From Dolichospermum sp. ST_sed8 (GTDB taxonomy: Bacteria > Cyanobacteriota > Cyanobacteriia > Cyanobacteriales > Nostocaceae), in NCBI GenBank assembly GCA_028658405.1, contig JAKOGY010000002.1:1-64000 (forward strand): a stretch of 64,000 bases of DNA. Direction: 5' to 3'. Positions 1 through 64,000 of the stretch are shown here, one piece after another (within the stretch, counting starts at the first letter, position 1; the number at the start of each line of letters is the position of its first letter). The notes beneath the pieces were generated by a model. It saw only the letters and a list, made by a program, of their open reading frames with translations, did not search any database and was not told the DNA's origin. The translations under genes and the position numbers were made by a program.

Positions 1-111
1 CTCTCTACAATGCCATTTTTGATCTGATAAAAGGTTAAAGACTTGTAATTGAGTTGCTCCTTGTCTAAATTGGGCTTTAATTGTCTCGACTAAATTTTGT
101 TGGTTTGTCAC
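1..111 (-). CDS. Partial gene overlapping the C-protein gene; possible restriction endonuclease N-terminus
   Basis: An open frame of 37 codons begins with GTG at 111-109 and runs off the left edge. The start overlaps the TGA of the upstream XRE gene in a GTGA arrangement, so translation is probably coupled. The visible N-terminus contains LLSDQKWHCRE. I do not recognise a family. In type II restriction-modification systems the gene directly behind a control (C) protein is usually the restriction endonuclease, and the C-box operator found upstream supports that reading. Function is inferred from position only, because the catalytic part lies outside the window. Confidence 0.5.
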   Translation of the reverse strand, partial: MTNQQNLVETIKAQFRQGATQLQVFNLLSDQKWHCRE

Positions 112-377
112 TGTATTCTATCGGCTTCGATTTCTATATTTTTGAGCAGAACGGACACACTAATGCCTAAGCCATCTGCAAGACTTACAAGAGCAGTCAG
201 GGAAGGATTCCTGACTCCACGTTCCACACCGGAAATGTATGTGCGGTCTAAGTTAGCGCGTAGTCCTAACTCCTCTTGTGAAATTCCTAACTCTGTTCTG
301 CGTTGTCTGACTAGATAACCCAAAGCATAAAGAATCTTTTGTTTTGATTCATTCATGTACTGATCTTGAGCGGTCAT
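108..377 (-). CDS. XRE-family regulator, probable restriction-modification controller (C) protein
   Basis: The 89-residue protein is a single XRE/HTH_3 helix-turn-helix domain. LGISQEELGLRANLDRTYIS forms the helix-turn-helix region and GVERGVRNPSL is the typical continuation. Size and architecture match controller proteins of type II restriction-modification systems, which are dimeric repressor-activators that time endonuclease expression. Two features support this over a generic XRE regulator: a GACT-N3-AGTC palindrome immediately upstream of the ATG, and a gene starting in overlap with its stop codon. A start at the second ATG (position 356) would remove seven residues and not affect the domain. 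No methyltransferase is visible in the window; it may lie to the left. Confidence 0.85.
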   Translation of the reverse strand: MTAQDQYMNESKQKILYALGYLVRQRRTELGISQEELGLRANLDRTYISGVERGVRNPSLTALVSLADGLGISVSVLLKNIEIEADRIQ

Positions 378-378
378 G

Positions 379-404
379 GACTATCAGTCTACGGACGATG
401 TGTC
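379..404 (-). promoter_or_regulatory. C-box operator of the controller protein
   Basis: A perfect inverted repeat GACTATCAGTC (379-389) fits the C-protein consensus GACT-N3-AGTC. A second, imperfect copy with outer arms GAC/GTC lies at 394-404, four bases away. Read on the minus strand this is GACACATCGTC, CGTA, GACTGATAGTC, ending two bases before the ATG. It closely resembles the paired operator sites described for Esp1396I-type controllers. The position implies autoregulation of the C gene and its downstream partner. Confidence 0.75.
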
Positions 405-500
405 ACATATCTGAAAAAATACATCTATTAAAAATAAAAGCCTTGATTATGCAAAAACCGGATATGATGATTGTGTTTTTTGCATGATTACTCAAATTTA

Positions 501-542
501 GTAACCTACTATACGAATTGTTATGAAAAATCACACTAACGT
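501..542 (+). promoter_or_regulatory. Class II NtcA-activated promoter of the former nirA operon
   Basis: GTA at 501-503 and TAC at 512-514 are separated by exactly 8 bases, a perfect NtcA box (GTA-N8-TAC). After a 22-base gap TAACGT at 537-542 matches the TAN3T -10 element. This is the textbook arrangement of NtcA-activated nitrogen-control promoters. It lies about 130 bases upstream of the nirA remnant. The promoter therefore looks intact although the operon behind it is destroyed. Confidence 0.8.
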
Positions 543-670
543 AACAATATCGGAACTGTCACACCACCAACCAGGAAACTACTATCAGTTATTTCCCCAA
601 CGTGGCAAGTACAGAACCGATAAGAACACGGATACACAGTTAATTAAGTCCTGTTCCCCAAAAAAAGATC

Positions 671-991
671 ATGATAGAAACAGCAACTACCACAGACAAA
701 CTAAATAAATTCGAGAAACTCAAAGCCGAAAAAGACGGACTCGCAGTTAAAAGCGAAATAGAAAATTTTGCCCAAATCGGTTGGGAAGCAATGGACGAAA
801 ACGACCTCAACCATCGCCTAAAATGGTTAGGTGTATTTTTCCGTCCAGTCACTCCCGGCAAATTCATGATGCGAATGCGTTTACCTAACGGCATTCTCAA
901 CAGCAATCAATTGTCTGCTTTAGCAGAAGTAATACAGCGTTACGGTGAAAATGGCAGTGCCGATATTACCACCAAACAGAATATACAACTA
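671..991 (+). pseudogene. nirA: Ferredoxin-nitrite reductase, N-terminal remnant
   Basis: The reading frame from ATG 671 encodes about the first 107 residues of NirA, including the family segment DLNHRLKWLGVFFRPVTPGK and the run ending DITTKQNIQL. Full-length NirA is around 500 residues or more, with four cysteines binding the 4Fe-4S cluster and siroheme; all of these are missing. At about 989-993 the sequence switches to narB, and a stop follows after SSF. The fusion point implies one large deletion that removed the rest of nirA, presumably the nitrate transporter genes normally found between them, and the start of narB. It cannot make an active enzyme. Confidence 0.9.
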
Positions 992-1386
992 TCATCCTTC
1001 TAGTCAATGAATGGTATGTGTTAAAGGTGCGACAATTGCTGAATCTTTAGATAAAGGTAGATTGCATTATCCAATGGTACGCGATTCTTTAAATGAAGAA
1101 TTTCGGCGAGTAAGTTGGAATGAAGCCTTTGATCTTATTACCCTCGCGTCGTGGTACAACTAAGTTTCCGGCTAAAGTCACAAAAGCTATTTCTCCTGGT
1201 ACTGTCTTTGTATATATCCACTGGGGTAAGCTATGGGCAGATGATGCGGAAGCTAATACGCTTACCCATCCAGAATCTTGTCCTGATTCCCTCCAACCAG
1301 AATTAAAAGCCTGTGCTGTGCAATTATTACCAATTCTTGTAGAATCTACCATCAAAAATTATCAACTTCAGTCCTCTCAATGGTAA
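992..1386 (+). pseudogene. narB: Nitrate reductase, two fused remnants (internal N-terminal piece and C-terminus)
   Basis: Right after the nirA junction the frame reads HPSSQ, an in-frame TGA (1008-1010), then [20 protein letters not shown] and [13 protein letters not shown]. This is the N-terminal region of cyanobacterial NarB just after its iron-sulfur cysteines. Glycine in the usual SSQGMVCVKG motif has become a stop. At about 1140 the sequence jumps, with a frame change, to the NarB C-terminus ([20 protein letters not shown], then [15 protein letters not shown]), ending at TAA 1386. The molybdopterin-binding core, roughly 600 residues, is gone. At least two deletions plus a point mutation are recorded. 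Confidence 0.9.
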
Positions 1387-1664
1387 GCTTTTAACTAGAT
1401 TCCTAAATTAGGAATTAATAATTTAACAAGAAATTTAATTATCAATAGTTATCATTATTTTTTTAAATACCTAAATTGTTAAAGCATGATCATGATTAGT
1501 TTTAAAATCCAAGTAATAATCTATTACTTTTAAAGTCACTTTCTTAAACTGCAAAGTTTGTGAAAGTAGAAAATATATGATTGTTTTTTATCCTTGAGAT
1601 TTATCTACAAGGCTTTTGTTTTATCTTCATAATTTCCAACTTAACTTTAACCAGAGGGTGTCAA

Positions 1665-2117
1665 ATGAGAAAATTAATTAAAAGATTTCTAGAAGTTACC
1701 AGTGATAAAAGTTTTATTCACTTGATTGAAATAATCGAGGTAATAGTTTCTAAATTACTATCTCTACTCATGGTAATAGTAATTTTTGCTACACTTGCTG
1801 ACTTAGCAATATTTATTTTTTGGGAAATACTTTCTCCAGAAAAAGGTCGTTTTAGTCAGACATTATTTCAAACTTTTGGATTATTTCTGAATGTTTTAAT
1901 TGCTTTAGAAATATTAGAAAATATTACTGGCTACTTAAAAAAGCACGTTTTACAAGTTGAATTAGTTATTGCTACTTCTTTAATTGCCATTGCTCGGAAA
2001 ATTATTATTCTTGATTTAAAAGTAACTGAAGGTATAGAAATTATCGGTTTAGGGATTGCGGTTCTTTCTCTATCAATTAGTTATTGGATAATTCGGAGTA
2101 GTCATTCTCAAAAATAA
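1665..2117 (+). CDS. PsiE-like phosphate-starvation-inducible membrane protein
   Basis: The 150-residue protein has four predicted membrane segments and the PsiE-family signature ITGYLKKHVLQVELVIATSL followed by IAIARKIIILD. The role of PsiE proteins is not well established; the family is named for phosphate-starvation induction in E. coli. I chose ATG 1665 because it follows an AGAGGG-like ribosome site and begins at the natural N-terminus MRKLIKRFLEV. The longer frame from 1581 would add 28 hydrophobic residues lacking family support. The gene stands alone, with AT-rich DNA on both sides. Confidence 0.8.
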   Translation: MRKLIKRFLEVTSDKSFIHLIEIIEVIVSKLLSLLMVIVIFATLADLAIFIFWEILSPEKGRFSQTLFQTFGLFLNVLIALEILENITGYLKKHVLQVELVIATSLIAIARKIIILDLKVTEGIEIIGLGIAVLSLSISYWIIRSSHSQK

Positions 2118-2558
2118 AGTCTGAATCAGGATTGCCAAGATTTAAGGATTAACAGGATAAAAACTGGATTTTATGACCTTGAAATTGAGTTATATAGGAC
2201 TAATATTTGATTTTTGATAGCTTGCGTGGCGTAGCCATAATATACTATTGGTGGGCAATGCCCACCCTACACTACTCAAATATCATTTATGATTTCTATA
2301 GCAGGAAAAAGGGAACATAATTGAAAGTCTTTTGTCCAATTTCTATGTAAATTGTATATATCCCAATCCGCTAATCGGCTTCCGTAAGGAATTTTTCAAT
2401 TTTGTATTTTGAATGGGAGCAATGGGAAGGCTAGTAAAGCTATAGTATATTTAGGAAAGGTGCGCGGCCGTGACTATGGCTAAAATTAAGTCTACTACCA
2501 CAAAATTTGATAGCGTGGCATCAGCCATAGAATTTGTTTAGACACACTTAGTAACTTG
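2118..2558. other. Intergenic region with palindromic repeat, no supported gene
   Basis: This stretch of about 440 bases holds no convincing gene. It contains the palindrome GTGGGCAATGCCCACCCTAC at 2251-2270, repeated exactly at 30371-30390. A 21-codon frame from ATG 2476 (MAKIKSTTTKFDS...) ends at 2541, just before the FHA-PrsW gene. I see no homology for it. Confidence 0.5.
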
Positions 2559-3908
2559 ATGACAGGCAAAAACGCAAGACAGAATGCATTTCTGCGGTTG
2601 GTGTCCAGTAAGGTCGAAGCTTCAGAGTCAGCATCTCGCTACTCATTGCTTCCTGGTAAAGAAATGGTAATTGGACGTGACCCCATCTGCCAAATTGTCT
2701 TGGATGCCATGATATACCGAATGGTATCTCGTCGTCATGCGGTAATCCGTCCCCTTTCTTTGTCTCCAGACAGCCGTCATAGCTGGGTAATTTGTGATTT
2801 GAATAGTGCCAATGGCACTTTTTTAAATGGAAAACACTTACAAGGATGTCAAGAATTACATTTAGGTGATCACATTTCCCTTGGTGCTGATGGACCACAA
2901 TTTATTTTCGAGTATGAAATTATTGCTCAAAAAACGGTAATAAATGTTAGTAAAGCCACAGTATTATCATCTGTTAATAACCATCATCCATCATCAAAGC
3001 AAGATTCTGTAAGCTTCACACAATTGTTTCCTATTATCTCTACTGGTAAGGATCTAACTCGCAAAGCCTACCTGATACCAGGAATCTTGACGGTAGTTTT
3101 TGTAGTGTTAATGTTTGCTACTGTAGGTTATCCCCAGGCAAATCAGCTAATTGTGGGATCTTATATCGCTTTTGCGGCTTACTATTTTGTTTATCAATTA
3201 TGTGGTAAATCTAAGCCTTGGTGGGTACTCATGGCTGCGGCATTGAGTACAATGTTAATTTTGCTCAGTCCTATATTAGATTTATTCATCAAAGTATTCC
3301 GAGATATCCTACCTGGAACGTTGAATACTACATCTCAAGATGGGATTACCTTTACCGAATTATTAGTACGAATGTTTTTTGGTGCGGGGTTAATGGAGGA
3401 ACTCCTGAAAATATTACCAGTATTAGGCGCATACTGGATTGGCAACTCCTTACCATCACCTTGGAAAGAACGGATCGGGGTTTGGGAGCCTTTGGATGGC
3501 ATTCTTCTGGGTACAGCTTCTGCTGTGGGCTTTACTTTACTAGAAACCCTTGGTCAATATGTACCCTTAATTTCTCAAAATTCTGGTCAATCAGTGGGTT
3601 TACAGCTACTTATTCCCCGCATTTTAGGTTCTGTGGCTGGACACATGGCTTATAGTGGATATTTAGGCTACTTTGTTGGTTTGGCTGTATTAAAACCCCT
3701 CAAAGGAAAGCAAATTCTCTCTGTGGGTTATTTGAGTGCTTCTGCACTTCACGCTTTATGGAATGCGACAGGTTCTATTAATGCTTTTTTCTTGGTAGTA
3801 GTTGGTGTTTTATCTTATGCCTTTCTCATGGCTGCCATTCTCAAAGCCCGGGTATTATCACCAACAAGATCGCAAAACTTTGCTACCCGCTTTCTCGACT
3901 CAAAATAG
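2559..3908 (+). CDS. FHA domain fused to PrsW-family intramembrane protease
   Basis: The 449-residue protein begins with an FHA phosphothreonine-binding domain at about 30-118: IGR at 38-40, SRRH at 57-60 and NSANGTFLNG near 82-91. A linker leads to a multi-spanning domain from about 170. This carries the PrsW-family motifs: MEELLK with adjacent glutamates 280/281, GFTLLETLGQY with Glu329, GHMAYSG with His362, and ALHALWN with His398. PrsW proteases cleave membrane substrates such as anti-sigma factors. The combination suggests a protease recruited by, or gated by, threonine phosphorylation. ATG 2559 is preceded in frame by TTG 2556, which could also start translation. It converges with the next gene across a GC-rich hairpin. 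Confidence 0.85.
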   Translation: MTGKNARQNAFLRLVSSKVEASESASRYSLLPGKEMVIGRDPICQIVLDAMIYRMVSRRHAVIRPLSLSPDSRHSWVICDLNSANGTFLNGKHLQGCQELHLGDHISLGADGPQFIFEYEIIAQKTVINVSKATVLSSVNNHHPSSKQDSVSFTQLFPIISTGKDLTRKAYLIPGILTVVFVVLMFATVGYPQANQLIVGSYIAFAAYYFVYQLCGKSKPWWVLMAAALSTMLILLSPILDLFIKVFRDILPGTLNTTSQDGITFTELLVRMFFGAGLMEELLKILPVLGAYWIGNSLPSPWKERIGVWEPLDGILLGTASAVGFTLLETLGQYVPLISQNSGQSVGLQLLIPRILGSVAGHMAYSGYLGYFVGLAVLKPLKGKQILSVGYLSASALHALWNATGSINAFFLVVVGVLSYAFLMAAILKARVLSPTRSQNFATRFLDSK

Positions 3909-3923
3909 CAGGAGTCCGAAGTA

Positions 3924-3943
3924 GGGGCGCAGGGTCTGCGCCC
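3924..3943. terminator. GC-rich hairpin between convergent genes
   Basis: GGGCGCAGGGTCTGCGCCC forms a strong stem-loop in the 37-base gap between two converging stop codons, so it could end transcription from both sides. The same kind of palindrome occurs at 13349-13367, so it is also a dispersed repeat. There is no clear T-tract. Confidence 0.45.
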
Positions 3944-3945
3944 AG

Positions 3946-4590
3946 TTAGGAGTTAGGTTGAGAATCATATTTTGAGAGATGTTGAAGGGCATAATCAGCG
4001 ATCGCTAAAGTAATTTTTGCTTGTTCTATTTCTGATAAATTTGCCCAATCTCGATGTTCAACATCTCTAATTATAGATGTCAATGTATGTGGTTTACTAC
4101 TTCGCATTGCATAAGCAAAAGGACGAGCTAAAACCAACAGATCATCTGTTTCCCAACTGGGTAGTAAAGCTTGCACACATTCCATTAGTTTCTCACTAGC
4201 TGATTGTTCAAGAATGAAAACTTCAGAAGCCTTTTGCGCGATTGCAGTGAGTAAAACTCCAGGGATAACCGAAAAAGCATTTTGCAAAGCTTCCTGAAGA
4301 TAATTAACTGTATTTTTACTAATATTTTTGTCTTCAATAACAGTAACTTGATCCCAAATTATATCTAGGTTTTGATAAAAATTATCAGCACTCGTGATCA
4401 ATTCTGAATCTGAGAACTCTTGCAAACCAAACTGTAGTTCTAAATCATGAAAATAAGCTTCTGAGGCTTCATCAGCCAGATTCCAGGGATATGTAGCATC
4501 TTCAGGTTCTAGTAGTGCTTCTAGAAATTCTAAATCTATATTCGAGGGGACAATATTCAAAATATTTAAGTCGTTAATTTGGTTTTTCAT
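3946..4590 (-). CDS. Hypothetical protein of 214 residues
   Basis: I do not recognise a family. The protein is acidic at the N-terminus (EALLEPEDATYPWNLADEAS), largely helical in appearance, soluble, and without a signal peptide. A repeated feature is a central segment rich in alanine and leucine (LQEALQNAFSVIPGVLLTAI), followed by a stretch containing SWETDDLLVLARPFAYAMR. It lies between an FHA-PrsW gene (convergent) and a CHAT-FHA gene on the same strand, separated from the latter by about 270 bases with an octamer repeat. Co-function with those signalling genes is possible but unsupported. Confidence 0.65.
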   Translation of the reverse strand: MKNQINDLNILNIVPSNIDLEFLEALLEPEDATYPWNLADEASEAYFHDLELQFGLQEFSDSELITSADNFYQNLDIIWDQVTVIEDKNISKNTVNYLQEALQNAFSVIPGVLLTAIAQKASEVFILEQSASEKLMECVQALLPSWETDDLLVLARPFAYAMRSSKPHTLTSIIRDVEHRDWANLSEIEQAKITLAIADYALQHLSKYDSQPNS

Positions 4591-4812
4591 TTTCTTCTCA
4601 CTATTAACTCATTGCTCTTGTTGACAACTACAACCTGAAAAATTAGATTTCCGTAAAATAATTGACTCCAGCATCTTTATCTGTTGAAGTTAAGAAATCT
4701 TAATACAGCAAATAGCAGATAAATAATATTAAACAGACAATGTGGTTAGTATATTAATTGTCCTGTCAGCTTACCACTAATAAACCTCAGCCCACAACAG
4801 GGTTTTAGTTTC

Positions 4813-4853
4813 ACTCCTGACTCGGTGACTCGGTGACTCAGTGACTCGGTGAC
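4813..4853. repeat. Octamer tandem repeat (GACTCGGT)n
   Basis: About four to five units of GACTCGGT, one with an A for G change, lie directly downstream of the CHAT-FHA gene. Related GACTCGGTGACTCC units occur at 37072-37103 in front of tadA. There are no spacers of unique sequence, so this is not CRISPR. Confidence 0.8.
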
Positions 4854-4863
4854 TTCTACGATC

Positions 4864-6483
4864 TTATTCTCGAATAAATTCCCAAATTTCACCTTTAGAA
4901 CTCCCAAACATCAACTGCATTCCCGATGTTAAAGGTACTTCTTCCCGCAAGATTTGTTGCCAACCATTAGGGCTTAAATACCAAGTAGTCCCATAGGTAG
5001 AGAAATCTTGTAAGTAATAAGTAGTAATTGATGTAGTTTCCTGGAGAGTATGCCGACATAAAATTTCCGCATGGCGTTTAGAAATATAAAGTTCGGGGAT
5101 GACAATATCATTATCTTTCGTGCGACCGATACGGGTGACACCAGGACGTAATGGCCACGTTTTACCCCCTGGTGAGAGCGATGTCTTCGCCCGCCCTAGG
5201 CATCGCAAATAAGCTGTGTTACTAGGGGTAGCTGTGCCAGAAATCGCCGGATCTGGTAGTTCCGTAATTCCTTCACCTACGTCTTTAATCAGTTCTCCGT
5301 CGAAATCAGGATGGAGGTAGAGAACTGGTAATGTCCAAGCTGGTTGATTGAATTTATACAGTGTTAATAGTTCTTGTCTGGCTATTGTCACTGCTTCATC
5401 AATGGATTTACGCGATCGCAAGCTGGCAGCAAACGTTTGAATAAAACTATGACTTTCGGCATCAGCAATTTCATCACGCATCCCCAAAACAGCCGGCACA
5501 CCATGACGAATCAGCACCTCAGCCAAACTACTAGCAGGTATAGCTTGATGATTAACTGCTGCTGGTTGCGCTCCCCAACAGGCGTTAAAAACTCCCAGTT
5601 TTATGCCTGTACGAGTTAAAACTTGAGCCAATTCTCTCCCATTAATTCTCAGTTCATTTCCTAAAAATAATGAGCCTCCATCCGGATCTGGTAATCCATG
5701 TCCAGCATAAAAGAATACATTATAAGCTTTAGTTTCTAACTCCCGAATTAACTCTGTCTTAGTAGGTTGCACCAGTGTTTTTACTGTACTAGGTGCATAT
5801 CCAGCGGCAGTTTTACCCACAGGACGGCCTTCTAACAATGTCTTCTTCAGTAATAACGCTTCCTGATCTAATTGTAATTTGTGATCATGTCCTAACACCA
5901 ACAGAATATTGACAGCCCGGTCGGTTCGCAATTCTGGCAGAGGTTCAACTTCGCTGATAGTCCGACTAAATAAAACATCTTGGGATAGAGATATGGCTGA
6001 TTGTCCAACCTCCCGCTGCATAATTTCCCAAGGTAAAGCAATCAGATCAGGATCACGGATTTCCAAACGAAAGCGTAATTGAGTCTGTTGACCCATAGCT
6101 ATCCCCCGACTCCGTTCCCAACTACTCAGAATAGCCCCATCAAATATCCAGCGCCAGAGATTAATGCCCAAGGATTGCATCAGACGACTACTATAGGGAC
6201 TGGGAATTTGACCTTCAGTAGATGAAATTATAGTTAAGGGTAATGTCTTAACTAATGTCGAAGTTGCACCAGATGTAACATCTAATGGACTATGACCAGC
6301 AAACATTTGCTGCCATTCTTGCCAAACTTGATTAAGTTCAGCGGAGAAAATACAATCACGGAGAACGTATCCACTGGGATATGGTGCTTTAACTACCCAA
6401 ATGGCGAAGTGATCTGTACCAGTATTTACTAGCCGGGTGATCGCTATACTTGCCGAAGGCATCGCCAAATTCAAGCTGGACAT
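4864..6483 (-). CDS. CHAT-domain protease-like protein with C-terminal FHA domain
   Basis: The 539-residue protein contains a CHAT caspase-like domain at about 130-400. LRFRLEIRDPDLIALPWEIM is the typical lead-in, and the catalytic dyad is His262 in FFYAGHG and Cys302 in FNACWGA. An FHA domain follows at about 443-530, with IGR at 452-454 and SKRH at 468-471. The usual NGT turn is altered to STYGTTW. CHAT proteins belong to the same peptidase clan as caspases and separases, and cyanobacterial HetF is a member. The upstream PP2C gene ends 41 bases before this start, so the two are probably one operon. The pairing joins phosphothreonine recognition and removal with proteolysis. Confidence 0.9.
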   Translation of the reverse strand: MSSLNLAMPSASIAITRLVNTGTDHFAIWVVKAPYPSGYVLRDCIFSAELNQVWQEWQQMFAGHSPLDVTSGATSTLVKTLPLTIISSTEGQIPSPYSSRLMQSLGINLWRWIFDGAILSSWERSRGIAMGQQTQLRFRLEIRDPDLIALPWEIMQREVGQSAISLSQDVLFSRTISEVEPLPELRTDRAVNILLVLGHDHKLQLDQEALLLKKTLLEGRPVGKTAAGYAPSTVKTLVQPTKTELIRELETKAYNVFFYAGHGLPDPDGGSLFLGNELRINGRELAQVLTRTGIKLGVFNACWGAQPAAVNHQAIPASSLAEVLIRHGVPAVLGMRDEIADAESHSFIQTFAASLRSRKSIDEAVTIARQELLTLYKFNQPAWTLPVLYLHPDFDGELIKDVGEGITELPDPAISGTATPSNTAYLRCLGRAKTSLSPGGKTWPLRPGVTRIGRTKDNDIVIPELYISKRHAEILCRHTLQETTSITTYYLQDFSTYGTTWYLSPNGWQQILREEVPLTSGMQLMFGSSKGEIWEFIRE

Positions 6484-6524
6484 GGATTCGTAGAAACTAA
6501 ACGTTCAAAACACAGCTATTTTTG

Positions 6525-8717
6525 TCAGTTGTCAGTTGCTTGCCCACAAGGACTGCGTTGATCAGATTGTAATATAGATATGTCCTTAGCTAAATTTTGT
6601 AGTTCAGAAAAGTTAAGTTGGACTGTTTTAGTAGTTTGTGGTGCAGAATTGGATTGTTCGCAAACGCGCAAAAGCACTTTTGGATTATCCCCAGGATTGG
6701 GATTATCTTTTTTCTCTATAACTTGGAAAAAACTTTCAGCCGGAAAAGTTTGATTATTTAGAGTTATGGGACTATTGGCTTTAAGTACCCATTTAGGAGA
6801 GAGATTTTCTAAAGTTCTTTGTGTAGCCAAATTTGGCGGTTGACTAGAAAATGGGGAAGGAGATGAAAATATTTTTGTTGGTGATTTGAGTTGTAGTTTA
6901 AACCAATATCCTAATAAACCAGCGAATAACGTTAATCCTAAAATAATCAACAACTGTAATGGTACTTGGGAAAGTTTGATAGTCTTATTTTCGGCAATAA
7001 CTTGAGTTTTCTGACTATTAATAAAACTCTCACCATTGACCGGATCATCGCATGGATCTAATAATGTATTAGCTAGAAGGTTAGAAATATTTGCTGTAAT
7101 TATTATATCTGGTTCAGAGTATTTAACATCATAATGTACTAAAGCCACAGTGACATTATCATGTCCATTTTTAGTATTGGCAACTTCTATTAGTCTTTGG
7201 GCAACATCTTCTATACTTGTTTTCCCGGAGAGAATGGGTAATATTTCAGTTTCCCAAGATTCTTCCACCCTATCAAAATCACTCAAACCATCGGATGTGA
7301 GTAAGAAAACAGCATCTTCATCAATAATAAAGCGTTGAGATGTGGGATGTAGTGAGGTACTTTTACTCATTCCCAAAGCCTGAACCAATGAGCCTGAACC
7401 ACTGTGTTGCAATGCTTCTCGGTAGAGAGCATAGCCTAAACGGACTTCACGGCACGCGACATCATCATCTAAGGTAACTTGATGACAACTATGGCGAGTA
7501 ATCCAATAGGCACGACTATCACCGACATGGGTAATATACATTTCATGAGCGACAGGTAAAGCCATAACAATAGTTGTTCCCATGCGTTGTCGTCCTTGAC
7601 GATTTTCGCTATCGTTGCGCTGGCTGATTTTGTCATTAGCGGTTGCTACTGCTCGTTCTAAATCAGAAAGTAGCATTGAGGGATCTATATTGTCATCGGG
7701 AACTGAAGTCAGTTCCTTGACTTGTTGCTTAATAGTTTCAATTGCCAGGTTAGAAGCCACATTGCCGCCTTCGTGTCCACCAATACCATCACAGACAATG
7801 GCCAGGGCGTTATTCTGGGGCGGTTTAGTGATCAAAGTGTCGGCACAGGGGTAACAAGCATCTTCATTGCGTGGACGGCTTGGGCCTGAGTCTGTTTTAC
7901 TATAGATTTTAATAGTGGTTATTTGGAATTGTTCTAATTGGCTCAATCCTTGATCTAAAACTTGAATTAATTGGCTCGATGAGTTAATTTCCCCCTGAAT
8001 TAGTAGATCACAAACTTGTTGAACAAATGGTGCAATATTTGGTTGAGTATTTTTGAGTAGTTGCCGCCAAAATTCTCCTAATTGGGATAATGTCGGTGGG
8101 TTTTGGCCATCAAAACGCAATTCCAATAAGCGAATTAGTACCCCTTCTACTCTTAATACATAAGGGTCTATGAGGCTAGATGCTACTCCTTCAATGGCTA
8201 GGGGCTGCCACAAATTAGCTAATTGCCATAGCCAATGAAGTTGACGAATTGATGAAGATTCACTCCAAACAGTATCTAAAGTGCTGCATAGATTTGCTTG
8301 GGTGATAGTTGCATCAGTTATTAATGGTGGTCTTTCTAATAGTAATATTTCTGTTTTGGTCTGCCCATTACTTAAATTAAGAACTCCATAAACTTGCGGT
8401 ATATGGAGACGATAGGGAATTAGTTTGAGGTAAGGTTTAATTTTATCTACATCATCTAATTCAGGTATTTGGGGCAATAAACCAGGTTTGATATCTAAAA
8501 GTATAGATTTATTAATGACTAAATAGCGTTGGCTTTGCCCGCTGCTGGCATCAGCTAAGATAGATCCAGAATGATAGTGATCTAGAGCATCTCCCACAGC
8601 CCAGAGATAACGCTTCGGTAAGGGTGTGGAACACTGCTGGCAAAATTTGTGGGTGAGGGGATTAGCAGATTGACAATATTCATTTGGGCAGCAGAGCGTT
8701 ACCGCATCATTTTCCAT
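6525..8717 (-). CDS. Zinc-ribbon / degenerate kinase-like / PP2C phosphatase with C-terminal membrane anchor
   Basis: The 730-residue protein starts with a zinc ribbon (Cys10, Cys15, Cys26, Cys29). Residues 30-265 look like a decayed protein-kinase fold: a helix like the kinase alpha-E (LHWLWQLANLWQPL), then GVASSLIDPYVLRV where an active kinase has its HRD loop. The catalytic residues are absent. A PP2C domain follows at about 270-530, with metal-binding motifs DGIGGHEGG (309-317), SDGLSD (474-479) and GHDN (517-520), so the phosphatase is probably active. A single membrane helix lies at about 586-604, followed by a periplasmic-like tail of 120 residues. It heads the operon with the CHAT-FHA gene. 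The kinase-like reading is my inference; the PP2C call is firm. Confidence 0.88.
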   Translation of the reverse strand: MENDAVTLCCPNEYCQSANPLTHKFCQQCSTPLPKRYLWAVGDALDHYHSGSILADASSGQSQRYLVINKSILLDIKPGLLPQIPELDDVDKIKPYLKLIPYRLHIPQVYGVLNLSNGQTKTEILLLERPPLITDATITQANLCSTLDTVWSESSSIRQLHWLWQLANLWQPLAIEGVASSLIDPYVLRVEGVLIRLLELRFDGQNPPTLSQLGEFWRQLLKNTQPNIAPFVQQVCDLLIQGEINSSSQLIQVLDQGLSQLEQFQITTIKIYSKTDSGPSRPRNEDACYPCADTLITKPPQNNALAIVCDGIGGHEGGNVASNLAIETIKQQVKELTSVPDDNIDPSMLLSDLERAVATANDKISQRNDSENRQGRQRMGTTIVMALPVAHEMYITHVGDSRAYWITRHSCHQVTLDDDVACREVRLGYALYREALQHSGSGSLVQALGMSKSTSLHPTSQRFIIDEDAVFLLTSDGLSDFDRVEESWETEILPILSGKTSIEDVAQRLIEVANTKNGHDNVTVALVHYDVKYSEPDIIITANISNLLANTLLDPCDDPVNGESFINSQKTQVIAENKTIKLSQVPLQLLIILGLTLFAGLLGYWFKLQLKSPTKIFSSPSPFSSQPPNLATQRTLENLSPKWVLKANSPITLNNQTFPAESFFQVIEKKDNPNPGDNPKVLLRVCEQSNSAPQTTKTVQLNFSELQNLAKDISILQSDQRSPCGQATDN

Positions 8718-8866
8718 ATTTTTCCCACCGATTCTGCAATTGGCATTTTCTTCAACAGTATTTCGTAGCAGCAGTTGCTACCGCGCATTTTTTTTGCAAC
8801 CCACAGGCTCATCATAACTTTTATTTTTGTGGGAATATGTAGCAATAGCAGAACTAATTCTCAATC

Positions 8867-8908
8867 TGTCAAGAAAACTTGACATAGCTGGCGAATTATA
8901 TTCGCCAG
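8867..8908 (-). terminator. Two adjacent palindromes downstream of ndhM
   Basis: TGTCAAGAAAACTTGACA (8867-8884) and CTGGCGAATTATATTCGCCAG (8888-8908, 21 bases, near perfect) are adjacent stem-loops just after the ndhM stop. They are well placed to end ndhM transcription, although T-tracts are weak. Confidence 0.45.
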
Positions 8909-8931
8909 GACTAAGTAAATATGTACTATAT

Positions 8932-9288
8932 CTATTGATTGTTACTAGCTGCTACTTGGGGTAGTCCCATACTGTAGTTAGTAACCCGACTGGAGAGATT
9001 ATAGCTAATTTCACCTTTTTGGAGGAGCGATCGCAGATAATGCTCCAAGTCTGAGCCAATGCGGCGTAAGTTATAATCGGTTAGATCCGCGCCACTAGAT
9101 GCTTCTACCAGTTGATCAAATTGGCGATAAACTTTTTGCAGAGCATCTTCATTCCAGTTGAATTCGTTGTCTGGATCAATATCTAGTGTCAAGACATGAT
9201 TACTCGGAATCAGTTCATCTTTGTCCATTTCCGCCGCAAAAATGCGAACATGACGGGTTGTGGACTTGAGCAGCATCAGGTTATCCAT
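8932..9288 (-). CDS. ndhM: NAD(P)H-quinone oxidoreductase subunit M
   Basis: The 118-residue protein matches cyanobacterial and chloroplast NdhM over its whole length. Diagnostic segments are KSTTRHVRIFAAE, LTLDIDPDNEFNWNEDALQK, LTDYNLRRIGSDLEHYLRSL and SYNLSSRVTNYSMGLPQVA. NdhM is a peripheral, membrane-arm-proximal subunit specific to the photosynthetic NDH-1 complex, which mediates cyclic electron flow and respiration from ferredoxin. It is a single gene with its own upstream region. Translation may start at Met1 or at Met5, which is closer to some homologues. Confidence 0.95.
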   Translation of the reverse strand: MDNLMLLKSTTRHVRIFAAEMDKDELIPSNHVLTLDIDPDNEFNWNEDALQKVYRQFDQLVEASSGADLTDYNLRRIGSDLEHYLRSLLQKGEISYNLSSRVTNYSMGLPQVAASNNQ

Positions 9289-9975
9289 AAATTTGGGTGT
9301 AAGAATTTAGCTAAATTACACTGCAATCATTTTAACTGCTATGTTTGAGCTTACAGCAGAAATGAATGCTAAAGTCTAAAATTAAAGTCTCAGGCAGAAA
9401 AATCTTGCCAGGTATCAGCGAGAGCATTTTTGGGGAATTTTTTAACTTAATTTTGTCTAAATATATGTGATTATTTACAAAAATTTCTGGATTTTTTGAC
9501 TGATTCGGGTTTTTCCTCATGTAAATGTACTCATCTTGTAGTGACTTCACTGAATTTCTCTACAGTTATCAATTGCATTTATCAAAGGAGTATCTTCAGT
9601 ACAAATGCCTAAGTATTATCATAGGATAAAAGTAAAAAAAATAATATTTCTTGACGTTTTTAATAAGTTGATGTAAAAACCTTTAATAAGGACTAATCAA
9701 CTCTTTACAAAAACTTCATGGTAGAACATCTCAAAAGTTGAATAATAGTTTATGGCTCAGATATGCCATAACTAATAAAGAAACACCGAAAAATAGTAAA
9801 ATCTAACTAAAAAAAGACAGGGGGGAGTGGAATAGAATGCCAGTTTTATGGATGAGAAAAAATTCTGATCTGCAAAAACTTTGGATTCACAAAAGTATAA
9901 AAAAAGTATAAGGCATTTTTCTGGAGATTTAGTCCCTCAACCGTATGACCGCTAAGTAAAGGAATCCTCAAAAAT
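9289..9975. other. Long AT-rich intergenic region between divergent genes
   Basis: About 690 bases separate ndhM and the Npun_R1517-like gene, which point away from each other, so promoters for both must lie here. I see no gene. GTATCTTCAGTAC at 9586-9598 resembles an NtcA site but has a 7-base spacer instead of 8, so I do not call it. A purine-rich ACAGGGGGGAGTGG block is at 9817-9831. Confidence 0.5.
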
Positions 9976-10257
9976 ATGAACTCTAAAGCATTACCACGTC
10001 AAATAAATAATCCTGAAGTAGGTGTTTACGAGTGTGAACTTCACCTCAAATTCCGTTTGATTGAGGAAAAGAGTCTGTTGAGTGATCGTGAGCAATTGTT
10101 ACAAGTATTACTAGAGGCTTTAACCGAAGGATCTGATGATTTTTTAGAAACCTTACAAGCATCTGTTAAAGCTCAGGAGATTTCGGAGTTTAAAGCCTCT
10201 CCACAAATGCGTCGTCAACTCATGCGTTTACGCAATTTCTCTGATACTATTCAATAG
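9976..10257 (+). CDS. Npun_R1517-family heterocyst differentiation-related protein
   Basis: The 93-residue protein is nearly all one conserved unit, with INNPEVGVYECELHLKFRLI, LTEGSDDFLETLQASVKAQE and ASPQMRRQLMRLRNFSDT. I recognise this as the small family named after Nostoc punctiforme Npun_R1517, annotated as a heterocyst-differentiation transcriptional regulator and found in filamentous cyanobacteria. It has no classical helix-turn-helix that I can point to. Its presence is one of the better indicators that the organism makes heterocysts. It is preceded by AAAGGAATCC, a reasonable ribosome site. Confidence 0.75.
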   Translation: MNSKALPRQINNPEVGVYECELHLKFRLIEEKSLLSDREQLLQVLLEALTEGSDDFLETLQASVKAQEISEFKASPQMRRQLMRLRNFSDTIQ

Positions 10258-10520
10258 TATTTAGTGTAATTTATGATAATAGCCCATCTAATTTAGAGTT
10301 CTCAAGATGAAGTTTTAAAAGTCTGCCTCTACCTATTTTCCTTAATCATCAGTTTGCTTGTAAACGTAAAATTACGTCTACAATATTCGCGTCTTCATGC
10401 TGCCAAACTAGGAAAATGAGCAGTAAGAATATGTAACCAAGAGTTACTATTTCGGCAGCAAAGTTATCCAGGTGCATTTTACCATTTTTACCAATTAACT
10501 CTAATCACTAAGAGGGTAGT

Positions 10521-11216
10521 TTACTTAGCTAGACCATGTTCTAGGGCAAAGCGAACTAACTCTGTGCGGCTATTAGTACCAGTTTTACTAAATAAACGGC
10601 TAACATATTTTTCGACGTTGCGGACACTTGTTTCTAAGCGACGGGCAATTTCCTTATTCATTAATCCTTCTGCTACCAGATTTAAAACACTTTGCTCTCT
10701 AGGAGTCAAATCTATTTTAAAAGGGGCTGGGGTTTGGGATATGGAACTTCTATGAGTTAATAGTATTCTAATTTGAGCGATTTGATTAGCCAAATCGGCA
10801 AGATTTGGGGTTTCGCTGTCTTCTCCAGTTTTAGGGGTTTGGGCGCTGCGACGTGCTAGTAAGTTTTCCACTATGGCAACTAATTCATCAGGATCAAAAG
10901 GCTTGGGTAAATAAGCATCTACTCCGGCATGGTAGCCTTGAATGCGATCGCCTGTCATGCCTTTAGCGGTTAAAAATACCACTGGTAAGGCTTGAAAGCG
11001 GGGATCATCTCGCATTTGCTTGAGGAACTGATAGCCATCTACTTGAGGCATCATAATATCAGAAATGACTAAATCAGCGGTATTTTGTTGCATCCAGTCC
11101 CAACCTTCACGGGCATTACTGGCAGTTTGAACCCTAAAACCGCTTTCTTGTAAATATTCTTTGACGGCTTCCCGCAATCCCGGTTCGTCATCTACCAGTA
11201 ACAATTGTGCTGACAT
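10521..11216 (-). CDS. NarL/FixJ-family response regulator (receiver plus LuxR-type DNA-binding domain)
   Basis: The 231-residue protein has an N-terminal receiver domain (about 3-122) with acidic Asp10/Glu11, phosphoacceptor Asp53 in ISDIMMP, Thr83 and Lys105 in LPKPF. A C-terminal LuxR/GerE helix-turn-helix lies at about 165-230, with LTPREQSVLNLVAEGLMNKE and ARRLETSVRNVEKYVSRLF. The architecture matches the cyanobacterial/plastid Ycf29-type regulators, but many paralogues exist and I do not assign a symbol. No kinase lies adjacent; the nearest is the DICT-GAF kinase at 16980-18968. Confidence 0.9.
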   Translation of the reverse strand: MSAQLLLVDDEPGLREAVKEYLQESGFRVQTASNAREGWDWMQQNTADLVISDIMMPQVDGYQFLKQMRDDPRFQALPVVFLTAKGMTGDRIQGYHAGVDAYLPKPFDPDELVAIVENLLARRSAQTPKTGEDSETPNLADLANQIAQIRILLTHRSSISQTPAPFKIDLTPREQSVLNLVAEGLMNKEIARRLETSVRNVEKYVSRLFSKTGTNSRTELVRFALEHGLAK

Positions 11217-11438
11217 TGAAAATTCCTATTATGTGTACCTTGATCTAATCTAGCGAAATTTGGTAGGTATTGACTACTAAGGCGGGGAAAAAACTTGATA
11301 ATTTATAGAATTGATCAAGTTAAGTAATGGGACACAATTAATTACACAACTGATTTTTCTGTTTCCTGTTCCGGTGTTCCCTCTCTCAACGAGTGAATTT
11401 AATTTTGTCCGACTACTGATTAGGAGTTAGGAATAAAT

Positions 11439-12158
11439 ATGATTGGAGAAATAGGTAAGGTTTACCTTGTTGGTGCCGGTCCTGGAGATGTAGAATATTT
11501 AACCGTTAAAGCCTATCGTCTGTTAGCATCTGCTCAGGTATTGGTGTATGATGCTTTGGTTGATGGTCAATTATTAGATTGTGTCCCCGTTGATTGTCTA
11601 AAAATAGATGTTGGTAAACGTGGAGGTAAACCCAGCACTTCCCAAACAGAAATTAATAATTTACTAGTAAAATATTGTTTAGATAAAAAACAAGTTGTGA
11701 GACTAAAATCTGGAGATCCTTTGATATTTGGGCGCTGTATTTTAGAAATTGAGGCTTTAAAAAATGCAGGTTGTGAATTTGAAATCATTCCTGGCATTTC
11801 TTCGGCATTAGCAGCACCATTATTAGCCGGAATTCCCCTCACAGATAATGTTCTTAGTCGTTGTTTTGCAGTCTGTACAGCCCATGAGCCAGAAACTTTA
11901 AACTGGGAAGCATTAGCAAGTTTAGAAACTTTAGTAATTTTGATGGGCGGAAAAAATTTACCAGAAATAATCCATCAACTGATAAAATATAAAAAATCTG
12001 ATTCTACACCGATTGCCATTATCCGTTGGGCTGGAACACCCAAGCAAGAAATTTGGATAGGAGAACTGGGAAATATTCTCGCACAAACTGCTGGTTTATC
12101 TCTCTCTCCTGCGGTTATAGTTATTGGTGAAGTTGTGCGATTACGCGATTACTTATAA
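11439..12158 (+). CDS. cobA: Uroporphyrinogen-III C-methyltransferase
   Basis: The 239-residue protein is a SAM-dependent methyltransferase that adds C2 and C7 methyl groups to uroporphyrinogen III, giving precorrin-2 for siroheme and cobalamin. Motifs are VYLVGAGPGDVEYLTVKA (GAGPGD at 12-17), VRLKSGDPLIFGR, and IPGISSALAAPLLAGIPLT. It lies 370 bases upstream of hemD on the same strand, a common pairing because HemD makes its substrate. The last 48 bases of the gene belong to a 97-base unit that is tandemly duplicated, so a second copy of the C-terminal codons lies just behind the stop. Siroheme is also the cofactor of NirA, whose gene is destroyed here. Confidence 0.93.
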   Translation: MIGEIGKVYLVGAGPGDVEYLTVKAYRLLASAQVLVYDALVDGQLLDCVPVDCLKIDVGKRGGKPSTSQTEINNLLVKYCLDKKQVVRLKSGDPLIFGRCILEIEALKNAGCEFEIIPGISSALAAPLLAGIPLTDNVLSRCFAVCTAHEPETLNWEALASLETLVILMGGKNLPEIIHQLIKYKKSDSTPIAIIRWAGTPKQEIWIGELGNILAQTAGLSLSPAVIVIGEVVRLRDYL

Positions 12159-12304
12159 GGCACTTATTCCTGATGTAGGGTACGTTAGGCGGAAGCCGTA
12201 ACGCACTGCGGTTATAGTTATTGGTGAAGTTGTGCGATTACGCGATTACTTATAAGGGACTTATTCCTGATGTAGGGTGCGTTAGGCGGAAGCCGTAACG
12301 CACC
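12111..12304 (+). repeat. 97-base tandem duplication covering the cobA 3' end
   Basis: Two copies (12111-12207 and 12208-12304) differ at only a few positions: GGCACT against GGGACT, GGTACG against GGTGCG, and the last base. Each copy contains the final codons of cobA, the stop, and a segment GTTAGGCGGAAGCCGTAACGCAC typical of dispersed cyanobacterial repeats (shown here in pieces: GTTAGGCGGAAG and CCGTAACGCAC). The second copy is non-coding because it follows the stop. Confidence 0.93.
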
Positions 12305-12528
12305 GTTATAGATAAAGATTGTATTATAGCAATTCTTCTTCAAATCAGGTAGGATCACTAGAAATTAAACGCAGATAAGTTTGTGCTTTATTAAACTGGG
12401 AAATGCTATATAGCCGCAATTCTTAACTTTTTAGAAAGTAAAGATGGTGCGTTACGCTATCGCTAACACACCCTACAGGAAAATTTCTTTTTTGCGCGAG
12501 AATAAAAATTATTACTGCAACAAATTTA

Positions 12529-13338
12529 ATGTCAACCGTGAATTATAATCTTTGTCTATCTCCTCTTGCTGGTAAAACGATTTTAGTTACCCGTTCTGTG
12601 GGACAATCAAATCAATTTAGCGATCGCTTAACCTCCGCAGGTGCTAATGTTATAGAAATGCCAGCTTTAGAAATTGGACCTCCTAGTAGTTGGGAGGCTT
12701 TAGATCAGGCAATTTTAGATTTATCAACTTTTAATTGGTTAATTTTCACTTCTAGTAATGGTGGAGAATACTTTTTTGAGAGATTAGTAAAATCTGGTCA
12801 AGATAAAAATGCTTTAGCTGATGTAAAAATTGCGGTTGTTGGTGAAAAAACAGCCCAAAGTTTACAAAAACAAAATATTCAAGCTGATTTTATTCCTCCT
12901 AACTTTGTTGCTGATTCTTTAGTAGAGAATTTTCCCGAATCATTAACAGGGAAAAAGATATTATTTCCGAGAGTTGAAAGTGGGGGAAGAGAAGTATTAG
13001 TGAAAGAATTAACCGCAAAAGGTGCAGAAGTAATTGAAGTTCCCGCTTATGAATCTTGCTGTCCTCAAAGTATTCCTGCTGCGGCTGAATATGCTTTAGT
13101 TAATAATACTGTAGATATTATTACTTTTGCCAGTTCTAAAACGGTTCTATTTTTCTCGCAATTAACAGCACATATATTTACCTATAACCCCGAAAATTTT
13201 GCCAGAGTTTGTATAGCGTCTATTGGTCCCCAAACTTCAAAAACCTGTCAAACTGTATTTGGGAGAGTAGATATTGAAGCGGAAGAATATACTTTGGAAG
13301 GTTTAACAAATGCCATAATTAAATGGACAAATCATTGA
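12529..13338 (+). CDS. hemD: Uroporphyrinogen-III synthase
   Basis: The 269-residue protein cyclises hydroxymethylbilane with ring-D inversion to uroporphyrinogen III, the branch point to heme, chlorophyll, siroheme and B12. Family segments are PLAGKTILVTRSVGQSNQFS, WLIFTSSNGGEYFF, GKKILFPRVESGGREVL and IITFASSKTVLFF. The two-lobed alpha/beta architecture and length are normal. ATG 12529 gives a slightly extended N-terminus before the conserved PLAGKTILVTR. The next gene, coaE, starts 34 bases after the stop, across a palindromic repeat, so co-transcription is likely. Confidence 0.92.
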   Translation: MSTVNYNLCLSPLAGKTILVTRSVGQSNQFSDRLTSAGANVIEMPALEIGPPSSWEALDQAILDLSTFNWLIFTSSNGGEYFFERLVKSGQDKNALADVKIAVVGEKTAQSLQKQNIQADFIPPNFVADSLVENFPESLTGKKILFPRVESGGREVLVKELTAKGAEVIEVPAYESCCPQSIPAAAEYALVNNTVDIITFASSKTVLFFSQLTAHIFTYNPENFARVCIASIGPQTSKTCQTVFGRVDIEAEEYTLEGLTNAIIKWTNH

Positions 13339-13346
13339 CCAATGAA

Positions 13347-13370
13347 TGGGCGCAGGCCCTGCGCCCCTAC
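13347..13370. repeat. Palindromic repeat between hemD and coaE
   Basis: GGGCGCAGGCCCTGCGCCC followed by CTAC forms a strong hairpin directly in front of coaE and is related to the one at 3924-3943. It creates a false upstream ATG (13346) in frame with coaE. Confidence 0.7.
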
Positions 13371-13372
13371 TT

Positions 13373-13981
13373 ATGACTAAAAACTTAATTGGTTTAACTG
13401 GGGGAATTGCGACGGGTAAAAGTACAGTGGCTAATTATTTAGCTACAACTTATAATTTGCCGATTTTAGATGCAGATATTTATGCTAGAGATGCGGTATC
13501 TGTAGGTTCTCCTATTTTGTCACAAATTGCTGAAAAATATGGTACAGAAATTCTTTTAAATGATGGTAATTTAAATAGAGCAAAATTAGGAGAAATTATT
13601 TTTCATCAACCGGAAGAACGTTATTGGGTAGAAAGGGTAATTCATCCTTATGTGAGAAGTTGTTTTGATAAAGCTATTAATAAATCATCTGCAAATACTT
13701 TAATTTTAGTGATTCCTTTATTATTTGAAGCTAATTTAGAAAATCTAGTTAATGAAATTTGGGTTGTATCTTGTTCTCCACAACAGCAACAACAGCGATT
13801 AATAGAACGGAATAATTTAACACCAGAACAAGCAGCAGCTAGAATTAATAGTCAATTACCTATTGCGGAAAAAATTGTTCGTGCTGATGTGGTTTTAGAT
13901 AATTCTGCTAATTTAGAATCACTTTTACAACAAATAGATAAAGTTTTGTTGCAAGATTCAACACTTTTGAAACTGAAATAA
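13373..13981 (+). CDS. coaE: Dephospho-CoA kinase
   Basis: The 202-residue protein phosphorylates dephospho-CoA in the last step of coenzyme A synthesis. The P-loop LTGGIATGKST is at about 8-18, followed by LDADIYARDAV, IPLLFEANLENLVNEIWVV and RINSQLPIAEKIVRADVVLDN, all standard for CoaE. I chose ATG 13373 because the upstream in-frame ATG at 13346 would translate a palindromic repeat and add nine residues (MGAGPAPLL) without homology. It probably shares a transcript with hemD. Confidence 0.93.
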   Translation: MTKNLIGLTGGIATGKSTVANYLATTYNLPILDADIYARDAVSVGSPILSQIAEKYGTEILLNDGNLNRAKLGEIIFHQPEERYWVERVIHPYVRSCFDKAINKSSANTLILVIPLLFEANLENLVNEIWVVSCSPQQQQQRLIERNNLTPEQAAARINSQLPIAEKIVRADVVLDNSANLESLLQQIDKVLLQDSTLLKLK

Positions 13982-14084
13982 TTGATAGATTCTAGAACTT
14001 ACGCACTGTACAAATTAATCATTATATGACTTCACCAAAATACCTTATTTTAGGCTGCAATTAATTTGATAAATCAACCGTGGG

Positions 14085-14113
14085 GTAGGGGTTTAGCACT
14101 GCTAAACCCCTAC
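14085..14113. repeat. Palindromic repeat downstream of coaE
   Basis: GTAGGGGTTTAGCACTGCTA followed by AACCCCTAC is a near-perfect hairpin. It lies between the convergent coaE and UPF0175 genes and could act as a terminator. Similar GTAGGG-bounded palindromes recur through the window. Confidence 0.65.
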
Positions 14114-14186
14114 AATAAACGTGGTTTTTACAGCTATACATATTTGATATTTTTTAACAATACTCACACAAATATTTTGCCCATAA

Positions 14187-14432
14187 TCATTGCCAATTAT
14201 TAGCTTCCAAACTTTTTACATCTTCTTTAAGTTCAGCAATATCATAGTGAATGGGAATTTTTCGACTAGCAAGTAGTCGCTGAAATTCTAGTTGATTTAT
14301 ACCTAGAAAATGACTCGCTTGTCCTAAAGTAAAACGTTCTTGTTCAAAGAGCAAAATTGCTATTTCTTGAACTAATTCTTGATCAGACATTTGAATTGTC
14401 TGCAAGACTTCATCTGTGATGACAATACTCAT
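14187..14432 (-). CDS. UPF0175-family protein (antitoxin-like)
   Basis: The 81-residue protein matches UPF0175, a small family usually acting as the DNA-binding antitoxin next to a PIN-domain (DUF3368) toxin. Visible features are EIAILLFEQERFTLGQASHF and LGINQLEFQRLLASRKIPIH, with the helix-turn-helix-like core and the terminal HYDIAELKEDVKSLE. A PIN toxin normally starts in overlap with its stop, but the sequence downstream (13982-14186) has no such frame. The antitoxin is therefore orphaned here. A second small gene lies 67 bases upstream on the same strand. Confidence 0.8.
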   Translation of the reverse strand: MSIVITDEVLQTIQMSDQELVQEIAILLFEQERFTLGQASHFLGINQLEFQRLLASRKIPIHYDIAELKEDVKSLEANNWQ

Positions 14433-14499
14433 ATCTCTATTTTCATGCTGAGATTTAGCGTTGCTGAATAGCCCTCAAAAGTGATATTCTTTTACATGG

Positions 14500-14733
14500 T
14501 TATACTTGAGCTACTAACATCGCATTGATATGAGTAAAAATTCTGTCTAATTCTCCAATAGATTCCAGTTCCATAACTTCCTCTGAAGTCAACAAATCAG
14601 CTTTTTTTCTATCCAAAAGTTCTTCCATTCGCTTTTGGAGTTCATCACTAAATTTAAACAAATTAAATTTATCTACTTTTTCAACTTTAATTCGACCAAG
14701 TAATTTAGAAGGTCTACTAATAGCTGGTATCAT
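14500..14733 (-). CDS. Small hypothetical protein, possible antitoxin partner
   Basis: The 77-residue protein (MIPAISRPSKLLGRIKVEKV..., with SDELQKRMEELLDRKKADLL and EELESIGELDRIF-like helices) is charged and helical. It resembles small proteins seen next to toxin genes in cyanobacteria, but I cannot name a family. It lies immediately upstream of the UPF0175 gene, in the same direction, and has a plausible ribosome site (GGAGTTAAAC before the ATG on its strand). Confidence 0.6.
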   Translation of the reverse strand: MIPAISRPSKLLGRIKVEKVDKFNLFKFSDELQKRMEELLDRKKADLLTSEEVMELESIGELDRIFTHINAMLVAQV

Positions 14734-14784
14734 AGTTTAACTCCAGTGTTGATTTTAATTTCCCTTCTTCTTAGGAAGTAGAGT

Positions 14785-16296
14785 TTATCGCAAACAACGA
14801 ATTGCTTCTAATAACCCTCTGGCTTTATTGAGAGTCTCTTCATATTCCTTTTCTGGGTCAGAATCAGCCACCAAACCTGCACCAGCTTGGACTGTCACCG
14901 TTTGATTATGTAATACCATAGTTCTGATAGCGATCGCACTATTCAATTGTCCTTCAAAATCATAATATCCATATACACCAGAATACACACCCCGGCGACT
15001 GGGTTCTAATTCGTTGATAATTTCCATCGCCCTGATTTTAGGCGCACCACTAACAGTACCAGCGGGAAAACAAGCTTTGAGTAAATCCCAAGCGGTTTTA
15101 CCAGGTGCTAACTTACCCACGACATTACTAACAATGTGCATAACATGAGAATAGCGTTCAACGATCATTAATTCATCAACTTTTACACTACCGCTACTGC
15201 ACACTCGCCCCAAATCATTGCGGCCTAAATCTACTAACATCACGTGTTCGGCGATTTCTTTGGGGTCTTGAAGTAAATCAGCAGCTAAAACGGCATCTTC
15301 TCGGCTGGTTTTTCCCCTGGGTCTAGTTCCCGCAATGGGACGGACTGTGGCGATAATTTCTCCTTCATCATTACATTCTGCCTTCACCATGACTTCAGGG
15401 CTAGAACCGATAATTTGCCAGTCTTGGAAGTTAAAATAAGCCATGTAAGGCGAAGGATTGATTTGGCGCAGAGAACGGTACAAGGCGAAGGGATTGCCTT
15501 TATATTCTGTTGATAAGCGTTGAGAAATGACGACTTGAAAAATATCACCAGCTTTAATATGTGCTTTAGCTTTGTCTACACTGGCACAAAATTCTGGGCG
15601 GGTAAAGTTGCTGGTATATTCCTCTATTCCTGCTTTGGGCTTGTTTCCAGGGGCTGTCCAAGATAATTGAGTTTTTTCAGGTGATAGGGGTAAAGATAGC
15701 TTGCGTACCATTTCTTGAATGCGATCGCTCGCTTTTTGATATGCTACTTCTAAACCTGCGGGGTCACGTAAATCTGCATAAGCGATCGCCCAAATTTTCC
15801 GTTTTACTTGGTCAAAAACTAATAGTTGGTCTACCTGCATCCATAATCCATCAGGGATATTTCGCTCATCTTGAGCATGAATTGGTACACGCGGCTCAAT
15901 CCAATTAATTAATTCATAACCCCAAAACCCAAATAAACCGCCAATTCCTGAAGGTAATTCTGGTAATTTTACTGGGTGATAAGGTGCTAGACATTCAGAC
16001 AAAGTAATAAAAGGATCACCTGTAAAAACTTGTTGAGAACCATCTCGATGTGTTTGGGTAGTTTTATCGCCCCTTGCTTCCAAAATCCACAAAGGATCAC
16101 AACCCAATAAACTATAACGTCCTACGGTTTCCCCACCTTCCACCGATTCCAGCAAAAAGCTATAAGGTTGATCTGCACATACTTTATACCAAGCAGATAC
16201 GGGTGTATCCAGGTCGGCAATCCATTCCTGATACACTGGTACAAAATTACCTTGTCCAGCCAGCTTTTGAAATTGGTCGAAATTGGGGAAAATCAT
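14785..16296 (-). CDS. trpE: Anthranilate synthase component I
   Basis: The 503-residue protein converts chorismate with ammonia or glutamine (through TrpG) to anthranilate, the first step of tryptophan synthesis. The N-terminal LLESVEGGETVGRYSLLG includes the LLES tryptophan feedback site. The chorismate-binding domain contains ISQRLSTEYKGNPFALYRSL, GSSPEVMV, RPIAGTRPRGKTSREDAVL, HVMLVDLGRNDLGRV, PAGTVSGAPKIRAMEII and the final IQAGAGLVADSDPEKEYEET-like segment. This is the stand-alone TrpE, not the PabB or salicylate synthase type. It lies 129 bases downstream of psaD on the same strand, an arrangement common in cyanobacteria. Confidence 0.96.
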   Translation of the reverse strand: MIFPNFDQFQKLAGQGNFVPVYQEWIADLDTPVSAWYKVCADQPYSFLLESVEGGETVGRYSLLGCDPLWILEARGDKTTQTHRDGSQQVFTGDPFITLSECLAPYHPVKLPELPSGIGGLFGFWGYELINWIEPRVPIHAQDERNIPDGLWMQVDQLLVFDQVKRKIWAIAYADLRDPAGLEVAYQKASDRIQEMVRKLSLPLSPEKTQLSWTAPGNKPKAGIEEYTSNFTRPEFCASVDKAKAHIKAGDIFQVVISQRLSTEYKGNPFALYRSLRQINPSPYMAYFNFQDWQIIGSSPEVMVKAECNDEGEIIATVRPIAGTRPRGKTSREDAVLAADLLQDPKEIAEHVMLVDLGRNDLGRVCSSGSVKVDELMIVERYSHVMHIVSNVVGKLAPGKTAWDLLKACFPAGTVSGAPKIRAMEIINELEPSRRGVYSGVYGYYDFEGQLNSAIAIRTMVLHNQTVTVQAGAGLVADSDPEKEYEETLNKARGLLEAIRCLR

Positions 16297-16299
16297 AAA

Positions 16300-16425
16300 T
16301 AATTAAAAATTGACAATTAAAAATTAACAACAAGCTTTTGGAAATGGATAATCTGGAAAAGTTTTTTCTGCTTCACCAATTACCCATTACCAATTACCCA
16401 TTACCTATCACCCATTACCTAAGGA
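16300..16425. repeat. AT-rich spacer with TTACCCA/CCAATTA heptamers
   Basis: The psaD-trpE spacer contains ATTACCCATTACCAATTACC and variants at about 16377-16420. These are the reverse complement of the TAATTGG heptamers found after grxC (36880-36925), so they belong to the same short tandem repeat class. Confidence 0.6.
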
Positions 16426-16842
16426 TTAAACATCGTGAGTAGCTTTACCGCTGAATTTAATTTGTGCAGGATTAGGGTTTTGACCAATTCGGCGGGGTAC
16501 GTGACGAACCATTTCCCGACCAGCATTTACTTTTTCAGGGAAGACACCATCAGCAGGGTGAATCATTGTGGTTTCGCCACCTGGTAAAATGCGGTAAACT
16601 TTGTAGTCGGTGATTTTAAATTTGCGGAGTTGACCGCCTAAAGCAATACCATACTCTTTACGAGCAATGTAAAGTAGGTTTTCGCCTTTAACCATTTTAG
16701 CTGCGCCACCGGTGGGCATTTCAAAAACTTGCTCTTTGGGGCTTGTCCATGTGATAGCGTACTTTTCTTCTACATCAGCTTTTGTGAGTAGACCACCAGT
16801 GCTGCCACCGAAGATTGGGGTTTTTCCAGTTAGAGTTGCCAT
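16426..16842 (-). CDS. psaD: Photosystem I reaction centre subunit II
   Basis: The 138-residue protein is the stromal PsaD subunit, which docks ferredoxin and stabilises PsaC. It is conserved end to end: [71 protein letters not shown] and [18 protein letters not shown]. Length is normal for cyanobacteria. The promoter region lies at 16843-16935; a GCGATCGC (HIP1) octamer is present about 55 bases upstream of the start. Expression should be high and light-regulated, from what is known of the gene. Confidence 0.98.
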
Positions 16843-16935
16843 AAACTGTCTCTCAAGAGGTTTTTACGGCATATTAACATCGGATCTCGACTTATGTTGC
16901 GATCGCGTTATAGACTGTAACAGTTTTTAGTCATT

Positions 16936-16985
16936 GGTCAACCGTCAACCGTCAACCGTCAACCGTCAACCGTCAACCGTCAACA
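16936..16985. repeat. Heptamer tandem repeat (GTCAACC)n
   Basis: Seven near-perfect copies of GTCAACC form an STRR-type array. It lies between the convergent ends of sequence upstream of psaD and the histidine kinase. The TGA stop of the kinase (16982-16980) is inside the last unit. Confidence 0.92.
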
Positions 16986-18968
16986 ATCCTGCTGACTACC
17001 ATGGACGATGGGAATTGTAAAATGGAAGTGACTACCTTGATCTTTGCCTGTGGATTCTGCCCAAATTTTTCCGTCCCAGCCGTTGACAATTTGCCGACAA
17101 ATGGCTAAACCCAATCCCGTTCCCCCTGTAGTTCGCCGTAAGGCCCCTTCCTCTTGGTAAAAGCGGTCAAAAACGATTTCTAGGCGATTAGGTTCAATTC
17201 CTCGTCCTGTGTCCGATACTGTGACTTCTAGCATCTGGTGAGCATTGCTAATGGCTTGAATGGTAATCTCTCCAGAAGCCGGAGTGAATTTACAAGCATT
17301 ATCTACCAGTTTAGCTAATACCTCCACTAACCAATCACCGTCAGCCCTGACTAAAGGTAATGTTTGCGGAATTTGGGTTTTAATTTTGGGTATTTTTTCT
17401 TGGCTGGAGCGTGTCCGTAACCGACTGAGGGACAGATCTATACATTCTTGGATGATTAATGATTCAGGATGCCATTCTACCCGGCCACTTTCCAAATTAG
17501 AGAGGGTCAAAAAATCTTGTACCAGCTTCCGCATTCGTTCTGAGTCGCAAAGGGCTGTACTTAACATTACCTGTTGCAATTCCCAAGGCATATCTGGTTC
17601 AGTGGCCAAGCTTTCTAAACAAACTTGAATGGTGGATAGGGGGGTACGCAGTTCGTGTCCGGTAATGGCAATTAAGTTACTACGGGTGCGGTCTAGGGCT
17701 TCTAGTTGTTGGTTGAGTTTTTCTAAATTGGCAAAAGATTCAGCTTGGATCAGGGCTGTACCAATTTGGGTAGCGATCGATTTTACTAAGTCTAACTCCC
17801 CTTGTTCCCATTCATGAGGAGGAAAATAGCAATAATGTAACTCGACAATTCCCAGTAGTTGCCCTTGGTATAATACGGGTTCGATTAACCAAGAACGCAC
17901 GCCAAACTTCTTCACAATTGACGATAAGGCGGATGATTTCTTAATCTTAGGATCATCTACAGTATCAACGACACTTATGCCCTCAAGCTGTCTTAGTACC
18001 TGCTGAAATAGAGGATTATGTTCTAACTCCCAACTTTGTCCCAGGACAGACGTGACATGAGAGTTAAGAAATTCATGTTCAACTGTGGCTTTGGTATCTG
18101 TAGCTTGGGCGCGATAAATTAGACAACGACAGGCTTCTAAATGTTGTCCCAATTCTTGAGCCGCAACTTGGAGGATTTCTTTAGGATCAAGCGATCGCCT
18201 AATTGCTGTACTAATGGAATTTACTAACCGTTCTTTCCTGGCTTGAGCCGCAATTGAACTATAGGCTTTATGCAGTTTATATTGACTAGCTTGCAGATAT
18301 GTTACTAATCTCTGTACAAATGGGTAGGTATCAATATCAGCAACATATTCATGACTGGAATTAACTTTTGACTTGTTTATTGCTTCCTCAATCCTAAACC
18401 GCTGCTTCACTTCATCAATTTTATCCGCTAAATCCGGGCGGTAAACCTCAATTCTAGCTAATAACAATTGAGCAGCTTTTAAGCACGCCCCTTTTTCCGA
18501 TGTCCAAATTCCCTCAAATCTTCGCGCTGTATCCATATCCAAACTAGGGATCATATCGGGAATATATTTATTTTTAGACAAAGAACCCAGACTTTCCCGA
18601 CATATTAAGCAAGTAGTATAGTTCTGGGCAAATACTAGCAGATGCCATTCTTGTGTTAAAGCATCATCAGTGTCAAAAGAGACCTTTTCATAATATTCTG
18701 AGCTATTAGCAAACTCCGTTTCTGGCGCAGATAATACATATATTTGATTACTTTTATCCGCAAGTCGTTGATAGCGATGGGCTTCTTGTCGGTAGAATCG
18801 CTCTTTCTGGAAACTAGCAATGATCAGAGGACGATCTAAATTAGCTGCTAAAACTTGATCTTCCATTGCATGGGAGAGCGCGGTTAGTGAAGCTTTAAAA
18901 TATAACTGGGGTCGCAGATGGGGGAGTGAGTTTAGTAAATCACTCAACACGGAAGTGGAAATACTCAT
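16980..18968 (-). CDS. DICT-GAF sensor histidine kinase
   Basis: The 662-residue cytosolic kinase starts with a DICT sensory domain (about 1-150: LYFKASLTALSHAMEDQVLA). A GAF domain follows at about 250-410, then HisKA with the phosphoacceptor His438 in ITGHELRTPLS. The ATPase domain lies at about 540-655, with an N-box near 553 (LVDNACKFT), DTGRGI and TGGTGLGLAICRQI. There are no membrane segments, so it senses an internal signal; DICT domains are associated with light and redox signalling in cyanobacteria. No cognate regulator is adjacent. The final codons QQDC and the stop run into the heptamer array, so the C-terminal end may have been altered by repeat expansion. Confidence 0.92.
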   Translation of the reverse strand: MSISTSVLSDLLNSLPHLRPQLYFKASLTALSHAMEDQVLAANLDRPLIIASFQKERFYRQEAHRYQRLADKSNQIYVLSAPETEFANSSEYYEKVSFDTDDALTQEWHLLVFAQNYTTCLICRESLGSLSKNKYIPDMIPSLDMDTARRFEGIWTSEKGACLKAAQLLLARIEVYRPDLADKIDEVKQRFRIEEAINKSKVNSSHEYVADIDTYPFVQRLVTYLQASQYKLHKAYSSIAAQARKERLVNSISTAIRRSLDPKEILQVAAQELGQHLEACRCLIYRAQATDTKATVEHEFLNSHVTSVLGQSWELEHNPLFQQVLRQLEGISVVDTVDDPKIKKSSALSSIVKKFGVRSWLIEPVLYQGQLLGIVELHYCYFPPHEWEQGELDLVKSIATQIGTALIQAESFANLEKLNQQLEALDRTRSNLIAITGHELRTPLSTIQVCLESLATEPDMPWELQQVMLSTALCDSERMRKLVQDFLTLSNLESGRVEWHPESLIIQECIDLSLSRLRTRSSQEKIPKIKTQIPQTLPLVRADGDWLVEVLAKLVDNACKFTPASGEITIQAISNAHQMLEVTVSDTGRGIEPNRLEIVFDRFYQEEGALRRTTGGTGLGLAICRQIVNGWDGKIWAESTGKDQGSHFHFTIPIVHGSQQDC

Positions 18969-19059
18969 GAATATATATTTAAACGCTCAATCTAGAGAAG
19001 ATTCACGTCACATTTGCATTGTACAATTTAAACCTGGTCATTGGTCATTATATCCCATC

Positions 19060-19214
19060 TTCCGCACCCTAAACTGTCACACAACGAAAAATGGTCGTTT
19101 GGGGATTTGGGATTAGCGATCGCTACCTAAAATTTCGACATTTTTGTATAAAAATTATCCTTTAATGTATTCAAAAATCCGAAATTACCGATTGTGACAC
19201 CGGGGGGTGCGGAA
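19060..19214. repeat. Inverted-repeat element (TTCCGCACCC ... GGGTGCGGAA)
   Basis: The termini TTCCGCACCC and GGGTGCGGAA are perfect inverted repeats. They are followed inward by TGTCACA and TGTGACA, about 155 bases in total, with no coding capacity. It looks like a MITE. It lies in the 530-base gap upstream of egtB; the rest of that gap (19215-19500) shows no gene or clear regulatory site. Confidence 0.75.
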
Positions 19215-19500
19215 TGTGGGTTATATACATCTTACCCATTACCAGTAAAAAGAAAATTTGTCTCTTTTCTTAACTCCAATATAGCTTTAGTCGCAACTAA
19301 CCCTAAAATACCATAACCAGAGCTAATCCATCAGCGTGGTGAATTTGCTCAAAAATTTGGCATTTGAGAAGTTCATATCCTCATTTTAGATTAGCATCAA
19401 AAGATAGTTGCTCAGTGTTTATCAATGGTAAAATTAGACTGACTTTATTTACAAAAGTTAATTATTCCATATAATACCAATAATTCCCCAGGTTAAGAAA

Positions 19501-20835
19501 ATGACAGAGGCTCATATTCCCAAACTCGATAATTGTAGTTCTACAACTTTACTCAACTATTTTGAAAATTCCTGGAAACTGGAAGAAACCTTAATGAAGA
19601 GTTTGGTTGGAGAAGAAACGTTTTATCTAAATCCCGATCCTTTAAGAAATAAGTTAATTTTCTATCTTGGACATTCGGCTGTTTTTTATATCAATAAATT
19701 AATTCAAGTTGGGTTATTAAAAAATCGCATCAATCCCCAATATGAAACTCTATTTGAAATCGGCGTTGATCCAGAAACACCAGCAGAATTAGAGGCAGCT
19801 ATTCAAGGAGTTAACTGGCCTGATATGCCAAAAGTTTGGGAATATAGAGACAAAGCTAGAGCAGAAATTACAGCAATTATTTACAAAACTCCCCTAGATT
19901 TGCCTATTCATCAACACCATCCTCTTTGGGCTTTATTAATGGGAATAGAACATAGTCGCATTCATCTAGAAACTTCATCTATGCTGCTGCGTCAATTACC
20001 CATTGAGAACTTAAAACGCCCTCAAGGATGGAATTATGCACCTAGTAATGGAGAAATTCCTCATAATCAAATGCGAGAAATTCCTGGGGGTGTCGTAAAA
20101 TTAGGAAAACGCCAAGATGATTTAACTTTTGGTTGGGATAGTGAATATGGTGATCTAGAAATTGAAGTAAAACCATTTTTAGCTAGTCAATATCTCATTA
20201 CCAATGGAGAATTTTTAAAATTTGTTCAAGCTGGTGGTTATAATAATCCAAATTATTGGCATACTGAATCTTGGAAATGGCAACAACTCTACAAAGTACA
20301 ACATCCCAAATTCTGGATACCTGAAGAAAATAACTATCGCTATCGTGCCACATTTGATGAAATAGATTTACCTTTAGATTGGCCAGTGGAAGTTAACCAC
20401 TATGAAGCAATGGCTTACTGTAGTTGGCAAGGAAAAGGAACTCGTTTAATGACAGAATCAGAATGGAATCAAGCCCTAACAATATCAACAGAAATATCTA
20501 TAGATTCCACTTTAGATAATAACTACAATCTCAACTTACAATTTATTTCTCCAACTCCTGTGGGAATGTTTTCAGAAAATAATCAATCTGGTATTTCTGA
20601 CTTACGGGGTAATGTTTGGGAATGGTTAGGAGAGAAATTTTACCCATTACCAGGATTTAAAACTCATCATCTTTATGAAGATCAATCTGCACCTTTTTTT
20701 GATGATAAACATCAGATGATGCTTGGTGGTTCTTGGGCAACAAATGGTACAATGGCTTTACCTTGTTATCGTAACTGGTTTCGTCCCTATTTTTATCAGC
20801 ACGTTGGTTTTAGGGTGGCTCAAAGTTTACAATAA
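19501..20835 (+). CDS. egtB: OvoA-like sulfoxide synthase, probable ergothioneine EgtB
   Basis: The 444-residue protein has an N-terminal DinB-like metal-binding domain and a C-terminal formylglycine-generating-enzyme-like domain. The iron ligands are visible as His151, His155 and Glu157 in HSRIHLE; His58 in YLGHSA may be relevant to the fold. The N-terminus (FYLNPDPLRNKLIFYLGH, INPQYETLFEIGVD) resembles OvoA more than actinobacterial EgtB. However, the C-terminal methyltransferase domain of OvoA is absent. It is followed 52 bases later by egtD. Known work on cyanobacteria shows that OvoA-like enzymes were recruited to join hercynine to a thiol in ergothioneine synthesis, which fits this pairing. 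Substrate thiol (cysteine or gamma-glutamylcysteine) cannot be read from the sequence. Confidence 0.87.
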   Translation: MTEAHIPKLDNCSSTTLLNYFENSWKLEETLMKSLVGEETFYLNPDPLRNKLIFYLGHSAVFYINKLIQVGLLKNRINPQYETLFEIGVDPETPAELEAAIQGVNWPDMPKVWEYRDKARAEITAIIYKTPLDLPIHQHHPLWALLMGIEHSRIHLETSSMLLRQLPIENLKRPQGWNYAPSNGEIPHNQMREIPGGVVKLGKRQDDLTFGWDSEYGDLEIEVKPFLASQYLITNGEFLKFVQAGGYNNPNYWHTESWKWQQLYKVQHPKFWIPEENNYRYRATFDEIDLPLDWPVEVNHYEAMAYCSWQGKGTRLMTESEWNQALTISTEISIDSTLDNNYNLNLQFISPTPVGMFSENNQSGISDLRGNVWEWLGEKFYPLPGFKTHHLYEDQSAPFFDDKHQMMLGGSWATNGTMALPCYRNWFRPYFYQHVGFRVAQSLQ

Positions 20836-20887
20836 TTACTTTTTTATCACGCAGAGTTACAGAGTCACTACAAAGAGGATTTAGAAA

Positions 20888-21865
20888 ATGATTGCTCAAC
20901 CTTTAACAATTTTAGATCATCATTATCTGGAGTTAAATAATGATGGAGAAGATGTGATTGAGGGATTAAGTCGAAATCCCAAAGCTCTATCTCCTAAGTA
21001 TTTTTATGATGATCCTGGTTCTCTATTATTTGAAAAGATTTGTGAGTTACCAGAATATTATCCAACTCGTACAGAAGCTGGGATTTTACAACAATATGCT
21101 GATGAAATTGCTGAAATTACAAATTGTTGTGAGTTGATAGAGTTGGGTAGCGGGAGTTCTACTAAAACTCAAGCTTTATTAGATGCCTATCAAAAAATTT
21201 CTGATTCTTGTAGATATCTACCGATTGATGTGAGTGGAGGTATTCTCAAAGATAGTGTATTACAACTACAAGAAAAATATCCAGATTTTGCAATTCATGG
21301 TTTATTAGGAACTTATGAACAAGCTTTAGTTCACTTAGAATCAAATTATTTACAGTCGCGGATGTTATTTTTCTTGGGAAGTTCTCTAGGAAATTTTAAC
21401 CCAGAAGAATGTGATAGTTTTTTAGAACAAGTTTCTCGAACTTTACAATCAGGAGATTATTTTTTATTGGGGATTGATTTACAAAAACCCAAGGACATTT
21501 TAGAACCTGCTTATAATGATAGTCAAGAAGTGACTGCTGCTTTTAATTTGAATATGCTTTCTCATTTAAATTGGCGTTTTCAAGGTAATTTTGATCCTAA
21601 TCTATTCAGACATCAAGCGATTTATAATCAGGTTGATAATCAAATTGAAATGTATCTACATTGTCAAAAAAGCCATTGGGTAAATTTGGCAGCATTGGAT
21701 TTAAAAGTTTTCTTTGAAGCGGGAGAAAGTATACTTACAGAAATTTCTCGGAAGTTTGATTTAGTAACAATGAAAAAACAATTAGAAACAAAAGGATTGA
21801 AAACTGTGAAAAATTGGACAGATGAAAAAGGATGGTTTGGATTGATTCTTTGTCAAGTTGAATAA
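20888..21865 (+). CDS. egtD: L-histidine N(alpha)-methyltransferase
   Basis: The 325-residue protein matches EgtD, which trimethylates histidine to hercynine using SAM. Family features are LSRNPKALSPKYFYDDPGS, FEKICELPEYYPTRTEAGIL, the SAM-binding ELGSGSSTK (85-93), YLPIDVSG, and FFLGSSLGNFNPEE. The length is as expected. It is on the same strand as egtB with a 52-base gap and an AAAGAGGATTTAG ribosome region. The two genes form a minimal ergothioneine pathway without egtA, egtC or egtE in the window. Confidence 0.93.
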   Translation: MIAQPLTILDHHYLELNNDGEDVIEGLSRNPKALSPKYFYDDPGSLLFEKICELPEYYPTRTEAGILQQYADEIAEITNCCELIELGSGSSTKTQALLDAYQKISDSCRYLPIDVSGGILKDSVLQLQEKYPDFAIHGLLGTYEQALVHLESNYLQSRMLFFLGSSLGNFNPEECDSFLEQVSRTLQSGDYFLLGIDLQKPKDILEPAYNDSQEVTAAFNLNMLSHLNWRFQGNFDPNLFRHQAIYNQVDNQIEMYLHCQKSHWVNLAALDLKVFFEAGESILTEISRKFDLVTMKKQLETKGLKTVKNWTDEKGWFGLILCQVE

Positions 21866-21885
21866 GTTCCTAACATATTATTTTA

Positions 21886-21945
21886 GGGTACGTCAGATTA
21901 GATAAATCGGTAATAATGAATAGATTTGTGGTATCTGATGTACCG
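21886..21945. repeat. Short fold-back sequence
   Basis: GGTACGTCAGATTAGATA and the inverted TATCTGATGTACC bracket about 60 bases after egtD. This can form a hairpin and may end the egtBD transcript, or be a small dispersed repeat. Confidence 0.4.
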
Positions 21946-22036
21946 ATTAATAGTAGTTTTGATGATTCCCAGCCTGCCTACAGTATCAGTTAATAAGTGA
22001 TATAATTTAATAGTCATAATCATCAATTAAATAACC

Positions 22037-22531
22037 ATGAGACCAAATCCTATTCCTCCACAACCAGGACAAGAATCTGTTTGGGACTATCCCCGACCAG
22101 CAATTTTACAGGATACTGACAAACATATCAAAGTGATTTTCAATGATATTATTTTAGCCCAAACACATCAAGCAAAAAGGGTTTTAGAAACCAGTCATCC
22201 TCCTAGTTATTATATTCCTGCTGAAGATTTTAACGCAGAATACTTGATAGCCACACCTAGGAAAACTATGTGTGAATGGAAAGGTATCTGTCAATATTAT
22301 GATGTTTCTGTAGGAGATAAATATGTCAATAATGCTGTTTGGCAATATATTCAAACTACTCCTAATTTTAGCTCAATCCAAGAATACTATTGTTTGTATG
22401 TCAGTTTAATGGATGCTTGTTATGTGAATGATGAGTTAGTTAAAGCTCAAGCCGGTGATTTTTATGGAGGATGGATCACTTCTGATATTGTTGGACCATT
22501 TAAAGGTGAACCAGGTACTTATGGATGGTAA
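22037..22531 (+). CDS. DUF427 domain protein
   Basis: The 164-residue protein matches DUF427. Characteristic segments are VWDYPRPAILQDTDKHIKVI, PPSYYIPAEDF, CEWKGICQYYDV and WQYIQTTPNF. Biochemical function is unknown for the family. A cyanobacterial subgroup extends at the C-terminus, as here (GDFYGGWITSDIVGPFKG). It is separated from egtD by a 171-base gap, and a nucleotidyltransferase gene begins 3 bases after its stop, though a functional link is doubtful. Confidence 0.88.
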   Translation: MRPNPIPPQPGQESVWDYPRPAILQDTDKHIKVIFNDIILAQTHQAKRVLETSHPPSYYIPAEDFNAEYLIATPRKTMCEWKGICQYYDVSVGDKYVNNAVWQYIQTTPNFSSIQEYYCLYVSLMDACYVNDELVKAQAGDFYGGWITSDIVGPFKGEPGTYGW

Positions 22532-22534
22532 AGG

Positions 22535-22858
22535 ATGAACAAATCACAGCTTAATTTGATATTACAAGAAGTTAAACAAGCTTTGCAAAAACTTTATCAA
22601 AACCAACTGGAAGCAATTATTTTATATGGTTCTCAAGCGAGGGAAGATGCTAAAGAATTTTCTGATATTGATATTTTGGTTGTTCTGAAATCAGAGATTA
22701 ACCCCTATCATGAAATTGATAAAACCAGTCAAATAATCTCAAACATTTGTCTAAATAACGATGTTGTTATTTCTCGTCACTTTATCTCTTCAGCAAAGTT
22801 TGAAAATGAAAATACTCCCTTTAATTATAATGTCAAAAAAGAGGGTATTTTTCTATGA
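22535..22858 (+). CDS. MNT-type nucleotidyltransferase (antitoxin of a HEPN/MNT pair)
   Basis: The 107-residue protein contains the minimal nucleotidyltransferase motif GSQAREDAKEFSDIDILVV with the GS and two catalytic aspartates. MntA-like antitoxins use this fold to AMPylate and neutralise a HEPN ribonuclease toxin. The stop overlaps the start of the HEPN gene by ATGA, the standard arrangement. Its partner is broken by two insertions, so the antitoxin is now unpaired. It is intact as far as can be seen. Confidence 0.88.
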   Translation: MNKSQLNLILQEVKQALQKLYQNQLEAIILYGSQAREDAKEFSDIDILVVLKSEINPYHEIDKTSQIISNICLNNDVVISRHFISSAKFENENTPFNYNVKKEGIFL

Positions 22859-22892
22859 CATCGGAACAACAGAAATTTATCAAGAAAGCTAA

Positions 22893-23050
22893 ATTTGATG
22901 AAAAATGAAATACAAAAATCGAGTCCGGTAGGGATACGGTCATTAACGCTTTAGGAGAATCGACCTCTGTTTTTGTTGGAGTAATCCAGCAATTGTAAGT
23001 TGGCTCATTGATTAAAGAATCTCACTGTCTAAAGACGGTGAGAGTGTCAA
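22893..23050 (+). mobile_element. IS200/IS605 right-end remnant
   Basis: The segment ends with a hairpin (TCTCACTGTC ... GGTGAGAGTGTCAA) that has the same design as the right end at 38974-39007. The upstream part resembles the degraded tail of a TnpB gene. The flanking HEPN gene resumes exactly after TCAA at 23051, so this is the true transposon boundary. The left end and the transposase are missing. Confidence 0.7.
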
Positions 23051-23184
23051 TATACCATGTTTTATATTGTCGAAGCCTTTTTGTGGCAGCAAGAGTTAAC
23101 TTTTTTCAGTCAATCTGCTGTGATTTCATGTTTTGGTAGAGAAGTTGCTAAAAAGGGAATTGTTCCTCTGGAATTTCACCGTTA

Positions 23185-23286
23185 CAGCACTTCCAGGTGT
23201 TATGAGGTACAAGAACCCCACCCCCAACCCCCTCCCCGCAAGCGAGGAGGGGGCTAAGATATACCTCATAAGAGCGGAAACCGCTG
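23185..23286. mobile_element. 102-base MITE with TA target duplication in the HEPN gene
   Basis: The element begins CAGCACTTCCAGGTGTTATG and ends, in reverse complement, CAGCGGTTTCCGCTCTTATG; GAGGTA continues both arms. It is flanked by TA at 23183-23184 and 23287-23288. The core is a C-rich then G-rich hairpin (CCCCCTCCCCGC and GCGAGGAGGGGG). TA duplication points to an IS630/Tc1-mariner type transposase acting in trans. Confidence 0.88.
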
Positions 23287-23460
23287 TATCTGATTGATGC
23301 TCAAGATAAAAGAACACAAGGAGATTACAGTATTGATGATACCTTTCAGTTAAGTGAGGAAGATGTCAGAATTTTGATTGAACAAAGCAAAAAATTTATT
23401 GAAATTGCCGAGAAAACTTTATAAAAAGTTTTATATTTTTGATAATCAAATATCTGAAAA

Positions 23461-24987
23461 TCATAATTTTTGAGATTTTAACCACTCCTGCACAATTTTT
23501 TCCACGGGTTGAGATTGATTATCTACTTGATAATTCATCTTTTGTATTTCAGTCGTAGAAATTTTACCTCCTAATTGATTAATAGTTTCTGTTAATTCTG
23601 GATATTTTTGCAGAATTTCTTGATTAAAAATAGGTACAGCTTGGTAGGGTGGAAAGTATTTTTTATCATCTGCCAAAATCACTAAGTTTAAAAATGGAAT
23701 TAAGCCATCGGTAGAATTTGCAGCAATAAAATCTACTTTTTTTTCTTTGATAGCCTGATACATTAATCCTAATTCCATTTGTTTGATATTAGCAAATTTC
23801 AACCCATAAGTCTTAGCAAACCCTGGAAAACCATCGGCTCTTTCTAAAAATTCATACCCAAAACCTGCTTGCATTTGGGGAGTATATTTAGCAGCTTCTG
23901 AAAGGGTTTTAATTTGCCATTTTTTGGCATCTTCCCCGCTGACAATCATCGCAAAGGTATTTTCAAATCCTAAAGATGGCATCACGGTTAATTTATATTT
24001 TTCTTGATATGCTTGTTTGACTTTTTCATAAACAATTTGAGGATCTGTAATTGGTTTTTCTTTTAATACTGCTGTAAATGCTGTACCTGTATATTCTACA
24101 TAACCTGCTATTTTTCCAGTTTTAACTGCTTCATGAGCAATAAACGTTCCTCCTAAATTAAACCGACGATCTACTTTTAATTTAGTGTGATTTTCTATTT
24201 GTTGTGCTAATATTTCTGCTAAAATAACTTGTTCAGTAAAGTTTTTAGAACCGATAGAAATTGTTGCTGGTTTTTGTTGATAATTAAATGCTATTAATCC
24301 AGCTATGATTAAACTAATAATTCCTAAAATAATGGCAATCGGCCGATTAAATTTATCTTTCTTATCTACTTGATTCGTTAGTCTTTTCTCTAATAATCCT
24401 AATCCGAAATCTGCACTTAAAGCAATAAAAGCTGCGGGGACTGCACCTGCTAAAATCAAATCATTGTTAACTGTAGAAATGCCTCGAAAAATAAATACTC
24501 CCAAACCACCACCACCAATAGCAGCAGCAATTGTGGCAATTCCTACAGAGATAACTGTGGCTACTCTCACACCTGCTAAAATAACTGGTAAAGCCAGGGG
24601 AATTTCTACTTGCAATAGTAATTGTTGATCTGTCATTCCCATGCCTATTCCGGCTTCTTTAATGGCGGGATTAATGCTATTAATGCCAATATAAGTATTA
24701 CGAATTATGGGTAATAAAGCATAAAGAGTTAAAGCAACTATGGCGGGAGTTTTGCCAATTCCTCCTAAAAAAGGGACGGAAATTAAAAAACCAAAAATAG
24801 CTAAACTAGGGATGGTTTGAATGGCATTTGCTATACCAAGAATAGGAGATGCGAGTTTTGGTTTACGAGTAATAAAAATACCCACAGGAATACTAATAGA
24901 AATGGCTATTGTCATAGCTATTATTACTAATAATAAATGTTCGCCACTGTGAATAATTATTTCTGAACCATATTGAAATAAAAACAT
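23461..24987 (-). CDS. Osmoprotectant/betaine-type ABC permease fused to its substrate-binding domain
   Basis: The 508-residue protein has a ProW/OpuCB-type permease (about 1-205) with the EAA loop EAGIGMGMTDQQLLLQVEIP. A further membrane helix (about 217-235) leads to a ProX/OpuCC-type binding domain from 242 (ISIGSKNFTEQVILAEILAQ, then YVEYTGTAFTAVL). Such fusions import glycine betaine, choline, carnitine or other quaternary amines. The EgtU ergothioneine importer has the same architecture, and ergothioneine is itself a trimethylammonium compound; egtB and egtD lie 2.6 kb away. Substrate is not decidable from sequence alone. The ATPase gene of the same transporter is 640 bases upstream, separated by a cassette. 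Confidence 0.88.
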   Translation of the reverse strand: MFLFQYGSEIIIHSGEHLLLVIIAMTIAISISIPVGIFITRKPKLASPILGIANAIQTIPSLAIFGFLISVPFLGGIGKTPAIVALTLYALLPIIRNTYIGINSINPAIKEAGIGMGMTDQQLLLQVEIPLALPVILAGVRVATVISVGIATIAAAIGGGGLGVFIFRGISTVNNDLILAGAVPAAFIALSADFGLGLLEKRLTNQVDKKDKFNRPIAIILGIISLIIAGLIAFNYQQKPATISIGSKNFTEQVILAEILAQQIENHTKLKVDRRFNLGGTFIAHEAVKTGKIAGYVEYTGTAFTAVLKEKPITDPQIVYEKVKQAYQEKYKLTVMPSLGFENTFAMIVSGEDAKKWQIKTLSEAAKYTPQMQAGFGYEFLERADGFPGFAKTYGLKFANIKQMELGLMYQAIKEKKVDFIAANSTDGLIPFLNLVILADDKKYFPPYQAVPIFNQEILQKYPELTETINQLGGKISTTEIQKMNYQVDNQSQPVEKIVQEWLKSQKL

Positions 24988-25020
24988 GATTTTTGCTATT
25001 TTTAATTGATTTTAAGTAAG

Positions 25021-25160
<140 letters not shown>

Positions 25161-25172
25161 AAAGAATAAGAA

Positions 25173-25538
25173 TTAAGAGTTAGAATTATTCAGAATAGCT
25201 TTTGCATAACTATCTAATAATCTACTAACTTCTTGCAGTTTCAACATTAATTCTGATGTATTACCATATCCTAAATCTTGTGTGAGAATAAGATAGTATC
25301 TACATTCTTCTAGTGAAGCTTGTGCAATATTCATAAATCTTACTTTATCTAAATCTCCTTTTTTCTTAAATCCTTCCGCAATATTTGCCGGAATAGAAAC
25401 TGATGCACGTCTAAACTGAGAGGTCAGTCCATATATTTCTAATTTGGGAAAATCCGCAGTTAATTGATATACTCCTAACACAAATTGATGTGCTTTTTGC
25501 CAAACTATTAAATCTTCAAATGTTCTTGCAGGTTGCAT
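25173..25538 (-). CDS. Four-helix-bundle protein (S23 / 23S rRNA intervening-sequence family)
   Basis: The 121-residue protein matches the S23-type four-helix-bundle family: FEDLIVWQKAHQFVLGVYQL, FPKLEIYGLTSQFRRASVSI, PANIAEGFKKK and AQASLEECRYYLIL. Members were first seen in intervening sequences of 23S rRNA but are mostly encoded elsewhere; function is unknown. Here the gene separates the two subunits of one ABC transporter and is bracketed by inverted heptamer arrays. This suggests that it arrived as a mobile cassette. Confidence 0.93.
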   Translation of the reverse strand: MQPARTFEDLIVWQKAHQFVLGVYQLTADFPKLEIYGLTSQFRRASVSIPANIAEGFKKKGDLDKVRFMNIAQASLEECRYYLILTQDLGYGNTSELMLKLQEVSRLLDSYAKAILNNSNS

Positions 25539-25545
25539 TTATTCT

Positions 25546-25620
<75 letters not shown>

Positions 25621-25629
25621 CTTACGATT

Positions 25630-26397
25630 TTAATTAAGTTGTTGCCAATTATTTCCAGTATTTAAACAAGCCATAAAAGCCTGTGCTTCTGGATGTTGAG
25701 ATTGGATAAATTCTCTTCTCGTTCCTAAGAAAACTAAATTTCCTGCATCCATTAAACCAACTCTTGTAGCTAAAAAGAATGCTTCTTGAATATCATGGGT
25801 GACAAAGATCACGGTTTTTCCTAATTGTTGTTGTAAATAATGGAATTGTTGTTGTAATTCTAAACGAGTGATCGGATCAAGTGCGCCAAAAGGTTCATCC
25901 ATTAATAATATCGGTGGATCTGCGGCTAAAGCCCTAGCAACTCCGACGCGCTGACGTTGGCCTCCTGATAATTGGTGGGGATAACGTTGAGCAAATTTTT
26001 CTGGTTCTAAACCCACTAAGTCTAACATTTCATGTACTCTATTTTGAATTTTCGGTGGTGGCCAATTTTCTAAAGATGGGACAAGTCCAATATTTTCAGC
26101 GATGGTAAAATGAGGAAATAAACCTGTTTCTTGAATGACGTAACCTATCCGTCTTCTCAGTTTAATGGCATCCCAGTTAGTTGTAGGATGATTTTGGACT
26201 AAAACTTGTCCTTGGGTGGGTAAAAGTAAATGATTGATTAATTTTAAAGTTGTGGTTTTTCCGCTACCACTACGCCCTAATAAAACAAGTGCTTCCCCTT
26301 GATAAATACTCAGATTTAACCCAGATAAGAGGAGACGATGATTAATTTCAAAACTGACATTACGAAACTCAACTGCAATTTCTGATATTGTAGACAT
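25630..26397 (-). CDS. Quaternary-amine ABC transporter ATP-binding protein
   Basis: The 255-residue ATPase has Walker A GRSGSGKTT, signature LSGGQRQRVGVARAL, Walker B ILLMDEPFGALDP and the switch histidine in VIFVTHD. It resembles OpuCA/ProV but lacks the C-terminal CBS domains used for ionic-strength sensing in OpuCA/OpuAA. EgtV of ergothioneine importers is also this fold, so the lack of CBS domains does not decide the substrate. It is the partner of the permease-binding protein fusion downstream. The adjoining DNA (26398-26789) is a 390-base gap without visible features. Confidence 0.92.
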   Translation of the reverse strand: MSTISEIAVEFRNVSFEINHRLLLSGLNLSIYQGEALVLLGRSGSGKTTTLKLINHLLLPTQGQVLVQNHPTTNWDAIKLRRRIGYVIQETGLFPHFTIAENIGLVPSLENWPPPKIQNRVHEMLDLVGLEPEKFAQRYPHQLSGGQRQRVGVARALAADPPILLMDEPFGALDPITRLELQQQFHYLQQQLGKTVIFVTHDIQEAFFLATRVGLMDAGNLVFLGTRREFIQSQHPEAQAFMACLNTGNNWQQLN

Positions 26398-26789
26398 AAT
26401 GGTTTAGTTGAATAAAGCACACTTACAGCAAAATTAGCGAGTCACTGAGTTAGTAGTAAAACCCTGTTAATACTGGATTTTTAATTTAAATTGTGATTTT
26501 TTTATCTGCAATTTGTTCCATTAATCATATAACTGCTTTGGGGGTGGGTATTTTTGATCCACCTCTTTCTACTTTACTAAGATTTTATGTCTGAGTGAGT
26601 ATTCTCCACCTCTAACACCTCTCAATCTTTAGTAAGGGATAAACTCTTGAAAAACAGCTATTTTTCAGCCTTGACTTCTCATTGATAAGGTATACATTTA
26701 TAGAAATTCATTGTTGTAGATTTAATTACTTTCTCTTTTTAACTGCATCAAATTGAGCAAATTTATACCTGCATAGGCAACGTTAGCTA
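26398..26789. other. Intergenic region without visible gene
   Basis: This AT-rich 390-base region lies between divergently oriented genes and must contain the promoters for the ABC ATPase (minus) and the debranching enzyme (plus). I see no repeats, operators or RNA genes that I can support. Confidence 0.4.
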
Positions 26790-29051
26790 ATGACACTTAA
26801 TACATTAATGACTCCAGAAACAATTGTCCTCGATGGCAGAACTTTTACTCCCGCAGATCAAAAAGAGATTGCAGAATGGCCTTGTGTAGTCAGTCAAAGA
26901 CCACAACCAACGATTACAGTTAAAGATGATGATTTATTCCTAGTCACAGATACGATGGGGAATATTTCCGGTTGTTATCTTTATGGTAGTACCCCGAGTA
27001 TGGGGATGTTTTGCCGCGATACCCGGTTTTTGAGTCGTTTAGAGTTACAAATTGAAGGGCGATCGCCTACATTACTGAGTAGCAACGCTGACAAGGGATT
27101 TGCTCTCTCGGTTTTATGTACTAATCCTGATTTAGAGAATCTGTTTCCAGCTGATACCGTGGGGATTCGGCGAGAAATGGTCCTCAATGGGGCATTATTT
27201 GAAGAAATAGAAGTTGCTAATTACAACACTACCAGCATTAGTTTTGAACTTAGTCTCAGTTTTGACGCTGATTTTGTGGATTTATTTGAAGTCAGGGGTC
27301 ATCACAGACAAAAGCAGGGAAAACGTTTATATCTAAATCAATCAACATCTGATAGTGTTGCATCTTCATCCACTCAAATTCACAGAGAAGAATCCCTTAC
27401 TCTGGCTTATCAGGGTTTAGATGGTTCAATTATGGAGTCTCTCGTTCAATTTCAGCATCTGCAACCAAGTCATTTTCACGGTTATACCGCAGTTTGGCGG
27501 CTAGAATTGGCGGCTCACGAAACTAAAAAGCTAGGTTATCGCTTAAGTATGTTAACTGATAAGCAGCCTAGCACTACTATCAGTGCTGCCGCTACCTTAG
27601 CACAAGCGAAAGCTACTGAGTTAATGGAGGAGCAAAATTGGTTACATCAAATTACTCGGATTAGCTCGGATAAAAGTCTTTTTAATCGCGTAGTCTCAAG
27701 GGCTGAACAAGATATATATTTGTTACTTCAGTCTTTTGGCAAGCATAAAACTGTTTCTGCGGGTGTTCCTTGGTTTTCCACTTTGTTTGGACGGGATTCC
27801 ATTATTACCGCTTCCCAAACCTTGATGTTAAATCCCCAAATTGCCAAAGAAACGTTGTTACTTTTGGCAGAATATCAAGGTCAAACTGAGAATATTTGGC
27901 GTGAAGAAGAACCAGGTAAGATTTTACACGAACTGCGGTTAGGGGAAATGGCCAGATGTCAAGAAATTCCCCATACACCCTACTACGGTACAGTTGATGC
28001 CACTCCTCTGTGGTTAATGTTGTATGCTGAATACTACAGTTGGACTCATGACCAAGAAACCTTGGAAGCACTGTGGCCAAATGCTTTAGCGGCTATGGGT
28101 TGGATTGATCGTCAACTTCAGGAAACTGGCTATCTCAGCTATGCTCGGAAATCTGAAGGTGGTCTTGTTAACCAAGGTTGGAAAGATTCTGGTAACTGTA
28201 TTGTTAACCGCAAAGGGGAATTAGCCACTGGTTCTATTTCTCTGTGTGAGGTGCAAGCTTATGTCTATGCAGCAAAAAACCGCCTGACGGAAATTGCCAA
28301 AATCCAACAACGTCCAGACTTAGCAGAACTTTGGCAAACTGAAGCTAGAAAACTCAGAGCTAAGTTTAACCAGGATTTTTGGTTAGAAGATGAAGATTTC
28401 TGTGCTTTAGCATTAGATGGTGAGGGTAAACCCGTAGATAGTATTACCTCTAATCCTGGTCATTGTTTAAATTTGGGGATATTTACATCAACAAAAGCCT
28501 ATAGTGTGGCGGAAAGGTTGCGAGCGCCTGATATGTTTAATGGTTGGGGAATTAGAACCTTGAGTAGTTTGTCACCAGCATATAATCCCATGGGTTATCA
28601 CATTGGTTCAGTTTGGCCTCATGATAATTCTATGATTGCCATGGGATTGCGATCGCTTGGTTTAATAGATCAATCTTTGGAATTATTTCAAGGGTTATTT
28701 AATATGACCGGCAAACAGCCCTATCAACGCCCCCCAGAACTATTTTGCGGCTATGAAATGAATGGTGATAATAGTCCTGTCCAGTATCCCGTTGCTTGTA
28801 GTCCCCAAGCTTGGGCTACAGGGAGTATTTTTCAACTCTTGCAAATGATGGTGAATTTAGTCCCAGACGCGCAAAATAATTGTTTGCGAATCATTGACCC
28901 AGCTTTACCAAAGTCAATCAATCGTTTATCTTTTCACAATTTGCGGGTTGGGGGGACAGTTTTAGATTTAGAATTTGAGCGAGTTGGTAGCACTACCGCT
29001 TGTCGTGTTGCCAAAAAACGCGGTAATTTGCGTGTCGTCATTGAGGCTTAA
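26790..29051 (+). CDS. Amylo-alpha-1,6-glucosidase-type glycogen debranching protein
   Basis: The 753-residue protein has an N-terminal glycogen-debranching-like beta domain (about 40-300: DTMGNISGCYLYGSTPSMGM, FCRDTRFLSRLEL). A C-terminal (alpha/alpha)6 barrel of the GDE_C type (about 310-690) carries AGVPWFSTLFGRDSIITASQ, GTVDATPLWLML and YHIGSVWPHDNSMIA. Such enzymes hydrolyse alpha-1,6 branches or related oligosaccharides. Unlike GlgX it belongs to glycoside hydrolase-like family GH133/GH15-type folds. It is a single gene upstream of a 154-base MITE. Two start codons (26790 and 26808) are possible. Confidence 0.9.
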   Translation: MTLNTLMTPETIVLDGRTFTPADQKEIAEWPCVVSQRPQPTITVKDDDLFLVTDTMGNISGCYLYGSTPSMGMFCRDTRFLSRLELQIEGRSPTLLSSNADKGFALSVLCTNPDLENLFPADTVGIRREMVLNGALFEEIEVANYNTTSISFELSLSFDADFVDLFEVRGHHRQKQGKRLYLNQSTSDSVASSSTQIHREESLTLAYQGLDGSIMESLVQFQHLQPSHFHGYTAVWRLELAAHETKKLGYRLSMLTDKQPSTTISAAATLAQAKATELMEEQNWLHQITRISSDKSLFNRVVSRAEQDIYLLLQSFGKHKTVSAGVPWFSTLFGRDSIITASQTLMLNPQIAKETLLLLAEYQGQTENIWREEEPGKILHELRLGEMARCQEIPHTPYYGTVDATPLWLMLYAEYYSWTHDQETLEALWPNALAAMGWIDRQLQETGYLSYARKSEGGLVNQGWKDSGNCIVNRKGELATGSISLCEVQAYVYAAKNRLTEIAKIQQRPDLAELWQTEARKLRAKFNQDFWLEDEDFCALALDGEGKPVDSITSNPGHCLNLGIFTSTKAYSVAERLRAPDMFNGWGIRTLSSLSPAYNPMGYHIGSVWPHDNSMIAMGLRSLGLIDQSLELFQGLFNMTGKQPYQRPPELFCGYEMNGDNSPVQYPVACSPQAWATGSIFQLLQMMVNLVPDAQNNCLRIIDPALPKSINRLSFHNLRVGGTVLDLEFERVGSTTACRVAKKRGNLRVVIEA

Positions 29052-29076
29052 ATAAATATCTCGTTCCTAGTCTCTA

Positions 29077-29230
29077 GTAGTCTGTCAAATAAATTTTGAC
29101 GGATAAGAAACGAACCACGTTCGCGAAGCGTCCCGGAGGGATATAGGCACGAAGGACACGAAGGAAGAAGGAAGAAGGAAGAATCAAAATGGCAACAAAT
29201 GAACCCGTCAATTAGTTCTTGACAGACTAC
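29077..29230. mobile_element. 154-base MITE, family A, copy 1
   Basis: Ends GTAGTCTGTCAA and TTGACAGACTAC, flanked by TA on both sides (29075-29076, 29231-29232). Terminal inverted repeats extend about 26 bases imperfectly. A second copy of identical length in opposite orientation lies at 32853-33006. The interior carries CGAACCACGTTCGCGAAGCG and GAAGGAA heptamers also found at 36990-37045 and 38560-38615. Confidence 0.92.
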
Positions 29231-29251
29231 TAGATATCTGGTGGGAATGAG

Positions 29252-29281
29252 TGTAGAGACGTTCCATGGAACGTCTCTACA
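29252..29281. repeat. Palindromic repeat before the CobW gene
   Basis: TGTAGAGACGTTCCATGGAA followed by CGTCTCTACA is a perfect 30-base palindrome. It is a dispersed cyanobacterial repeat type and could form a hairpin in the leader of the CobW gene. Confidence 0.8.
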
Positions 29282-29363
29282 TTATTTTTCACCAGATGTC
29301 TAATGTCTTCTTCGTGATTTTTGCTATCATCATAAGCAAGATTATCAAACTTGCTTTGACATT

Positions 29364-30359
29364 ATGATCACTATGGCTAACACCACGCTGACGCTATCAG
29401 AAACATTCACTCCAGTACCAGTAACCGTTTTAACAGGCTATTTAGGCGCGGGTAAAACTACGCTATTAAATCATATTCTTACTTACGAACACGGTAAAAA
29501 AGTCGCCGTTATTGTTAATGAATTTGGAGAAGTAGGTATTGATAATCAATTGGTAATTGATGCAGATGAAGAAATATTTGAAATGAATAATGGCTGTATT
29601 TGTTGTACAGTGCGGGGTGATTTAATTCGCATCATTGGCAATTTAATGAAACGCCGTGATAAGTTTGATCATTTAGTCATTGAAACCACGGGATTAGCTG
29701 ATCCTGCACCTGTAATTCAAACGTTTTTTGTGGATGAAGATTTGCAAAGTCAATTGTCCTTAGATGCAGTAGTGACAGTTGTTGATGCTAAACATATTTG
29801 GCAACATTGGGAAGCAGACGAAGCCCAAGAACAAATTGCTTTTGCTGATGTGATTTTATTGAATAAAACTGATTTAGTAACACCAGAAGTTTTAAATGAG
29901 TTAGAAACTCGTATTCGCTCAATGAATGCAATGGCAAAAATTCACCGCACCCATAATTCTGAATTAGCAATGTCAGCTTTATTAGGAGTGAACGCATTTA
30001 ATTTAGATCATGCTTTAGAAATTGATCCTCATTTCTTAGGAGAAGATGCTCATGTTCATGATGAAAGTGTTTATTCTGTGGCTATAGTTGCAGAAGGGAC
30101 TATAAATGGTGAAAAAATCAATGCCTGGATGTCAGAATTACTCAGAACTCAAGGGACAGATATTTTCAGAATGAAGGGGATTTTAAATATTGAAAATGAA
30201 GATGATCGTTTTGTTTTCCAAGGAGTCCACATGATATTTGAGGGTAAAGCCGATAGACCTTGGAAAGTCAATGAAAAGCGTAAAAATGAACTTGTATTTA
30301 TTGGTAGAAATTTAGATGAAGCTAAATTGAAACAAGATTTTTTTGCTTGCATGAGTTAG
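29364..30359 (+). CDS. COG0523 (CobW/ZNG1-type) GTPase, putative metal chaperone
   Basis: The 331-residue protein is a G3E GTPase. The P-loop GYLGAGKTT is at 25-33, the metal-binding CxCC motif GCICCTV at 77-83 (Cys78, Cys80, Cys81), and the base-recognition motif LNKTD at about 171-175. A histidine/acid-rich segment (DPHFLGEDAHVHDES) precedes the C-terminal CobW_C domain. Such proteins deliver zinc or other metals to client enzymes, and cyanobacterial members are often controlled by Zur. I do not find a convincing Zur box upstream. A WD40 protein follows on the same strand, but after a 375-base repeat-bearing gap. ATG 29373 is an alternative start. Confidence 0.92.
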   Translation: MITMANTTLTLSETFTPVPVTVLTGYLGAGKTTLLNHILTYEHGKKVAVIVNEFGEVGIDNQLVIDADEEIFEMNNGCICCTVRGDLIRIIGNLMKRRDKFDHLVIETTGLADPAPVIQTFFVDEDLQSQLSLDAVVTVVDAKHIWQHWEADEAQEQIAFADVILLNKTDLVTPEVLNELETRIRSMNAMAKIHRTHNSELAMSALLGVNAFNLDHALEIDPHFLGEDAHVHDESVYSVAIVAEGTINGEKINAWMSELLRTQGTDIFRMKGILNIENEDDRFVFQGVHMIFEGKADRPWKVNEKRKNELVFIGRNLDEAKLKQDFFACMS

Positions 30360-30370
30360 ATATGGTTTTG

Positions 30371-30390
30371 GTGGGCAATGCCCACCCTAC
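30371..30390. repeat. Palindromic repeat GTGGGCAATGCCCACCCTAC
   Basis: Identical to 2251-2270. It lies just after the CobW gene and may form a hairpin terminator. Confidence 0.8.
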
Positions 30391-30519
30391 TTGATTTATT
30401 GAGGAATTTAGGAATCTGAGAACAAGAGAAAATAAATAGGGCTTGCAAAAAAGAAAGCAAAAGCATTGATAAATAAAAGTTTACAGGGTTTTACACGCAA
30501 AAAAGTGCAAGATTATTAA

Positions 30520-30720
30520 CAATAAATGTTTAAAACCCTTGCATTTTAACTAAAAATAACCGCGTAAATTCGAGGGCTAATTTCCCAATTCTTCCTTCTT
30601 CCTTCTTTCTTCTTTCTTCCTTCTTCCTTCTTCCTTCTTCCTTCGTGTCCTTCGCTCCTTCGTGGTTCATTAACTCCTAATTCGGTGACTCCTAGCCCTA
30701 ACAAAAAGATTTTTTCAACA
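30520..30720. repeat. Compound repeat: AACCGYGTAAATT segment plus CTTCCTT heptamers
   Basis: TTTTAACTAAAAATAACCGC followed by GTAAATTCGAGGGCTAATTT, then CTTCCTT heptamers and CGTGTCCTTCGCTCCTTCGT. The whole block returns in inverted order at 38515-38700, so it is a dispersed unit of about 190 bases. It lies directly upstream of the WD40 gene. Confidence 0.8.
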
Positions 30721-30735
30721 AGCCCTAAATAAACT

Positions 30736-31785
30736 ATGAATTTAACAATTAATACATCTCCAGAATTTACCAAACAGTATTCCACAAAACTTGCAGATTA
30801 TGTCACTGCTTTAGCTTGGTCTCCTCAAGGTGAAATACTCGCAGCTAGTTCTGCTGCTGGAGAAGTTGTTTTATGGAAAAATGACGAATTAACAATCTTG
30901 CAATCTGCCACAGATAAAGCAGTAAATTGTTTGGCATTTTCCCATGATGGTAAATATTTAGCTATTGGTGGACAAGATGGAAAAGTGAAAATTTGGTGCG
31001 AAAATAAATTAATTACCACTTTAGAAAATGCCCCTGTTTGGGTTGATCAATTAGCATGGAATCATACTAATAATCAACTAGCTTTTAGTTTAGGACGTTA
31101 TGTGCAAATTTGGGATGCAGACACATCAAAAATTGTTGTCACTCTCACCTTTAATGATTCCTCAATTTTGGGAATTGATTGGCGCAAAGATGGCAAGTAT
31201 TTGGCTATTAATGGCTATAAAGGGGTAAAAATTTGGTCTACTCAAGATTGGGACGAAGAACCATTTGTCCTGGCAATGTCTACCGTCAGTACAGCAATGG
31301 CTTGGTCTAGTGATGGTGAATATTTAGCATCTGGAAATATGGATCGGACTCTCACTGTTTTACAATGGGAAAACCCTGATCCTTGGGTAATGCGCGGCTT
31401 TCCTGGGAAAATTCGTCATCTCGCATGGTCAGACCTAAAAACATCCACTGGTGCGCCACTGCTGGCTGTTTCCAGTGTTGAGGGCATAGTTTTATGGGAA
31501 AAGTCCGCAGATGAATCTGTGGGTTGGGAAGCGCAAGTATTAACCAATCATGTGGATATTATTCAAGCAATATCTTTTGCACCCCAAAGCTTTATTCTCG
31601 CTTCTGCTGGCGCTGACGGTTGGTTGTGTTTGTGGGATGAAAACAAAGAAGTATCACAGATTTTTACTGACACTTTGGCAGGTTTTTCTACTCTATCTTG
31701 GCATCCTCAAGGACAATTATTAGCCGCAGGTGGTGAACAAGGTGAATTAATAATTTGGTCAACTCCTTTGAGGAATATGGATTGA
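30736..31785 (+). CDS. WD40-repeat protein
   Basis: The 349-residue protein is a WD40 beta-propeller of about seven blades. Blade signatures include ALAWSPQGEILAASSAAGEV, LAFSHDGKYLAIGGQDGKVKIW, IDWRKDGKYLAINGYKGVKIW, MAWSSDGEYLASGNMDRTL and LSWHPQGQLLAAGGEQGELIIW. There is no signal peptide, so it is cytosolic. It may act as a scaffold. It lies downstream of the CobW GTPase, an association I have seen reported for cyanobacteria but cannot quantify here. Confidence 0.88.
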   Translation: MNLTINTSPEFTKQYSTKLADYVTALAWSPQGEILAASSAAGEVVLWKNDELTILQSATDKAVNCLAFSHDGKYLAIGGQDGKVKIWCENKLITTLENAPVWVDQLAWNHTNNQLAFSLGRYVQIWDADTSKIVVTLTFNDSSILGIDWRKDGKYLAINGYKGVKIWSTQDWDEEPFVLAMSTVSTAMAWSSDGEYLASGNMDRTLTVLQWENPDPWVMRGFPGKIRHLAWSDLKTSTGAPLLAVSSVEGIVLWEKSADESVGWEAQVLTNHVDIIQAISFAPQSFILASAGADGWLCLWDENKEVSQIFTDTLAGFSTLSWHPQGQLLAAGGEQGELIIWSTPLRNMD

Positions 31786-31900
31786 ATGAACCACGAAGGT
31801 ACGAAGGACACGAAGGAAGAAAAGAAGAAGAAGAAGATAGAAGAGAAGAAAAATTAAAATTCTCCTAAATATATTTATTGAGGGGGTTTTTATCCTTGTA

Positions 31901-32025
31901 GAGACTTGCAAATAAAAAAATATTCCAGAATTGTTTGTGGTGTAGCCTAAACAGGCTGCTAATAATACGAGGAGGGGCCAGATGCCCATCCCACAATATT
32001 GGATAATTTATTTTTTGGAGTTCTC
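31901..32025. mobile_element. Inverted-repeat element, family C, copy 1
   Basis: Starts GAGACTTGCAAATAAAAAAA and ends TTTTTTGGAGTTCTC, 125 bases. Shared interior: CTAATAATACGAGGAGG, CCAGATGCCCATC. A 151-base copy at 59751-59901 has an additional internal segment near its 3' side. Confidence 0.8.
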
Positions 32026-32029
32026 TTCT

Positions 32030-32770
32030 TTAAAGAATTTGTGATAAAAATTTTCTGGTTCTCTCTTCTTTGGGATTAGTAAAAAAGGTGTCGGGGGTAG
32101 AGGATTCAACTAACAAACCGCTATCCATTAGCACTACTCTATCAGCAACTTCCCGCGCAAATCCGACTTCATGGGTGACAACTACCATTGTCATTCCTTC
32201 ACTAGCTAAATTTCGCATAACATCTAAAACTTCTCTCACCATTTCTGGATCTAATGCTGATGTGGGTTCATCAAATAACATGATTTTTGGTTGCATTGCC
32301 AATGCACGCGCTATGGCTACTCGTTGTTGTTGTCCTCCAGATAATTGTCCTGGATATTTTTGCGCTTGTGCTAAAATTCCCACTCTTTCTAATAATTGCA
32401 TTGCTAATTCTTCTGCTTTAACTTTGGAGATTTTGCGAACATAGGTTGGTGCTAAGGTGATATTTTGGAGAACTGTTAAATGGGGAAATAAGTTAAATTG
32501 CTGGAATACCATCCCCACTTCTTTACGAATGGTTTCAATATTTCTTAAATCATGACTAATGGTAATTCCGTCAATGGTAATAATTCCCTGTTGATATTCT
32601 TCTAAAGCGTTAAATGTTCTAATAAAGGTTGATTTTCCTGAACCGGAAGGTCCCATTAAAACAACTACTTCTCCCCGTTCTACGGTTAAGCTGACACCTT
32701 GGAGAACGTGAAATTTACCATACCATTTATGAACATCTTCAGCAATTATTATGGGTTTTGATTCTGTCAT
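32030..32770 (-). CDS. bgtA: Amino-acid ABC transporter ATP-binding protein
   Basis: The 246-residue ATPase is of the polar-amino-acid (GlnQ/HisP) type. Walker A is GPSGSGKST, followed by [20 protein letters not shown], signature [15 protein letters not shown], Walker [14 protein letters not shown] and [17 protein letters not shown]. In Anabaena PCC 7120 the order natF-natG-natH-bgtA encodes the N-II acidic/neutral amino-acid permease, and BgtA also energises the basic amino-acid permease. The same order is kept here. A 154-base MITE now separates natH from bgtA, so cotranscription may be weakened. Confidence 0.87.
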
Positions 32771-32822
32771 AGATTACTCCTATTTTAATAATCTTAATAC
32801 CTATTTTAATGAGCAGAATAAA

Positions 32823-32852
32823 TGTTGGGTTTCCTTACGTCAACCCAACCTA
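32823..32852. repeat. Short GTTGGGTT ... AACCCAACC hairpin
   Basis: TGTTGGGTTTCCTTACGTCA followed by ACCCAACCTA is a fold-back repeat immediately beside the family A MITE. It is related to the longer fold-back at 43662-43759. Confidence 0.6.
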
Positions 32853-33006
32853 CTAGTCTGTCAAGAACTAATTGACGGGTTCATTTGTTGCCATTTTGAT
32901 TCTTCCTTCTTCCTTCTTCCTTCGTGTCCTTCGTGCCTATATCCCTCCGGGACGCTTCGCGAACGTGGTTCGTTTCTTATCCGTCAAAATTTATTTGACA
33001 GACTAC
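32853..33006. mobile_element. 154-base MITE, family A, copy 2
   Basis: Inverted copy of 29077-29230 with ends CTAGTCTGTCAA and TTGACAGACTAC, TA at 32851-32852 and 33007-33008. It abuts natH: the natH stop codon TAG (33008-33006) is formed from the TA duplication and the first base of the element. Confidence 0.92.
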
Positions 33007-34196
33007 TACGTTGTTAATTGTTTTTCTAGGTTTTTAGCAGCTAAGGACATGGCATAACAAAATAGCCAATAAATCAAACCAATAAATAAATATACTTCTG
33101 CATATCTACCTAAAAACTGCGGTTGTGCTAATATAGATCGTGCTATTCCTGTTAATTCTACTAATCCTACTAATGATAATAGTGAGGTGTCTTTAAATAA
33201 GCCAATAAACTGACCAACAATTGCCGGAATAACTGCGCGTAAGGCTTGGGGTAATATTACTAATATTAAGACTAAAGGTGTATTTAATCCTAGGGCTTTG
33301 GCTGCTTCTATTTGTCCTCTGGGAATTGCTTGTAATCCCCCGCGCACATTTTCAGCCATGTATGCTGCACTAAATAATATTAATCCGGTAATTCCTCTGA
33401 GTAATCTATCTAAACGTAAGTCTGCTGGTAAGAATAAGGGTAACATGACTTGGGCTAAAAACAAAATTCCAATTAATGGTAATCCTCTGACAATTTCAAT
33501 ATAAAGAATAGAAAACCACCGCACTACAGGTAAATTACTTGTTCTTCCTAATGCGAGTAAAACTCCCATAGGGAAGGAAAGAACAATACTAATTATTGCC
33601 ATTAATAGGGTAAGTAATAACCCATTCCATAGGTTTGTTGATACAGGTTGTAATCCTAAACCTCCACCAATTAACCAGATAATTATGGGAAAAGATAATA
33701 ACCAGATTAGCGAAAGCCAAGGTGTAATAATTTTAGTAAATTTTTGACCAATTATCAAACCTGTAAAGATTAAACCTGTAATTAATAATAACCATAAACG
33801 GTTTATTAATGGTATTGGAACAATAAATAATAAAACGCCAATAATAACAGCATAAATCAGAAAATTGTGTTTTGTAAATATTGCTTTCTTGGTAAATATA
33901 CCCCCTGTAATCGCGGTTAAAGTTGTAGATATTCCCAAAACAACCCAAATCCGCCAATATAAACTTTGGGGAAATCTTCCCACTAAAAATAATTGTAAAT
34001 TAACTTGGATTACTTGCCATTGTGCTTTAGTAATTAACCAAGTAAAAAATCCTTGAAATAGCCAAAATAGAAATATAAAACAAACAACAGTTAATAAACT
34101 ATTGTACCAATTATTAAAGAGATTTTTTCTTAACCAAGTAAGTTTAATCATCATAGAACTGTGAGACCATATAGAATAATTATCATCAGTATTCAT
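33006..34196 (-). CDS. natH: Amino-acid ABC transporter permease (N-II system)
   Basis: The 396-residue permease has eight or more hydrophobic segments. The C-terminal half contains the polar-amino-acid permease core: YIEIVRGLPLIGILFLAQV, then the EAA loop GQIEAAKALGLNTPLVLILV and ILPQALRAVIPAIVGQFIGL. The extended N-terminal half is typical of the AapM/BztC/NatH type. It follows natG after 32 bases that hold a (GCGTTTATCT)n decamer repeat. The stop codon is generated at the edge of a MITE, so the natural C-terminus may have been shortened or changed after EKQLTT. The start could also be at Met15/16 (MMIKLTWLRKNL). Confidence 0.88.
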   Translation of the reverse strand: MNTDDNYSIWSHSSMMIKLTWLRKNLFNNWYNSLLTVVCFIFLFWLFQGFFTWLITKAQWQVIQVNLQLFLVGRFPQSLYWRIWVVLGISTTLTAITGGIFTKKAIFTKHNFLIYAVIIGVLLFIVPIPLINRLWLLLITGLIFTGLIIGQKFTKIITPWLSLIWLLSFPIIIWLIGGGLGLQPVSTNLWNGLLLTLLMAIISIVLSFPMGVLLALGRTSNLPVVRWFSILYIEIVRGLPLIGILFLAQVMLPLFLPADLRLDRLLRGITGLILFSAAYMAENVRGGLQAIPRGQIEAAKALGLNTPLVLILVILPQALRAVIPAIVGQFIGLFKDTSLLSLVGLVELTGIARSILAQPQFLGRYAEVYLFIGLIYWLFCYAMSLAAKNLEKQLTT

Positions 34197-34228
34197 CTGC
34201 GTTTATCTGCGTTTATCTGCGTTCGACA

Positions 34229-35155
34229 TTATCTTTCCTTAATTTGCACAGAACGATTAAATAAATTCATGGTCAAAGAAATTATCAAACTCAAAGTCAG
34301 ATAGGTAATCATAATTAACAGCATCACTTCTACAGCTTTCCCAGTTTGGTTAAAAGTCGTCGAAGCCACAAAATAAATATCAGGATAACCGATAGCGATC
34401 GCTAAACTGGAATTTTTTGTTAAATTTAAATATTGACTAGTTAATGGGGGAATAATCACTCGCAAAGCTTGGGGAAAAATCACCAATCGCATTGCTAAAC
34501 CTGGTTTTAATCCCAAGGATTTGGCTGCTTCTATTTGTCCTTTCGGTACTGATTGAATTCCCCCCCGGACAATTTCTGCAATAAATGCACCTGTGTAAAA
34601 AGTCAACCCCAATAACAAACTAGAAAACTCTGGAGACAAGGTAAACCAAGGAAGTTCAATTCCATTTTGACTAAAGTTAGCAAAACCCAAAAAGGAACTT
34701 TTATTCTCGGCTTTAGGAAAACTCAAGAAAACCGCAAAGTACCAAAATAGCAACTGCAATAATAATGGTGTATTCCGAAAAACTTCTACATAAACTACAG
34801 TAATATTTCTCACTAACCAATTATCTGAAAGTCGCGCAATTCCCGCAGTAATCCCCACAATTGTGGTGAGGAAAATTCCCATAACTGCTATTCGTAGGGA
34901 ATTAATTAATCCCACTAATAAAGCGTAATTATAAGCATCCGTTGGTTTGTAGTTAATGAGAGTTTCACCAATATCAAAAGATGCTTGTTGTTTGAGAAAA
35001 TTAAAGCCAAATTGAATTCCTAATTGCTGTAAATTTCGTCTGACATTCCCCCACAAAATCATAACTATCAATACTGCTAAAAACACAAAAATTAACTGGA
35101 TAGCATTTTGCCAAAACCGATTATCACGCCATAAAGGAGGTTTAGAATTAGTCAT
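34229..35155 (-). CDS. natG: Amino-acid ABC transporter permease (N-II system)
   Basis: The 308-residue permease pairs with NatH. An N-terminal membrane helix (FVFLAVLIVMILWG) is followed by the core with VYVEVFRNTPLLLQLLFWYF and the EAA loop GQIEAAKSLGLKPGLAMRLV with IFPQALRVIIPPLTSQYLNL. It is related to AapQ/BztB permeases. It is preceded by natF across a 159-base gap that carries a fold-back repeat. Confidence 0.9.
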   Translation of the reverse strand: MTNSKPPLWRDNRFWQNAIQLIFVFLAVLIVMILWGNVRRNLQQLGIQFGFNFLKQQASFDIGETLINYKPTDAYNYALLVGLINSLRIAVMGIFLTTIVGITAGIARLSDNWLVRNITVVYVEVFRNTPLLLQLLFWYFAVFLSFPKAENKSSFLGFANFSQNGIELPWFTLSPEFSSLLLGLTFYTGAFIAEIVRGGIQSVPKGQIEAAKSLGLKPGLAMRLVIFPQALRVIIPPLTSQYLNLTKNSSLAIAIGYPDIYFVASTTFNQTGKAVEVMLLIMITYLTLSLIISLTMNLFNRSVQIKER

Positions 35156-35176
35156 TGGTTTAAGTTATTGTACTCC

Positions 35177-35307
35177 GGGCTACTAGAAGTAGCGGAACCA
35201 TACAGACAAAACCTACCTTAGCAGGTTAATAAATTCCTAATTTTATATTATTTATATTAGTCCACGGAGGTGGACTTTGCTTGTGTAGTAGTGACTTCTA
35301 GTCGCCC
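35177..35307. repeat. Fold-back element in the natF-natG gap
   Basis: GGGCTACTAGAAGTAGCGGA on the left and the inverted complement ACTTCTAGTCGCCC on the right bracket about 131 bases, with an inner hairpin GTCCACGGAGGTGGAC. It lies inside the operon between the binding-protein and permease genes, where a hairpin could set differential expression. Confidence 0.7.
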
Positions 35308-35314
35308 AATATTT

Positions 35315-36397
35315 TTACCGAAAAGGTGGAGAATAGAGTAATCCCCCTTTTATTCCCAGTTGATTTTGACCACGAGGAAGATTTATTTTGGTTTTTGCTC
35401 CCAAATTGCGATCATAAATTTCGCCATAATTACCAACGTGTTTTACTATCCTGGCAGCAAAATCATTTGTCAAACCAATTCCTTCTCCCAGGTTTCCTTC
35501 TGTTCCTAAAAAACGTTTAATATCGGGGTCTTTGCTATTTGCAAACTCTGCTAAATTTTGAGAATTAATTCCCAATTCTTCTGCTTTTACCAAAGCATAA
35601 ACAGTCCATTTCACTATATTACTCCACTGAGTATCCCCTTTAGCAACTGCTGGTGCAAGAGGTTCGGAAGAAAGAACATCATCTAAAATTACGTTATCTT
35701 CTGGTTTAGGTAGGGTTGTGCGTCGAGAAACTAACCCAGAACGGTCTGTTGTCACAGCATCACAACGACCTTCCGCATAGGTTGCAAAGGTAACATTCAC
35801 ATCTTCAAAAACAACGGGTTTATAAGTAATACCTTGTTTCCGCATTTGGTCTGCTAAATTCTGTTCAGTGGTAGTTCCAGTTTGCACACAAATAGCTTTG
35901 TCTTTGAGGTCTTTGATAGATTTAATATTGCTATTTTTGCGAACCATGACAGCTTGACCATCATAAAATACCACCGGGGCAAAATCTAACCCTTGGGAAG
36001 TTGCGCGGCTAAAAGTCCAGCTAGTATTGCGACTGAGAATATCTATTTCTCCAGTTTGCAAAGCTGTAAATCGCTCTTTAGCGTTGAGATTGCGGTATTC
36101 TACAGCATCAGGATTATCAAATACCGCTGCTGCTATAGCCCGACAAATATCAACATCAATACCGCTATATTTGCCATCAGTCCCCACAAAACTAAATCCT
36201 GGTAGTTCACCGCTAGTCCCACAAACAAGCTGTCCACGGCTTTTAATGCGGTTCCAGAGAACGCGAGTAACTTCTCCTTGGGGCTTGCTAACGGGATTTT
36301 TTGTATTATTTTGTGGTTCATCACTACAACCACTCAAAATCAAAATTAAAGGAGCGGCTATACCAGGTAAAATTACAGATAATTTACTAAATTTCAT
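35315..36397 (-). CDS. natF: Amino-acid ABC transporter substrate-binding lipoprotein (N-II system)
   Basis: The 360-residue protein has a lipoprotein signal with lipobox LSGC (Cys24), so it is anchored at the outer face of the cytoplasmic membrane. The mature part is a type II periplasmic binding fold of the AapJ/BztA type: RGQLVCGTSGELPGFSFVGT, GKYSGIDVDICRAIAAAVF, RFTALQTGEIDILSRNTSWT and FAARIVKHVGNYGEIYDRN. The family binds acidic and neutral amino acids. It is the first gene of the natFGH-bgtA group; no NtcA box is visible just upstream. Confidence 0.92.
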   Translation of the reverse strand: MKFSKLSVILPGIAAPLILILSGCSDEPQNNTKNPVSKPQGEVTRVLWNRIKSRGQLVCGTSGELPGFSFVGTDGKYSGIDVDICRAIAAAVFDNPDAVEYRNLNAKERFTALQTGEIDILSRNTSWTFSRATSQGLDFAPVVFYDGQAVMVRKNSNIKSIKDLKDKAICVQTGTTTEQNLADQMRKQGITYKPVVFEDVNVTFATYAEGRCDAVTTDRSGLVSRRTTLPKPEDNVILDDVLSSEPLAPAVAKGDTQWSNIVKWTVYALVKAEELGINSQNLAEFANSKDPDIKRFLGTEGNLGEGIGLTNDFAARIVKHVGNYGEIYDRNLGAKTKINLPRGQNQLGIKGGLLYSPPFR

Positions 36398-36565
36398 AAT
36401 TGTTTTTTTTTACAAGAACCTGAAAGATGTTTCCAAACAATTGAAACATTTTTTGATCCTCTTGCAAAATATATCATTTTAGGAGTATGACTAACGCTAC
36501 TCAATCTATTAAACTGGATTTTTGTAGATGAGATCTAATTAAAAGAAAACCTCTCAATTAAGAAT

Positions 36566-36886
36566 ATGCTAAAATCTCTCAATTCCCTTCTTGGTCGCCA
36601 TCCAGAGAGGGTCAAAGCAAATGTTGAAATTTATACTTGGCAAACTTGCCCCTATTGCATCCGCGCTAAAATGCTCCTATGGTGGAAAGGTGTTAATTTT
36701 ACCGAATACAAAATTGACGGCGACGAAACAGCCAGAGCAAACATGGCAGAACGCGCCAACAGCCGCCGCAGCGTTCCCCAAATCTTCATTAATAATCAAC
36801 ATATTGGCGGTTGTGATGACCTGTATCAGTTAGATACAAAAGCCCAACTTGACCCCCTGCTATCTGAGTTAGCGGGTAATGGGTAA
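36566..36886 (+). CDS. grxC: Glutaredoxin 3
   Basis: The 106-residue protein is a dithiol glutaredoxin with active site CPYC (Cys28-Cys31 in TWQTCPYCIRAK). The glutathione-binding motifs SVPQIFINNQHIGGCDDL are present. It reduces protein disulfides and mixed disulfides with glutathione. A start nearer the domain (Val17 region, VKANVEIYTW) would give the more usual 87-90 residues. The last codons and the TAA are part of a (TAATTGG)n heptamer array, so the C-terminal GNG is repeat-derived. Confidence 0.93.
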   Translation: MLKSLNSLLGRHPERVKANVEIYTWQTCPYCIRAKMLLWWKGVNFTEYKIDGDETARANMAERANSRRSVPQIFINNQHIGGCDDLYQLDTKAQLDPLLSELAGNG

Positions 36887-36925
36887 TTGGTAATTGGTAA
36901 TTGGTAATTGGTAATTGGGTAATTT
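36876..36925. repeat. Heptamer array (TAATTGG)n at the grxC stop
   Basis: GGTAATGGGTAATTGGTAAT and continuing units of TAATTGG overlap the grxC stop codon. The complement appears in the psaD-trpE spacer. Confidence 0.9.
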
Positions 36926-36939
36926 TCTTCTTATTTTCC

Positions 36940-37104
36940 CTTCTTCCTGACTCCTTCTTCTTTCTTTCTCCTGACTCCTTCTTCCTTCTTCCTTCGTGTT
37001 CTTCGCTCCTATCCCTAACGGGACGCTCCGCGAACGTGGTTCATTACGGGCGTATTGCTATACGCCCCTACTGACTCGGTGACTCCTGACTCGGTGACTC
37101 CTCC
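36940..37104. repeat. Compound repeat block in front of tadA
   Basis: CTTCCTT/ACTCCTT heptamers, CGTGTTCTTCGCTCCTATCC, GCTCCGCGAACGTGGTTCA, the palindrome GGGCGTATTGCTATACGCCC (37048-37067) and GTGACTC octamers follow each other with no unique DNA until two bases before the tadA ATG. Most of the block recurs inverted at 38515-38615. Confidence 0.88.
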
Positions 37105-37105
37105 C

Positions 37106-37585
37106 ATGCTTGAATCCTCAGAATATTTAAAACATAGAAAATGGATGAATCACGCTCTAGAATTAGCACGGGTGGCTGGTAGTGCTGGGGAAGTTCCTGT
37201 TGGTGCTGTGATTGTTGACATAGACAATCACTTAGTTGCTGTCGGTGAAAATCGCAAAGAACGGGATCAAGATCCGACCGCACACGCGGAAATCATAGCG
37301 ATTCGGGCGGCTAGTAAAATTTTACAAAGTTGGCGCTTGCATCAATGTACTTTATATGTAACTCTAGAACCCTGTCCGATGTGTGCAGGTGCCATAGTTC
37401 AGTCCCGATTAGGAAAATTGATCTATGGGATAGACGATACTAAAACTGGCGCAATTCGTACTGTTATCAACATCCCAGATCACCCAGCCTCTAATCACCG
37501 TCTAAAAGTGCTAGGAGGTGTTCTAGAATCAGACTGTCGAGAACAATTACAAAGTTGGTTTGCTACCCAACGTCAGCAAAAATAA
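37106..37585 (+). CDS. tadA: tRNA-specific adenosine deaminase
   Basis: The 159-residue protein deaminates the wobble adenosine of tRNA-Arg(ACG) to inosine. The zinc and catalytic motifs are complete: TAHAE with His60 and Glu62, and EPCPMC with Cys90 and Cys93. Other family features are AGEVPVGAVIV and GAIRTVINIPDHPASNHRL. I chose ATG 37106; the frame is open up to 37055 but that part translates octamer repeats (SVTPDSVTPP). The whole upstream region is repetitive, so the promoter has either been replaced or lies within a repeat. Confidence 0.93.
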   Translation: MLESSEYLKHRKWMNHALELARVAGSAGEVPVGAVIVDIDNHLVAVGENRKERDQDPTAHAEIIAIRAASKILQSWRLHQCTLYVTLEPCPMCAGAIVQSRLGKLIYGIDDTKTGAIRTVINIPDHPASNHRLKVLGGVLESDCREQLQSWFATQRQQK

Positions 37586-37697
37586 CAGACACAGATCAAA
37601 CTGTCCAGATGGGAAAACAAAAATTACCCAAGAAAATCTACGGTGGACATAATCAACTTTGTGTCATCTTTTATTCGCCAAAACATCAGCCGCCGTT

Positions 37698-38489
37698 ATG
37701 ATCAAATCATACTTTGCTTCTACTAATCGCCATTCACAAACCACAAATGTACCAGTAAATCCTCACCTCAACTCCGTTCGGCGACCATTGATGGCTCAGA
37801 GTACCTCACGGGTTTCTCCGTGGTTAATCCCTGTGGCTTATTTTTTAGGCCGTTACATAGTTTTGCCGTCTTTCTTTGGGCATATTAAAGTGACTGGACG
37901 CGAAAATATTCCTACAAGTGGTCCGGTTATTCTTGCTCCTACCCATCGTTCCCGTTGGGATTCTTTGGTTTTGCCCTACGCTACTGGTCGTTGTGTGACG
38001 GGTAGAGATATGCGATTTATGGTAACAAGTAATGAATGTCAGGGGTTGCAAGGTTGGTTTGTGCTGCGAATGGGGGGTTTTCCTGTGAATACTCAACGTC
38101 CAGCGATCGCTACTCTCCGGCATACAGTAGAGTTAATGCAACAAGGGGAAATGTTAGTTATTTATCCTGAAGGTGGTATTCATCGTGATGGTCTACTTCA
38201 CCCTCTCAAAGCAGGAATCGCCCGTTTAGCTATGACTTCTGAATCAAGCTATCCAGGATTAGGAATCAAAATTATACCTATTAGTATCCAGTACAGTGAA
38301 CCCTATCCTCATTGGGGTACTGATGTGAATATTCATATTGGTGAACCTATTCAAGCCGCAGATTATATAAATGGAAATTTAAAGCTAGAAGCTAAAAGGC
38401 TAACAGCAGATTTAACTCATAAATTAAAACAATTAAGTCATCAAGAATCCAAAAAATGCGATCGCATTTTTGCAGAAATTCAAAATTAG
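37698..38489 (+). CDS. plsC: 1-acyl-sn-glycerol-3-phosphate acyltransferase
   Basis: The protein (263 residues from ATG 37698) is of the PlsC family, which acylates lysophosphatidate or related acceptors in glycerolipid synthesis at the membrane. The catalytic HX4D motif is HRSRWD in ILAPTHRSRWDSL; FVLRMGGFPVNTQRP and VIYPEGGIHRDG give the acceptor-binding and EGG motifs. Starts at 37659, 37698 or 37791 (MAQSTSRVSPWLIPV) are all open. The domain begins after 37791, so the correct start is uncertain. Confidence 0.85.
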   Translation: MIKSYFASTNRHSQTTNVPVNPHLNSVRRPLMAQSTSRVSPWLIPVAYFLGRYIVLPSFFGHIKVTGRENIPTSGPVILAPTHRSRWDSLVLPYATGRCVTGRDMRFMVTSNECQGLQGWFVLRMGGFPVNTQRPAIATLRHTVELMQQGEMLVIYPEGGIHRDGLLHPLKAGIARLAMTSESSYPGLGIKIIPISIQYSEPYPHWGTDVNIHIGEPIQAADYINGNLKLEAKRLTADLTHKLKQLSHQESKKCDRIFAEIQN

Positions 38490-38514
38490 AATTTTCTGAT
38501 AGCATGGCATAAGC

Positions 38515-38700
38515 TAGGAGTCACCGAATTAGTAGGGGCGTATAGCAATACGCCCGTACTGAACCACGTTCGCGGAGCGTCCCGTTAGGGATAGGAGCGA
38601 AGGACACGAAGGAAGAAGGAAGAGAAGATTTGGGCAATTAGACCTCGAATTTACACGGTTATTTTTAGTTAAAATGTAAGAGTTTTAAACATCTATAACC
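38515..38700. repeat. Compound repeat, inverted relative to 30520-30720 and 36940-37104
   Basis: Octamer GAGTCACC, palindrome GGGGCGTATAGCAATACGCCC-like (38535-38553), CGAACCACGTTCGCGGAGCG-like, GAAGGAA heptamers, then GACCTCGAATTTACACGGTT and ATTTTTAGTTAAAATG. The order is the mirror image of the other copies. Confidence 0.85.
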
Positions 38701-38715
38701 GTGTAAATTTGAAAA

Positions 38716-39007
38716 ATCATTGGCGAACCATGCTGATACTCAGGCTTCTCGGACAATTTTACGAAGAGCTAATTTAAAATTCGTCAGCAACAGACGTAAA
38801 AAGCCGACGCACCAATCGTTAGTGCCTACTCCTGGACTGGGAGAAAGTAACGCCCTTTTATGCAACGATGCCGCCAGAAATGGCAACCGGCATCAGGCTG
38901 GGAACCGTACATCTAAGGTAATACCTGAACAGCGGATATTATTCGAGCAGTTGTCTTTACAACTATTCGATTAAGAATCCCCGTGTCTTTAGACCGGGGA
39001 GTGTCAA
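38716..39007 (+). mobile_element. IS200/IS605 remnant: TnpB tail and right end
   Basis: The frame 38720-38974 (ILRRANLKFVSNRRKKPTHQ, PTPGLGESNALLCNDAA) resembles the terminal part of cyanobacterial TnpB genes, with the zinc-finger and RuvC core missing. It is followed by the right-end hairpin CCCCGTGTCTTTAGACCGGG and GAGTGTCAA ending at 39007. The right end has the same layout as that in the broken HEPN gene. In such elements this region encodes the scaffold of the TnpB guide RNA, so an RNA could still be specified without its nuclease. Confidence 0.65.
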
Positions 39008-39025
39008 GCTATCAATATAACTCTA

Positions 39026-39850
39026 CTACATCAGCCCTCTCTGTTCATACTCTTTTTTGGGTCCAAGGTATTGCCTTAAAGCCAGCCATATAAAAACTGG
39101 GATAGTTTTACCGTAGCGACTGAATAGTCTCAATGGTTCTTGAATCAGACGATATAACCACTCCCCTCCTAAATGACGTAGCCAATAGGGCGCTCTTTTG
39201 TGAGTATCTGCAAAAACAGGAAATGCTCCCCCCAAACCAATCATGACAGCCTGAATTTTGTCTTTGTGTTGATTCATCCAGAACTCTTGTTTTGGACATC
39301 CTAGAGCTACTAAAACTATTCCTGCTCCACTATCGTGAATTTTTTTAATAATAGCCTCATCCTCTTTAGCTGTGAGTGGACGGAATGGTAAAGGCTCCAT
39401 TCCAGCAATTGTGACATTCGGAAAAAACTGTGTTAAATTCTTTCTCATTTGGTCTAAAATCATTGGATCAGCACCTAAGAAAAAAAGATGAATATCTCTT
39501 AGTGGAGCTAATTTACACAAAGATAAAAGAATATCCATACCAGCAACGCGGTTTTGAGTACCAGCACCCATTAATTTTAACATCCAAACCAGCGGCATCC
39601 CATCAGGAGTAACAATATCTGCATTCTTTAAAACAGAAGAAAGTTCTGGCTGCCAATAAGATTCTACTAGCATATGAGTATTAGCCACACAAACAACTTT
39701 GCTGACTTTACTCATAGCCCATTCTAGAATAATATTGATTTGTACCTCAAAGGGTAAGGCCGTTACAGGAGAGCCAATTATGTTAATTTTTGCAGGTTCA
39801 AATTCTAAAGATGAAGTGAAGTTTTGAATTTCCTTGTTTGTGTTTAGCAT
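39026..39850 (-). CDS. WecG/TagA/CpsF-family glycosyltransferase
   Basis: The 274-residue protein matches the GT26 family, which adds N-acetylmannosaminuronic acid or N-acetylmannosamine to undecaprenyl-linked sugars. Segments: VVCVANTHMLVESYWQPELS, NADIVTPDGMPLVWMLKLM, GAGTQNRVAGMDIL, FFLGADPMIL, IVLVALGCPKQEFWMNQHKD and GGAFPVFADTHKRAPYWLRH. It lies at the start of the polysaccharide region, on the minus strand with the Wzc-like gene, 72 bases downstream of it, so they may be co-transcribed. Confidence 0.92.
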   Translation of the reverse strand: MLNTNKEIQNFTSSLEFEPAKINIIGSPVTALPFEVQINIILEWAMSKVSKVVCVANTHMLVESYWQPELSSVLKNADIVTPDGMPLVWMLKLMGAGTQNRVAGMDILLSLCKLAPLRDIHLFFLGADPMILDQMRKNLTQFFPNVTIAGMEPLPFRPLTAKEDEAIIKKIHDSGAGIVLVALGCPKQEFWMNQHKDKIQAVMIGLGGAFPVFADTHKRAPYWLRHLGGEWLYRLIQEPLRLFSRYGKTIPVFIWLALRQYLGPKKEYEQRGLM

Positions 39851-39922
39851 ATCTTTTTTAGATTTTATTGTTGTGGTTGCAAAAATATTTACCAGATATT
39901 TAAAATCCGGGTAAATTTTTTC

Positions 39923-42118
39923 TTATAAATCAATAGCGATTGCACCTAACATAGAAGTGGCAGAAAAATTTAATTGCTCTAATACTTTTGCTAAACAAGA
40001 ACGGTTTGTTTTACCTATTCTGATAACTAAAATACTTGCATCTGTATGTCTCATAAGTAGATTAGTATCTGCAAAATTTAATAAATGTGATGTATCATAT
40101 ATAATTAAGTCAAAGTTTTGTTTAAATTGTGCTGTCAAATTTTCCATTTGAGGAGATGAAAGTAAAATTGTAGGATTGGGGGGAATTTGACCAGTAGTTA
40201 AGATAGATAAGTTATGACCAAAGGATAATTGTTCTATATTTTTTGAATTTTTTTTCCTCACATCATCATTTTTTTCGCTGATACCGCTACTGTTTCTGTA
40301 GATAACATCCTCAAAACTTAGTTCTTCAGTAATAAGATTGCTTAATCCTTCTGTATTGGGTAAGTTCAAAATTTTGTGGATATGAGGATGACGCAGATTT
40401 GCATCTACTAATAACACCCGTTTACCCATTGCTGCTGCTGTCTGAGCTAAGTAAATAGCAATGGTTGATTTACCATCTCCAGAAGTAGCTGAAATAATTG
40501 CTAGAGAACGGATAGAATTATCACTATTTAGGAAAGCAATATTTGTGTAAATAGAGCGAAAAGATTCCCAAAATCTTGATGTATTAAGTCTTTGAGAAAG
40601 CTTACCATTTTGACTAAATTTAATATTAGGGATATTTCCTAATATTGGTAGTTTAGTTTTATCTTTAATTTCTTCAAGATTGTAAAAAACATTGTTGAGT
40701 GTATCTATCAGCAAAGCCAATCCCGTGCTTAATAATAACCCCAAAACCGTTCCTAAAATTAAATTTCTTACGGTACTTGGTGCAAGATTTTCAGGCTGAC
40801 TAGGAGGAGTAAGTATCTGCCAAGGTATCTGCTTTTGGGCTGCGTCTATGCGTAATCTTTCCCGTTCGCTTAAAAAATGATTTAGATTATCAACAGCAAT
40901 TTTTAATTGTCGTTCTAAATCATCTTTTTGGCGGATTAGAGATGGAAACTCTTTAACTTTTTCCTGGAGAGAAATTTCAGATTGGGTAAGAGCTTGAATT
41001 TGGACTTTTAATAGTTTAATTTGTTTAGTTGTCTCCAAAAATTTTTGAATTTCTCGCAGACGAGCAGAATTTGGTGCGGCTGAATACAAAGAATTCATCG
41101 TTGTGTTTGACAATTTTATTCCCAAAATCCGCGATCTTTCTTTGAGAATTAAATCCGATAAATTTTGTTTTTGAATCAGCAGGCTTTGAACATTTGGGCT
41201 GTTTTGTGTATATTCAGATGATTTTATGGCAATTGTAGATTCTACATCTTGAAGTTTGCTCAATAGCTTCTGGTAATCAGGAGATTCACTCAACGCTGAA
41301 ATAGCCTCTGCTTCATCAGATTTTAGTTGCAACTGTTTTTGCAAAATAGTATAAAGTGTTTGAGTTCTAGCCAATTGTATTTCATTATCTATCCGTTTCT
41401 GGGCAATTTGATCAAGTTGATTAGCCAATTGCTGTCCTTGAACTTCAGCATTAACAATCCCATATTTTTGACGAAAATTTTGTAGAGCTGATTGGAGATT
41501 TGATACTCTTGCTAATAGTTGTGGAAGTTGATTTTCAACAAATCTAATTCCTAATTTAGTTTCTATCTGGCGTTCCTCTAAACTATATTTCAAGTATGCT
41601 TCTGCTGCTTTTTTTAAGATAAAAACAACTTTTTCAGGGTTAGCATCTTGATAACTAACTTCCAAAATTTGAGTATTTGGCAAGAGTTTTATATTAAGTT
41701 TAGGTGTGCTGCTACCTGGATAATATTTTTGCACTTTTTGAGTAATGGGAGACATCAGTTTAGGACTTTGCAAGATCTTCAACTTAGTTTCATCAATTTT
41801 GTTAGCAGTCTCATCTCTTTTCGATCTATCATCTCGTGCTACTTTATCTTCAGCGGTGATCGGCTCAGTTAAAATTTCAAATTTACCACTATACATTGGA
41901 GGACTATTCCAAGTTAATCCTACACTGGTAGAGGCAACAGTAGTTGTGCCAATTATAATTACAAATATTCGCCGGCGAATAACTGCCAATAATTGACCTA
42001 AGTTCAATCCTCCTTCATTACCTTCTTCATTTTTAACGGTGTAAACAAAAGGCGTAGATTGACGTGATTGTCCATTTATTTGAGACGAATTTTGCTGAGA
42101 ATAGCGTTTTTTTATCAT
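39923..42118 (-). CDS. Wzc-like polysaccharide chain-length regulator / tyrosine-kinase-type ATPase
   Basis: The 731-residue protein has an N-terminal Wzz domain (about 35-140, with the first membrane helix VIIIGTTTVASTSVGLTW). A long coiled coil of about 180-430 and a second membrane helix near 460 follow. From about 539 there is a BY-kinase-type domain with Walker A SATSGDGKST (544-553), Walker A' VLLVDANLRHP and Walker B LIIYDTS. These proteins control export and length of polysaccharide. The C-terminus ends at GAIAIDL and has no tyrosine-rich tail, so autophosphorylation of a C-terminal tyrosine cluster is not possible. The DNA upstream (42119-42568) contains only AT-rich sequence. Confidence 0.93.
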   Translation of the reverse strand: MIKKRYSQQNSSQINGQSRQSTPFVYTVKNEEGNEGGLNLGQLLAVIRRRIFVIIIGTTTVASTSVGLTWNSPPMYSGKFEILTEPITAEDKVARDDRSKRDETANKIDETKLKILQSPKLMSPITQKVQKYYPGSSTPKLNIKLLPNTQILEVSYQDANPEKVVFILKKAAEAYLKYSLEERQIETKLGIRFVENQLPQLLARVSNLQSALQNFRQKYGIVNAEVQGQQLANQLDQIAQKRIDNEIQLARTQTLYTILQKQLQLKSDEAEAISALSESPDYQKLLSKLQDVESTIAIKSSEYTQNSPNVQSLLIQKQNLSDLILKERSRILGIKLSNTTMNSLYSAAPNSARLREIQKFLETTKQIKLLKVQIQALTQSEISLQEKVKEFPSLIRQKDDLERQLKIAVDNLNHFLSERERLRIDAAQKQIPWQILTPPSQPENLAPSTVRNLILGTVLGLLLSTGLALLIDTLNNVFYNLEEIKDKTKLPILGNIPNIKFSQNGKLSQRLNTSRFWESFRSIYTNIAFLNSDNSIRSLAIISATSGDGKSTIAIYLAQTAAAMGKRVLLVDANLRHPHIHKILNLPNTEGLSNLITEELSFEDVIYRNSSGISEKNDDVRKKNSKNIEQLSFGHNLSILTTGQIPPNPTILLSSPQMENLTAQFKQNFDLIIYDTSHLLNFADTNLLMRHTDASILVIRIGKTNRSCLAKVLEQLNFSATSMLGAIAIDL

Positions 42119-42568
42119 CTTAAACCTTATATATTTTCTGATCTAATCTCAAATAAATTATCATGATTGTCAAATTATATTTAATTCTGATACAAGAAGT
42201 ATAAATGATATTTAAAAAATCATATATTACTCCTTTATTCCATGTCATTATATCCATGAAATAACCAGAATATATCGAATAATTTGACTTAAAGATAGGA
42301 CTTTTAAAATCAGCTTTTTGTAAATTAACACTGTTTTATGAGCTATAGTGGACAAATTGGCAAAATCTTTGTAAACTCCGATTGAGAATATATTGTTTGT
42401 GATTTTGTCAATAGATAAGCAGTGTCTTTTTTGAATATTTATAATTTAACTGTAGTCATCATACTTTTAGTCAAAACCTATAAAGATTATGTAAAGTTAG
42501 CCTAAAATTGTTAATTAGCTATTGACTTTTATATTTAACTACTCTTTAATCTATTTCAATCTTACATA
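42119..42568. other. AT-rich divergent intergenic region
   Basis: About 450 bases between the Wzc-like gene and a dispersed repeat, with no gene. It probably holds the promoters for the minus-strand wzc-like/wecG pair and for the plus-strand glycan genes. Confidence 0.4.
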
Positions 42569-42751
42569 AGAAGGGAACAGGGAACAGGGAACAGATAAGA
42601 AACACTCATTTGCACCAGTTTAGAGCTTCAGTCAAAAAAAAGATGTTTTTACAAGATGCGTAGCCCGAAAAAAACAGTGTCATTATTTCAATTTCATGTT
42701 TTTAAACATGAGTTTTTCCTGTTCCGGTGTGCCTATTCCCTGTTCCCTCTG
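42569..42751. repeat. Dispersed repeat, family D, copy 1
   Basis: Starts with (GGGAACA)n heptamers, contains TTTACAAGATGCGTAGCCCG and CATGTTTTTAAACATGAG (a palindrome), and ends with GTTCCCTCT. Copies: 53703-53985 in the same orientation, with a longer 3' part; 59930-60105 inverted. Confidence 0.9.
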
Positions 42752-42852
42752 AAATTTTTCAATTCACATACATCACTCTTTCAGAATAATATTCTCACTA
42801 AAGAGATATGTATTATTCTCATTCATGATCAATTTTAATTCAAAAAACAAAA

Positions 42853-43368
42853 ATGGCTATAAATGATAGTGTTAAGCTGGGTAAAGAAGTTAAAATTTTT
42901 CATCCTGATCTTGTCAACCTTTACAGTTGTGAAATTGGCGATGAAACCAAGATTGGTAGCTTTGTTGAAATCCAGAAAAATGTCATAGTCGGAGCTAAGT
43001 GTAAAGTTTCATCTCACACTTTTATTTGTGAAGGCGTGATTATTGAAGATGAAGTATTTGTTGGTCATGGAGTCATGTTTACCAATGATATTTATCCTCG
43101 CGCTACTAATGAAGATAGTAGCTTGAAAACTGAAGCTGATTGGTCTGTAACTAAGACTTATATAAAACGCCGGGCCTCTATTGGCAGCAATGCCACTATC
43201 CTGGCAGGAATCACAATTGGCGAAAATGCTATAGTTGGTGCTGGAGCGGTGGTAACTCATGATGTTCCTGATTACGCGACTGTAGTTGGAGTACCTGCTA
43301 AGATAATCAATAGTATTCCTAATATGGGTGAGTTTGCTAATAGTAGCTTGTTAAGCTCAATTCAATAA
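42853..43368 (+). CDS. Hexapeptide-repeat N-acetyltransferase (WbpD/WlbB-like)
   Basis: The 171-residue protein is a left-handed beta-helix acetyltransferase. It contains hexad repeats such as [20 protein letters not shown] and the family signature [17 protein letters not shown], then [20 protein letters not shown] and [19 protein letters not shown]. This pattern fits UDP-2-acetamido-3-amino-2,3-dideoxyglucuronate N-acetyltransferase, the last step toward UDP-diacetamido-uronic acid. The neighbouring oxidoreductase and aminotransferase match the preceding two steps. A 450-base gap including a fold-back repeat separates it from the next gene. Confidence 0.87.
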
Positions 43369-43818
43369 TATTTTAGTTTTTTAAAATATTTAAAAAGAGT
43401 TTTCAGCCAATATCTTTCAGAAATTAATATCTTCCAGAAAACTTGCCAAATTGGCGACAATTAATCATAGAAAAATGTTACTTTTCAACATAGTTCACTT
43501 TTGAAAAAGTACCACTTGAATAGTAAACAATTAGCAATGCTGATTTAAATATCTCCACCCCTTACTTTCTCCGCTGGGAGTGTGAGATAAATTCATCCTT
43601 TTAATCAGTAACATCAAAAAATATAGGACTAATATCAATACGCTTCAGGCAAGGAGAATTGTAGGTTGGGTTGTGGAACGTTAGCGTTGCGAAGCAATGG
43701 AACGAAACTCAACACAACCGCAGAAATGTTGTGTTTTGCAAAGTCTCAACCCAACCTAATATTTGATTTTCTTCAAATCAAGTTTTGTGAACTTCACTAT
43801 TTAGAGAGTGACAATCCC
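43369..43818. repeat. Intergenic region with fold-back repeat at 43662-43759
   Basis: The interval is mostly AT-rich. TAGGTTGGGTTG at 43662 and its complement CAACCCAACCTA ending at 43759 bracket about 98 bases, which also contain GGAACGTTAGCGTTGCGAAG. This is a common dispersed type in filamentous cyanobacteria. It creates a spurious in-frame ATG (43666) upstream of the oxidoreductase gene. Confidence 0.8.
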
Positions 43819-44910
43819 ATGACAAATACTCATGCTGACTCCCGATTGGCTTTTGATACAAAAGTTGACTCATCTATTAATACAATCAAAATTGGTGTTA
43901 TCGGTTATGGCTACTGGGGTCCTAATTTAGTCCGCAGTTTTGGTGATTTACCAGGAGCAGAAGTTACAGCAGTTAGTGATTTTAAATTAGATAGATTGGC
44001 TAAAGTGCAATCTCGTTATCCAGCCATAAAGCTGACGACAAATAGCCAGGATTTGTTTGCAGATCCAAACATTGATGCGATCGCTATTGCTACTCCAGTT
44101 TCCACACATTACGATTTAGCTTTAGCTGCTTTGCAAGCTGGTAAACACGTATTAGTCGAAAAACCTATGACTGTTTCCTCAGAACAGGCAAAGAGACTAA
44201 TAGATGAGGCACAAAAACGTAATTTAGTGTTGATGGTAGATCACACATTTGTTTATACAGGTGCAGTGCGGAAGATGCAGGAACTGGTAGCCACAAAGGC
44301 TATAGGCGATATCTATTACTATGATTCTGTTCGTGTTAACTTGGGATTATTTCAGCATGATGTTAATGTCATCTGGGATTTAGCAGTTCATGACCTCTCA
44401 ATCATGGACTATGTATTACCATCAAAGCCCTATGCTGTATCGGCTACAGGGATGAGTCACGTTTCTAGCGAACCAGAAAACATTGCCTACTTAACCTTAT
44501 TTTTTGAGAATAACTTAATTGCCCATATTCATGTCAATTGGCTCGCACCAGTCAAAGTGCGGCGGACAATGCTGGGTGGCAGCCAAAAGATGATCTGTTA
44601 TGACGATTTAGAACCGAGTGAAAAGATTAAGGTATATGACAAGGGAATTACGCTGAATGGCAGTCCTGAGAACATTTACCAGATGCTGGTTGGCTATCGC
44701 ACGGGTGATATATGGTCTCCTAAGTTAGATATGACGGAAGCATTGCAAACAGAGGCATTACACTTCATTCATTGTATTCAGTCAGGCGATCGCCCCATTA
44801 CTGATGGAGAAGCAGGACTACGGGTAGTCAGAATTCTGGAAGCTGCGACCCAATCCATTAAGCAGCAAGGACGATTAGTTGAACTTGACTTAACAGAGGT
44901 GGTAGCATGA
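43819..44910 (+). CDS. Gfo/Idh/MocA-family sugar oxidoreductase (WbpB/WlbA-like)
   Basis: The 363-residue protein has an N-terminal Rossmann fold (IGVIGYGYWGPNLVRSFGDL) and the EKP motif in HVLVEKPMTVS, followed by the C-terminal substrate domain (YDSVRVNLGLFQHDVNVIWD). Such enzymes oxidise the C3 hydroxyl of UDP-N-acetylglucosaminuronate in the diacetamido-uronate pathway. It starts a tightly overlapping set: its TGA overlaps the next ATG by 4 bases. I chose ATG 43819 (MTNTHADSRLAF); the longer frame from 43666 would translate the fold-back repeat. Confidence 0.9.
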   Translation: MTNTHADSRLAFDTKVDSSINTIKIGVIGYGYWGPNLVRSFGDLPGAEVTAVSDFKLDRLAKVQSRYPAIKLTTNSQDLFADPNIDAIAIATPVSTHYDLALAALQAGKHVLVEKPMTVSSEQAKRLIDEAQKRNLVLMVDHTFVYTGAVRKMQELVATKAIGDIYYYDSVRVNLGLFQHDVNVIWDLAVHDLSIMDYVLPSKPYAVSATGMSHVSSEPENIAYLTLFFENNLIAHIHVNWLAPVKVRRTMLGGSQKMICYDDLEPSEKIKVYDKGITLNGSPENIYQMLVGYRTGDIWSPKLDMTEALQTEALHFIHCIQSGDRPITDGEAGLRVVRILEAATQSIKQQGRLVELDLTEVVA

Positions 44911-46013
44911 TTCCATTCGTAGATTTAAAATCTCAGTACCTTAGCATTAAAGACGAAATTGATACCGCTGTTTTTAAAGCTTTAGAAAGTACGCAATTTG
45001 TTTTAGGCAGTGAGGTAGTCGCTTTAGAATCCGAGTTTTATGACTATTGTGGTGCTGACTATGGTATTGCGGTAAATACAGGGACTAGTGCGCTGCATTT
45101 AGCATTATTAGCTGCTGGCATTGGTCCAGGTGATGAAGTGATTACCACACCTTTTACCTTTGTCGCTACCGTTGCAGCCATTTATTACACTGGTGCAACC
45201 GCTGTGTTTGTGGATATTGACCCAATTTCCTACACCATAGATGTAACGCAGATTGAGGCAGCCATTACTCCACGGACTAAGGCGATTTTGCCAGTGCATC
45301 TCTACGGTCAGCCAGCAGATATGGACCCAATTTTAGAGATTGCTCAACGTTATCATCTGACTGTAATTGAGGATGCTGCCCAAGCACATAGGGCTGAGTA
45401 CAAAGGGCGACGAGTTGGTAGTATTGGGGATTTAGGTTGTTTCAGCTTTTATCCTGGTAAAAACCTGGGAGCTTACGGTGAAGGTGGCATGGTCGTCACC
45501 AATAATCCTGAATATGCCCACACAATCCAGATGCTGCGCGACTGGGGACAAGAACGCAGGTATCATCATGTTCTCAAGGGTTATAACTATCGCATGGATG
45601 GCTTACAAGGGGCAATATTGCGGGTGAAGTTACGTCACTTAGATGCCTGGACCAAAGCTAGAAGAGCGATCGCCACAGAGTACGATAAACTCCTAACAAA
45701 AGCAGATGTGATCACTCCCACGGTCATGCCCTACAGCCATCACGTTTACCATATTTATGCTGTCCGCTCAACAGAACGGGATTTACTACAACAGCATTTG
45801 CATGAGCAGGGAATTCAAACAGGCATTCACTACCCAATTCCTGTGCATTTACAACCAGCTTACGCAGATTTAGGATATAAGCCGGGTGATTTTCCCAATT
45901 CGGAACTAGCAGCTAAAGAAGTGTTATCTCTGCCTATGTTTGCAGAACTATCTTCAGTCCAAATAAAAGCTGTGAGTGTCGCAGTATTTGAGAGGATTCC
46001 ATGTCTGAACTGA
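44907..46013 (+). CDS. DegT/DnrJ/EryC1/StrS aminotransferase (WbpE/WlbC-like)
   Basis: The 368-residue PLP enzyme aminates a 3-keto sugar nucleotide. MIPFVDLKSQYLSIKDEIDT is the typical start, NTGTSALHLALLAAGI binds the cofactor phosphate, VIEDAAQAHRAEYKG holds the aspartate that contacts the pyridine, and FSFYPGKNLGAYGEGGMV contains the PLP lysine. It is translationally coupled to the oxidoreductase upstream (ATGA) and overlaps the next gene by 13 bases. Confidence 0.93.
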   Translation: MIPFVDLKSQYLSIKDEIDTAVFKALESTQFVLGSEVVALESEFYDYCGADYGIAVNTGTSALHLALLAAGIGPGDEVITTPFTFVATVAAIYYTGATAVFVDIDPISYTIDVTQIEAAITPRTKAILPVHLYGQPADMDPILEIAQRYHLTVIEDAAQAHRAEYKGRRVGSIGDLGCFSFYPGKNLGAYGEGGMVVTNNPEYAHTIQMLRDWGQERRYHHVLKGYNYRMDGLQGAILRVKLRHLDAWTKARRAIATEYDKLLTKADVITPTVMPYSHHVYHIYAVRSTERDLLQQHLHEQGIQTGIHYPIPVHLQPAYADLGYKPGDFPNSELAAKEVLSLPMFAELSSVQIKAVSVAVFERIPCLN

Positions 46014-46708
46014 TCAAAAGTAGGCTAGTGAAAGCTGTACACGGCTGCCAAAACTCCAAACCAGATCCAGAATTTGCCTTAGAAATGGCAAATTCTTTAC
46101 GCCATCAGTATAGCAATCAGAATTTAATTGAACTCTATACTCGTTTCGCTTTGGGTGAAACCGATTTTGATCTCTTAATGCGGCAAATTATTTGCCGTGC
46201 CATAGCCTGTAAATTTGGAGACAGTGTTCATATTGGCAGTAACGTCAGTTTTAAACATCCAGAAACTTTTGAAATCGGCAATCAGGTATTCATTGGTTCA
46301 CAAACATACATTCAGGGGCGGTTTGACGGTAAATGCATCATTGGTAATCACGTCTGGATTGGACCACAGAGCTATTTTGACGCTCGAAACTTGATTATTG
46401 AAGATTACGTGGGATGGGGTCCAGGGGCAAAAGTCTTAGGTTCAACTCATACCGGATTACCAATTGACATTCCCATTACTCAAACAGACTTGGAAATCAA
46501 ATTGGTAAAGGTGGAAACAGGAGCCGATATCGGCATGAATGCGGTGATTCTTCCGGGAGTCACAATTGGTCAAAGCAGTATTGTTGGTGCTGGAGCAGTT
46601 GTTACCAAGGATGTACCACCCTATGCCATTGTAGCTGGTGTTCCTGCTCAGTTTTTACGCTGGCGTGAAGGATATGAAGCATTGGAGAAGATAAAAAATG
46701 CAAAATAA
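46001..46708 (+). CDS. Hexapeptide-repeat acyltransferase
   Basis: The 235-residue protein has a helical N-terminal region and a beta-helix of hexapeptide repeats ([60 protein letters not shown]). It ends with the CoA-binding tail DVPPYAIVAGVPAQFL. It resembles maltose O-acetyltransferase/NodL-like enzymes modifying sugars, and a sugar of the local glycan is the probable substrate. It overlaps both neighbours (13 and 11 bases). Confidence 0.85.
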   Translation: MSELIKSRLVKAVHGCQNSKPDPEFALEMANSLRHQYSNQNLIELYTRFALGETDFDLLMRQIICRAIACKFGDSVHIGSNVSFKHPETFEIGNQVFIGSQTYIQGRFDGKCIIGNHVWIGPQSYFDARNLIIEDYVGWGPGAKVLGSTHTGLPIDIPITQTDLEIKLVKVETGADIGMNAVILPGVTIGQSSIVGAGAVVTKDVPPYAIVAGVPAQFLRWREGYEALEKIKNAK

Positions 46709-47672
46709 ACGAATTTTAATTACAGGTGGTGCAGGTTTAGTTGGCTCTCATATTGCCGATTTACTTGTCAAAGAAGAAGTTTCAGAAATTATTGTTTTAG
46801 ATAACTTTACCCGTGGATGTCATGATAACTTAGCTTGGACACAAGCCAATGGTCCTTTAGTTGTTGTCGAGGGAGATATCCGGGATCAAAAACTCCTTGC
46901 TGATATCATGCAAGGTGTAGATATAGTCTTTCATCAAGCCGCCATTCGGATTACCCAATGTGCCGAAGAACCGCGTCTAGCTTTAGAAGTTCTCGCAGAT
47001 GGTACTTTCAATATTTTAGAAGCAGCAGTCAAAGCTGGGGTAAAAAAGGTAGTTGCAGCTTCTTCAGCTTCAATATATGGTATGGCAGAGGATTTCCCCA
47101 CAACTGAATCTCATCATCCCTACAATAACCGCACCATCTACGGTGCAGCGAAAACCTTTAATGAAGGCTTATTTCGCAGTTTTTATGAAATGTATGGACT
47201 GGATTATCTAGCATTACGCTACTTCAACGTCTACGGACCCCGAATGGATATTTACGGTGTTTACACTGAGGTACTGATTCGCTGGATGGAGCGAATTGTT
47301 GCAGGTCAGCCACCACTGATTTTCGGTAACGGTGAGCAAACAATGGATTTTGTCTATATCGAAGATATCGCTAGAGCCAACATCTTAGCAGCCAAAGCCA
47401 ATGTCACAGATGAGGTTTTCAATATTGCTAGTGGCGTGGAAACCAGTTTAAATGACCTAGCTTATAGCTTGCTAAAGGTGATGGGATCTAATCTGAAACC
47501 AGAATATAGACCAGAACGTAAAGTTAACTCGGTGCAGCGCCGACTGGCAGATGTGAACAAAGCCAAGCAATTATTAGGCTTTGAAGCACAGACATCTCTA
47601 GAAGCTGGGTTATCTCGGTTGTTTACATGGTGGCAGAAACAACAACTGACAAAGGAAACAAGCAATGTCTAA
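46698..47672 (+). CDS. NAD-dependent sugar epimerase/dehydratase
   Basis: The 324-residue extended SDR enzyme has the nucleotide-binding motif ITGGAGLVGSHIADLL and the catalytic YGAAK (Tyr-x3-Lys) in RTIYGAAKTFNEG, with RYFNVYGPRMDIYGVY and NGEQTMDFVYIEDIARA. It resembles UDP-glucose/UDP-N-acetylglucosamine 4-epimerases or dTDP-sugar dehydratases. The exact substrate cannot be told. It is embedded in the overlapping operon (11-base and 8-base overlaps). Confidence 0.88.
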   Translation: MQNKRILITGGAGLVGSHIADLLVKEEVSEIIVLDNFTRGCHDNLAWTQANGPLVVVEGDIRDQKLLADIMQGVDIVFHQAAIRITQCAEEPRLALEVLADGTFNILEAAVKAGVKKVVAASSASIYGMAEDFPTTESHHPYNNRTIYGAAKTFNEGLFRSFYEMYGLDYLALRYFNVYGPRMDIYGVYTEVLIRWMERIVAGQPPLIFGNGEQTMDFVYIEDIARANILAAKANVTDEVFNIASGVETSLNDLAYSLLKVMGSNLKPEYRPERKVNSVQRRLADVNKAKQLLGFEAQTSLEAGLSRLFTWWQKQQLTKETSNV

Positions 47673-48837
47673 GCAGATGCAGAATATCCCCATTGCTAAA
47701 CCCTGGATTGGGGAACTAGAAGCCGAAGCTGCCAGACGGGCTATCATGTCCGGTTGGGTAACTCAAGGTCCAGAAGTGGCAGCATTTGAGCAGGAGTTTG
47801 CAGCTTATGTAGGGGCAAACCATGCTTGTGCTGTTTCTAATTGCACTACAGCCTTGCACCTAGCACTGTTAGCTGTAGGTGTGCAGCCAGGAGATGAGGT
47901 AATTACTGTCAGTCACTCTTATATTGCCACTGCTAATAGTATTCGTTATTGTGGTGCGATTCCAGTATTTGTAGATATTGAACCACAGACATACAATATC
48001 AACCCGTTATTAATTGAAGATGCCATTAGTGAAAGGACTCGTGCTATTCTCATTGTTCATCAGATGGGAATGCCTTGTGATCTCAAAGCCATCTTAGATA
48101 TAGCCCACCGTTACGGGTTGCCAGTGATTGAAGATGCAGCTTGTGCGATCGCTAGTGAAATTCTTTGGGAGGGAAAATGGGAGAAAATCGGTAAACCCCA
48201 CGGAGATATCGCTTGCTTTTCCTTTCATCCCCGTAAAGTAATTACTACAGGTGATGGTGGCATGATCACCACTAATAATCCTGAATGGGATCAACAATTT
48301 CGCCTTTGGCGACAACATGGTATGAGTGTACCAGATACTGTGCGTCACGGAGCTAAACAAGTCATTTTCGAGTCTTACCCCATGTTGGGTTACAACTACC
48401 GCATGACTGATATCCAAGCAGCCGTGGGACGGGAACAACTCAAACGCCTACCAGAGATTGTGGAACGTCGTCGTTATTTAGCACAGCGATATCATGATCA
48501 GTTGGCAGATATACCAGGATTGAAATTACCAACAGAACCAACCCGGGCAAAGAGTAACTGGCAAAGTTACTGCGTGCGACTTCCTGATAGTTGCAATCAG
48601 CTTCAAGTGATGCAGGTAATGTTAGATGCTGGAATTGGTACACGGCGGGGGATTATGTGCGCTCATCGAGAACCTGCTTATTGCCATGAAACTTGGTCTT
48701 GTGGAAGCGATCGCTTAACAGAAAGCGAACAGGCACAGGATCACGCCATTCTACTGCCCTTATTTCATCAGATGAGCAAGCAAGAACAAGATGCTGTGGT
48801 CAATGAGCTAAAAACAGTTTATCAAATGCAAAGATAG
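47665..48837 (+). CDS. DegT/DnrJ/EryC1/StrS aminotransferase, second
   Basis: The 390-residue PLP-dependent sugar aminotransferase has NIPIAKPWIGELEAEAARRA, SNCTTALHLALLAVGVQPGD, VIEDAACAIASE, and the PLP lysine in CFSFHPRKVITTGDGGM. It is distinct from the aminotransferase at 44907, having the PglE/perosamine-synthase-like C-terminal SYCVRLPD and CAHREPAYC region. It presumably makes a second amino sugar together with the preceding epimerase/dehydratase. It ends the overlapping operon. Confidence 0.9.
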   Translation: MSKQMQNIPIAKPWIGELEAEAARRAIMSGWVTQGPEVAAFEQEFAAYVGANHACAVSNCTTALHLALLAVGVQPGDEVITVSHSYIATANSIRYCGAIPVFVDIEPQTYNINPLLIEDAISERTRAILIVHQMGMPCDLKAILDIAHRYGLPVIEDAACAIASEILWEGKWEKIGKPHGDIACFSFHPRKVITTGDGGMITTNNPEWDQQFRLWRQHGMSVPDTVRHGAKQVIFESYPMLGYNYRMTDIQAAVGREQLKRLPEIVERRRYLAQRYHDQLADIPGLKLPTEPTRAKSNWQSYCVRLPDSCNQLQVMQVMLDAGIGTRRGIMCAHREPAYCHETWSCGSDRLTESEQAQDHAILLPLFHQMSKQEQDAVVNELKTVYQMQR

Positions 48838-48866
48838 AAATTCAAACTCAAAAAGCAAAGACGAGA

Positions 48867-48896
48867 AAACCCCATAACTCAAGTTAGGGGGTTGGT
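48867..48896 (+). terminator. Hairpin at the end of the nucleotide-sugar operon
   Basis: AACCCCATAACT and AGTTAGGGGGTT form a strong stem-loop 30 bases after the aminotransferase stop and just before the DUF4347 gene. It may be a terminator or an attenuator between the operon and that gene. Confidence 0.55.
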
Positions 48897-48923
48897 TAAT
48901 AAACAACTTTAATATATAAAAAA

Positions 48924-51900
48924 ATGTGGGAAGAAACCGGGAAAACCATTGCGTTTGTAGATGCAAATGTTTTTGATGCCAAAACTATTTTATCAGGACT
49001 AGAAGCCGATATCAAAGTTCTTCTTAATCCTGGGCGAGATGGTATCGCTCAAATTACCGAAACCTTGGCACATTATCAAAATTTGTCAAGTATTGATATT
49101 ATTTCTCATGGAAATGTTGCTCAGATACAATTAGGAAATAGTGTTCTTAGTGCCAACTCCCTCCAGCTATATACCCACGACCTGCAACAGTGGCAAGCAT
49201 CCCTGAATCCTGATGCGGATATTCTGTTTTATGGTTGTAATATTGCGGCAGGTGACTTGGGACAAGTTTTCGTTCAAGATATAAGCACCTTAACGGGAGC
49301 AGATATTGCAGCTTCTACAGATCTGACGGGTAATTCTGCCCAAGGTGGCAACTGGAATCTAGAATATGCCACAGGCAGTATTGAGACTGCGACCTCCTTT
49401 ACAGATTCACTGACGAACTCCTACCAGGGTGTATTGGCAACTCTTTTCACCACGCAAACCCCAGCCCTAACCAACGCAACAGACGGCTCTGGTAGCGCAG
49501 GTGACTATGAACTAGGGATGGAGTTCCGAAGTGCTAAAGCTGGACAAATTTCCGCCATTCGCTACTATAAAGCCACCAGTGAGACAGGTTCCCATACAGG
49601 ACGCATCTGGTCTTCTACGGGAACTTTGTTAGCCAGCGTTACCTTTGCTAACGAAACCTCTTCGGGTTGGCAAGAACAGACATTAGTAACACCATTAACC
49701 ATCGCTGCCAATATAACTTATATTGTTTCTGTTAATACCAATCAGTATTACGCGAATACAAATAATGGAATTGCTACAACTATTACCAATGGCGACCTGA
49801 GCGCAGTCGCCGATGGCAGTAATGGCGTATATAACACTACTCCTGGTAATTTCCCCACTCAATCGTACCAAAACTCCAACTATTTCCGCGATATTGTCTT
49901 TACTGCCAATTCAACCGCTAATAATCAAGCTGGCACCATTAGCATTAGTGGCACAGCAACCCAAAACCAAACCCTAACTGCAAACGTTGCTGATGCCGAT
50001 GGGTTAACCGGAGTCACCATTGCCTATCAGTGGCAGCAGTTGGCAAATAGTATCTGGAGCAATATTGCCGGCGCAACTAGCAAAACGTTCAATCTGGGAC
50101 AAGCTCAGGTAAATAAGCAAGTACGGGTGCAAGCAACCTACACCGATGTCTTGGGCAGCAGCGAAAATCCCATTAGTTCTGCCACCTCTGCTATAGTCAA
50201 CGTCAATGACACAGGTACAGTCATCCTCAAGGGCAGTGCAACAGTTGGAGCTACTCTAGAGGAAACGGTTCTTGATGCCGATGGGCTAACTGGAGTCTCT
50301 ATTGCCTATCAGTGGCAGCAGTTGACAAATAGTATCTGGAGCAGTGTTGCTGGAGCAGTATCAAAATCACTGACACTAACCACGGCTCTGTTAGGACAAC
50401 AGGTGCGCGTGTTGGCAAGCTATATTGATACCTTGGGTAGCAGCGAAAATGTTGCTAGTGCAGAGGTGACAGTCGCGGCTCAAAATGCCATCGTCCTGGA
50501 AAACCAAAAGACAGGAACAACCGCTTGGCAAATTTCCAGCACTAACCAGGCAACCAATCAGATTGTTGGTTATGGCGATGCGACAAGCATCAATAAGGGA
50601 GAAGCTATTAATTTGAAAGTCTCCCTTGCCCAAGCTGGACAGTACCGGATTGATGTGTATCGGTTGGGTTACTATGGTGGCACTGGTGGTCGGCTTGTCA
50701 CCAGTATTACTGGACTTAATGGTGTGGTGCAAGCAGGTCCGACTACTGATCCAAACACTAGATTAGTTGAATACAAATGGAATACCTCTTACACTTTGCA
50801 AACTGGTAGTGACTGGACAACTGGGCTTTATTTTGCTAAGTTAACTGATATTAGAACGGGTAGACAGAATTATATCCAGTTTGTGTTACGTGACGATAAT
50901 CGTCCGGCTGATATTGGTTTTCAGGATGCCATTACCACTGCCGCAGCTTATAACAACTACGGTGGTTACAGCGTCTATGACTTCAATAGTGTGGGTGGAC
51001 AACGCGCTTACCAGGTATCCTTTGACAGACCATTTCAGTACAACACTTCTAGTGCTTCAGAACAGTTCAACAACACCTTGACCTGGGAATATAACATGAC
51101 GCGCTGGCTGGAATCCCAGGGGTATGATGTCTCTTACTACACCAATATAGATGCAAGTATCAATCCCTTACAGTTATATTCTCAGAAGACATTCTTATCG
51201 GTAGGTCACGATGAGTATTGGTCAATGGAACAGCGCAATAACGTTGAACAAGCCAGAGACAATGGCACCAACTTGGCATTCTTCTCAGCAAATACTGCCT
51301 ATTGGCAAGTCCGGTTTGAGCCATCCACTAGCGGACAAGCTAACCGCGTGATGACCGTCTATAAGGATACTTCTGGGATTGGTACTGGTGCGGCACTCGA
51401 CCCCATTACCCAAACTAACCCTGCGGCTGCCACCACGCTGTTCCGTAGCCCTGAAGTCAATCGCCCTGAAAATGCCTTGTTGGGCGTAGCATACATCGGG
51501 GATTGGGGTTCTAATAATGTTTACAACGGTTTTGATTATGTGATCAGCAATGCTGCTGATCCTTACTATGCCAATACTGGACTTCAAAATGGGGATAAAC
51601 TTATAGGCTTGGTGGGTTATGAGTGGGATGCATTGCTGAATAACGGCCTTACCCCAGCAGGATTAGTTGTGTTATCGCAATCGCCGGTACAATCTCAAGG
51701 CTTGCTGCCACCTCTTCCTCCAGGAACTAGTACGACGATATCAAATGCTGTGCGTTATACGGCAGCCAGTGGTGCAAAAGTTTTCTCGACTGGCTCTGTT
51801 CAGTGGGTGTGGGGTTTAGATAGCGATAGGGTTACGAATCCTCGCGTTGATCCACGCGCCCAGCAAATTGCGGTCAATGTCTTCAAAGATATGGGAGCCA

Positions 51901-51935
51901 AGCCACAAACTCCGCGTGCTGGTATCGTTGTTTGA
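48924..51935 (+). CDS. DUF4347-DUF4082-dimethylformamidase-like surface protein
   Basis: The 1003-residue protein has four parts. (1) DUF4347 at about 1-165, a cyanobacterial adhesin-type module with IDIISHGN (His62) and ILFYGCNIAAG (Cys105), a His-Cys arrangement like clan CD peptidases. (2) A DUF4082-like beta domain at about 172-330 (ELGMEFRSAKAGQISAIRYY). (3) Two Ig-like repeats of about 90 residues, each with DADGLTGV and IAYQWQQL (about 340-515). (4) A C-terminal domain like N,N-dimethylformamidase large subunit (about 520-1003: YRIDVYRLGYYGGTGGRLV, LSVGHDEYWSMEQRNNVEQA). There is no Sec signal; export by a type I system is plausible. It sits inside the glycan cluster. Base composition is richer in GC than the neighbours. 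Confidence 0.85.
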   Translation: MWEETGKTIAFVDANVFDAKTILSGLEADIKVLLNPGRDGIAQITETLAHYQNLSSIDIISHGNVAQIQLGNSVLSANSLQLYTHDLQQWQASLNPDADILFYGCNIAAGDLGQVFVQDISTLTGADIAASTDLTGNSAQGGNWNLEYATGSIETATSFTDSLTNSYQGVLATLFTTQTPALTNATDGSGSAGDYELGMEFRSAKAGQISAIRYYKATSETGSHTGRIWSSTGTLLASVTFANETSSGWQEQTLVTPLTIAANITYIVSVNTNQYYANTNNGIATTITNGDLSAVADGSNGVYNTTPGNFPTQSYQNSNYFRDIVFTANSTANNQAGTISISGTATQNQTLTANVADADGLTGVTIAYQWQQLANSIWSNIAGATSKTFNLGQAQVNKQVRVQATYTDVLGSSENPISSATSAIVNVNDTGTVILKGSATVGATLEETVLDADGLTGVSIAYQWQQLTNSIWSSVAGAVSKSLTLTTALLGQQVRVLASYIDTLGSSENVASAEVTVAAQNAIVLENQKTGTTAWQISSTNQATNQIVGYGDATSINKGEAINLKVSLAQAGQYRIDVYRLGYYGGTGGRLVTSITGLNGVVQAGPTTDPNTRLVEYKWNTSYTLQTGSDWTTGLYFAKLTDIRTGRQNYIQFVLRDDNRPADIGFQDAITTAAAYNNYGGYSVYDFNSVGGQRAYQVSFDRPFQYNTSSASEQFNNTLTWEYNMTRWLESQGYDVSYYTNIDASINPLQLYSQKTFLSVGHDEYWSMEQRNNVEQARDNGTNLAFFSANTAYWQVRFEPSTSGQANRVMTVYKDTSGIGTGAALDPITQTNPAAATTLFRSPEVNRPENALLGVAYIGDWGSNNVYNGFDYVISNAADPYYANTGLQNGDKLIGLVGYEWDALLNNGLTPAGLVVLSQSPVQSQGLLPPLPPGTSTTISNAVRYTAASGAKVFSTGSVQWVWGLDSDRVTNPRVDPRAQQIAVNVFKDMGAKPQTPRAGIVV

Positions 51936-51943
51936 TCATCAAG

Positions 51944-51996
51944 AAGATGGGAGATCACCTATCTAGAATATTCTCCCATTTGCTATCTTCATTTTA
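51944..51996 (+). terminator. Stem-loop with T-rich tail after the DUF4347 gene
   Basis: GATGGGAGA and TCTCCCATTTGC form the main stem, flanked by weaker pairing of AAGA/TCTT, and are followed by ATTTTAATTTTTAATT. This is a reasonable Rho-independent terminator. Confidence 0.6.
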
Positions 51997-52058
51997 ATTT
52001 TTAATTAGGATTCTTTTTGCCCAAACTGAGTCGAATTTAGTCAAAAAATGATAAAAAT

Positions 52059-53774
52059 ATGCACAATATGTTAACTAATGATCTGTTAAGGTGCTGGAGA
52101 GAAGAGGAAAATCGCCTGATTCCACAAAACTTTGAGGTATTCCAGAGCCTGATTGCACAGGCGAAAGACTTTGAGCAGTGCGGCAAATATGACATGGCAG
52201 CTATTTATGGAGATATGGCAGCCGAATATGCATCGTTCATGAAACATTGCGGTATTTTTACCAGTCTAGAGCTGGAACATCTTTTCCTGACAATAGGACT
52301 AAAGGCTTTAAAAAGTAGTCGTTATCCCATTAAGAGCAGCCCGTTAAATGGAATGCCAAAGAACATACTTCATGTTGTTTCTGGTGTATGGAGTATTGGT
52401 GGACATGGCAGGTTGCTTTGGCGCTGGATTCAGCAGGATGATGAGCGATCACACTCGGTTGTGTTAATCCAACAAGCAGTAGCTGATACCCCTAAAGTGT
52501 TGCAAGATGCCGTATTTAACAGTCATGGCAAAATGTATGCACTCAACGAAACAATCGGCAGTTTTATTGCCCGATCTCAGCAACTACGTGAAATTGCTGC
52601 ATCCTTTGATATGGTTGTTTTACATACAATATTCGACTCTAGCATCCCTGCTATTGCATTTGCAAATAAAGGGCAATCTCCACCGGTTATTTATGTGAAT
52701 CATGCTGATGAGCGCTTTTGGGTGGGAGTCGGCATCAGTGATGTAGTGGCTAATCTTCGTGAATCTGGGATGCGCCTATCACAAGAGCGTAGAGGCATTG
52801 AAGAGAAACGAAATGAAATTCTGCCGATAGTTTTGAGTCCAACTTTAAGAACGCTTTCTCGAACAGAGGCCAAGAGAGAACTTGGCTTTGCTGAAGACAG
52901 CATTATAGTTCTTTCCATTGCCAGGGCAGTTAAGTATAAAAATTCCCATGGTATCAGCTTTGCCGATGCCCATGTTCCATTTCTCAAACAACACAATATG
53001 GCGACTTTAATTGTCATTGGACCAGGTGATAGTGAAGACTGGTCATCGGCAATTGCACAAACACAGGGAAGGATTAAAGTGCTTGGACACACACAACACA
53101 CGTCCGTCTTTTACCAAGCCGCTGATATTTACGTTGACTCCTTTCCCTTTGTCTCAAACACATCTCTATTGGAAGCTGGAAGTTATGGTATTCCTTTAGT
53201 CAGTCGCTACCCATTCTCTTCCGATGGCTGTGCAATCTTTGGTGCTGATATGCCCGGACTGACTGATAACTTAATTCGTGTGCAGGATCTTGAAGAGTAC
53301 ACAATCGTTTTGTCGCGTTTGGCTGAAGATAAGGAATTCAGGCTATGTCTTGGTGAAAAGACTAGAAAGAAGATTGAGGAGACACATTTAGGAATCAACT
53401 GGAAGCGATCCTTAGAAAACTTATATCTCCGGACTACTAATCTTCCTCGTGTAACTTTAACCTCAGAATTAAAAGATCAAATATTCCTTGATGAACCTGA
53501 TATTTTCTTAGAAAAAGTATTTCCCTTTACCTTTGATCATGACAAATTGATTCTGGATCGAGTGAGATCGATGCCATTCTCAGAAAGGTTTTCTATTTGG
53601 TTAAAACAGATAAAAAAGGGAAACTTTGGTCGAATAGGTAATGTTGGCTTCTTATTGCCCGAATGGCTCTATAGATATTTACTGAAATTGGCAAAATTAC
53701 AAAAGAAGGGAACAGGGAACAGGGAACACTTCGACAAGCTCAGTGCATCGCAGGGAACAGGCAAGAAACTTTAG
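52059..53774 (+). CDS. Glycosyltransferase (group 1-like), C-terminus extended by a repeat
   Basis: The 571-residue protein has an N-terminal helical segment (AKDFEQCGKYDMAAIYGDMA) and a two-domain glycosyltransferase fold: NILHVVSGVWSIGGHGRLLW, VIYVNHADERFWVG, IVLSIARAVKYKNSHG, and a donor-binding region with YQAADIYVDSFPFVSNTSLL and EAGSYGIPLVSRYPF. The sugar and acceptor are unknown. The last 30 residues (QKKGTGNREHFDKLSASQGT...) are translated from a family D repeat, so the original C-terminus is lost. Confidence 0.85.
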   Translation: MHNMLTNDLLRCWREEENRLIPQNFEVFQSLIAQAKDFEQCGKYDMAAIYGDMAAEYASFMKHCGIFTSLELEHLFLTIGLKALKSSRYPIKSSPLNGMPKNILHVVSGVWSIGGHGRLLWRWIQQDDERSHSVVLIQQAVADTPKVLQDAVFNSHGKMYALNETIGSFIARSQQLREIAASFDMVVLHTIFDSSIPAIAFANKGQSPPVIYVNHADERFWVGVGISDVVANLRESGMRLSQERRGIEEKRNEILPIVLSPTLRTLSRTEAKRELGFAEDSIIVLSIARAVKYKNSHGISFADAHVPFLKQHNMATLIVIGPGDSEDWSSAIAQTQGRIKVLGHTQHTSVFYQAADIYVDSFPFVSNTSLLEAGSYGIPLVSRYPFSSDGCAIFGADMPGLTDNLIRVQDLEEYTIVLSRLAEDKEFRLCLGEKTRKKIEETHLGINWKRSLENLYLRTTNLPRVTLTSELKDQIFLDEPDIFLEKVFPFTFDHDKLILDRVRSMPFSERFSIWLKQIKKGNFGRIGNVGFLLPEWLYRYLLKLAKLQKKGTGNREHFDKLSASQGTGKKL

Positions 53775-53985
53775 TTCTGAGTTTAAAGCTCAGTCAAAAA
53801 AAAGATGTTTTTACAAGATGCGTAGCCCGAAAAAAAACAGTGTCATTATTTCAATCTCATGTTTTTAAACATGAGTTTTTCCTGTTCCCTGCGATGCACT
53901 GAGCGTTCGACTGAGCTCACGCCGAAGTCTTGTCGATAGCGAAGCGTGGCGTTAGCCATAGTGTTGCCCGTTCCCTGTTCCCTCT
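53703..53985. repeat. Dispersed repeat, family D, copy 2
   Basis: Same body as 42569-42751, with additional CTTCGACAAGCTCAGTGCAT and GACTGAGCTCACGCCGAAGT segments. It overlaps the 3' end of the glycosyltransferase gene by about 70 bases. Confidence 0.9.
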
Positions 53986-54140
53986 GAATCCCTAATTTTA
54001 GCTGATGGGCAATTATTGATTAGAGATTCTTCTACTAGGGGCAAACACATAATTCTGCATCATCAAGGTGTCCGATACATAAACTGTTCAGATTACATTC
54101 CCAAATAACAAACTAATTAATTTTGTCTGACTACTTCTTT

Positions 54141-55208
54141 ATGCATTTACCGCCAATTTATTTTTACATCCCCGCTGACAAGTTACCTACTTGTGGTTTA
54201 CCCCAAAACGCTAGTTCTTTCTGGGAGTGGTTGTCTTCTCACCCTTCTATCTCTCCCATGCAAGGTGGTGGCTGTATTTGGACATTACAAACCTATCTTT
54301 ACCTCAATGACTATGGCTTTCCTTGCAAGCTAGTAGAAACGATGCCTGATGAAGGTATTGTTTTATCTCACCGTGACTTTCTGGATGACTCTATAAAGCC
54401 AGGTTCAAAGTTACTGCTGGTGTGTCTGCGGGCAGATGTAGACAGGCATCCCTACGCGCAACTTCATGTGGTTCAAAATCCCTATCAAGCAATTCCTAGC
54501 CGGTTTATGACACTGTGGGAAAGTCACTTTATTCCCCATTGGCCACAGCCTTCTATTATTCCTCGGAATCCACAACGGGGCAATACCTTTGAAAATGTGA
54601 CTTTTTTAGGAAATGAAGTCAACTTAGTCTCTGAATTTTGCGATCGCTCTTGGTATGATCATCTCCAAGATTTAGGCTTGAAATTTCAGAAGAAGTTGAA
54701 TCATGATGAATGGCATGATTACAGTGATATTGATGTAATTCTAGCCATAAGAAGTTTTGGTCGCCAAAATGATTGGCGAGGAAAACCTGCCTCAAAACTT
54801 TATAACGCATGGCACGCAGGTATACCAGTAATTTTAAGTCATGAATCTGCATTTCAAGCTGAACGAAAAAGCGATCTAGATTACCTGGAGGCAACTTCCC
54901 TAGAGGAGGTTATTTCATCTCTTAAGCAGCTTCGAGATAATAAAGAATTATGCCGTGCAATGGTTGACAATGCTTGGATGCGGGCTAAAGAGACACAACC
55001 AGAAAGAATGGTTGCAAGATGGCAGGATTTTTTGATAAATATTGCAGTTCCAGCTTATAAATCTTGGTGTTCAATGCCAGGTTGGCAACAGCAGATTTTC
55101 TTTAATACACGACAATTATTTATTGAATTTCGTCCAGGTTATTACTTTTTCAAATCACAACTCCACCTGAGCAAAAAATATAAAGTTAGTAAAGATATGA
55201 AAATATAG
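54141..55208 (+). CDS. Putative glycosyltransferase, unknown type
   Basis: The 355-residue protein has a C-terminal region like GT4-type donor domains: DVILAIRSFGRQNDWRGKPA, SKLYNAWHAGIPVILSHESA, LDYLEATSLEEVISSLKQLR. Its N-terminal half (PPIYFYIPADKLPTCGLPQN, MQGGGCIWTLQTYLYLNDYG) is not familiar. ATG 54141 is chosen; a TTG at 54123 would add six residues. It lies in the cluster between repeat family D copy 2 and the ABC exporter. Confidence 0.75.
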   Translation: MHLPPIYFYIPADKLPTCGLPQNASSFWEWLSSHPSISPMQGGGCIWTLQTYLYLNDYGFPCKLVETMPDEGIVLSHRDFLDDSIKPGSKLLLVCLRADVDRHPYAQLHVVQNPYQAIPSRFMTLWESHFIPHWPQPSIIPRNPQRGNTFENVTFLGNEVNLVSEFCDRSWYDHLQDLGLKFQKKLNHDEWHDYSDIDVILAIRSFGRQNDWRGKPASKLYNAWHAGIPVILSHESAFQAERKSDLDYLEATSLEEVISSLKQLRDNKELCRAMVDNAWMRAKETQPERMVARWQDFLINIAVPAYKSWCSMPGWQQQIFFNTRQLFIEFRPGYYFFKSQLHLSKKYKVSKDMKI

Positions 55209-55305
55209 TAAGCACCTACGAAGCCCAGAAAAATATTAAGAATGGAAAACTCTAAGACATAGATATCCCTCTTCATAAATCCAACTTATCTGAAATTAAG
55301 CACTA

Positions 55306-57093
55306 ATGACTCATTTTCTACCCAAACTTTTATATATTACAAAAGGCAATCATAAGTCGCTTGCAAAGATGCTTTGTTTATTCATTCTGATTTCCAGCTT
55401 GGAAGTTTTTGGAACTGGAATGATTAGTCCCTTCATTGCGATCGCTATCAGCCCAAATGCGATCAAAAATACTTCCTGGTTAAATTTAATTTATAACCAG
55501 ATGAATTTTCACTCTGAACAGCAATTTTTGATTTTCATAGGATTGGTAGTTATTATTGCTTTTTATCTGAAATCATTTTTAGCTTTTAATGCTCAAAAAA
55601 CAGTCTTCAGATTTAGCTATGGTTTAAAAGGAGAACTATCTTGTAAACTCCTAAAAGCATATATTGAAGCTCCCTATAGCTACCATCTCCGAATTAATTC
55701 AGCAACACTTGTTCAAAATATCATCAACACAACGGATGGAGTCTGTGTTGGTATATTATCTACGTTTTTGACATTTATCTCTAATAGTGTAATTGTCCTA
55801 GCATTAATACTACTTTTGATCAAAACCAATGCGATCGCCTTGATTCTCATTGCTGTCCTGCTACTTATTTCTTTTGGGTTGTTGCATCCAATGAAAGATC
55901 GTTTAGCTCGTTGGAGTAAAGATGGGTTTCATGCTTATGGCGAAATCATTCGGATCACAAATCATGGATTAGGGGGCTTAAAAGAAACTCGTATCATTGG
56001 TTGCGAATCTTATTTTGAAAATCAGATGGAGGAGCAGTCAGGAATTTACGCCCAAGCTACTACTTTAGCTTCAGCTTATGGTAATCTTCCCCGCTTTGTG
56101 ATTGAGCCATTAATGATGAGCTTCTTGATTGGCTTTACATTTTTATTTATCACCTTAAATCAAAATAAGACACAAAATCTGACTGGGGTTTTAGGAATTT
56201 TTGCCCTCGCTTCAGTCCGTCTGCTGCCGGCGGTTGGAAATTTAATTTCTGGTATTAATGTGATTAGAGGTAACAGTTATTCTCTTGACAGATTATTCTT
56301 TGATCTGAAAGAGTTAGAAAAAGAAAATCTGATAACTGACTCGGCTCTTCATGATCACAACTTATTACTAAACCAAAATCAGCAAAAGTTTCAGTTTTTG
56401 GATCAAGTTATTTTAGATCAACTCACCTTTCAATATCCAAACACTACAAAAAATGTACTAGAAGAAATTTCCCTATCTATTCGCAAAGGAGAATCTATTG
56501 GACTAATTGGTAAATCTGGTGCTGGTAAAACAACTTTGGTTGATGTTCTTCTCGGTCTTTTTACCCCTCAATTTGGAGATATCAAGGTTGACGGGGTTTC
56601 AGTTTATAGCAATTTACGTGCTTGGCAAAATATGCTGGGCTATGTTCCCCAGTCAATCTTTTTAATTGATGATACTCTAGAGCGGAATATTGCCTTTGGG
56701 GTTGCCGATCATTTAATTGACCAAAATCGCCTCAAGAAAGCAATTGAAATGGCTCAACTTAGCGAAGTAGTTGAGCAACTTTCAGACGGTGTGAAAACTA
56801 TTGTTGGTGAAAGAGGAGTTCTTTTATCAGGAGGACAGCGCCAAAGAGTTGGAATTGCGCGAGTGCTTTATCACGAAAGAGAAATATTAGTTTTTGATGA
56901 AGCTACTGCTGCTCTAGATACTGAAACAGAACATCTAATTACTCAAGCAACAAAAGTTTTAGCTGGGACTAAAACCATTATTATTATTGCTCATCGCCTT
57001 TCAACAATTGAGCATTGCGATTGTATTTACCAACTTGAACAAGGTCGAATTCTCAAATCCGGTAGTTACCAAGAAGTGATAGTAGGAAGATAA
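55306..57093 (+). CDS. ABC exporter, membrane and ATPase domains fused (PglK/MsbA type)
   Basis: The 595-residue protein has six membrane helices (about 20-320) and a C-terminal ATPase: Walker A GKSGAGKTT, Q-loop YVPQSIFLIDDTLERNIAFG, signature LLSGGQRQRVGIARVLY, Walker B ILVFDEATAALD and IIIIAHRLSTIEHCD. Such half-size exporters flip lipid-linked oligosaccharides (PglK) or export lipids. HepA of the heterocyst polysaccharide pathway has the same architecture. As no Wzx flippase is seen in the window, it is the best candidate to export the local glycan. The gene-level symbol is not assignable. Confidence 0.93.
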   Translation: MTHFLPKLLYITKGNHKSLAKMLCLFILISSLEVFGTGMISPFIAIAISPNAIKNTSWLNLIYNQMNFHSEQQFLIFIGLVVIIAFYLKSFLAFNAQKTVFRFSYGLKGELSCKLLKAYIEAPYSYHLRINSATLVQNIINTTDGVCVGILSTFLTFISNSVIVLALILLLIKTNAIALILIAVLLLISFGLLHPMKDRLARWSKDGFHAYGEIIRITNHGLGGLKETRIIGCESYFENQMEEQSGIYAQATTLASAYGNLPRFVIEPLMMSFLIGFTFLFITLNQNKTQNLTGVLGIFALASVRLLPAVGNLISGINVIRGNSYSLDRLFFDLKELEKENLITDSALHDHNLLLNQNQQKFQFLDQVILDQLTFQYPNTTKNVLEEISLSIRKGESIGLIGKSGAGKTTLVDVLLGLFTPQFGDIKVDGVSVYSNLRAWQNMLGYVPQSIFLIDDTLERNIAFGVADHLIDQNRLKKAIEMAQLSEVVEQLSDGVKTIVGERGVLLSGGQRQRVGIARVLYHEREILVFDEATAALDTETEHLITQATKVLAGTKTIIIIAHRLSTIEHCDCIYQLEQGRILKSGSYQEVIVGR

Positions 57094-57140
57094 AACTTTA
57101 AATTTCGGATAATAGTTATTTAAAAAGGATTGAACAGTCA

Positions 57141-58295
57141 ATGAAAATAGCTTACGTTACTCCTTTTGATTCTAGGAATCTTTGTGATCATAACAACTGG
57201 GCAGGAACCGGTTATTACATTGGTCAGGCACTTAAGAAACAATCTATACCGATTGAATATATTGGACCTTTAGAAGAAAAATTAGCCTTACAAATTGTGA
57301 GTAAATTTAAAAGTCGTTACCATAAATATTTGGGAAAAAACTATATAAAATATATCGAACCATTGATTTCAAGAGACTATGGAAGACAAATTTATCAAAA
57401 GCTGAATAGTATTAAGTCTGATGTTGTCTTAAGTGCAGGAAGTGATTCTATTGCCTATCTTGAATGTAATCAACCGATTGTTTTTTGGGCAGATGCGACT
57501 TTTGCTAATATCATAGATTTTTACCCTGCATATAGTAATCTTTGCCAAGAATCACTCCAAAATGCTCATTTAATTCAGAGTATTAGTCTCCAGAAATCTC
57601 GGTTAGCAATTTACTCTTCTGAATGGGCAGCCCAAACAGCTATTGATTATTATCAAACCGATCCTAAAAAGGTGAAAGTTGTCCCTTTTGGAGCGAATAT
57701 TGAAAGTAATTTTACTCTTGATGCAACTAAAAACTTAGTTGAATCAAGACCAACAAATCAATGCAAATTGCTGTTTTTAGGGGTTGATTGGTTTCGCAAG
57801 GGAGGAGATATTGCTCTGGAGGTAACTAAAAAGTTGAATGCTTCAGGTTTAAATACAGAATTAACAATTATTGGCTGTCAACCTATTACTGAAGATCCCC
57901 TACCTGATTTTGTTAAGCCTTTAGGTTATATTTCTAAATCCACTCCAGAAGGTAAAAACAAAATTTATCAGTTAATCGCCAGTTCACACTTCTTGATATT
58001 ACCTTCCATTGCTGATTGCACACCTATTGTTTTTTGTGAAGCAAATTCACTAGGTGTACCTTGTATTTCTAGAAGAGTTGGTGGAATTCCCACAATTATC
58101 AAAGATGATTTAAATGGAAAACTATTTGATAGAGATAGCGATGCTACTGAATACTGCAAATACATTTCCAATATCTTTACAAATTACACCCAATACAAAA
58201 AATTGGCTCTTTCCGCTTTTAATGAATATGAATCGCGTCTGAATTGGAAAGTGGCTGGTCAAAAAGTGAAAGAATTGCTCATGTCTCTCGGATAA
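57141..58295 (+). CDS. Glycosyltransferase family 4
   Basis: The 384-residue protein is a GT-B retaining glycosyltransferase. The N-terminal domain reads KIAYVTPFDSRNLCDHNNWA and GTGYYIGQALKKQ. The donor domain has CKLLFLGVDWFRKGGDIALE and LIASSHFLILPSIADCTPIV followed by FCEANSLGVPCISRRVGGIP, containing the EX7E-type motif. Substrates are unknown. It lies 47 bases after the exporter gene, probably in the same transcript. Confidence 0.9.
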   Translation: MKIAYVTPFDSRNLCDHNNWAGTGYYIGQALKKQSIPIEYIGPLEEKLALQIVSKFKSRYHKYLGKNYIKYIEPLISRDYGRQIYQKLNSIKSDVVLSAGSDSIAYLECNQPIVFWADATFANIIDFYPAYSNLCQESLQNAHLIQSISLQKSRLAIYSSEWAAQTAIDYYQTDPKKVKVVPFGANIESNFTLDATKNLVESRPTNQCKLLFLGVDWFRKGGDIALEVTKKLNASGLNTELTIIGCQPITEDPLPDFVKPLGYISKSTPEGKNKIYQLIASSHFLILPSIADCTPIVFCEANSLGVPCISRRVGGIPTIIKDDLNGKLFDRDSDATEYCKYISNIFTNYTQYKKLALSAFNEYESRLNWKVAGQKVKELLMSLG

Positions 58296-58423
58296 CATTA
58301 TCAATAATTTAGATATTCTTCAAGTCCCTTTTATGATTCTATCAATAAATTATGAATTGATATCAGAAGTCGGGGTTCTGGGGATAAACGAATGACAAAC
58401 TAGTATTTTAGGAGAATATTCAG

Positions 58424-59542
58424 ATGTTTGATTACCTAATTGTTGGTGCAGGATTTGCGGGCAGTGTTTTAGCTGAACGGTTGGCAAATCAGTTAAACAA
58501 GAAAGTGCTAATTGTAGATCGTCGCAATCATATCGGTGGTAATGCTTATGACCACTACAACAACGATGGAATTTTAGTGCATAAGTATGGTCCACACATT
58601 TTTCATACGAATTCTCGCGATGTATTTGAGTATTTATCCTTGTTTACTGAGTGGCGATATTACGAACACCGAGTGCTTACCAGTGTAGATGGTCAGCTTG
58701 TCCCAATTCCCATCAACTTAGACACTATTAACAAACTGTATGGATTAAACTTAACCGCATTTCAATTAGAAGAATTCTTTGCTTCCGTTGCAGAAGCACG
58801 AGACAAGATTTTGACTTCAGAGGATGTCGTGGTTAGTAAAGTGGGACGAGAACTGTATGAGAAATTTTTCCGCAACTATACCTGCAAACAATGGGGAATA
58901 GATCCATCTGAACTTGATCGCTCCGTCACTGCCCGCGTGCCAACGCGAACAAACCGGGACAATCGCTATTTCACCGATACGTATCAGGAAATGCCACAGT
59001 ATGGCTTTACACGGATGTTTGAAAATATGCTCAATCATCCCCATATCAAAGTCATGCTCAATACGGATTATCGGGAAATTCAAACGGTCATACCCTATAA
59101 AGAGATGATTTATAGCGGTCCGGTGGATGAGTTTTTTGATTATCGGTTTGGTAAGTTGCCATATCGATCGCTTGACTTCAAACACCAAACTCATGACAGA
59201 CAGGTATTCCAATCTGCACCCGTTGTCAACTATCCCAACGAGCATCTATACACTCGCAGCACAGAATTTAAATATTTGACGGGGCAAGAACATACCAAAA
59301 CCAGTATTGTGTACGAGTTTCCTAAAGCAGAAGGCGATCCTTACTATCCCATTCCTCGTCCTGAGAATACAGAACTTTATAAAAAGTACAAGTCACTGGC
59401 AGACGCGACTCCAGAGGTACATTTTGTAGGACGGCTGGCAACTTATAAATACTACAACATGGATCAGGTTGTAGCTCAAGCTTTGATGGTGTTCAAACAA
59501 ATTAGCGCTAAAGAGTCCTTAGAAATGGCAATAATTCGTTGA
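58424..59542 (+). CDS. glf: UDP-galactopyranose mutase
   Basis: The 372-residue flavoprotein interconverts UDP-galactopyranose and UDP-galactofuranose. It has the FAD-binding FDYLIVGAGFAGSVLAERLA, DRRNHIGGNAYDHYN, GPHIFHTNSRDVFEYLS and the family signature YTCKQWGIDPSEL, ARVPTRTNRDNRYFTDTYQ. The ending HFVGRLATYKYYNMDQVVAQ is typical. It shows that the glycan made here probably contains galactofuranose. Confidence 0.96.
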   Translation: MFDYLIVGAGFAGSVLAERLANQLNKKVLIVDRRNHIGGNAYDHYNNDGILVHKYGPHIFHTNSRDVFEYLSLFTEWRYYEHRVLTSVDGQLVPIPINLDTINKLYGLNLTAFQLEEFFASVAEARDKILTSEDVVVSKVGRELYEKFFRNYTCKQWGIDPSELDRSVTARVPTRTNRDNRYFTDTYQEMPQYGFTRMFENMLNHPHIKVMLNTDYREIQTVIPYKEMIYSGPVDEFFDYRFGKLPYRSLDFKHQTHDRQVFQSAPVVNYPNEHLYTRSTEFKYLTGQEHTKTSIVYEFPKAEGDPYYPIPRPENTELYKKYKSLADATPEVHFVGRLATYKYYNMDQVVAQALMVFKQISAKESLEMAIIR

Positions 59543-59566
59543 AGGGATAGGTCCAAAGTCTATCTA

Positions 59567-59692
59567 AGTAGGTTAGCATTGAAAATTGTCGTTATGGCAA
59601 GGCAAAAGGCAAGAGGCAAGAGGCAAGAGTGAAGAGGTTTTGGGAGATTTTACTTTTCTTTACATACCTTTAAATTTTTATGTTCACCTACT
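59567..59692. mobile_element. 126-base MITE, family E, copy 1
   Basis: Ends AGTAGGTTAGCATT and, in complement, AGTAGGTGAACAT, flanked by TA at 59565-59566 and 59693-59694. The interior has GTCGTTATGGCAAGG and (AGGCAAG)n heptamers. A copy in inverted orientation lies at 62138-62264. Confidence 0.9.
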
Positions 59693-59750
59693 TATCCCAA
59701 TTCTTGTGAGTTGCTAATTTCGATCCGCTCATTCAACAACAGTAAATTAA

Positions 59751-59901
59751 GAGACTTCCAAATAAAAAAATATCCCAAAATTTCTTGTAGTGCAGGTATC
59801 TTGCCTACTAATAATACAAGGAGGAACCAGATGCCCATCTCACAAAATTGGATAGCGTAACTAGCACTGCTGCAAGCAGTTCATTTTTTTGTGGAGTTCT
59901 C
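59751..59901. mobile_element. Inverted-repeat element, family C, copy 2
   Basis: Begins GAGACTTCCAAATAAAAAAA and ends GTGGAGTTCTC; shares CTAATAATACAAGGAGG and CCAGATGCCCATCTCAC with 31901-32025. It holds an additional segment with ACTAGCACTGCTGCAAGCAG. Confidence 0.8.
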
Positions 59902-59929
59902 TAACAGAAATAGCTGAATGTTGGATTCA

Positions 59930-60105
59930 GAGGGAACAGGGAACGGGCAACTTTCTAACAGGAAAAACTCATGTTTAAAAACATGAGATTGAAATAATGA
60001 CACTGTTTTTTTCGGGCTACGCATCTTGTAGAAACATCTTTTTTTTGACTGAGCTTTAAACTGGTGCAAATGAGTGTTTCTTATCTGTTCCCTGTTCCCT
60101 TCTTT
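59930..60105. repeat. Dispersed repeat, family D, copy 3 (inverted)
   Basis: Inverted copy of 42569-42751 with AGGGAACAGG at the left and CCTGTTCCCTTCTTTTG at the right. The 59543-60151 interval holds three different dispersed elements in a row and no gene. Confidence 0.9.
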
Positions 60106-60151
60106 TGTAAGTTTTAAACCATGTTAACAAGTTTATAGGATCGTAAAATTT

Positions 60152-61033
60152 ATGGATTATTTATCTCCAGCAGTTTCAATTATCACTCCAGCTTACAAGC
60201 GAGTTGATTATCTAGCAGAGGCTATTAAAAGTGCGTTAGATCAAACTTTCTCAGACTTTGAGCTAGTGGTTTGCGATGACAGCGCTGAACCAAAAATCGA
60301 AGCCCTTTGTCGTAGCTATGAAGATCCTCGGATTATCTATCGAGCCAATGAACAGCGATTAGGAATTGCTATGAATAATTACAGAGGCTTTCAAACTGCT
60401 CGGTCTGATTTGCTCACAAAACTCGATGATGATGATCGCTGGACACCTAATTTTTTAGAAAAATTGGTTCCAGTCATGCTATCTAACTCTGAAATTTGTC
60501 TTGCATTCAGCGATCACTGGTTGATTGATTCTGAGGGAAACCGTATGCTTGAAGCAAGTGAAGAACAGACTACTAAATTTGGTAGGCATTTTCTCAACTA
60601 TGGATTAGTTAAACAGCCTAAACTTTTAATTTCCCATAAATCTATTCCTCTGGCATCATCAGCAGTTTTTCGTAAATCAGCTATTGATTGGTCAACTTAC
60701 TCTGAAAAGGTTGGAGGTGCTTATGATCTTTTTTTAAGTTCCTGTCTCGTCAGTAGTGGCATGGAAGTTTTTTATGTACCAGAAAGATTAACTGAATACC
60801 GTCTTCACTCTGGCAGTGGAACTTCAAATCGTAGGCTGCAAAATTCTTTAGAAACCCTTTGGGTGTCAGAGAAAATTTATACAAATACCTATTTTCAAGA
60901 TATTGCATCTGATTATAGAAATATTTGTTCATATAACAGTAAAATAACTGGTAATGCTTATCTCCACGAAAGGCAATTAATATCGGCTTTGCTTTATTAT
61001 ATTCAAGCAATAAAGTATCATTTTATTGCCTAA
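60152..61033 (+). CDS. Glycosyltransferase family 2
   Basis: The 293-residue GT-A enzyme has VSIITPAYKRVDYLAEAIKS, FELVVCDDSAEPKIEALC and the metal-binding LTKLDDDDRWTP (DDD motif). The C-terminal part is shorter and variable. Substrate unknown. It begins the last group of glycosyltransferases in the cluster. Confidence 0.92.
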   Translation: MDYLSPAVSIITPAYKRVDYLAEAIKSALDQTFSDFELVVCDDSAEPKIEALCRSYEDPRIIYRANEQRLGIAMNNYRGFQTARSDLLTKLDDDDRWTPNFLEKLVPVMLSNSEICLAFSDHWLIDSEGNRMLEASEEQTTKFGRHFLNYGLVKQPKLLISHKSIPLASSAVFRKSAIDWSTYSEKVGGAYDLFLSSCLVSSGMEVFYVPERLTEYRLHSGSGTSNRRLQNSLETLWVSEKIYTNTYFQDIASDYRNICSYNSKITGNAYLHERQLISALLYYIQAIKYHFIA

Positions 61034-61098
61034 AAAAGCATAATTGATTAATTCAAGTAAACTTTTTACTTATTCCCTTACAATCAAGAAAAACAACC

Positions 61099-62013
61099 AT
61101 GAAATCATCCATATCTATATGTATCCCAACATATCAAAGACCAAAGTTTCTCAAAGAAGCTTTGTATTCAATATTTAAACAAACTCTCCAACCAGTCGAG
61201 ATCGTTATCGGTGATGACTCTCGTGATGATTTGACTGAAAACCTAGTTTTAGATATTAAGAAGGAATGCGAAATTCCTATTTCTTATACTAGACATTCTC
61301 CTGCACTGGGTCAGGCAAGAAATGTGAATTTTCTTTATGAGATGGCAAAAGGTGATAAAATAGTTCTGCTTCATGATGATGATTTACTATTACCTAATTC
61401 TTTAGAAGACTTAAATAGTTGTTGGGATCTCCATCCTAATTTAGTCGCTGCCTATGGCAAGCAGTACGTTATTTCAGAGGAGGGTGATATTAATATTCGT
61501 CTTAGCTCTAAACTTAATCAATACTACTTTCGTACTAGCGATCGCGCTGGATTACAAAAATCTTCTGTAGAGGCTGCCCTACTTCACCAGTTCCCCAATG
61601 ATTGCTTTATGATTCTTGCATCTGCCGCAAAGGCTATCAAGTGCCGTTCTCATGAAAATGTAGGAAATGCAGTAGATTTTGATTTTGGTTTACGTCTGTC
61701 CTTTGAATACTCGAATTTCTTTTTTTTGGACAAATATACTGCTAAATATCGATTTTCCAATGTTTCAATCTCTAAAAATACTGATTCGACTGCACAATCT
61801 TTCCAGATAATTCTCAATACTGATTTTCCAAAAGAAGTCTCTTGGGCTAAAGAGTATGAGCTTAAGAGAGAAGCCCCAACTGCAATCATTCAGTTAATTA
61901 ATTATGGTAAGAAAAAGCAAGCTTTAGATATTTATTTCAGCGAATACTATCCCTTGTTTAGAAAGTTTAGCTTAGGAGGCATTCGTAGATTTTTGAAATT
62001 ATTTTTACCATAA
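61099..62013 (+). CDS. Glycosyltransferase family 2
   Basis: The 304-residue GT-A enzyme has SISICIPTYQRPKFLKEALY, PVEIVIGDDSRDDLTENLV and DKIVLLHDDDLLLPNSLEDL (DDD). It is related to, but clearly different from, the preceding one, 65 bases upstream. Acceptor and donor are unknown. Confidence 0.92.
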   Translation: MKSSISICIPTYQRPKFLKEALYSIFKQTLQPVEIVIGDDSRDDLTENLVLDIKKECEIPISYTRHSPALGQARNVNFLYEMAKGDKIVLLHDDDLLLPNSLEDLNSCWDLHPNLVAAYGKQYVISEEGDINIRLSSKLNQYYFRTSDRAGLQKSSVEAALLHQFPNDCFMILASAAKAIKCRSHENVGNAVDFDFGLRLSFEYSNFFFLDKYTAKYRFSNVSISKNTDSTAQSFQIILNTDFPKEVSWAKEYELKREAPTAIIQLINYGKKKQALDIYFSEYYPLFRKFSLGGIRRFLKLFLP

Positions 62014-62070
62014 CCAACAGAAAACTTATTTAGCCACTTAATGATGACGCGGAAGCCTACAACCTACATA

Positions 62071-62280
62071 GGACTTACGCAAAAACCACCGAAAAGCTTA
62101 ATTTCTTGAACCGCCAAGATCGCCAAGAATTCGTATAGGTAGGTGAATAGAATAAAACCAATCTGTGTAAAGAAAAGTAAAATCGCCCAAACCCTCTTCA
62201 CTCTTGCATGAGTGCCTCTTGCCTCTTGCCTTGCCATAACGACAATTTTTAATGCCAACCTACTTAGTATGCGTAAGTCC
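62071..62280. mobile_element. MITE family F with family E nested inside
   Basis: Outer ends GGACTTACGC (62071) and GCGTAAGTCC (ending 62280) bracket a body CCGCCAAGATCGCCAAGAAT. Within it, TA at 62136-62137 and 62265-62266 flank a complete family E element. Removing the insert leaves about 81 bases, close to the 89-base copy at 63464-63552. Confidence 0.88.
62138..62264. mobile_element. 127-base MITE, family E, copy 2 (nested, inverted)
   Basis: GGTAGGTGAATAG at the left and AATGCCAACCTACT at the right, with CCTCTTGCCTTGCCATAACG inside. It is the inverted copy of 59567-59692, inserted in a family F element with TA duplication. Confidence 0.9.
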
Positions 62281-62312
62281 TGCTACATTCAGTAAGTTAT
62301 TAGCGAATTAAT

Positions 62313-63368
62313 ATGAAGTGTCAACCCTTTGTAAGTATCATCGTCAATAACTACAACTATGATCGCTTTCTAGCAGACGCGATCAATAGTGCCATTAACC
62401 AAACCTATCCTCACATTGAAATTATTGTTGTTGATGATGGTTCAACTGACAATTCTCGTGATATTATTTCTGGATATGGTCAACGCATCATCCCGATCTT
62501 CCAACCCAATGGTAAACAAGCTGCTGCTTTTAATAGTGGATTTGCCAAAAGCAAGGGTGACATCATTATCTTTCTGGATGCAGATGATTACCTATTTCCT
62601 AATGCAGTTGAGCAAATCGTTGCAGTTTGGAAACCAGAACTTTCTAAAGTTCACTATCGCCTAAAAGTTGTTGATACAATTGGTAAATCCCTGGGTTACT
62701 CTTCTCCCCAAGGATCTGCTCCTCTTTCCAGTGGTGAGGTATGGAAAATCCTTTTAGATAAGGGTGGATATGTCAGCACTCCCACTAGCGGTAATGCCTT
62801 AAATCGTCGGGTTGTGGAAAAGCTATTTCCTATTCCTGATGAATATAAACTCACCGCAGATGATTATTTATCTTTCCAAGTTCCTTTTTATGGTGATGTT
62901 GCCGCAATAGAAGAACCACTCGGCGCTTACAGAATTCATAATAATAATCAGTGGGCATTAGCAACAGTTACCAGCAGTAGATTTCAACGCTTTGTGCGTC
63001 ACGATTTACAAAACTTTGCCCTGTTAACCCAAAAAGCAAAAGCATTGGGTTATGAGATTCCTTCAGATTTAGAACAGCGTTCAGTTGGCCGCTTATGGTC
63101 TCGGATTATTTCTTTACGGCTAGATCCTCAAAAACATCCAGTTCCCAGCGATCGCTCACTAAATTTAATTTACGACGGAATTCGCTGTCTATGGAAATAC
63201 TCAGACTTTAACTGGCAAAAACGACTTGTCTACAGCCTATGGTTTATCTGGGTGGGATTAATGCCATTACCTCTAGCAGAACCGGCAATTACATGGTTGT
63301 ATGCACCCCAACATCGCCCCAAACTAGTTGATTGGACTGTGACTAAAATTCGTGGGCTTGTTACCTAA
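62313..63368 (+). CDS. Glycosyltransferase family 2
   Basis: The 351-residue GT-A enzyme has FVSIIVNNYNYDRFLADAIN, IEIIVVDDGSTDNSRDIISG and GDIIIFLDADDYLFPNAVEQ (DAD motif). Its C-terminal 100 residues contain a hydrophobic stretch (LVYSLWFIWVGLMPLPLAEP) that may contact the membrane. The substrate is unknown. It lies between two family F elements. Confidence 0.92.
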   Translation: MKCQPFVSIIVNNYNYDRFLADAINSAINQTYPHIEIIVVDDGSTDNSRDIISGYGQRIIPIFQPNGKQAAAFNSGFAKSKGDIIIFLDADDYLFPNAVEQIVAVWKPELSKVHYRLKVVDTIGKSLGYSSPQGSAPLSSGEVWKILLDKGGYVSTPTSGNALNRRVVEKLFPIPDEYKLTADDYLSFQVPFYGDVAAIEEPLGAYRIHNNNQWALATVTSSRFQRFVRHDLQNFALLTQKAKALGYEIPSDLEQRSVGRLWSRIISLRLDPQKHPVPSDRSLNLIYDGIRCLWKYSDFNWQKRLVYSLWFIWVGLMPLPLAEPAITWLYAPQHRPKLVDWTVTKIRGLVT

Positions 63369-63463
63369 AAAATTTCATCTTTTTGAGAACTTACCCAACT
63401 CTCACCTACTTAGTAGGATCTGATTTCACAGATTTAATGAACCCGTGCCTACGAACGATGATA

Positions 63464-63552
63464 GGACTTACGCAAAATCATGAAAAAACGAACCGCCAAG
63501 ACACAAAGGACATAAAAAAATAAGAGTTTCTCCAAAGTTATTGTGTAAGTCT
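63464..63552. mobile_element. 89-base MITE, family F, copy 2
   Basis: Ends GGACTTACGCAAAA and TTGTGTAAGTCT with TA at 63462-63463 and 63553-63554; interior CGAACCGCCAAGACACAAAG. It is the uninterrupted counterpart of the element at 62071-62280. Confidence 0.85.
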
Positions 63553-63601
63553 TAAATTATTTATTTACCGATTGCGGCAGTCCTATTTTTCCACAAAATC
63601 A

Positions 63602-64000
63602 ATGGTGATGAAACAACAAAATTTAAAAGTTCTTTTTGTTAGTCATGCTTATGTTGTCGGAGTCAATCAGGGTAAATTGAATGCAATTTCGCAGACTAAT
63701 AACATTGAAGTCGGTCTTCTGGCTCCAAGTAACTGGAAAGCATTGGAATGGAATCGTCTCATCCCACTGGAAACACCCTGCTCTCATATCCGTGCCTACT
63801 CCGCTCCTGTTTTATTCAGTGGACGTGGAGGCGCATATATTTATGCTCCTTGGACACTATGGCAAGTGCTGAATGATTTTCGTCCTGATATTGTCCAAGT
63901 TGAAGAAGAAGTATTTTCCCTCTGTGCATTTGAATTAGCCATCTGGAGTCGGTTCACAGGTAAACCCCTGGCTATTTTTGGTTGGGAAAATATTAATCGT
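63602..64000 (+). CDS. Glycosyltransferase (GT4-like), truncated by the window edge
   Basis: The first 133 codons of a gene continue past the right edge. The N-terminus (LKVLFVSHAYVVGVNQGKLN, IEVGLLAPSNWKAL, FRPDIVQVEEEVFSLCAFEL) is the acceptor domain of GT-B glycosyltransferases of family 4. ATG 63608 is an alternative start two codons later. It lies 50 bases after a family F MITE. The donor domain is outside the window. Confidence 0.8.
   Translation, partial: MVMKQQNLKVLFVSHAYVVGVNQGKLNAISQTNNIEVGLLAPSNWKALEWNRLIPLETPCSHIRAYSAPVLFSGRGGAYIYAPWTLWQVLNDFRPDIVQVEEEVFSLCAFELAIWSRFTGKPLAIFGWENINR

Follow-up and report, generated by a model that had tools for sequence, protein, structure and literature searches.

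The first 408 positions of the 64,000-nucleotide stretch of Dolichospermum sp. ST_sed8 DNA analysed here (the window) very probably represent the left-cut half of a type II restriction-modification cassette governed by a controller (C) protein, with the methyltransferase gene (M) situated outside the contig. A preliminary description of this DNA had read a restriction-modification system from the order of operator, C gene and overlapping endonuclease gene (R) – a reading now backed by PDB and PADLOC matches, by a methyltransferase gene at homologous loci and by conservation of the operator. Gene order, homology, the conservation of both operators and the association between enzyme carriage and ACATGT loss are established directly.

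Systems of this kind are already known, and the useful part is the cassette together with its predicted site. The analysis adds a complete gene set, a second operator at M, a likely HNH/IceA-like nature for the enzyme, and a site that can be tested. For a cassette distributed among Nostocales and other cyanobacteria, it thus offers a testable assignment of the controller, both operators, the endonuclease, the methyltransferase and the predicted site RCATGY. Bloom-forming cyanobacteria are described as rich in such barriers (PMC8262939), and knowing the site would aid DNA transfer into these organisms.

Table 1. Features of the cassette within the window
Feature	Position	Strand	Basis
Promoter-proximal C-box GACTGATAGTC (OR-like), GACTATCAGTC on the + strand	379..389	-	Perfect GACT-N3-AGTC
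Promoter-distal C-box GACACATCGTC (OL-like)	394..404	-	Weaker box, 4 bases from the proximal box
Whole conserved operator ATGTGACACATCGTCCGTAGACTGATAGTC	379..408	-	17 loci; double box absent from shuffles
Predicted -35 element TAGACT, partly inside the proximal box	386..391	-	Spacing and conservation
Predicted -10 element CAAGAT, its end 6 bases upstream of the C start codon	363..368	-	17-bp spacer to -35
Controller (C) protein gene, 82 aa	108..356	-	PDB matches, PADLOC, start kept in relatives
5' end of the R gene, 37 codons, GTG start, overlapping the C stop codon	1..111	-	Comparison with the C187 copy

The controller gene and its operator

The preliminary description reported an 89-residue XRE protein, and an open reading frame of that length is present on the minus strand (108-377), but its start is not conserved. 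The ATG at 377 reads ATA in a second copy of the cassette in the same genome (contig C187) and precedes the point at which the transcript is predicted to begin. In an alignment of 17 loci, orthologous C proteins mostly begin MNESK, MDESK or similar, corresponding to the ATG at 356. Judged from these comparisons, the true start of C is the ATG at 356, which gives an 82-amino-acid protein.

A PDB sequence search placed C.Esp1396I (E 1.8e-11, S52A variant 4fn3) and C.AhdI (3.3e-10) as the best solved-structure matches of C, and the PADLOC Control_protein model matched at 2.3e-16. Alignment further indicated that C retains T36, Y37 and R46, which contact DNA in C.Esp1396I, as well as the SQE activation patch (PMC4041747, PMC4824078). 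Another C.Esp1396I contact residue, S52, is Ala in C.

Both operator boxes of the preliminary description, the perfect one and the weaker one four bases off, were confirmed on the sequence (Table 1). A single perfect C-box is weak evidence, because the window holds 2 where 0.54 would be expected, and at least 2 turn up in 14 of 100 shuffles. The double box (GAC-N5-GTC, 4 bp, GAC-N5-GTC), on the other hand, occurs once in the window and in none of 100 dinucleotide shuffles. We also found ATGTGACACATCGTCCGTAGACTGATAGTC or a near variant in 17 homologous cyanobacterial loci, at a nearly equal distance from the C start and with unrelated sequence upstream of it. Within these sequence comparisons, conservation of the operator is strong evidence, unlike one perfect box.

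The position of the -10 element is likewise maintained in an alignment of cyanobacterial loci. Because this element ends 6 bases before the ATG at 356, the C/R mRNA is probably leaderless; leaderless mRNAs are common among C genes (PMC4824078).

The closest parallel is Esp1396I, in which a C and R operon is convergent with M, a two-box operator serves C/R and a separate C-box lies at the M promoter (PMC4041747, PMC3758141). The cassette resembles it in its convergent C-R operon and two-box operator, the operators themselves being similar (ATGTGACTTATAGTC... vs ATGTGACACATCGTC...), and a box at the M promoter, described below, parallels OM. It differs in the box sequences, in the S52-to-Ala replacement and in an R that was unrelated in the searches made and is HNH/IceA-like here. 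PvuII-type C-REase fusions of cyanobacteria, including Anabaena (PMC3850674), are likewise C-controlled type II restriction-modification systems, but there C is fused to a PvuII-like R, whereas in the present cassette separate genes encode C and an HNH-like R.

By analogy with Esp1396I, C binding and regulation, as we infer them, would proceed as follows. After entry of the cassette, M would be made first from its own promoter. Weak leaderless C/R transcription would let C accumulate. The C/R promoter would then be activated by a C dimer bound at the distal box, and later repressed by a second dimer at the proximal box, with which the -35 element overlaps. The M-promoter box is probably also a target of C in this lineage, with the effect of lowering M.

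The endonuclease and the methyltransferase

The GTGA overlap between the edge gene and the C stop codon, noted in the preliminary description, was confirmed at 111. From this start R runs off the contig, as base 1 of the window is base 1 of contig C222. The C187 copy shows 96% identity across the stretch searched and extends R to 242 codons before its own contig end – nearly the whole gene; its R is 95% identical to the window R across the 37 amino acids available.

Extending the edge gene through the C187 copy and complete orthologues showed that it belongs to a family of type II restriction enzymes already catalogued. Sphaerospermopsis kisseleviana NIES-73 and Anabaena sp. UHCC 0187 are among the carriers of a complete R. 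An orthologue 93% identical to R (L006) matched the PADLOC model PDLC03537 (REase_II, 'Type II restriction enzyme') over 239 of 244 positions with an E value of 5.8e-151. The suggestion of an enzyme of unfamiliar type therefore holds for Pfam and NCBIfam, where no model matched R above its cut-off, but not for PADLOC, where a model exists. Genes of the R type are present in many cyanobacteria, as well as in Ruminococcus, on two virome contigs and, in frameshifted form, in an acidimicrobial metagenome-assembled genome. A plasmid collection yielded only a distant partial match and a phage collection none, and viral scans with the L020 R and the L024 fragment gave no match.

We next considered what kind of nuclease R is. 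R itself falls below the cut-off of PF05315 (IceA), at 12.9-13.0 bits vs 24 (E 0.075-0.079 at best). Its C-terminal half aligns with R1-type proteins, and two R1-type relatives (L020 and L036) pass the same cut-off (2.6e-6 and 2.9e-5; 24.2 and 27.6 bits vs 24). We scored the residues typical of PF05315, namely D-H, N and zinc-binding Cys pairs. Across 23 alignment rows of R and IceA-like proteins, D132, H133, N172, C179 and C182 are invariant, and C218 and C221 are conserved in over 90%. An AlphaFold model of R from a deeper alignment (pLDDT 77) places a strand (129-133), a second strand (160-164) and a helix (171-185) around these HNH-like residues.

Because of the invariant residues and the modelled order of strand, strand and helix, R appears related to IceA and NlaIII. 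It is most likely an HNH (beta-beta-alpha-metal) endonuclease of this kind whose N-terminal domain is winged-helix-like, and it presumably works like the PF05315 enzymes although Pfam does not list it as a member. Searching PDB with the R sequence returned nothing useful, and Foldseek searches of PDB with two R models (pLDDT 59 and 77) gave no significant match; Cas9 HNH domains were among the weak ones. Compared with the CATG-cutting IceA1 and NlaIII (PF05315), R is homologous in its C-terminal half by way of the R1-type relatives and differs in its N-terminal part and in its predicted site, RCATGY rather than CATG.

An adjacent methyltransferase, anticipated in the preliminary description, was found in relatives. 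In most intact cyanobacterial loci examined, a convergent gene for a C5 cytosine methyltransferase of about 397 amino acids (TIGR00675, 2.6e-57; PF00145, 2e-68) directly follows R. The genome under study contains two near-identical M copies, each cut off by the end of its contig (C234 or C33) at one and the same codon and open up to that point. This points to two cassette copies, with the assembly breaking within the repeated part. The R-M junction, which is unassembled in this genome, is deduced from synteny in relatives and from the four contig ends. Upstream of both M copies lies a small, toxin-antitoxin-like gene pair (L033:3917-4436 and L034:4617-5136; 96.5% identical).

The second operator lies at M. 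In the two copies of this genome and in many relatives, the M start is preceded at a distance of about 43 bp by GTAGACTATATGTCAC or a closely similar box, set between unrelated flanks. This box is missing in L016, a locus without C, as well as in some loci that do contain C (e.g., L012, L014 and L023).

Prediction of RCATGY as the recognition site

The Nostoc systems NspI and NspHI, which act at RCATGY, reportedly combine C5 methyltransferases with an endonuclease whose C-terminus is NlaIII-like (Xu et al. 1998). The cassette may resemble them in its C5 methyltransferase, in an NlaIII-like endonuclease C-terminus and in its predicted site. We tested avoidance of RCATGY because the NlaIII/NspI literature pointed to it. 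The site was chosen after an exploratory avoidance table, in which RCATGY was among many depleted sites, and before genomes with R (R+) were compared with genomes without it (R-).

Pooled observed/expected ratios in seven R+ genomes were 0.00 for ACATGT and 0.04 for RCATGY; the corresponding values for four R- genomes were 0.58 and 0.47. Of the palindromes that were most depleted throughout the seven R+ genomes, these two had the largest R+/R- contrast. We then counted whole genomes, letting ACATGT stand for RCATGY and using TGTACA as the reversed control, across 210 Nostocaceae genomes, 203 of which (21 R+ and 182 R-) entered the R+/R- comparison. The 5.78-Mb genome under study contains 4 ACATGT and 936 TGTACA. 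Median ACATGT/TGTACA was 0.012 in R+ and 0.22 in R- genomes (p=1.3e-9), and the control site TGCGCA was not associated with R carriage among Nostocaceae genomes (p=0.69).

This comparison has limits: R carriage is phylogenetically clustered and the Nostocaceae genomes compared avoid many palindromes. The site assignment is confounded by descent, because R- genomes of the same genus, G062 among them, avoid ACATGT as strongly as R+ ones. An alternative is thus that the C-R-M system is real but recognizes another site, ACATGT having been lost through a different enzyme common in these lineages. The R- congeners, together with G197, G072 and G229, fit this alternative in avoiding ACATGT equally while lacking a close M homologue, as do five R+ genomes (G430, G455, G457, G472 and G495) with only moderate avoidance. 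The association across the family nonetheless persists when the genus of the window is removed (p=1.5e-6) and when R carriage is permuted within genera (p=0.02). G521, which has both R and M, is alone in its genus in being strongly depleted (0.006, against at least 0.044 in ten relatives), G472 has a frameshifted M alongside its weaker avoidance, and YCATGR is not depleted in either group, with observed/expected ratios of about 0.7 to 0.95. We regard this alternative as unlikely, with an appreciable residual chance.

Cleavage and the exact site are inferred: R probably recognizes RCATGY, and this site would most likely be protected by C5 methylation. Separately, five Nostocaceae genomes (G000, G022, G062, G101 and G392, the last of which carries R) show extreme depletion of many palindromes, including GRCGYC, TGCGCA, GCTAGC, CTGCAG and GTGCAC, with observed/expected ratios often below 0.1.

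Cassette copies and possible exchange of the endonuclease

In relatives, the cassette, spanning C operator to M promoter, occupies several chromosomal sites. Sequence shared between these sites starts with the C operator and stops close to the operator of M. Both C-R copies of the genome under study adjoin nirA, intact in one case and a deletion remnant in the other. The intact nirA-nrtP-narB cluster is on C187. At 671-1386, the window contains a nitrate-assimilation remnant in which nirA codons 1-107 are joined to narB codons 48-97 and 647-725.

The window copy might be a decaying duplicate without an active enzyme, leaving the C187 copy as the only working one. Its place beside the nirA/narB remnant would suit such decay, and damage to R is common: several relatives that still have M carry an interrupted or truncated R. 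Against this, the operator of the window copy is intact and both M copies are open to their contig ends. The two C genes differ at 13 synonymous and 1 nonsynonymous codons, which indicates purifying selection. We consider decay the less likely reading. Far less credible is that the XRE gene and the edge gene form a toxin-antitoxin pair or prophage repressor unit with no role in restriction-modification – an identity suggested by matches of the XRE protein, all below the cut-offs, to broad HTH profiles and to an NCBIfam model resembling HipB, and contradicted by the controller proteins that top its PDB matches, the PADLOC type II REase family of the edge gene, the C5 methyltransferase after R in most intact loci and the C-box operator conserved in 17 loci.

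Returning to the cassette as a C-controlled restriction-modification system, we observed that its endonuclease can differ between relatives. Two genomes (G398 and G528; loci L220 and L221) have the same C type, the same operator and an 86% identical M, with an R1-type IceA-like enzyme of about 334 amino acids in place of the 246-amino-acid enzyme. Tentatively, and at somewhat less than even chances, one framework of C, operator and M may accept different endonucleases that act on one target. The endonuclease would then be an exchangeable module within otherwise retained control and methylation, and such a framework with interchangeable endonucleases would be a useful case for the evolution of restriction-modification.

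Other arrangements were seen at individual loci. In the complete genome G243 (L066:8296-10190), R is interrupted by a 339-amino-acid open reading frame, a putative transposase, and M is open. The acidimicrobial locus (L024:5015-6712) has its frameshifted R relative immediately behind two frames that resemble an amino-methyltransferase (DPPY), not a C5 enzyme. At loci from Ruminococcus and virome contigs (L036:2037-5287 and L020:5008-8194), two related HNH-like endonuclease genes stand in tandem and are followed by a C5 methyltransferase gene; the tandem proteins of these Firmicute-type and virome loci possibly form a two-subunit enzyme.
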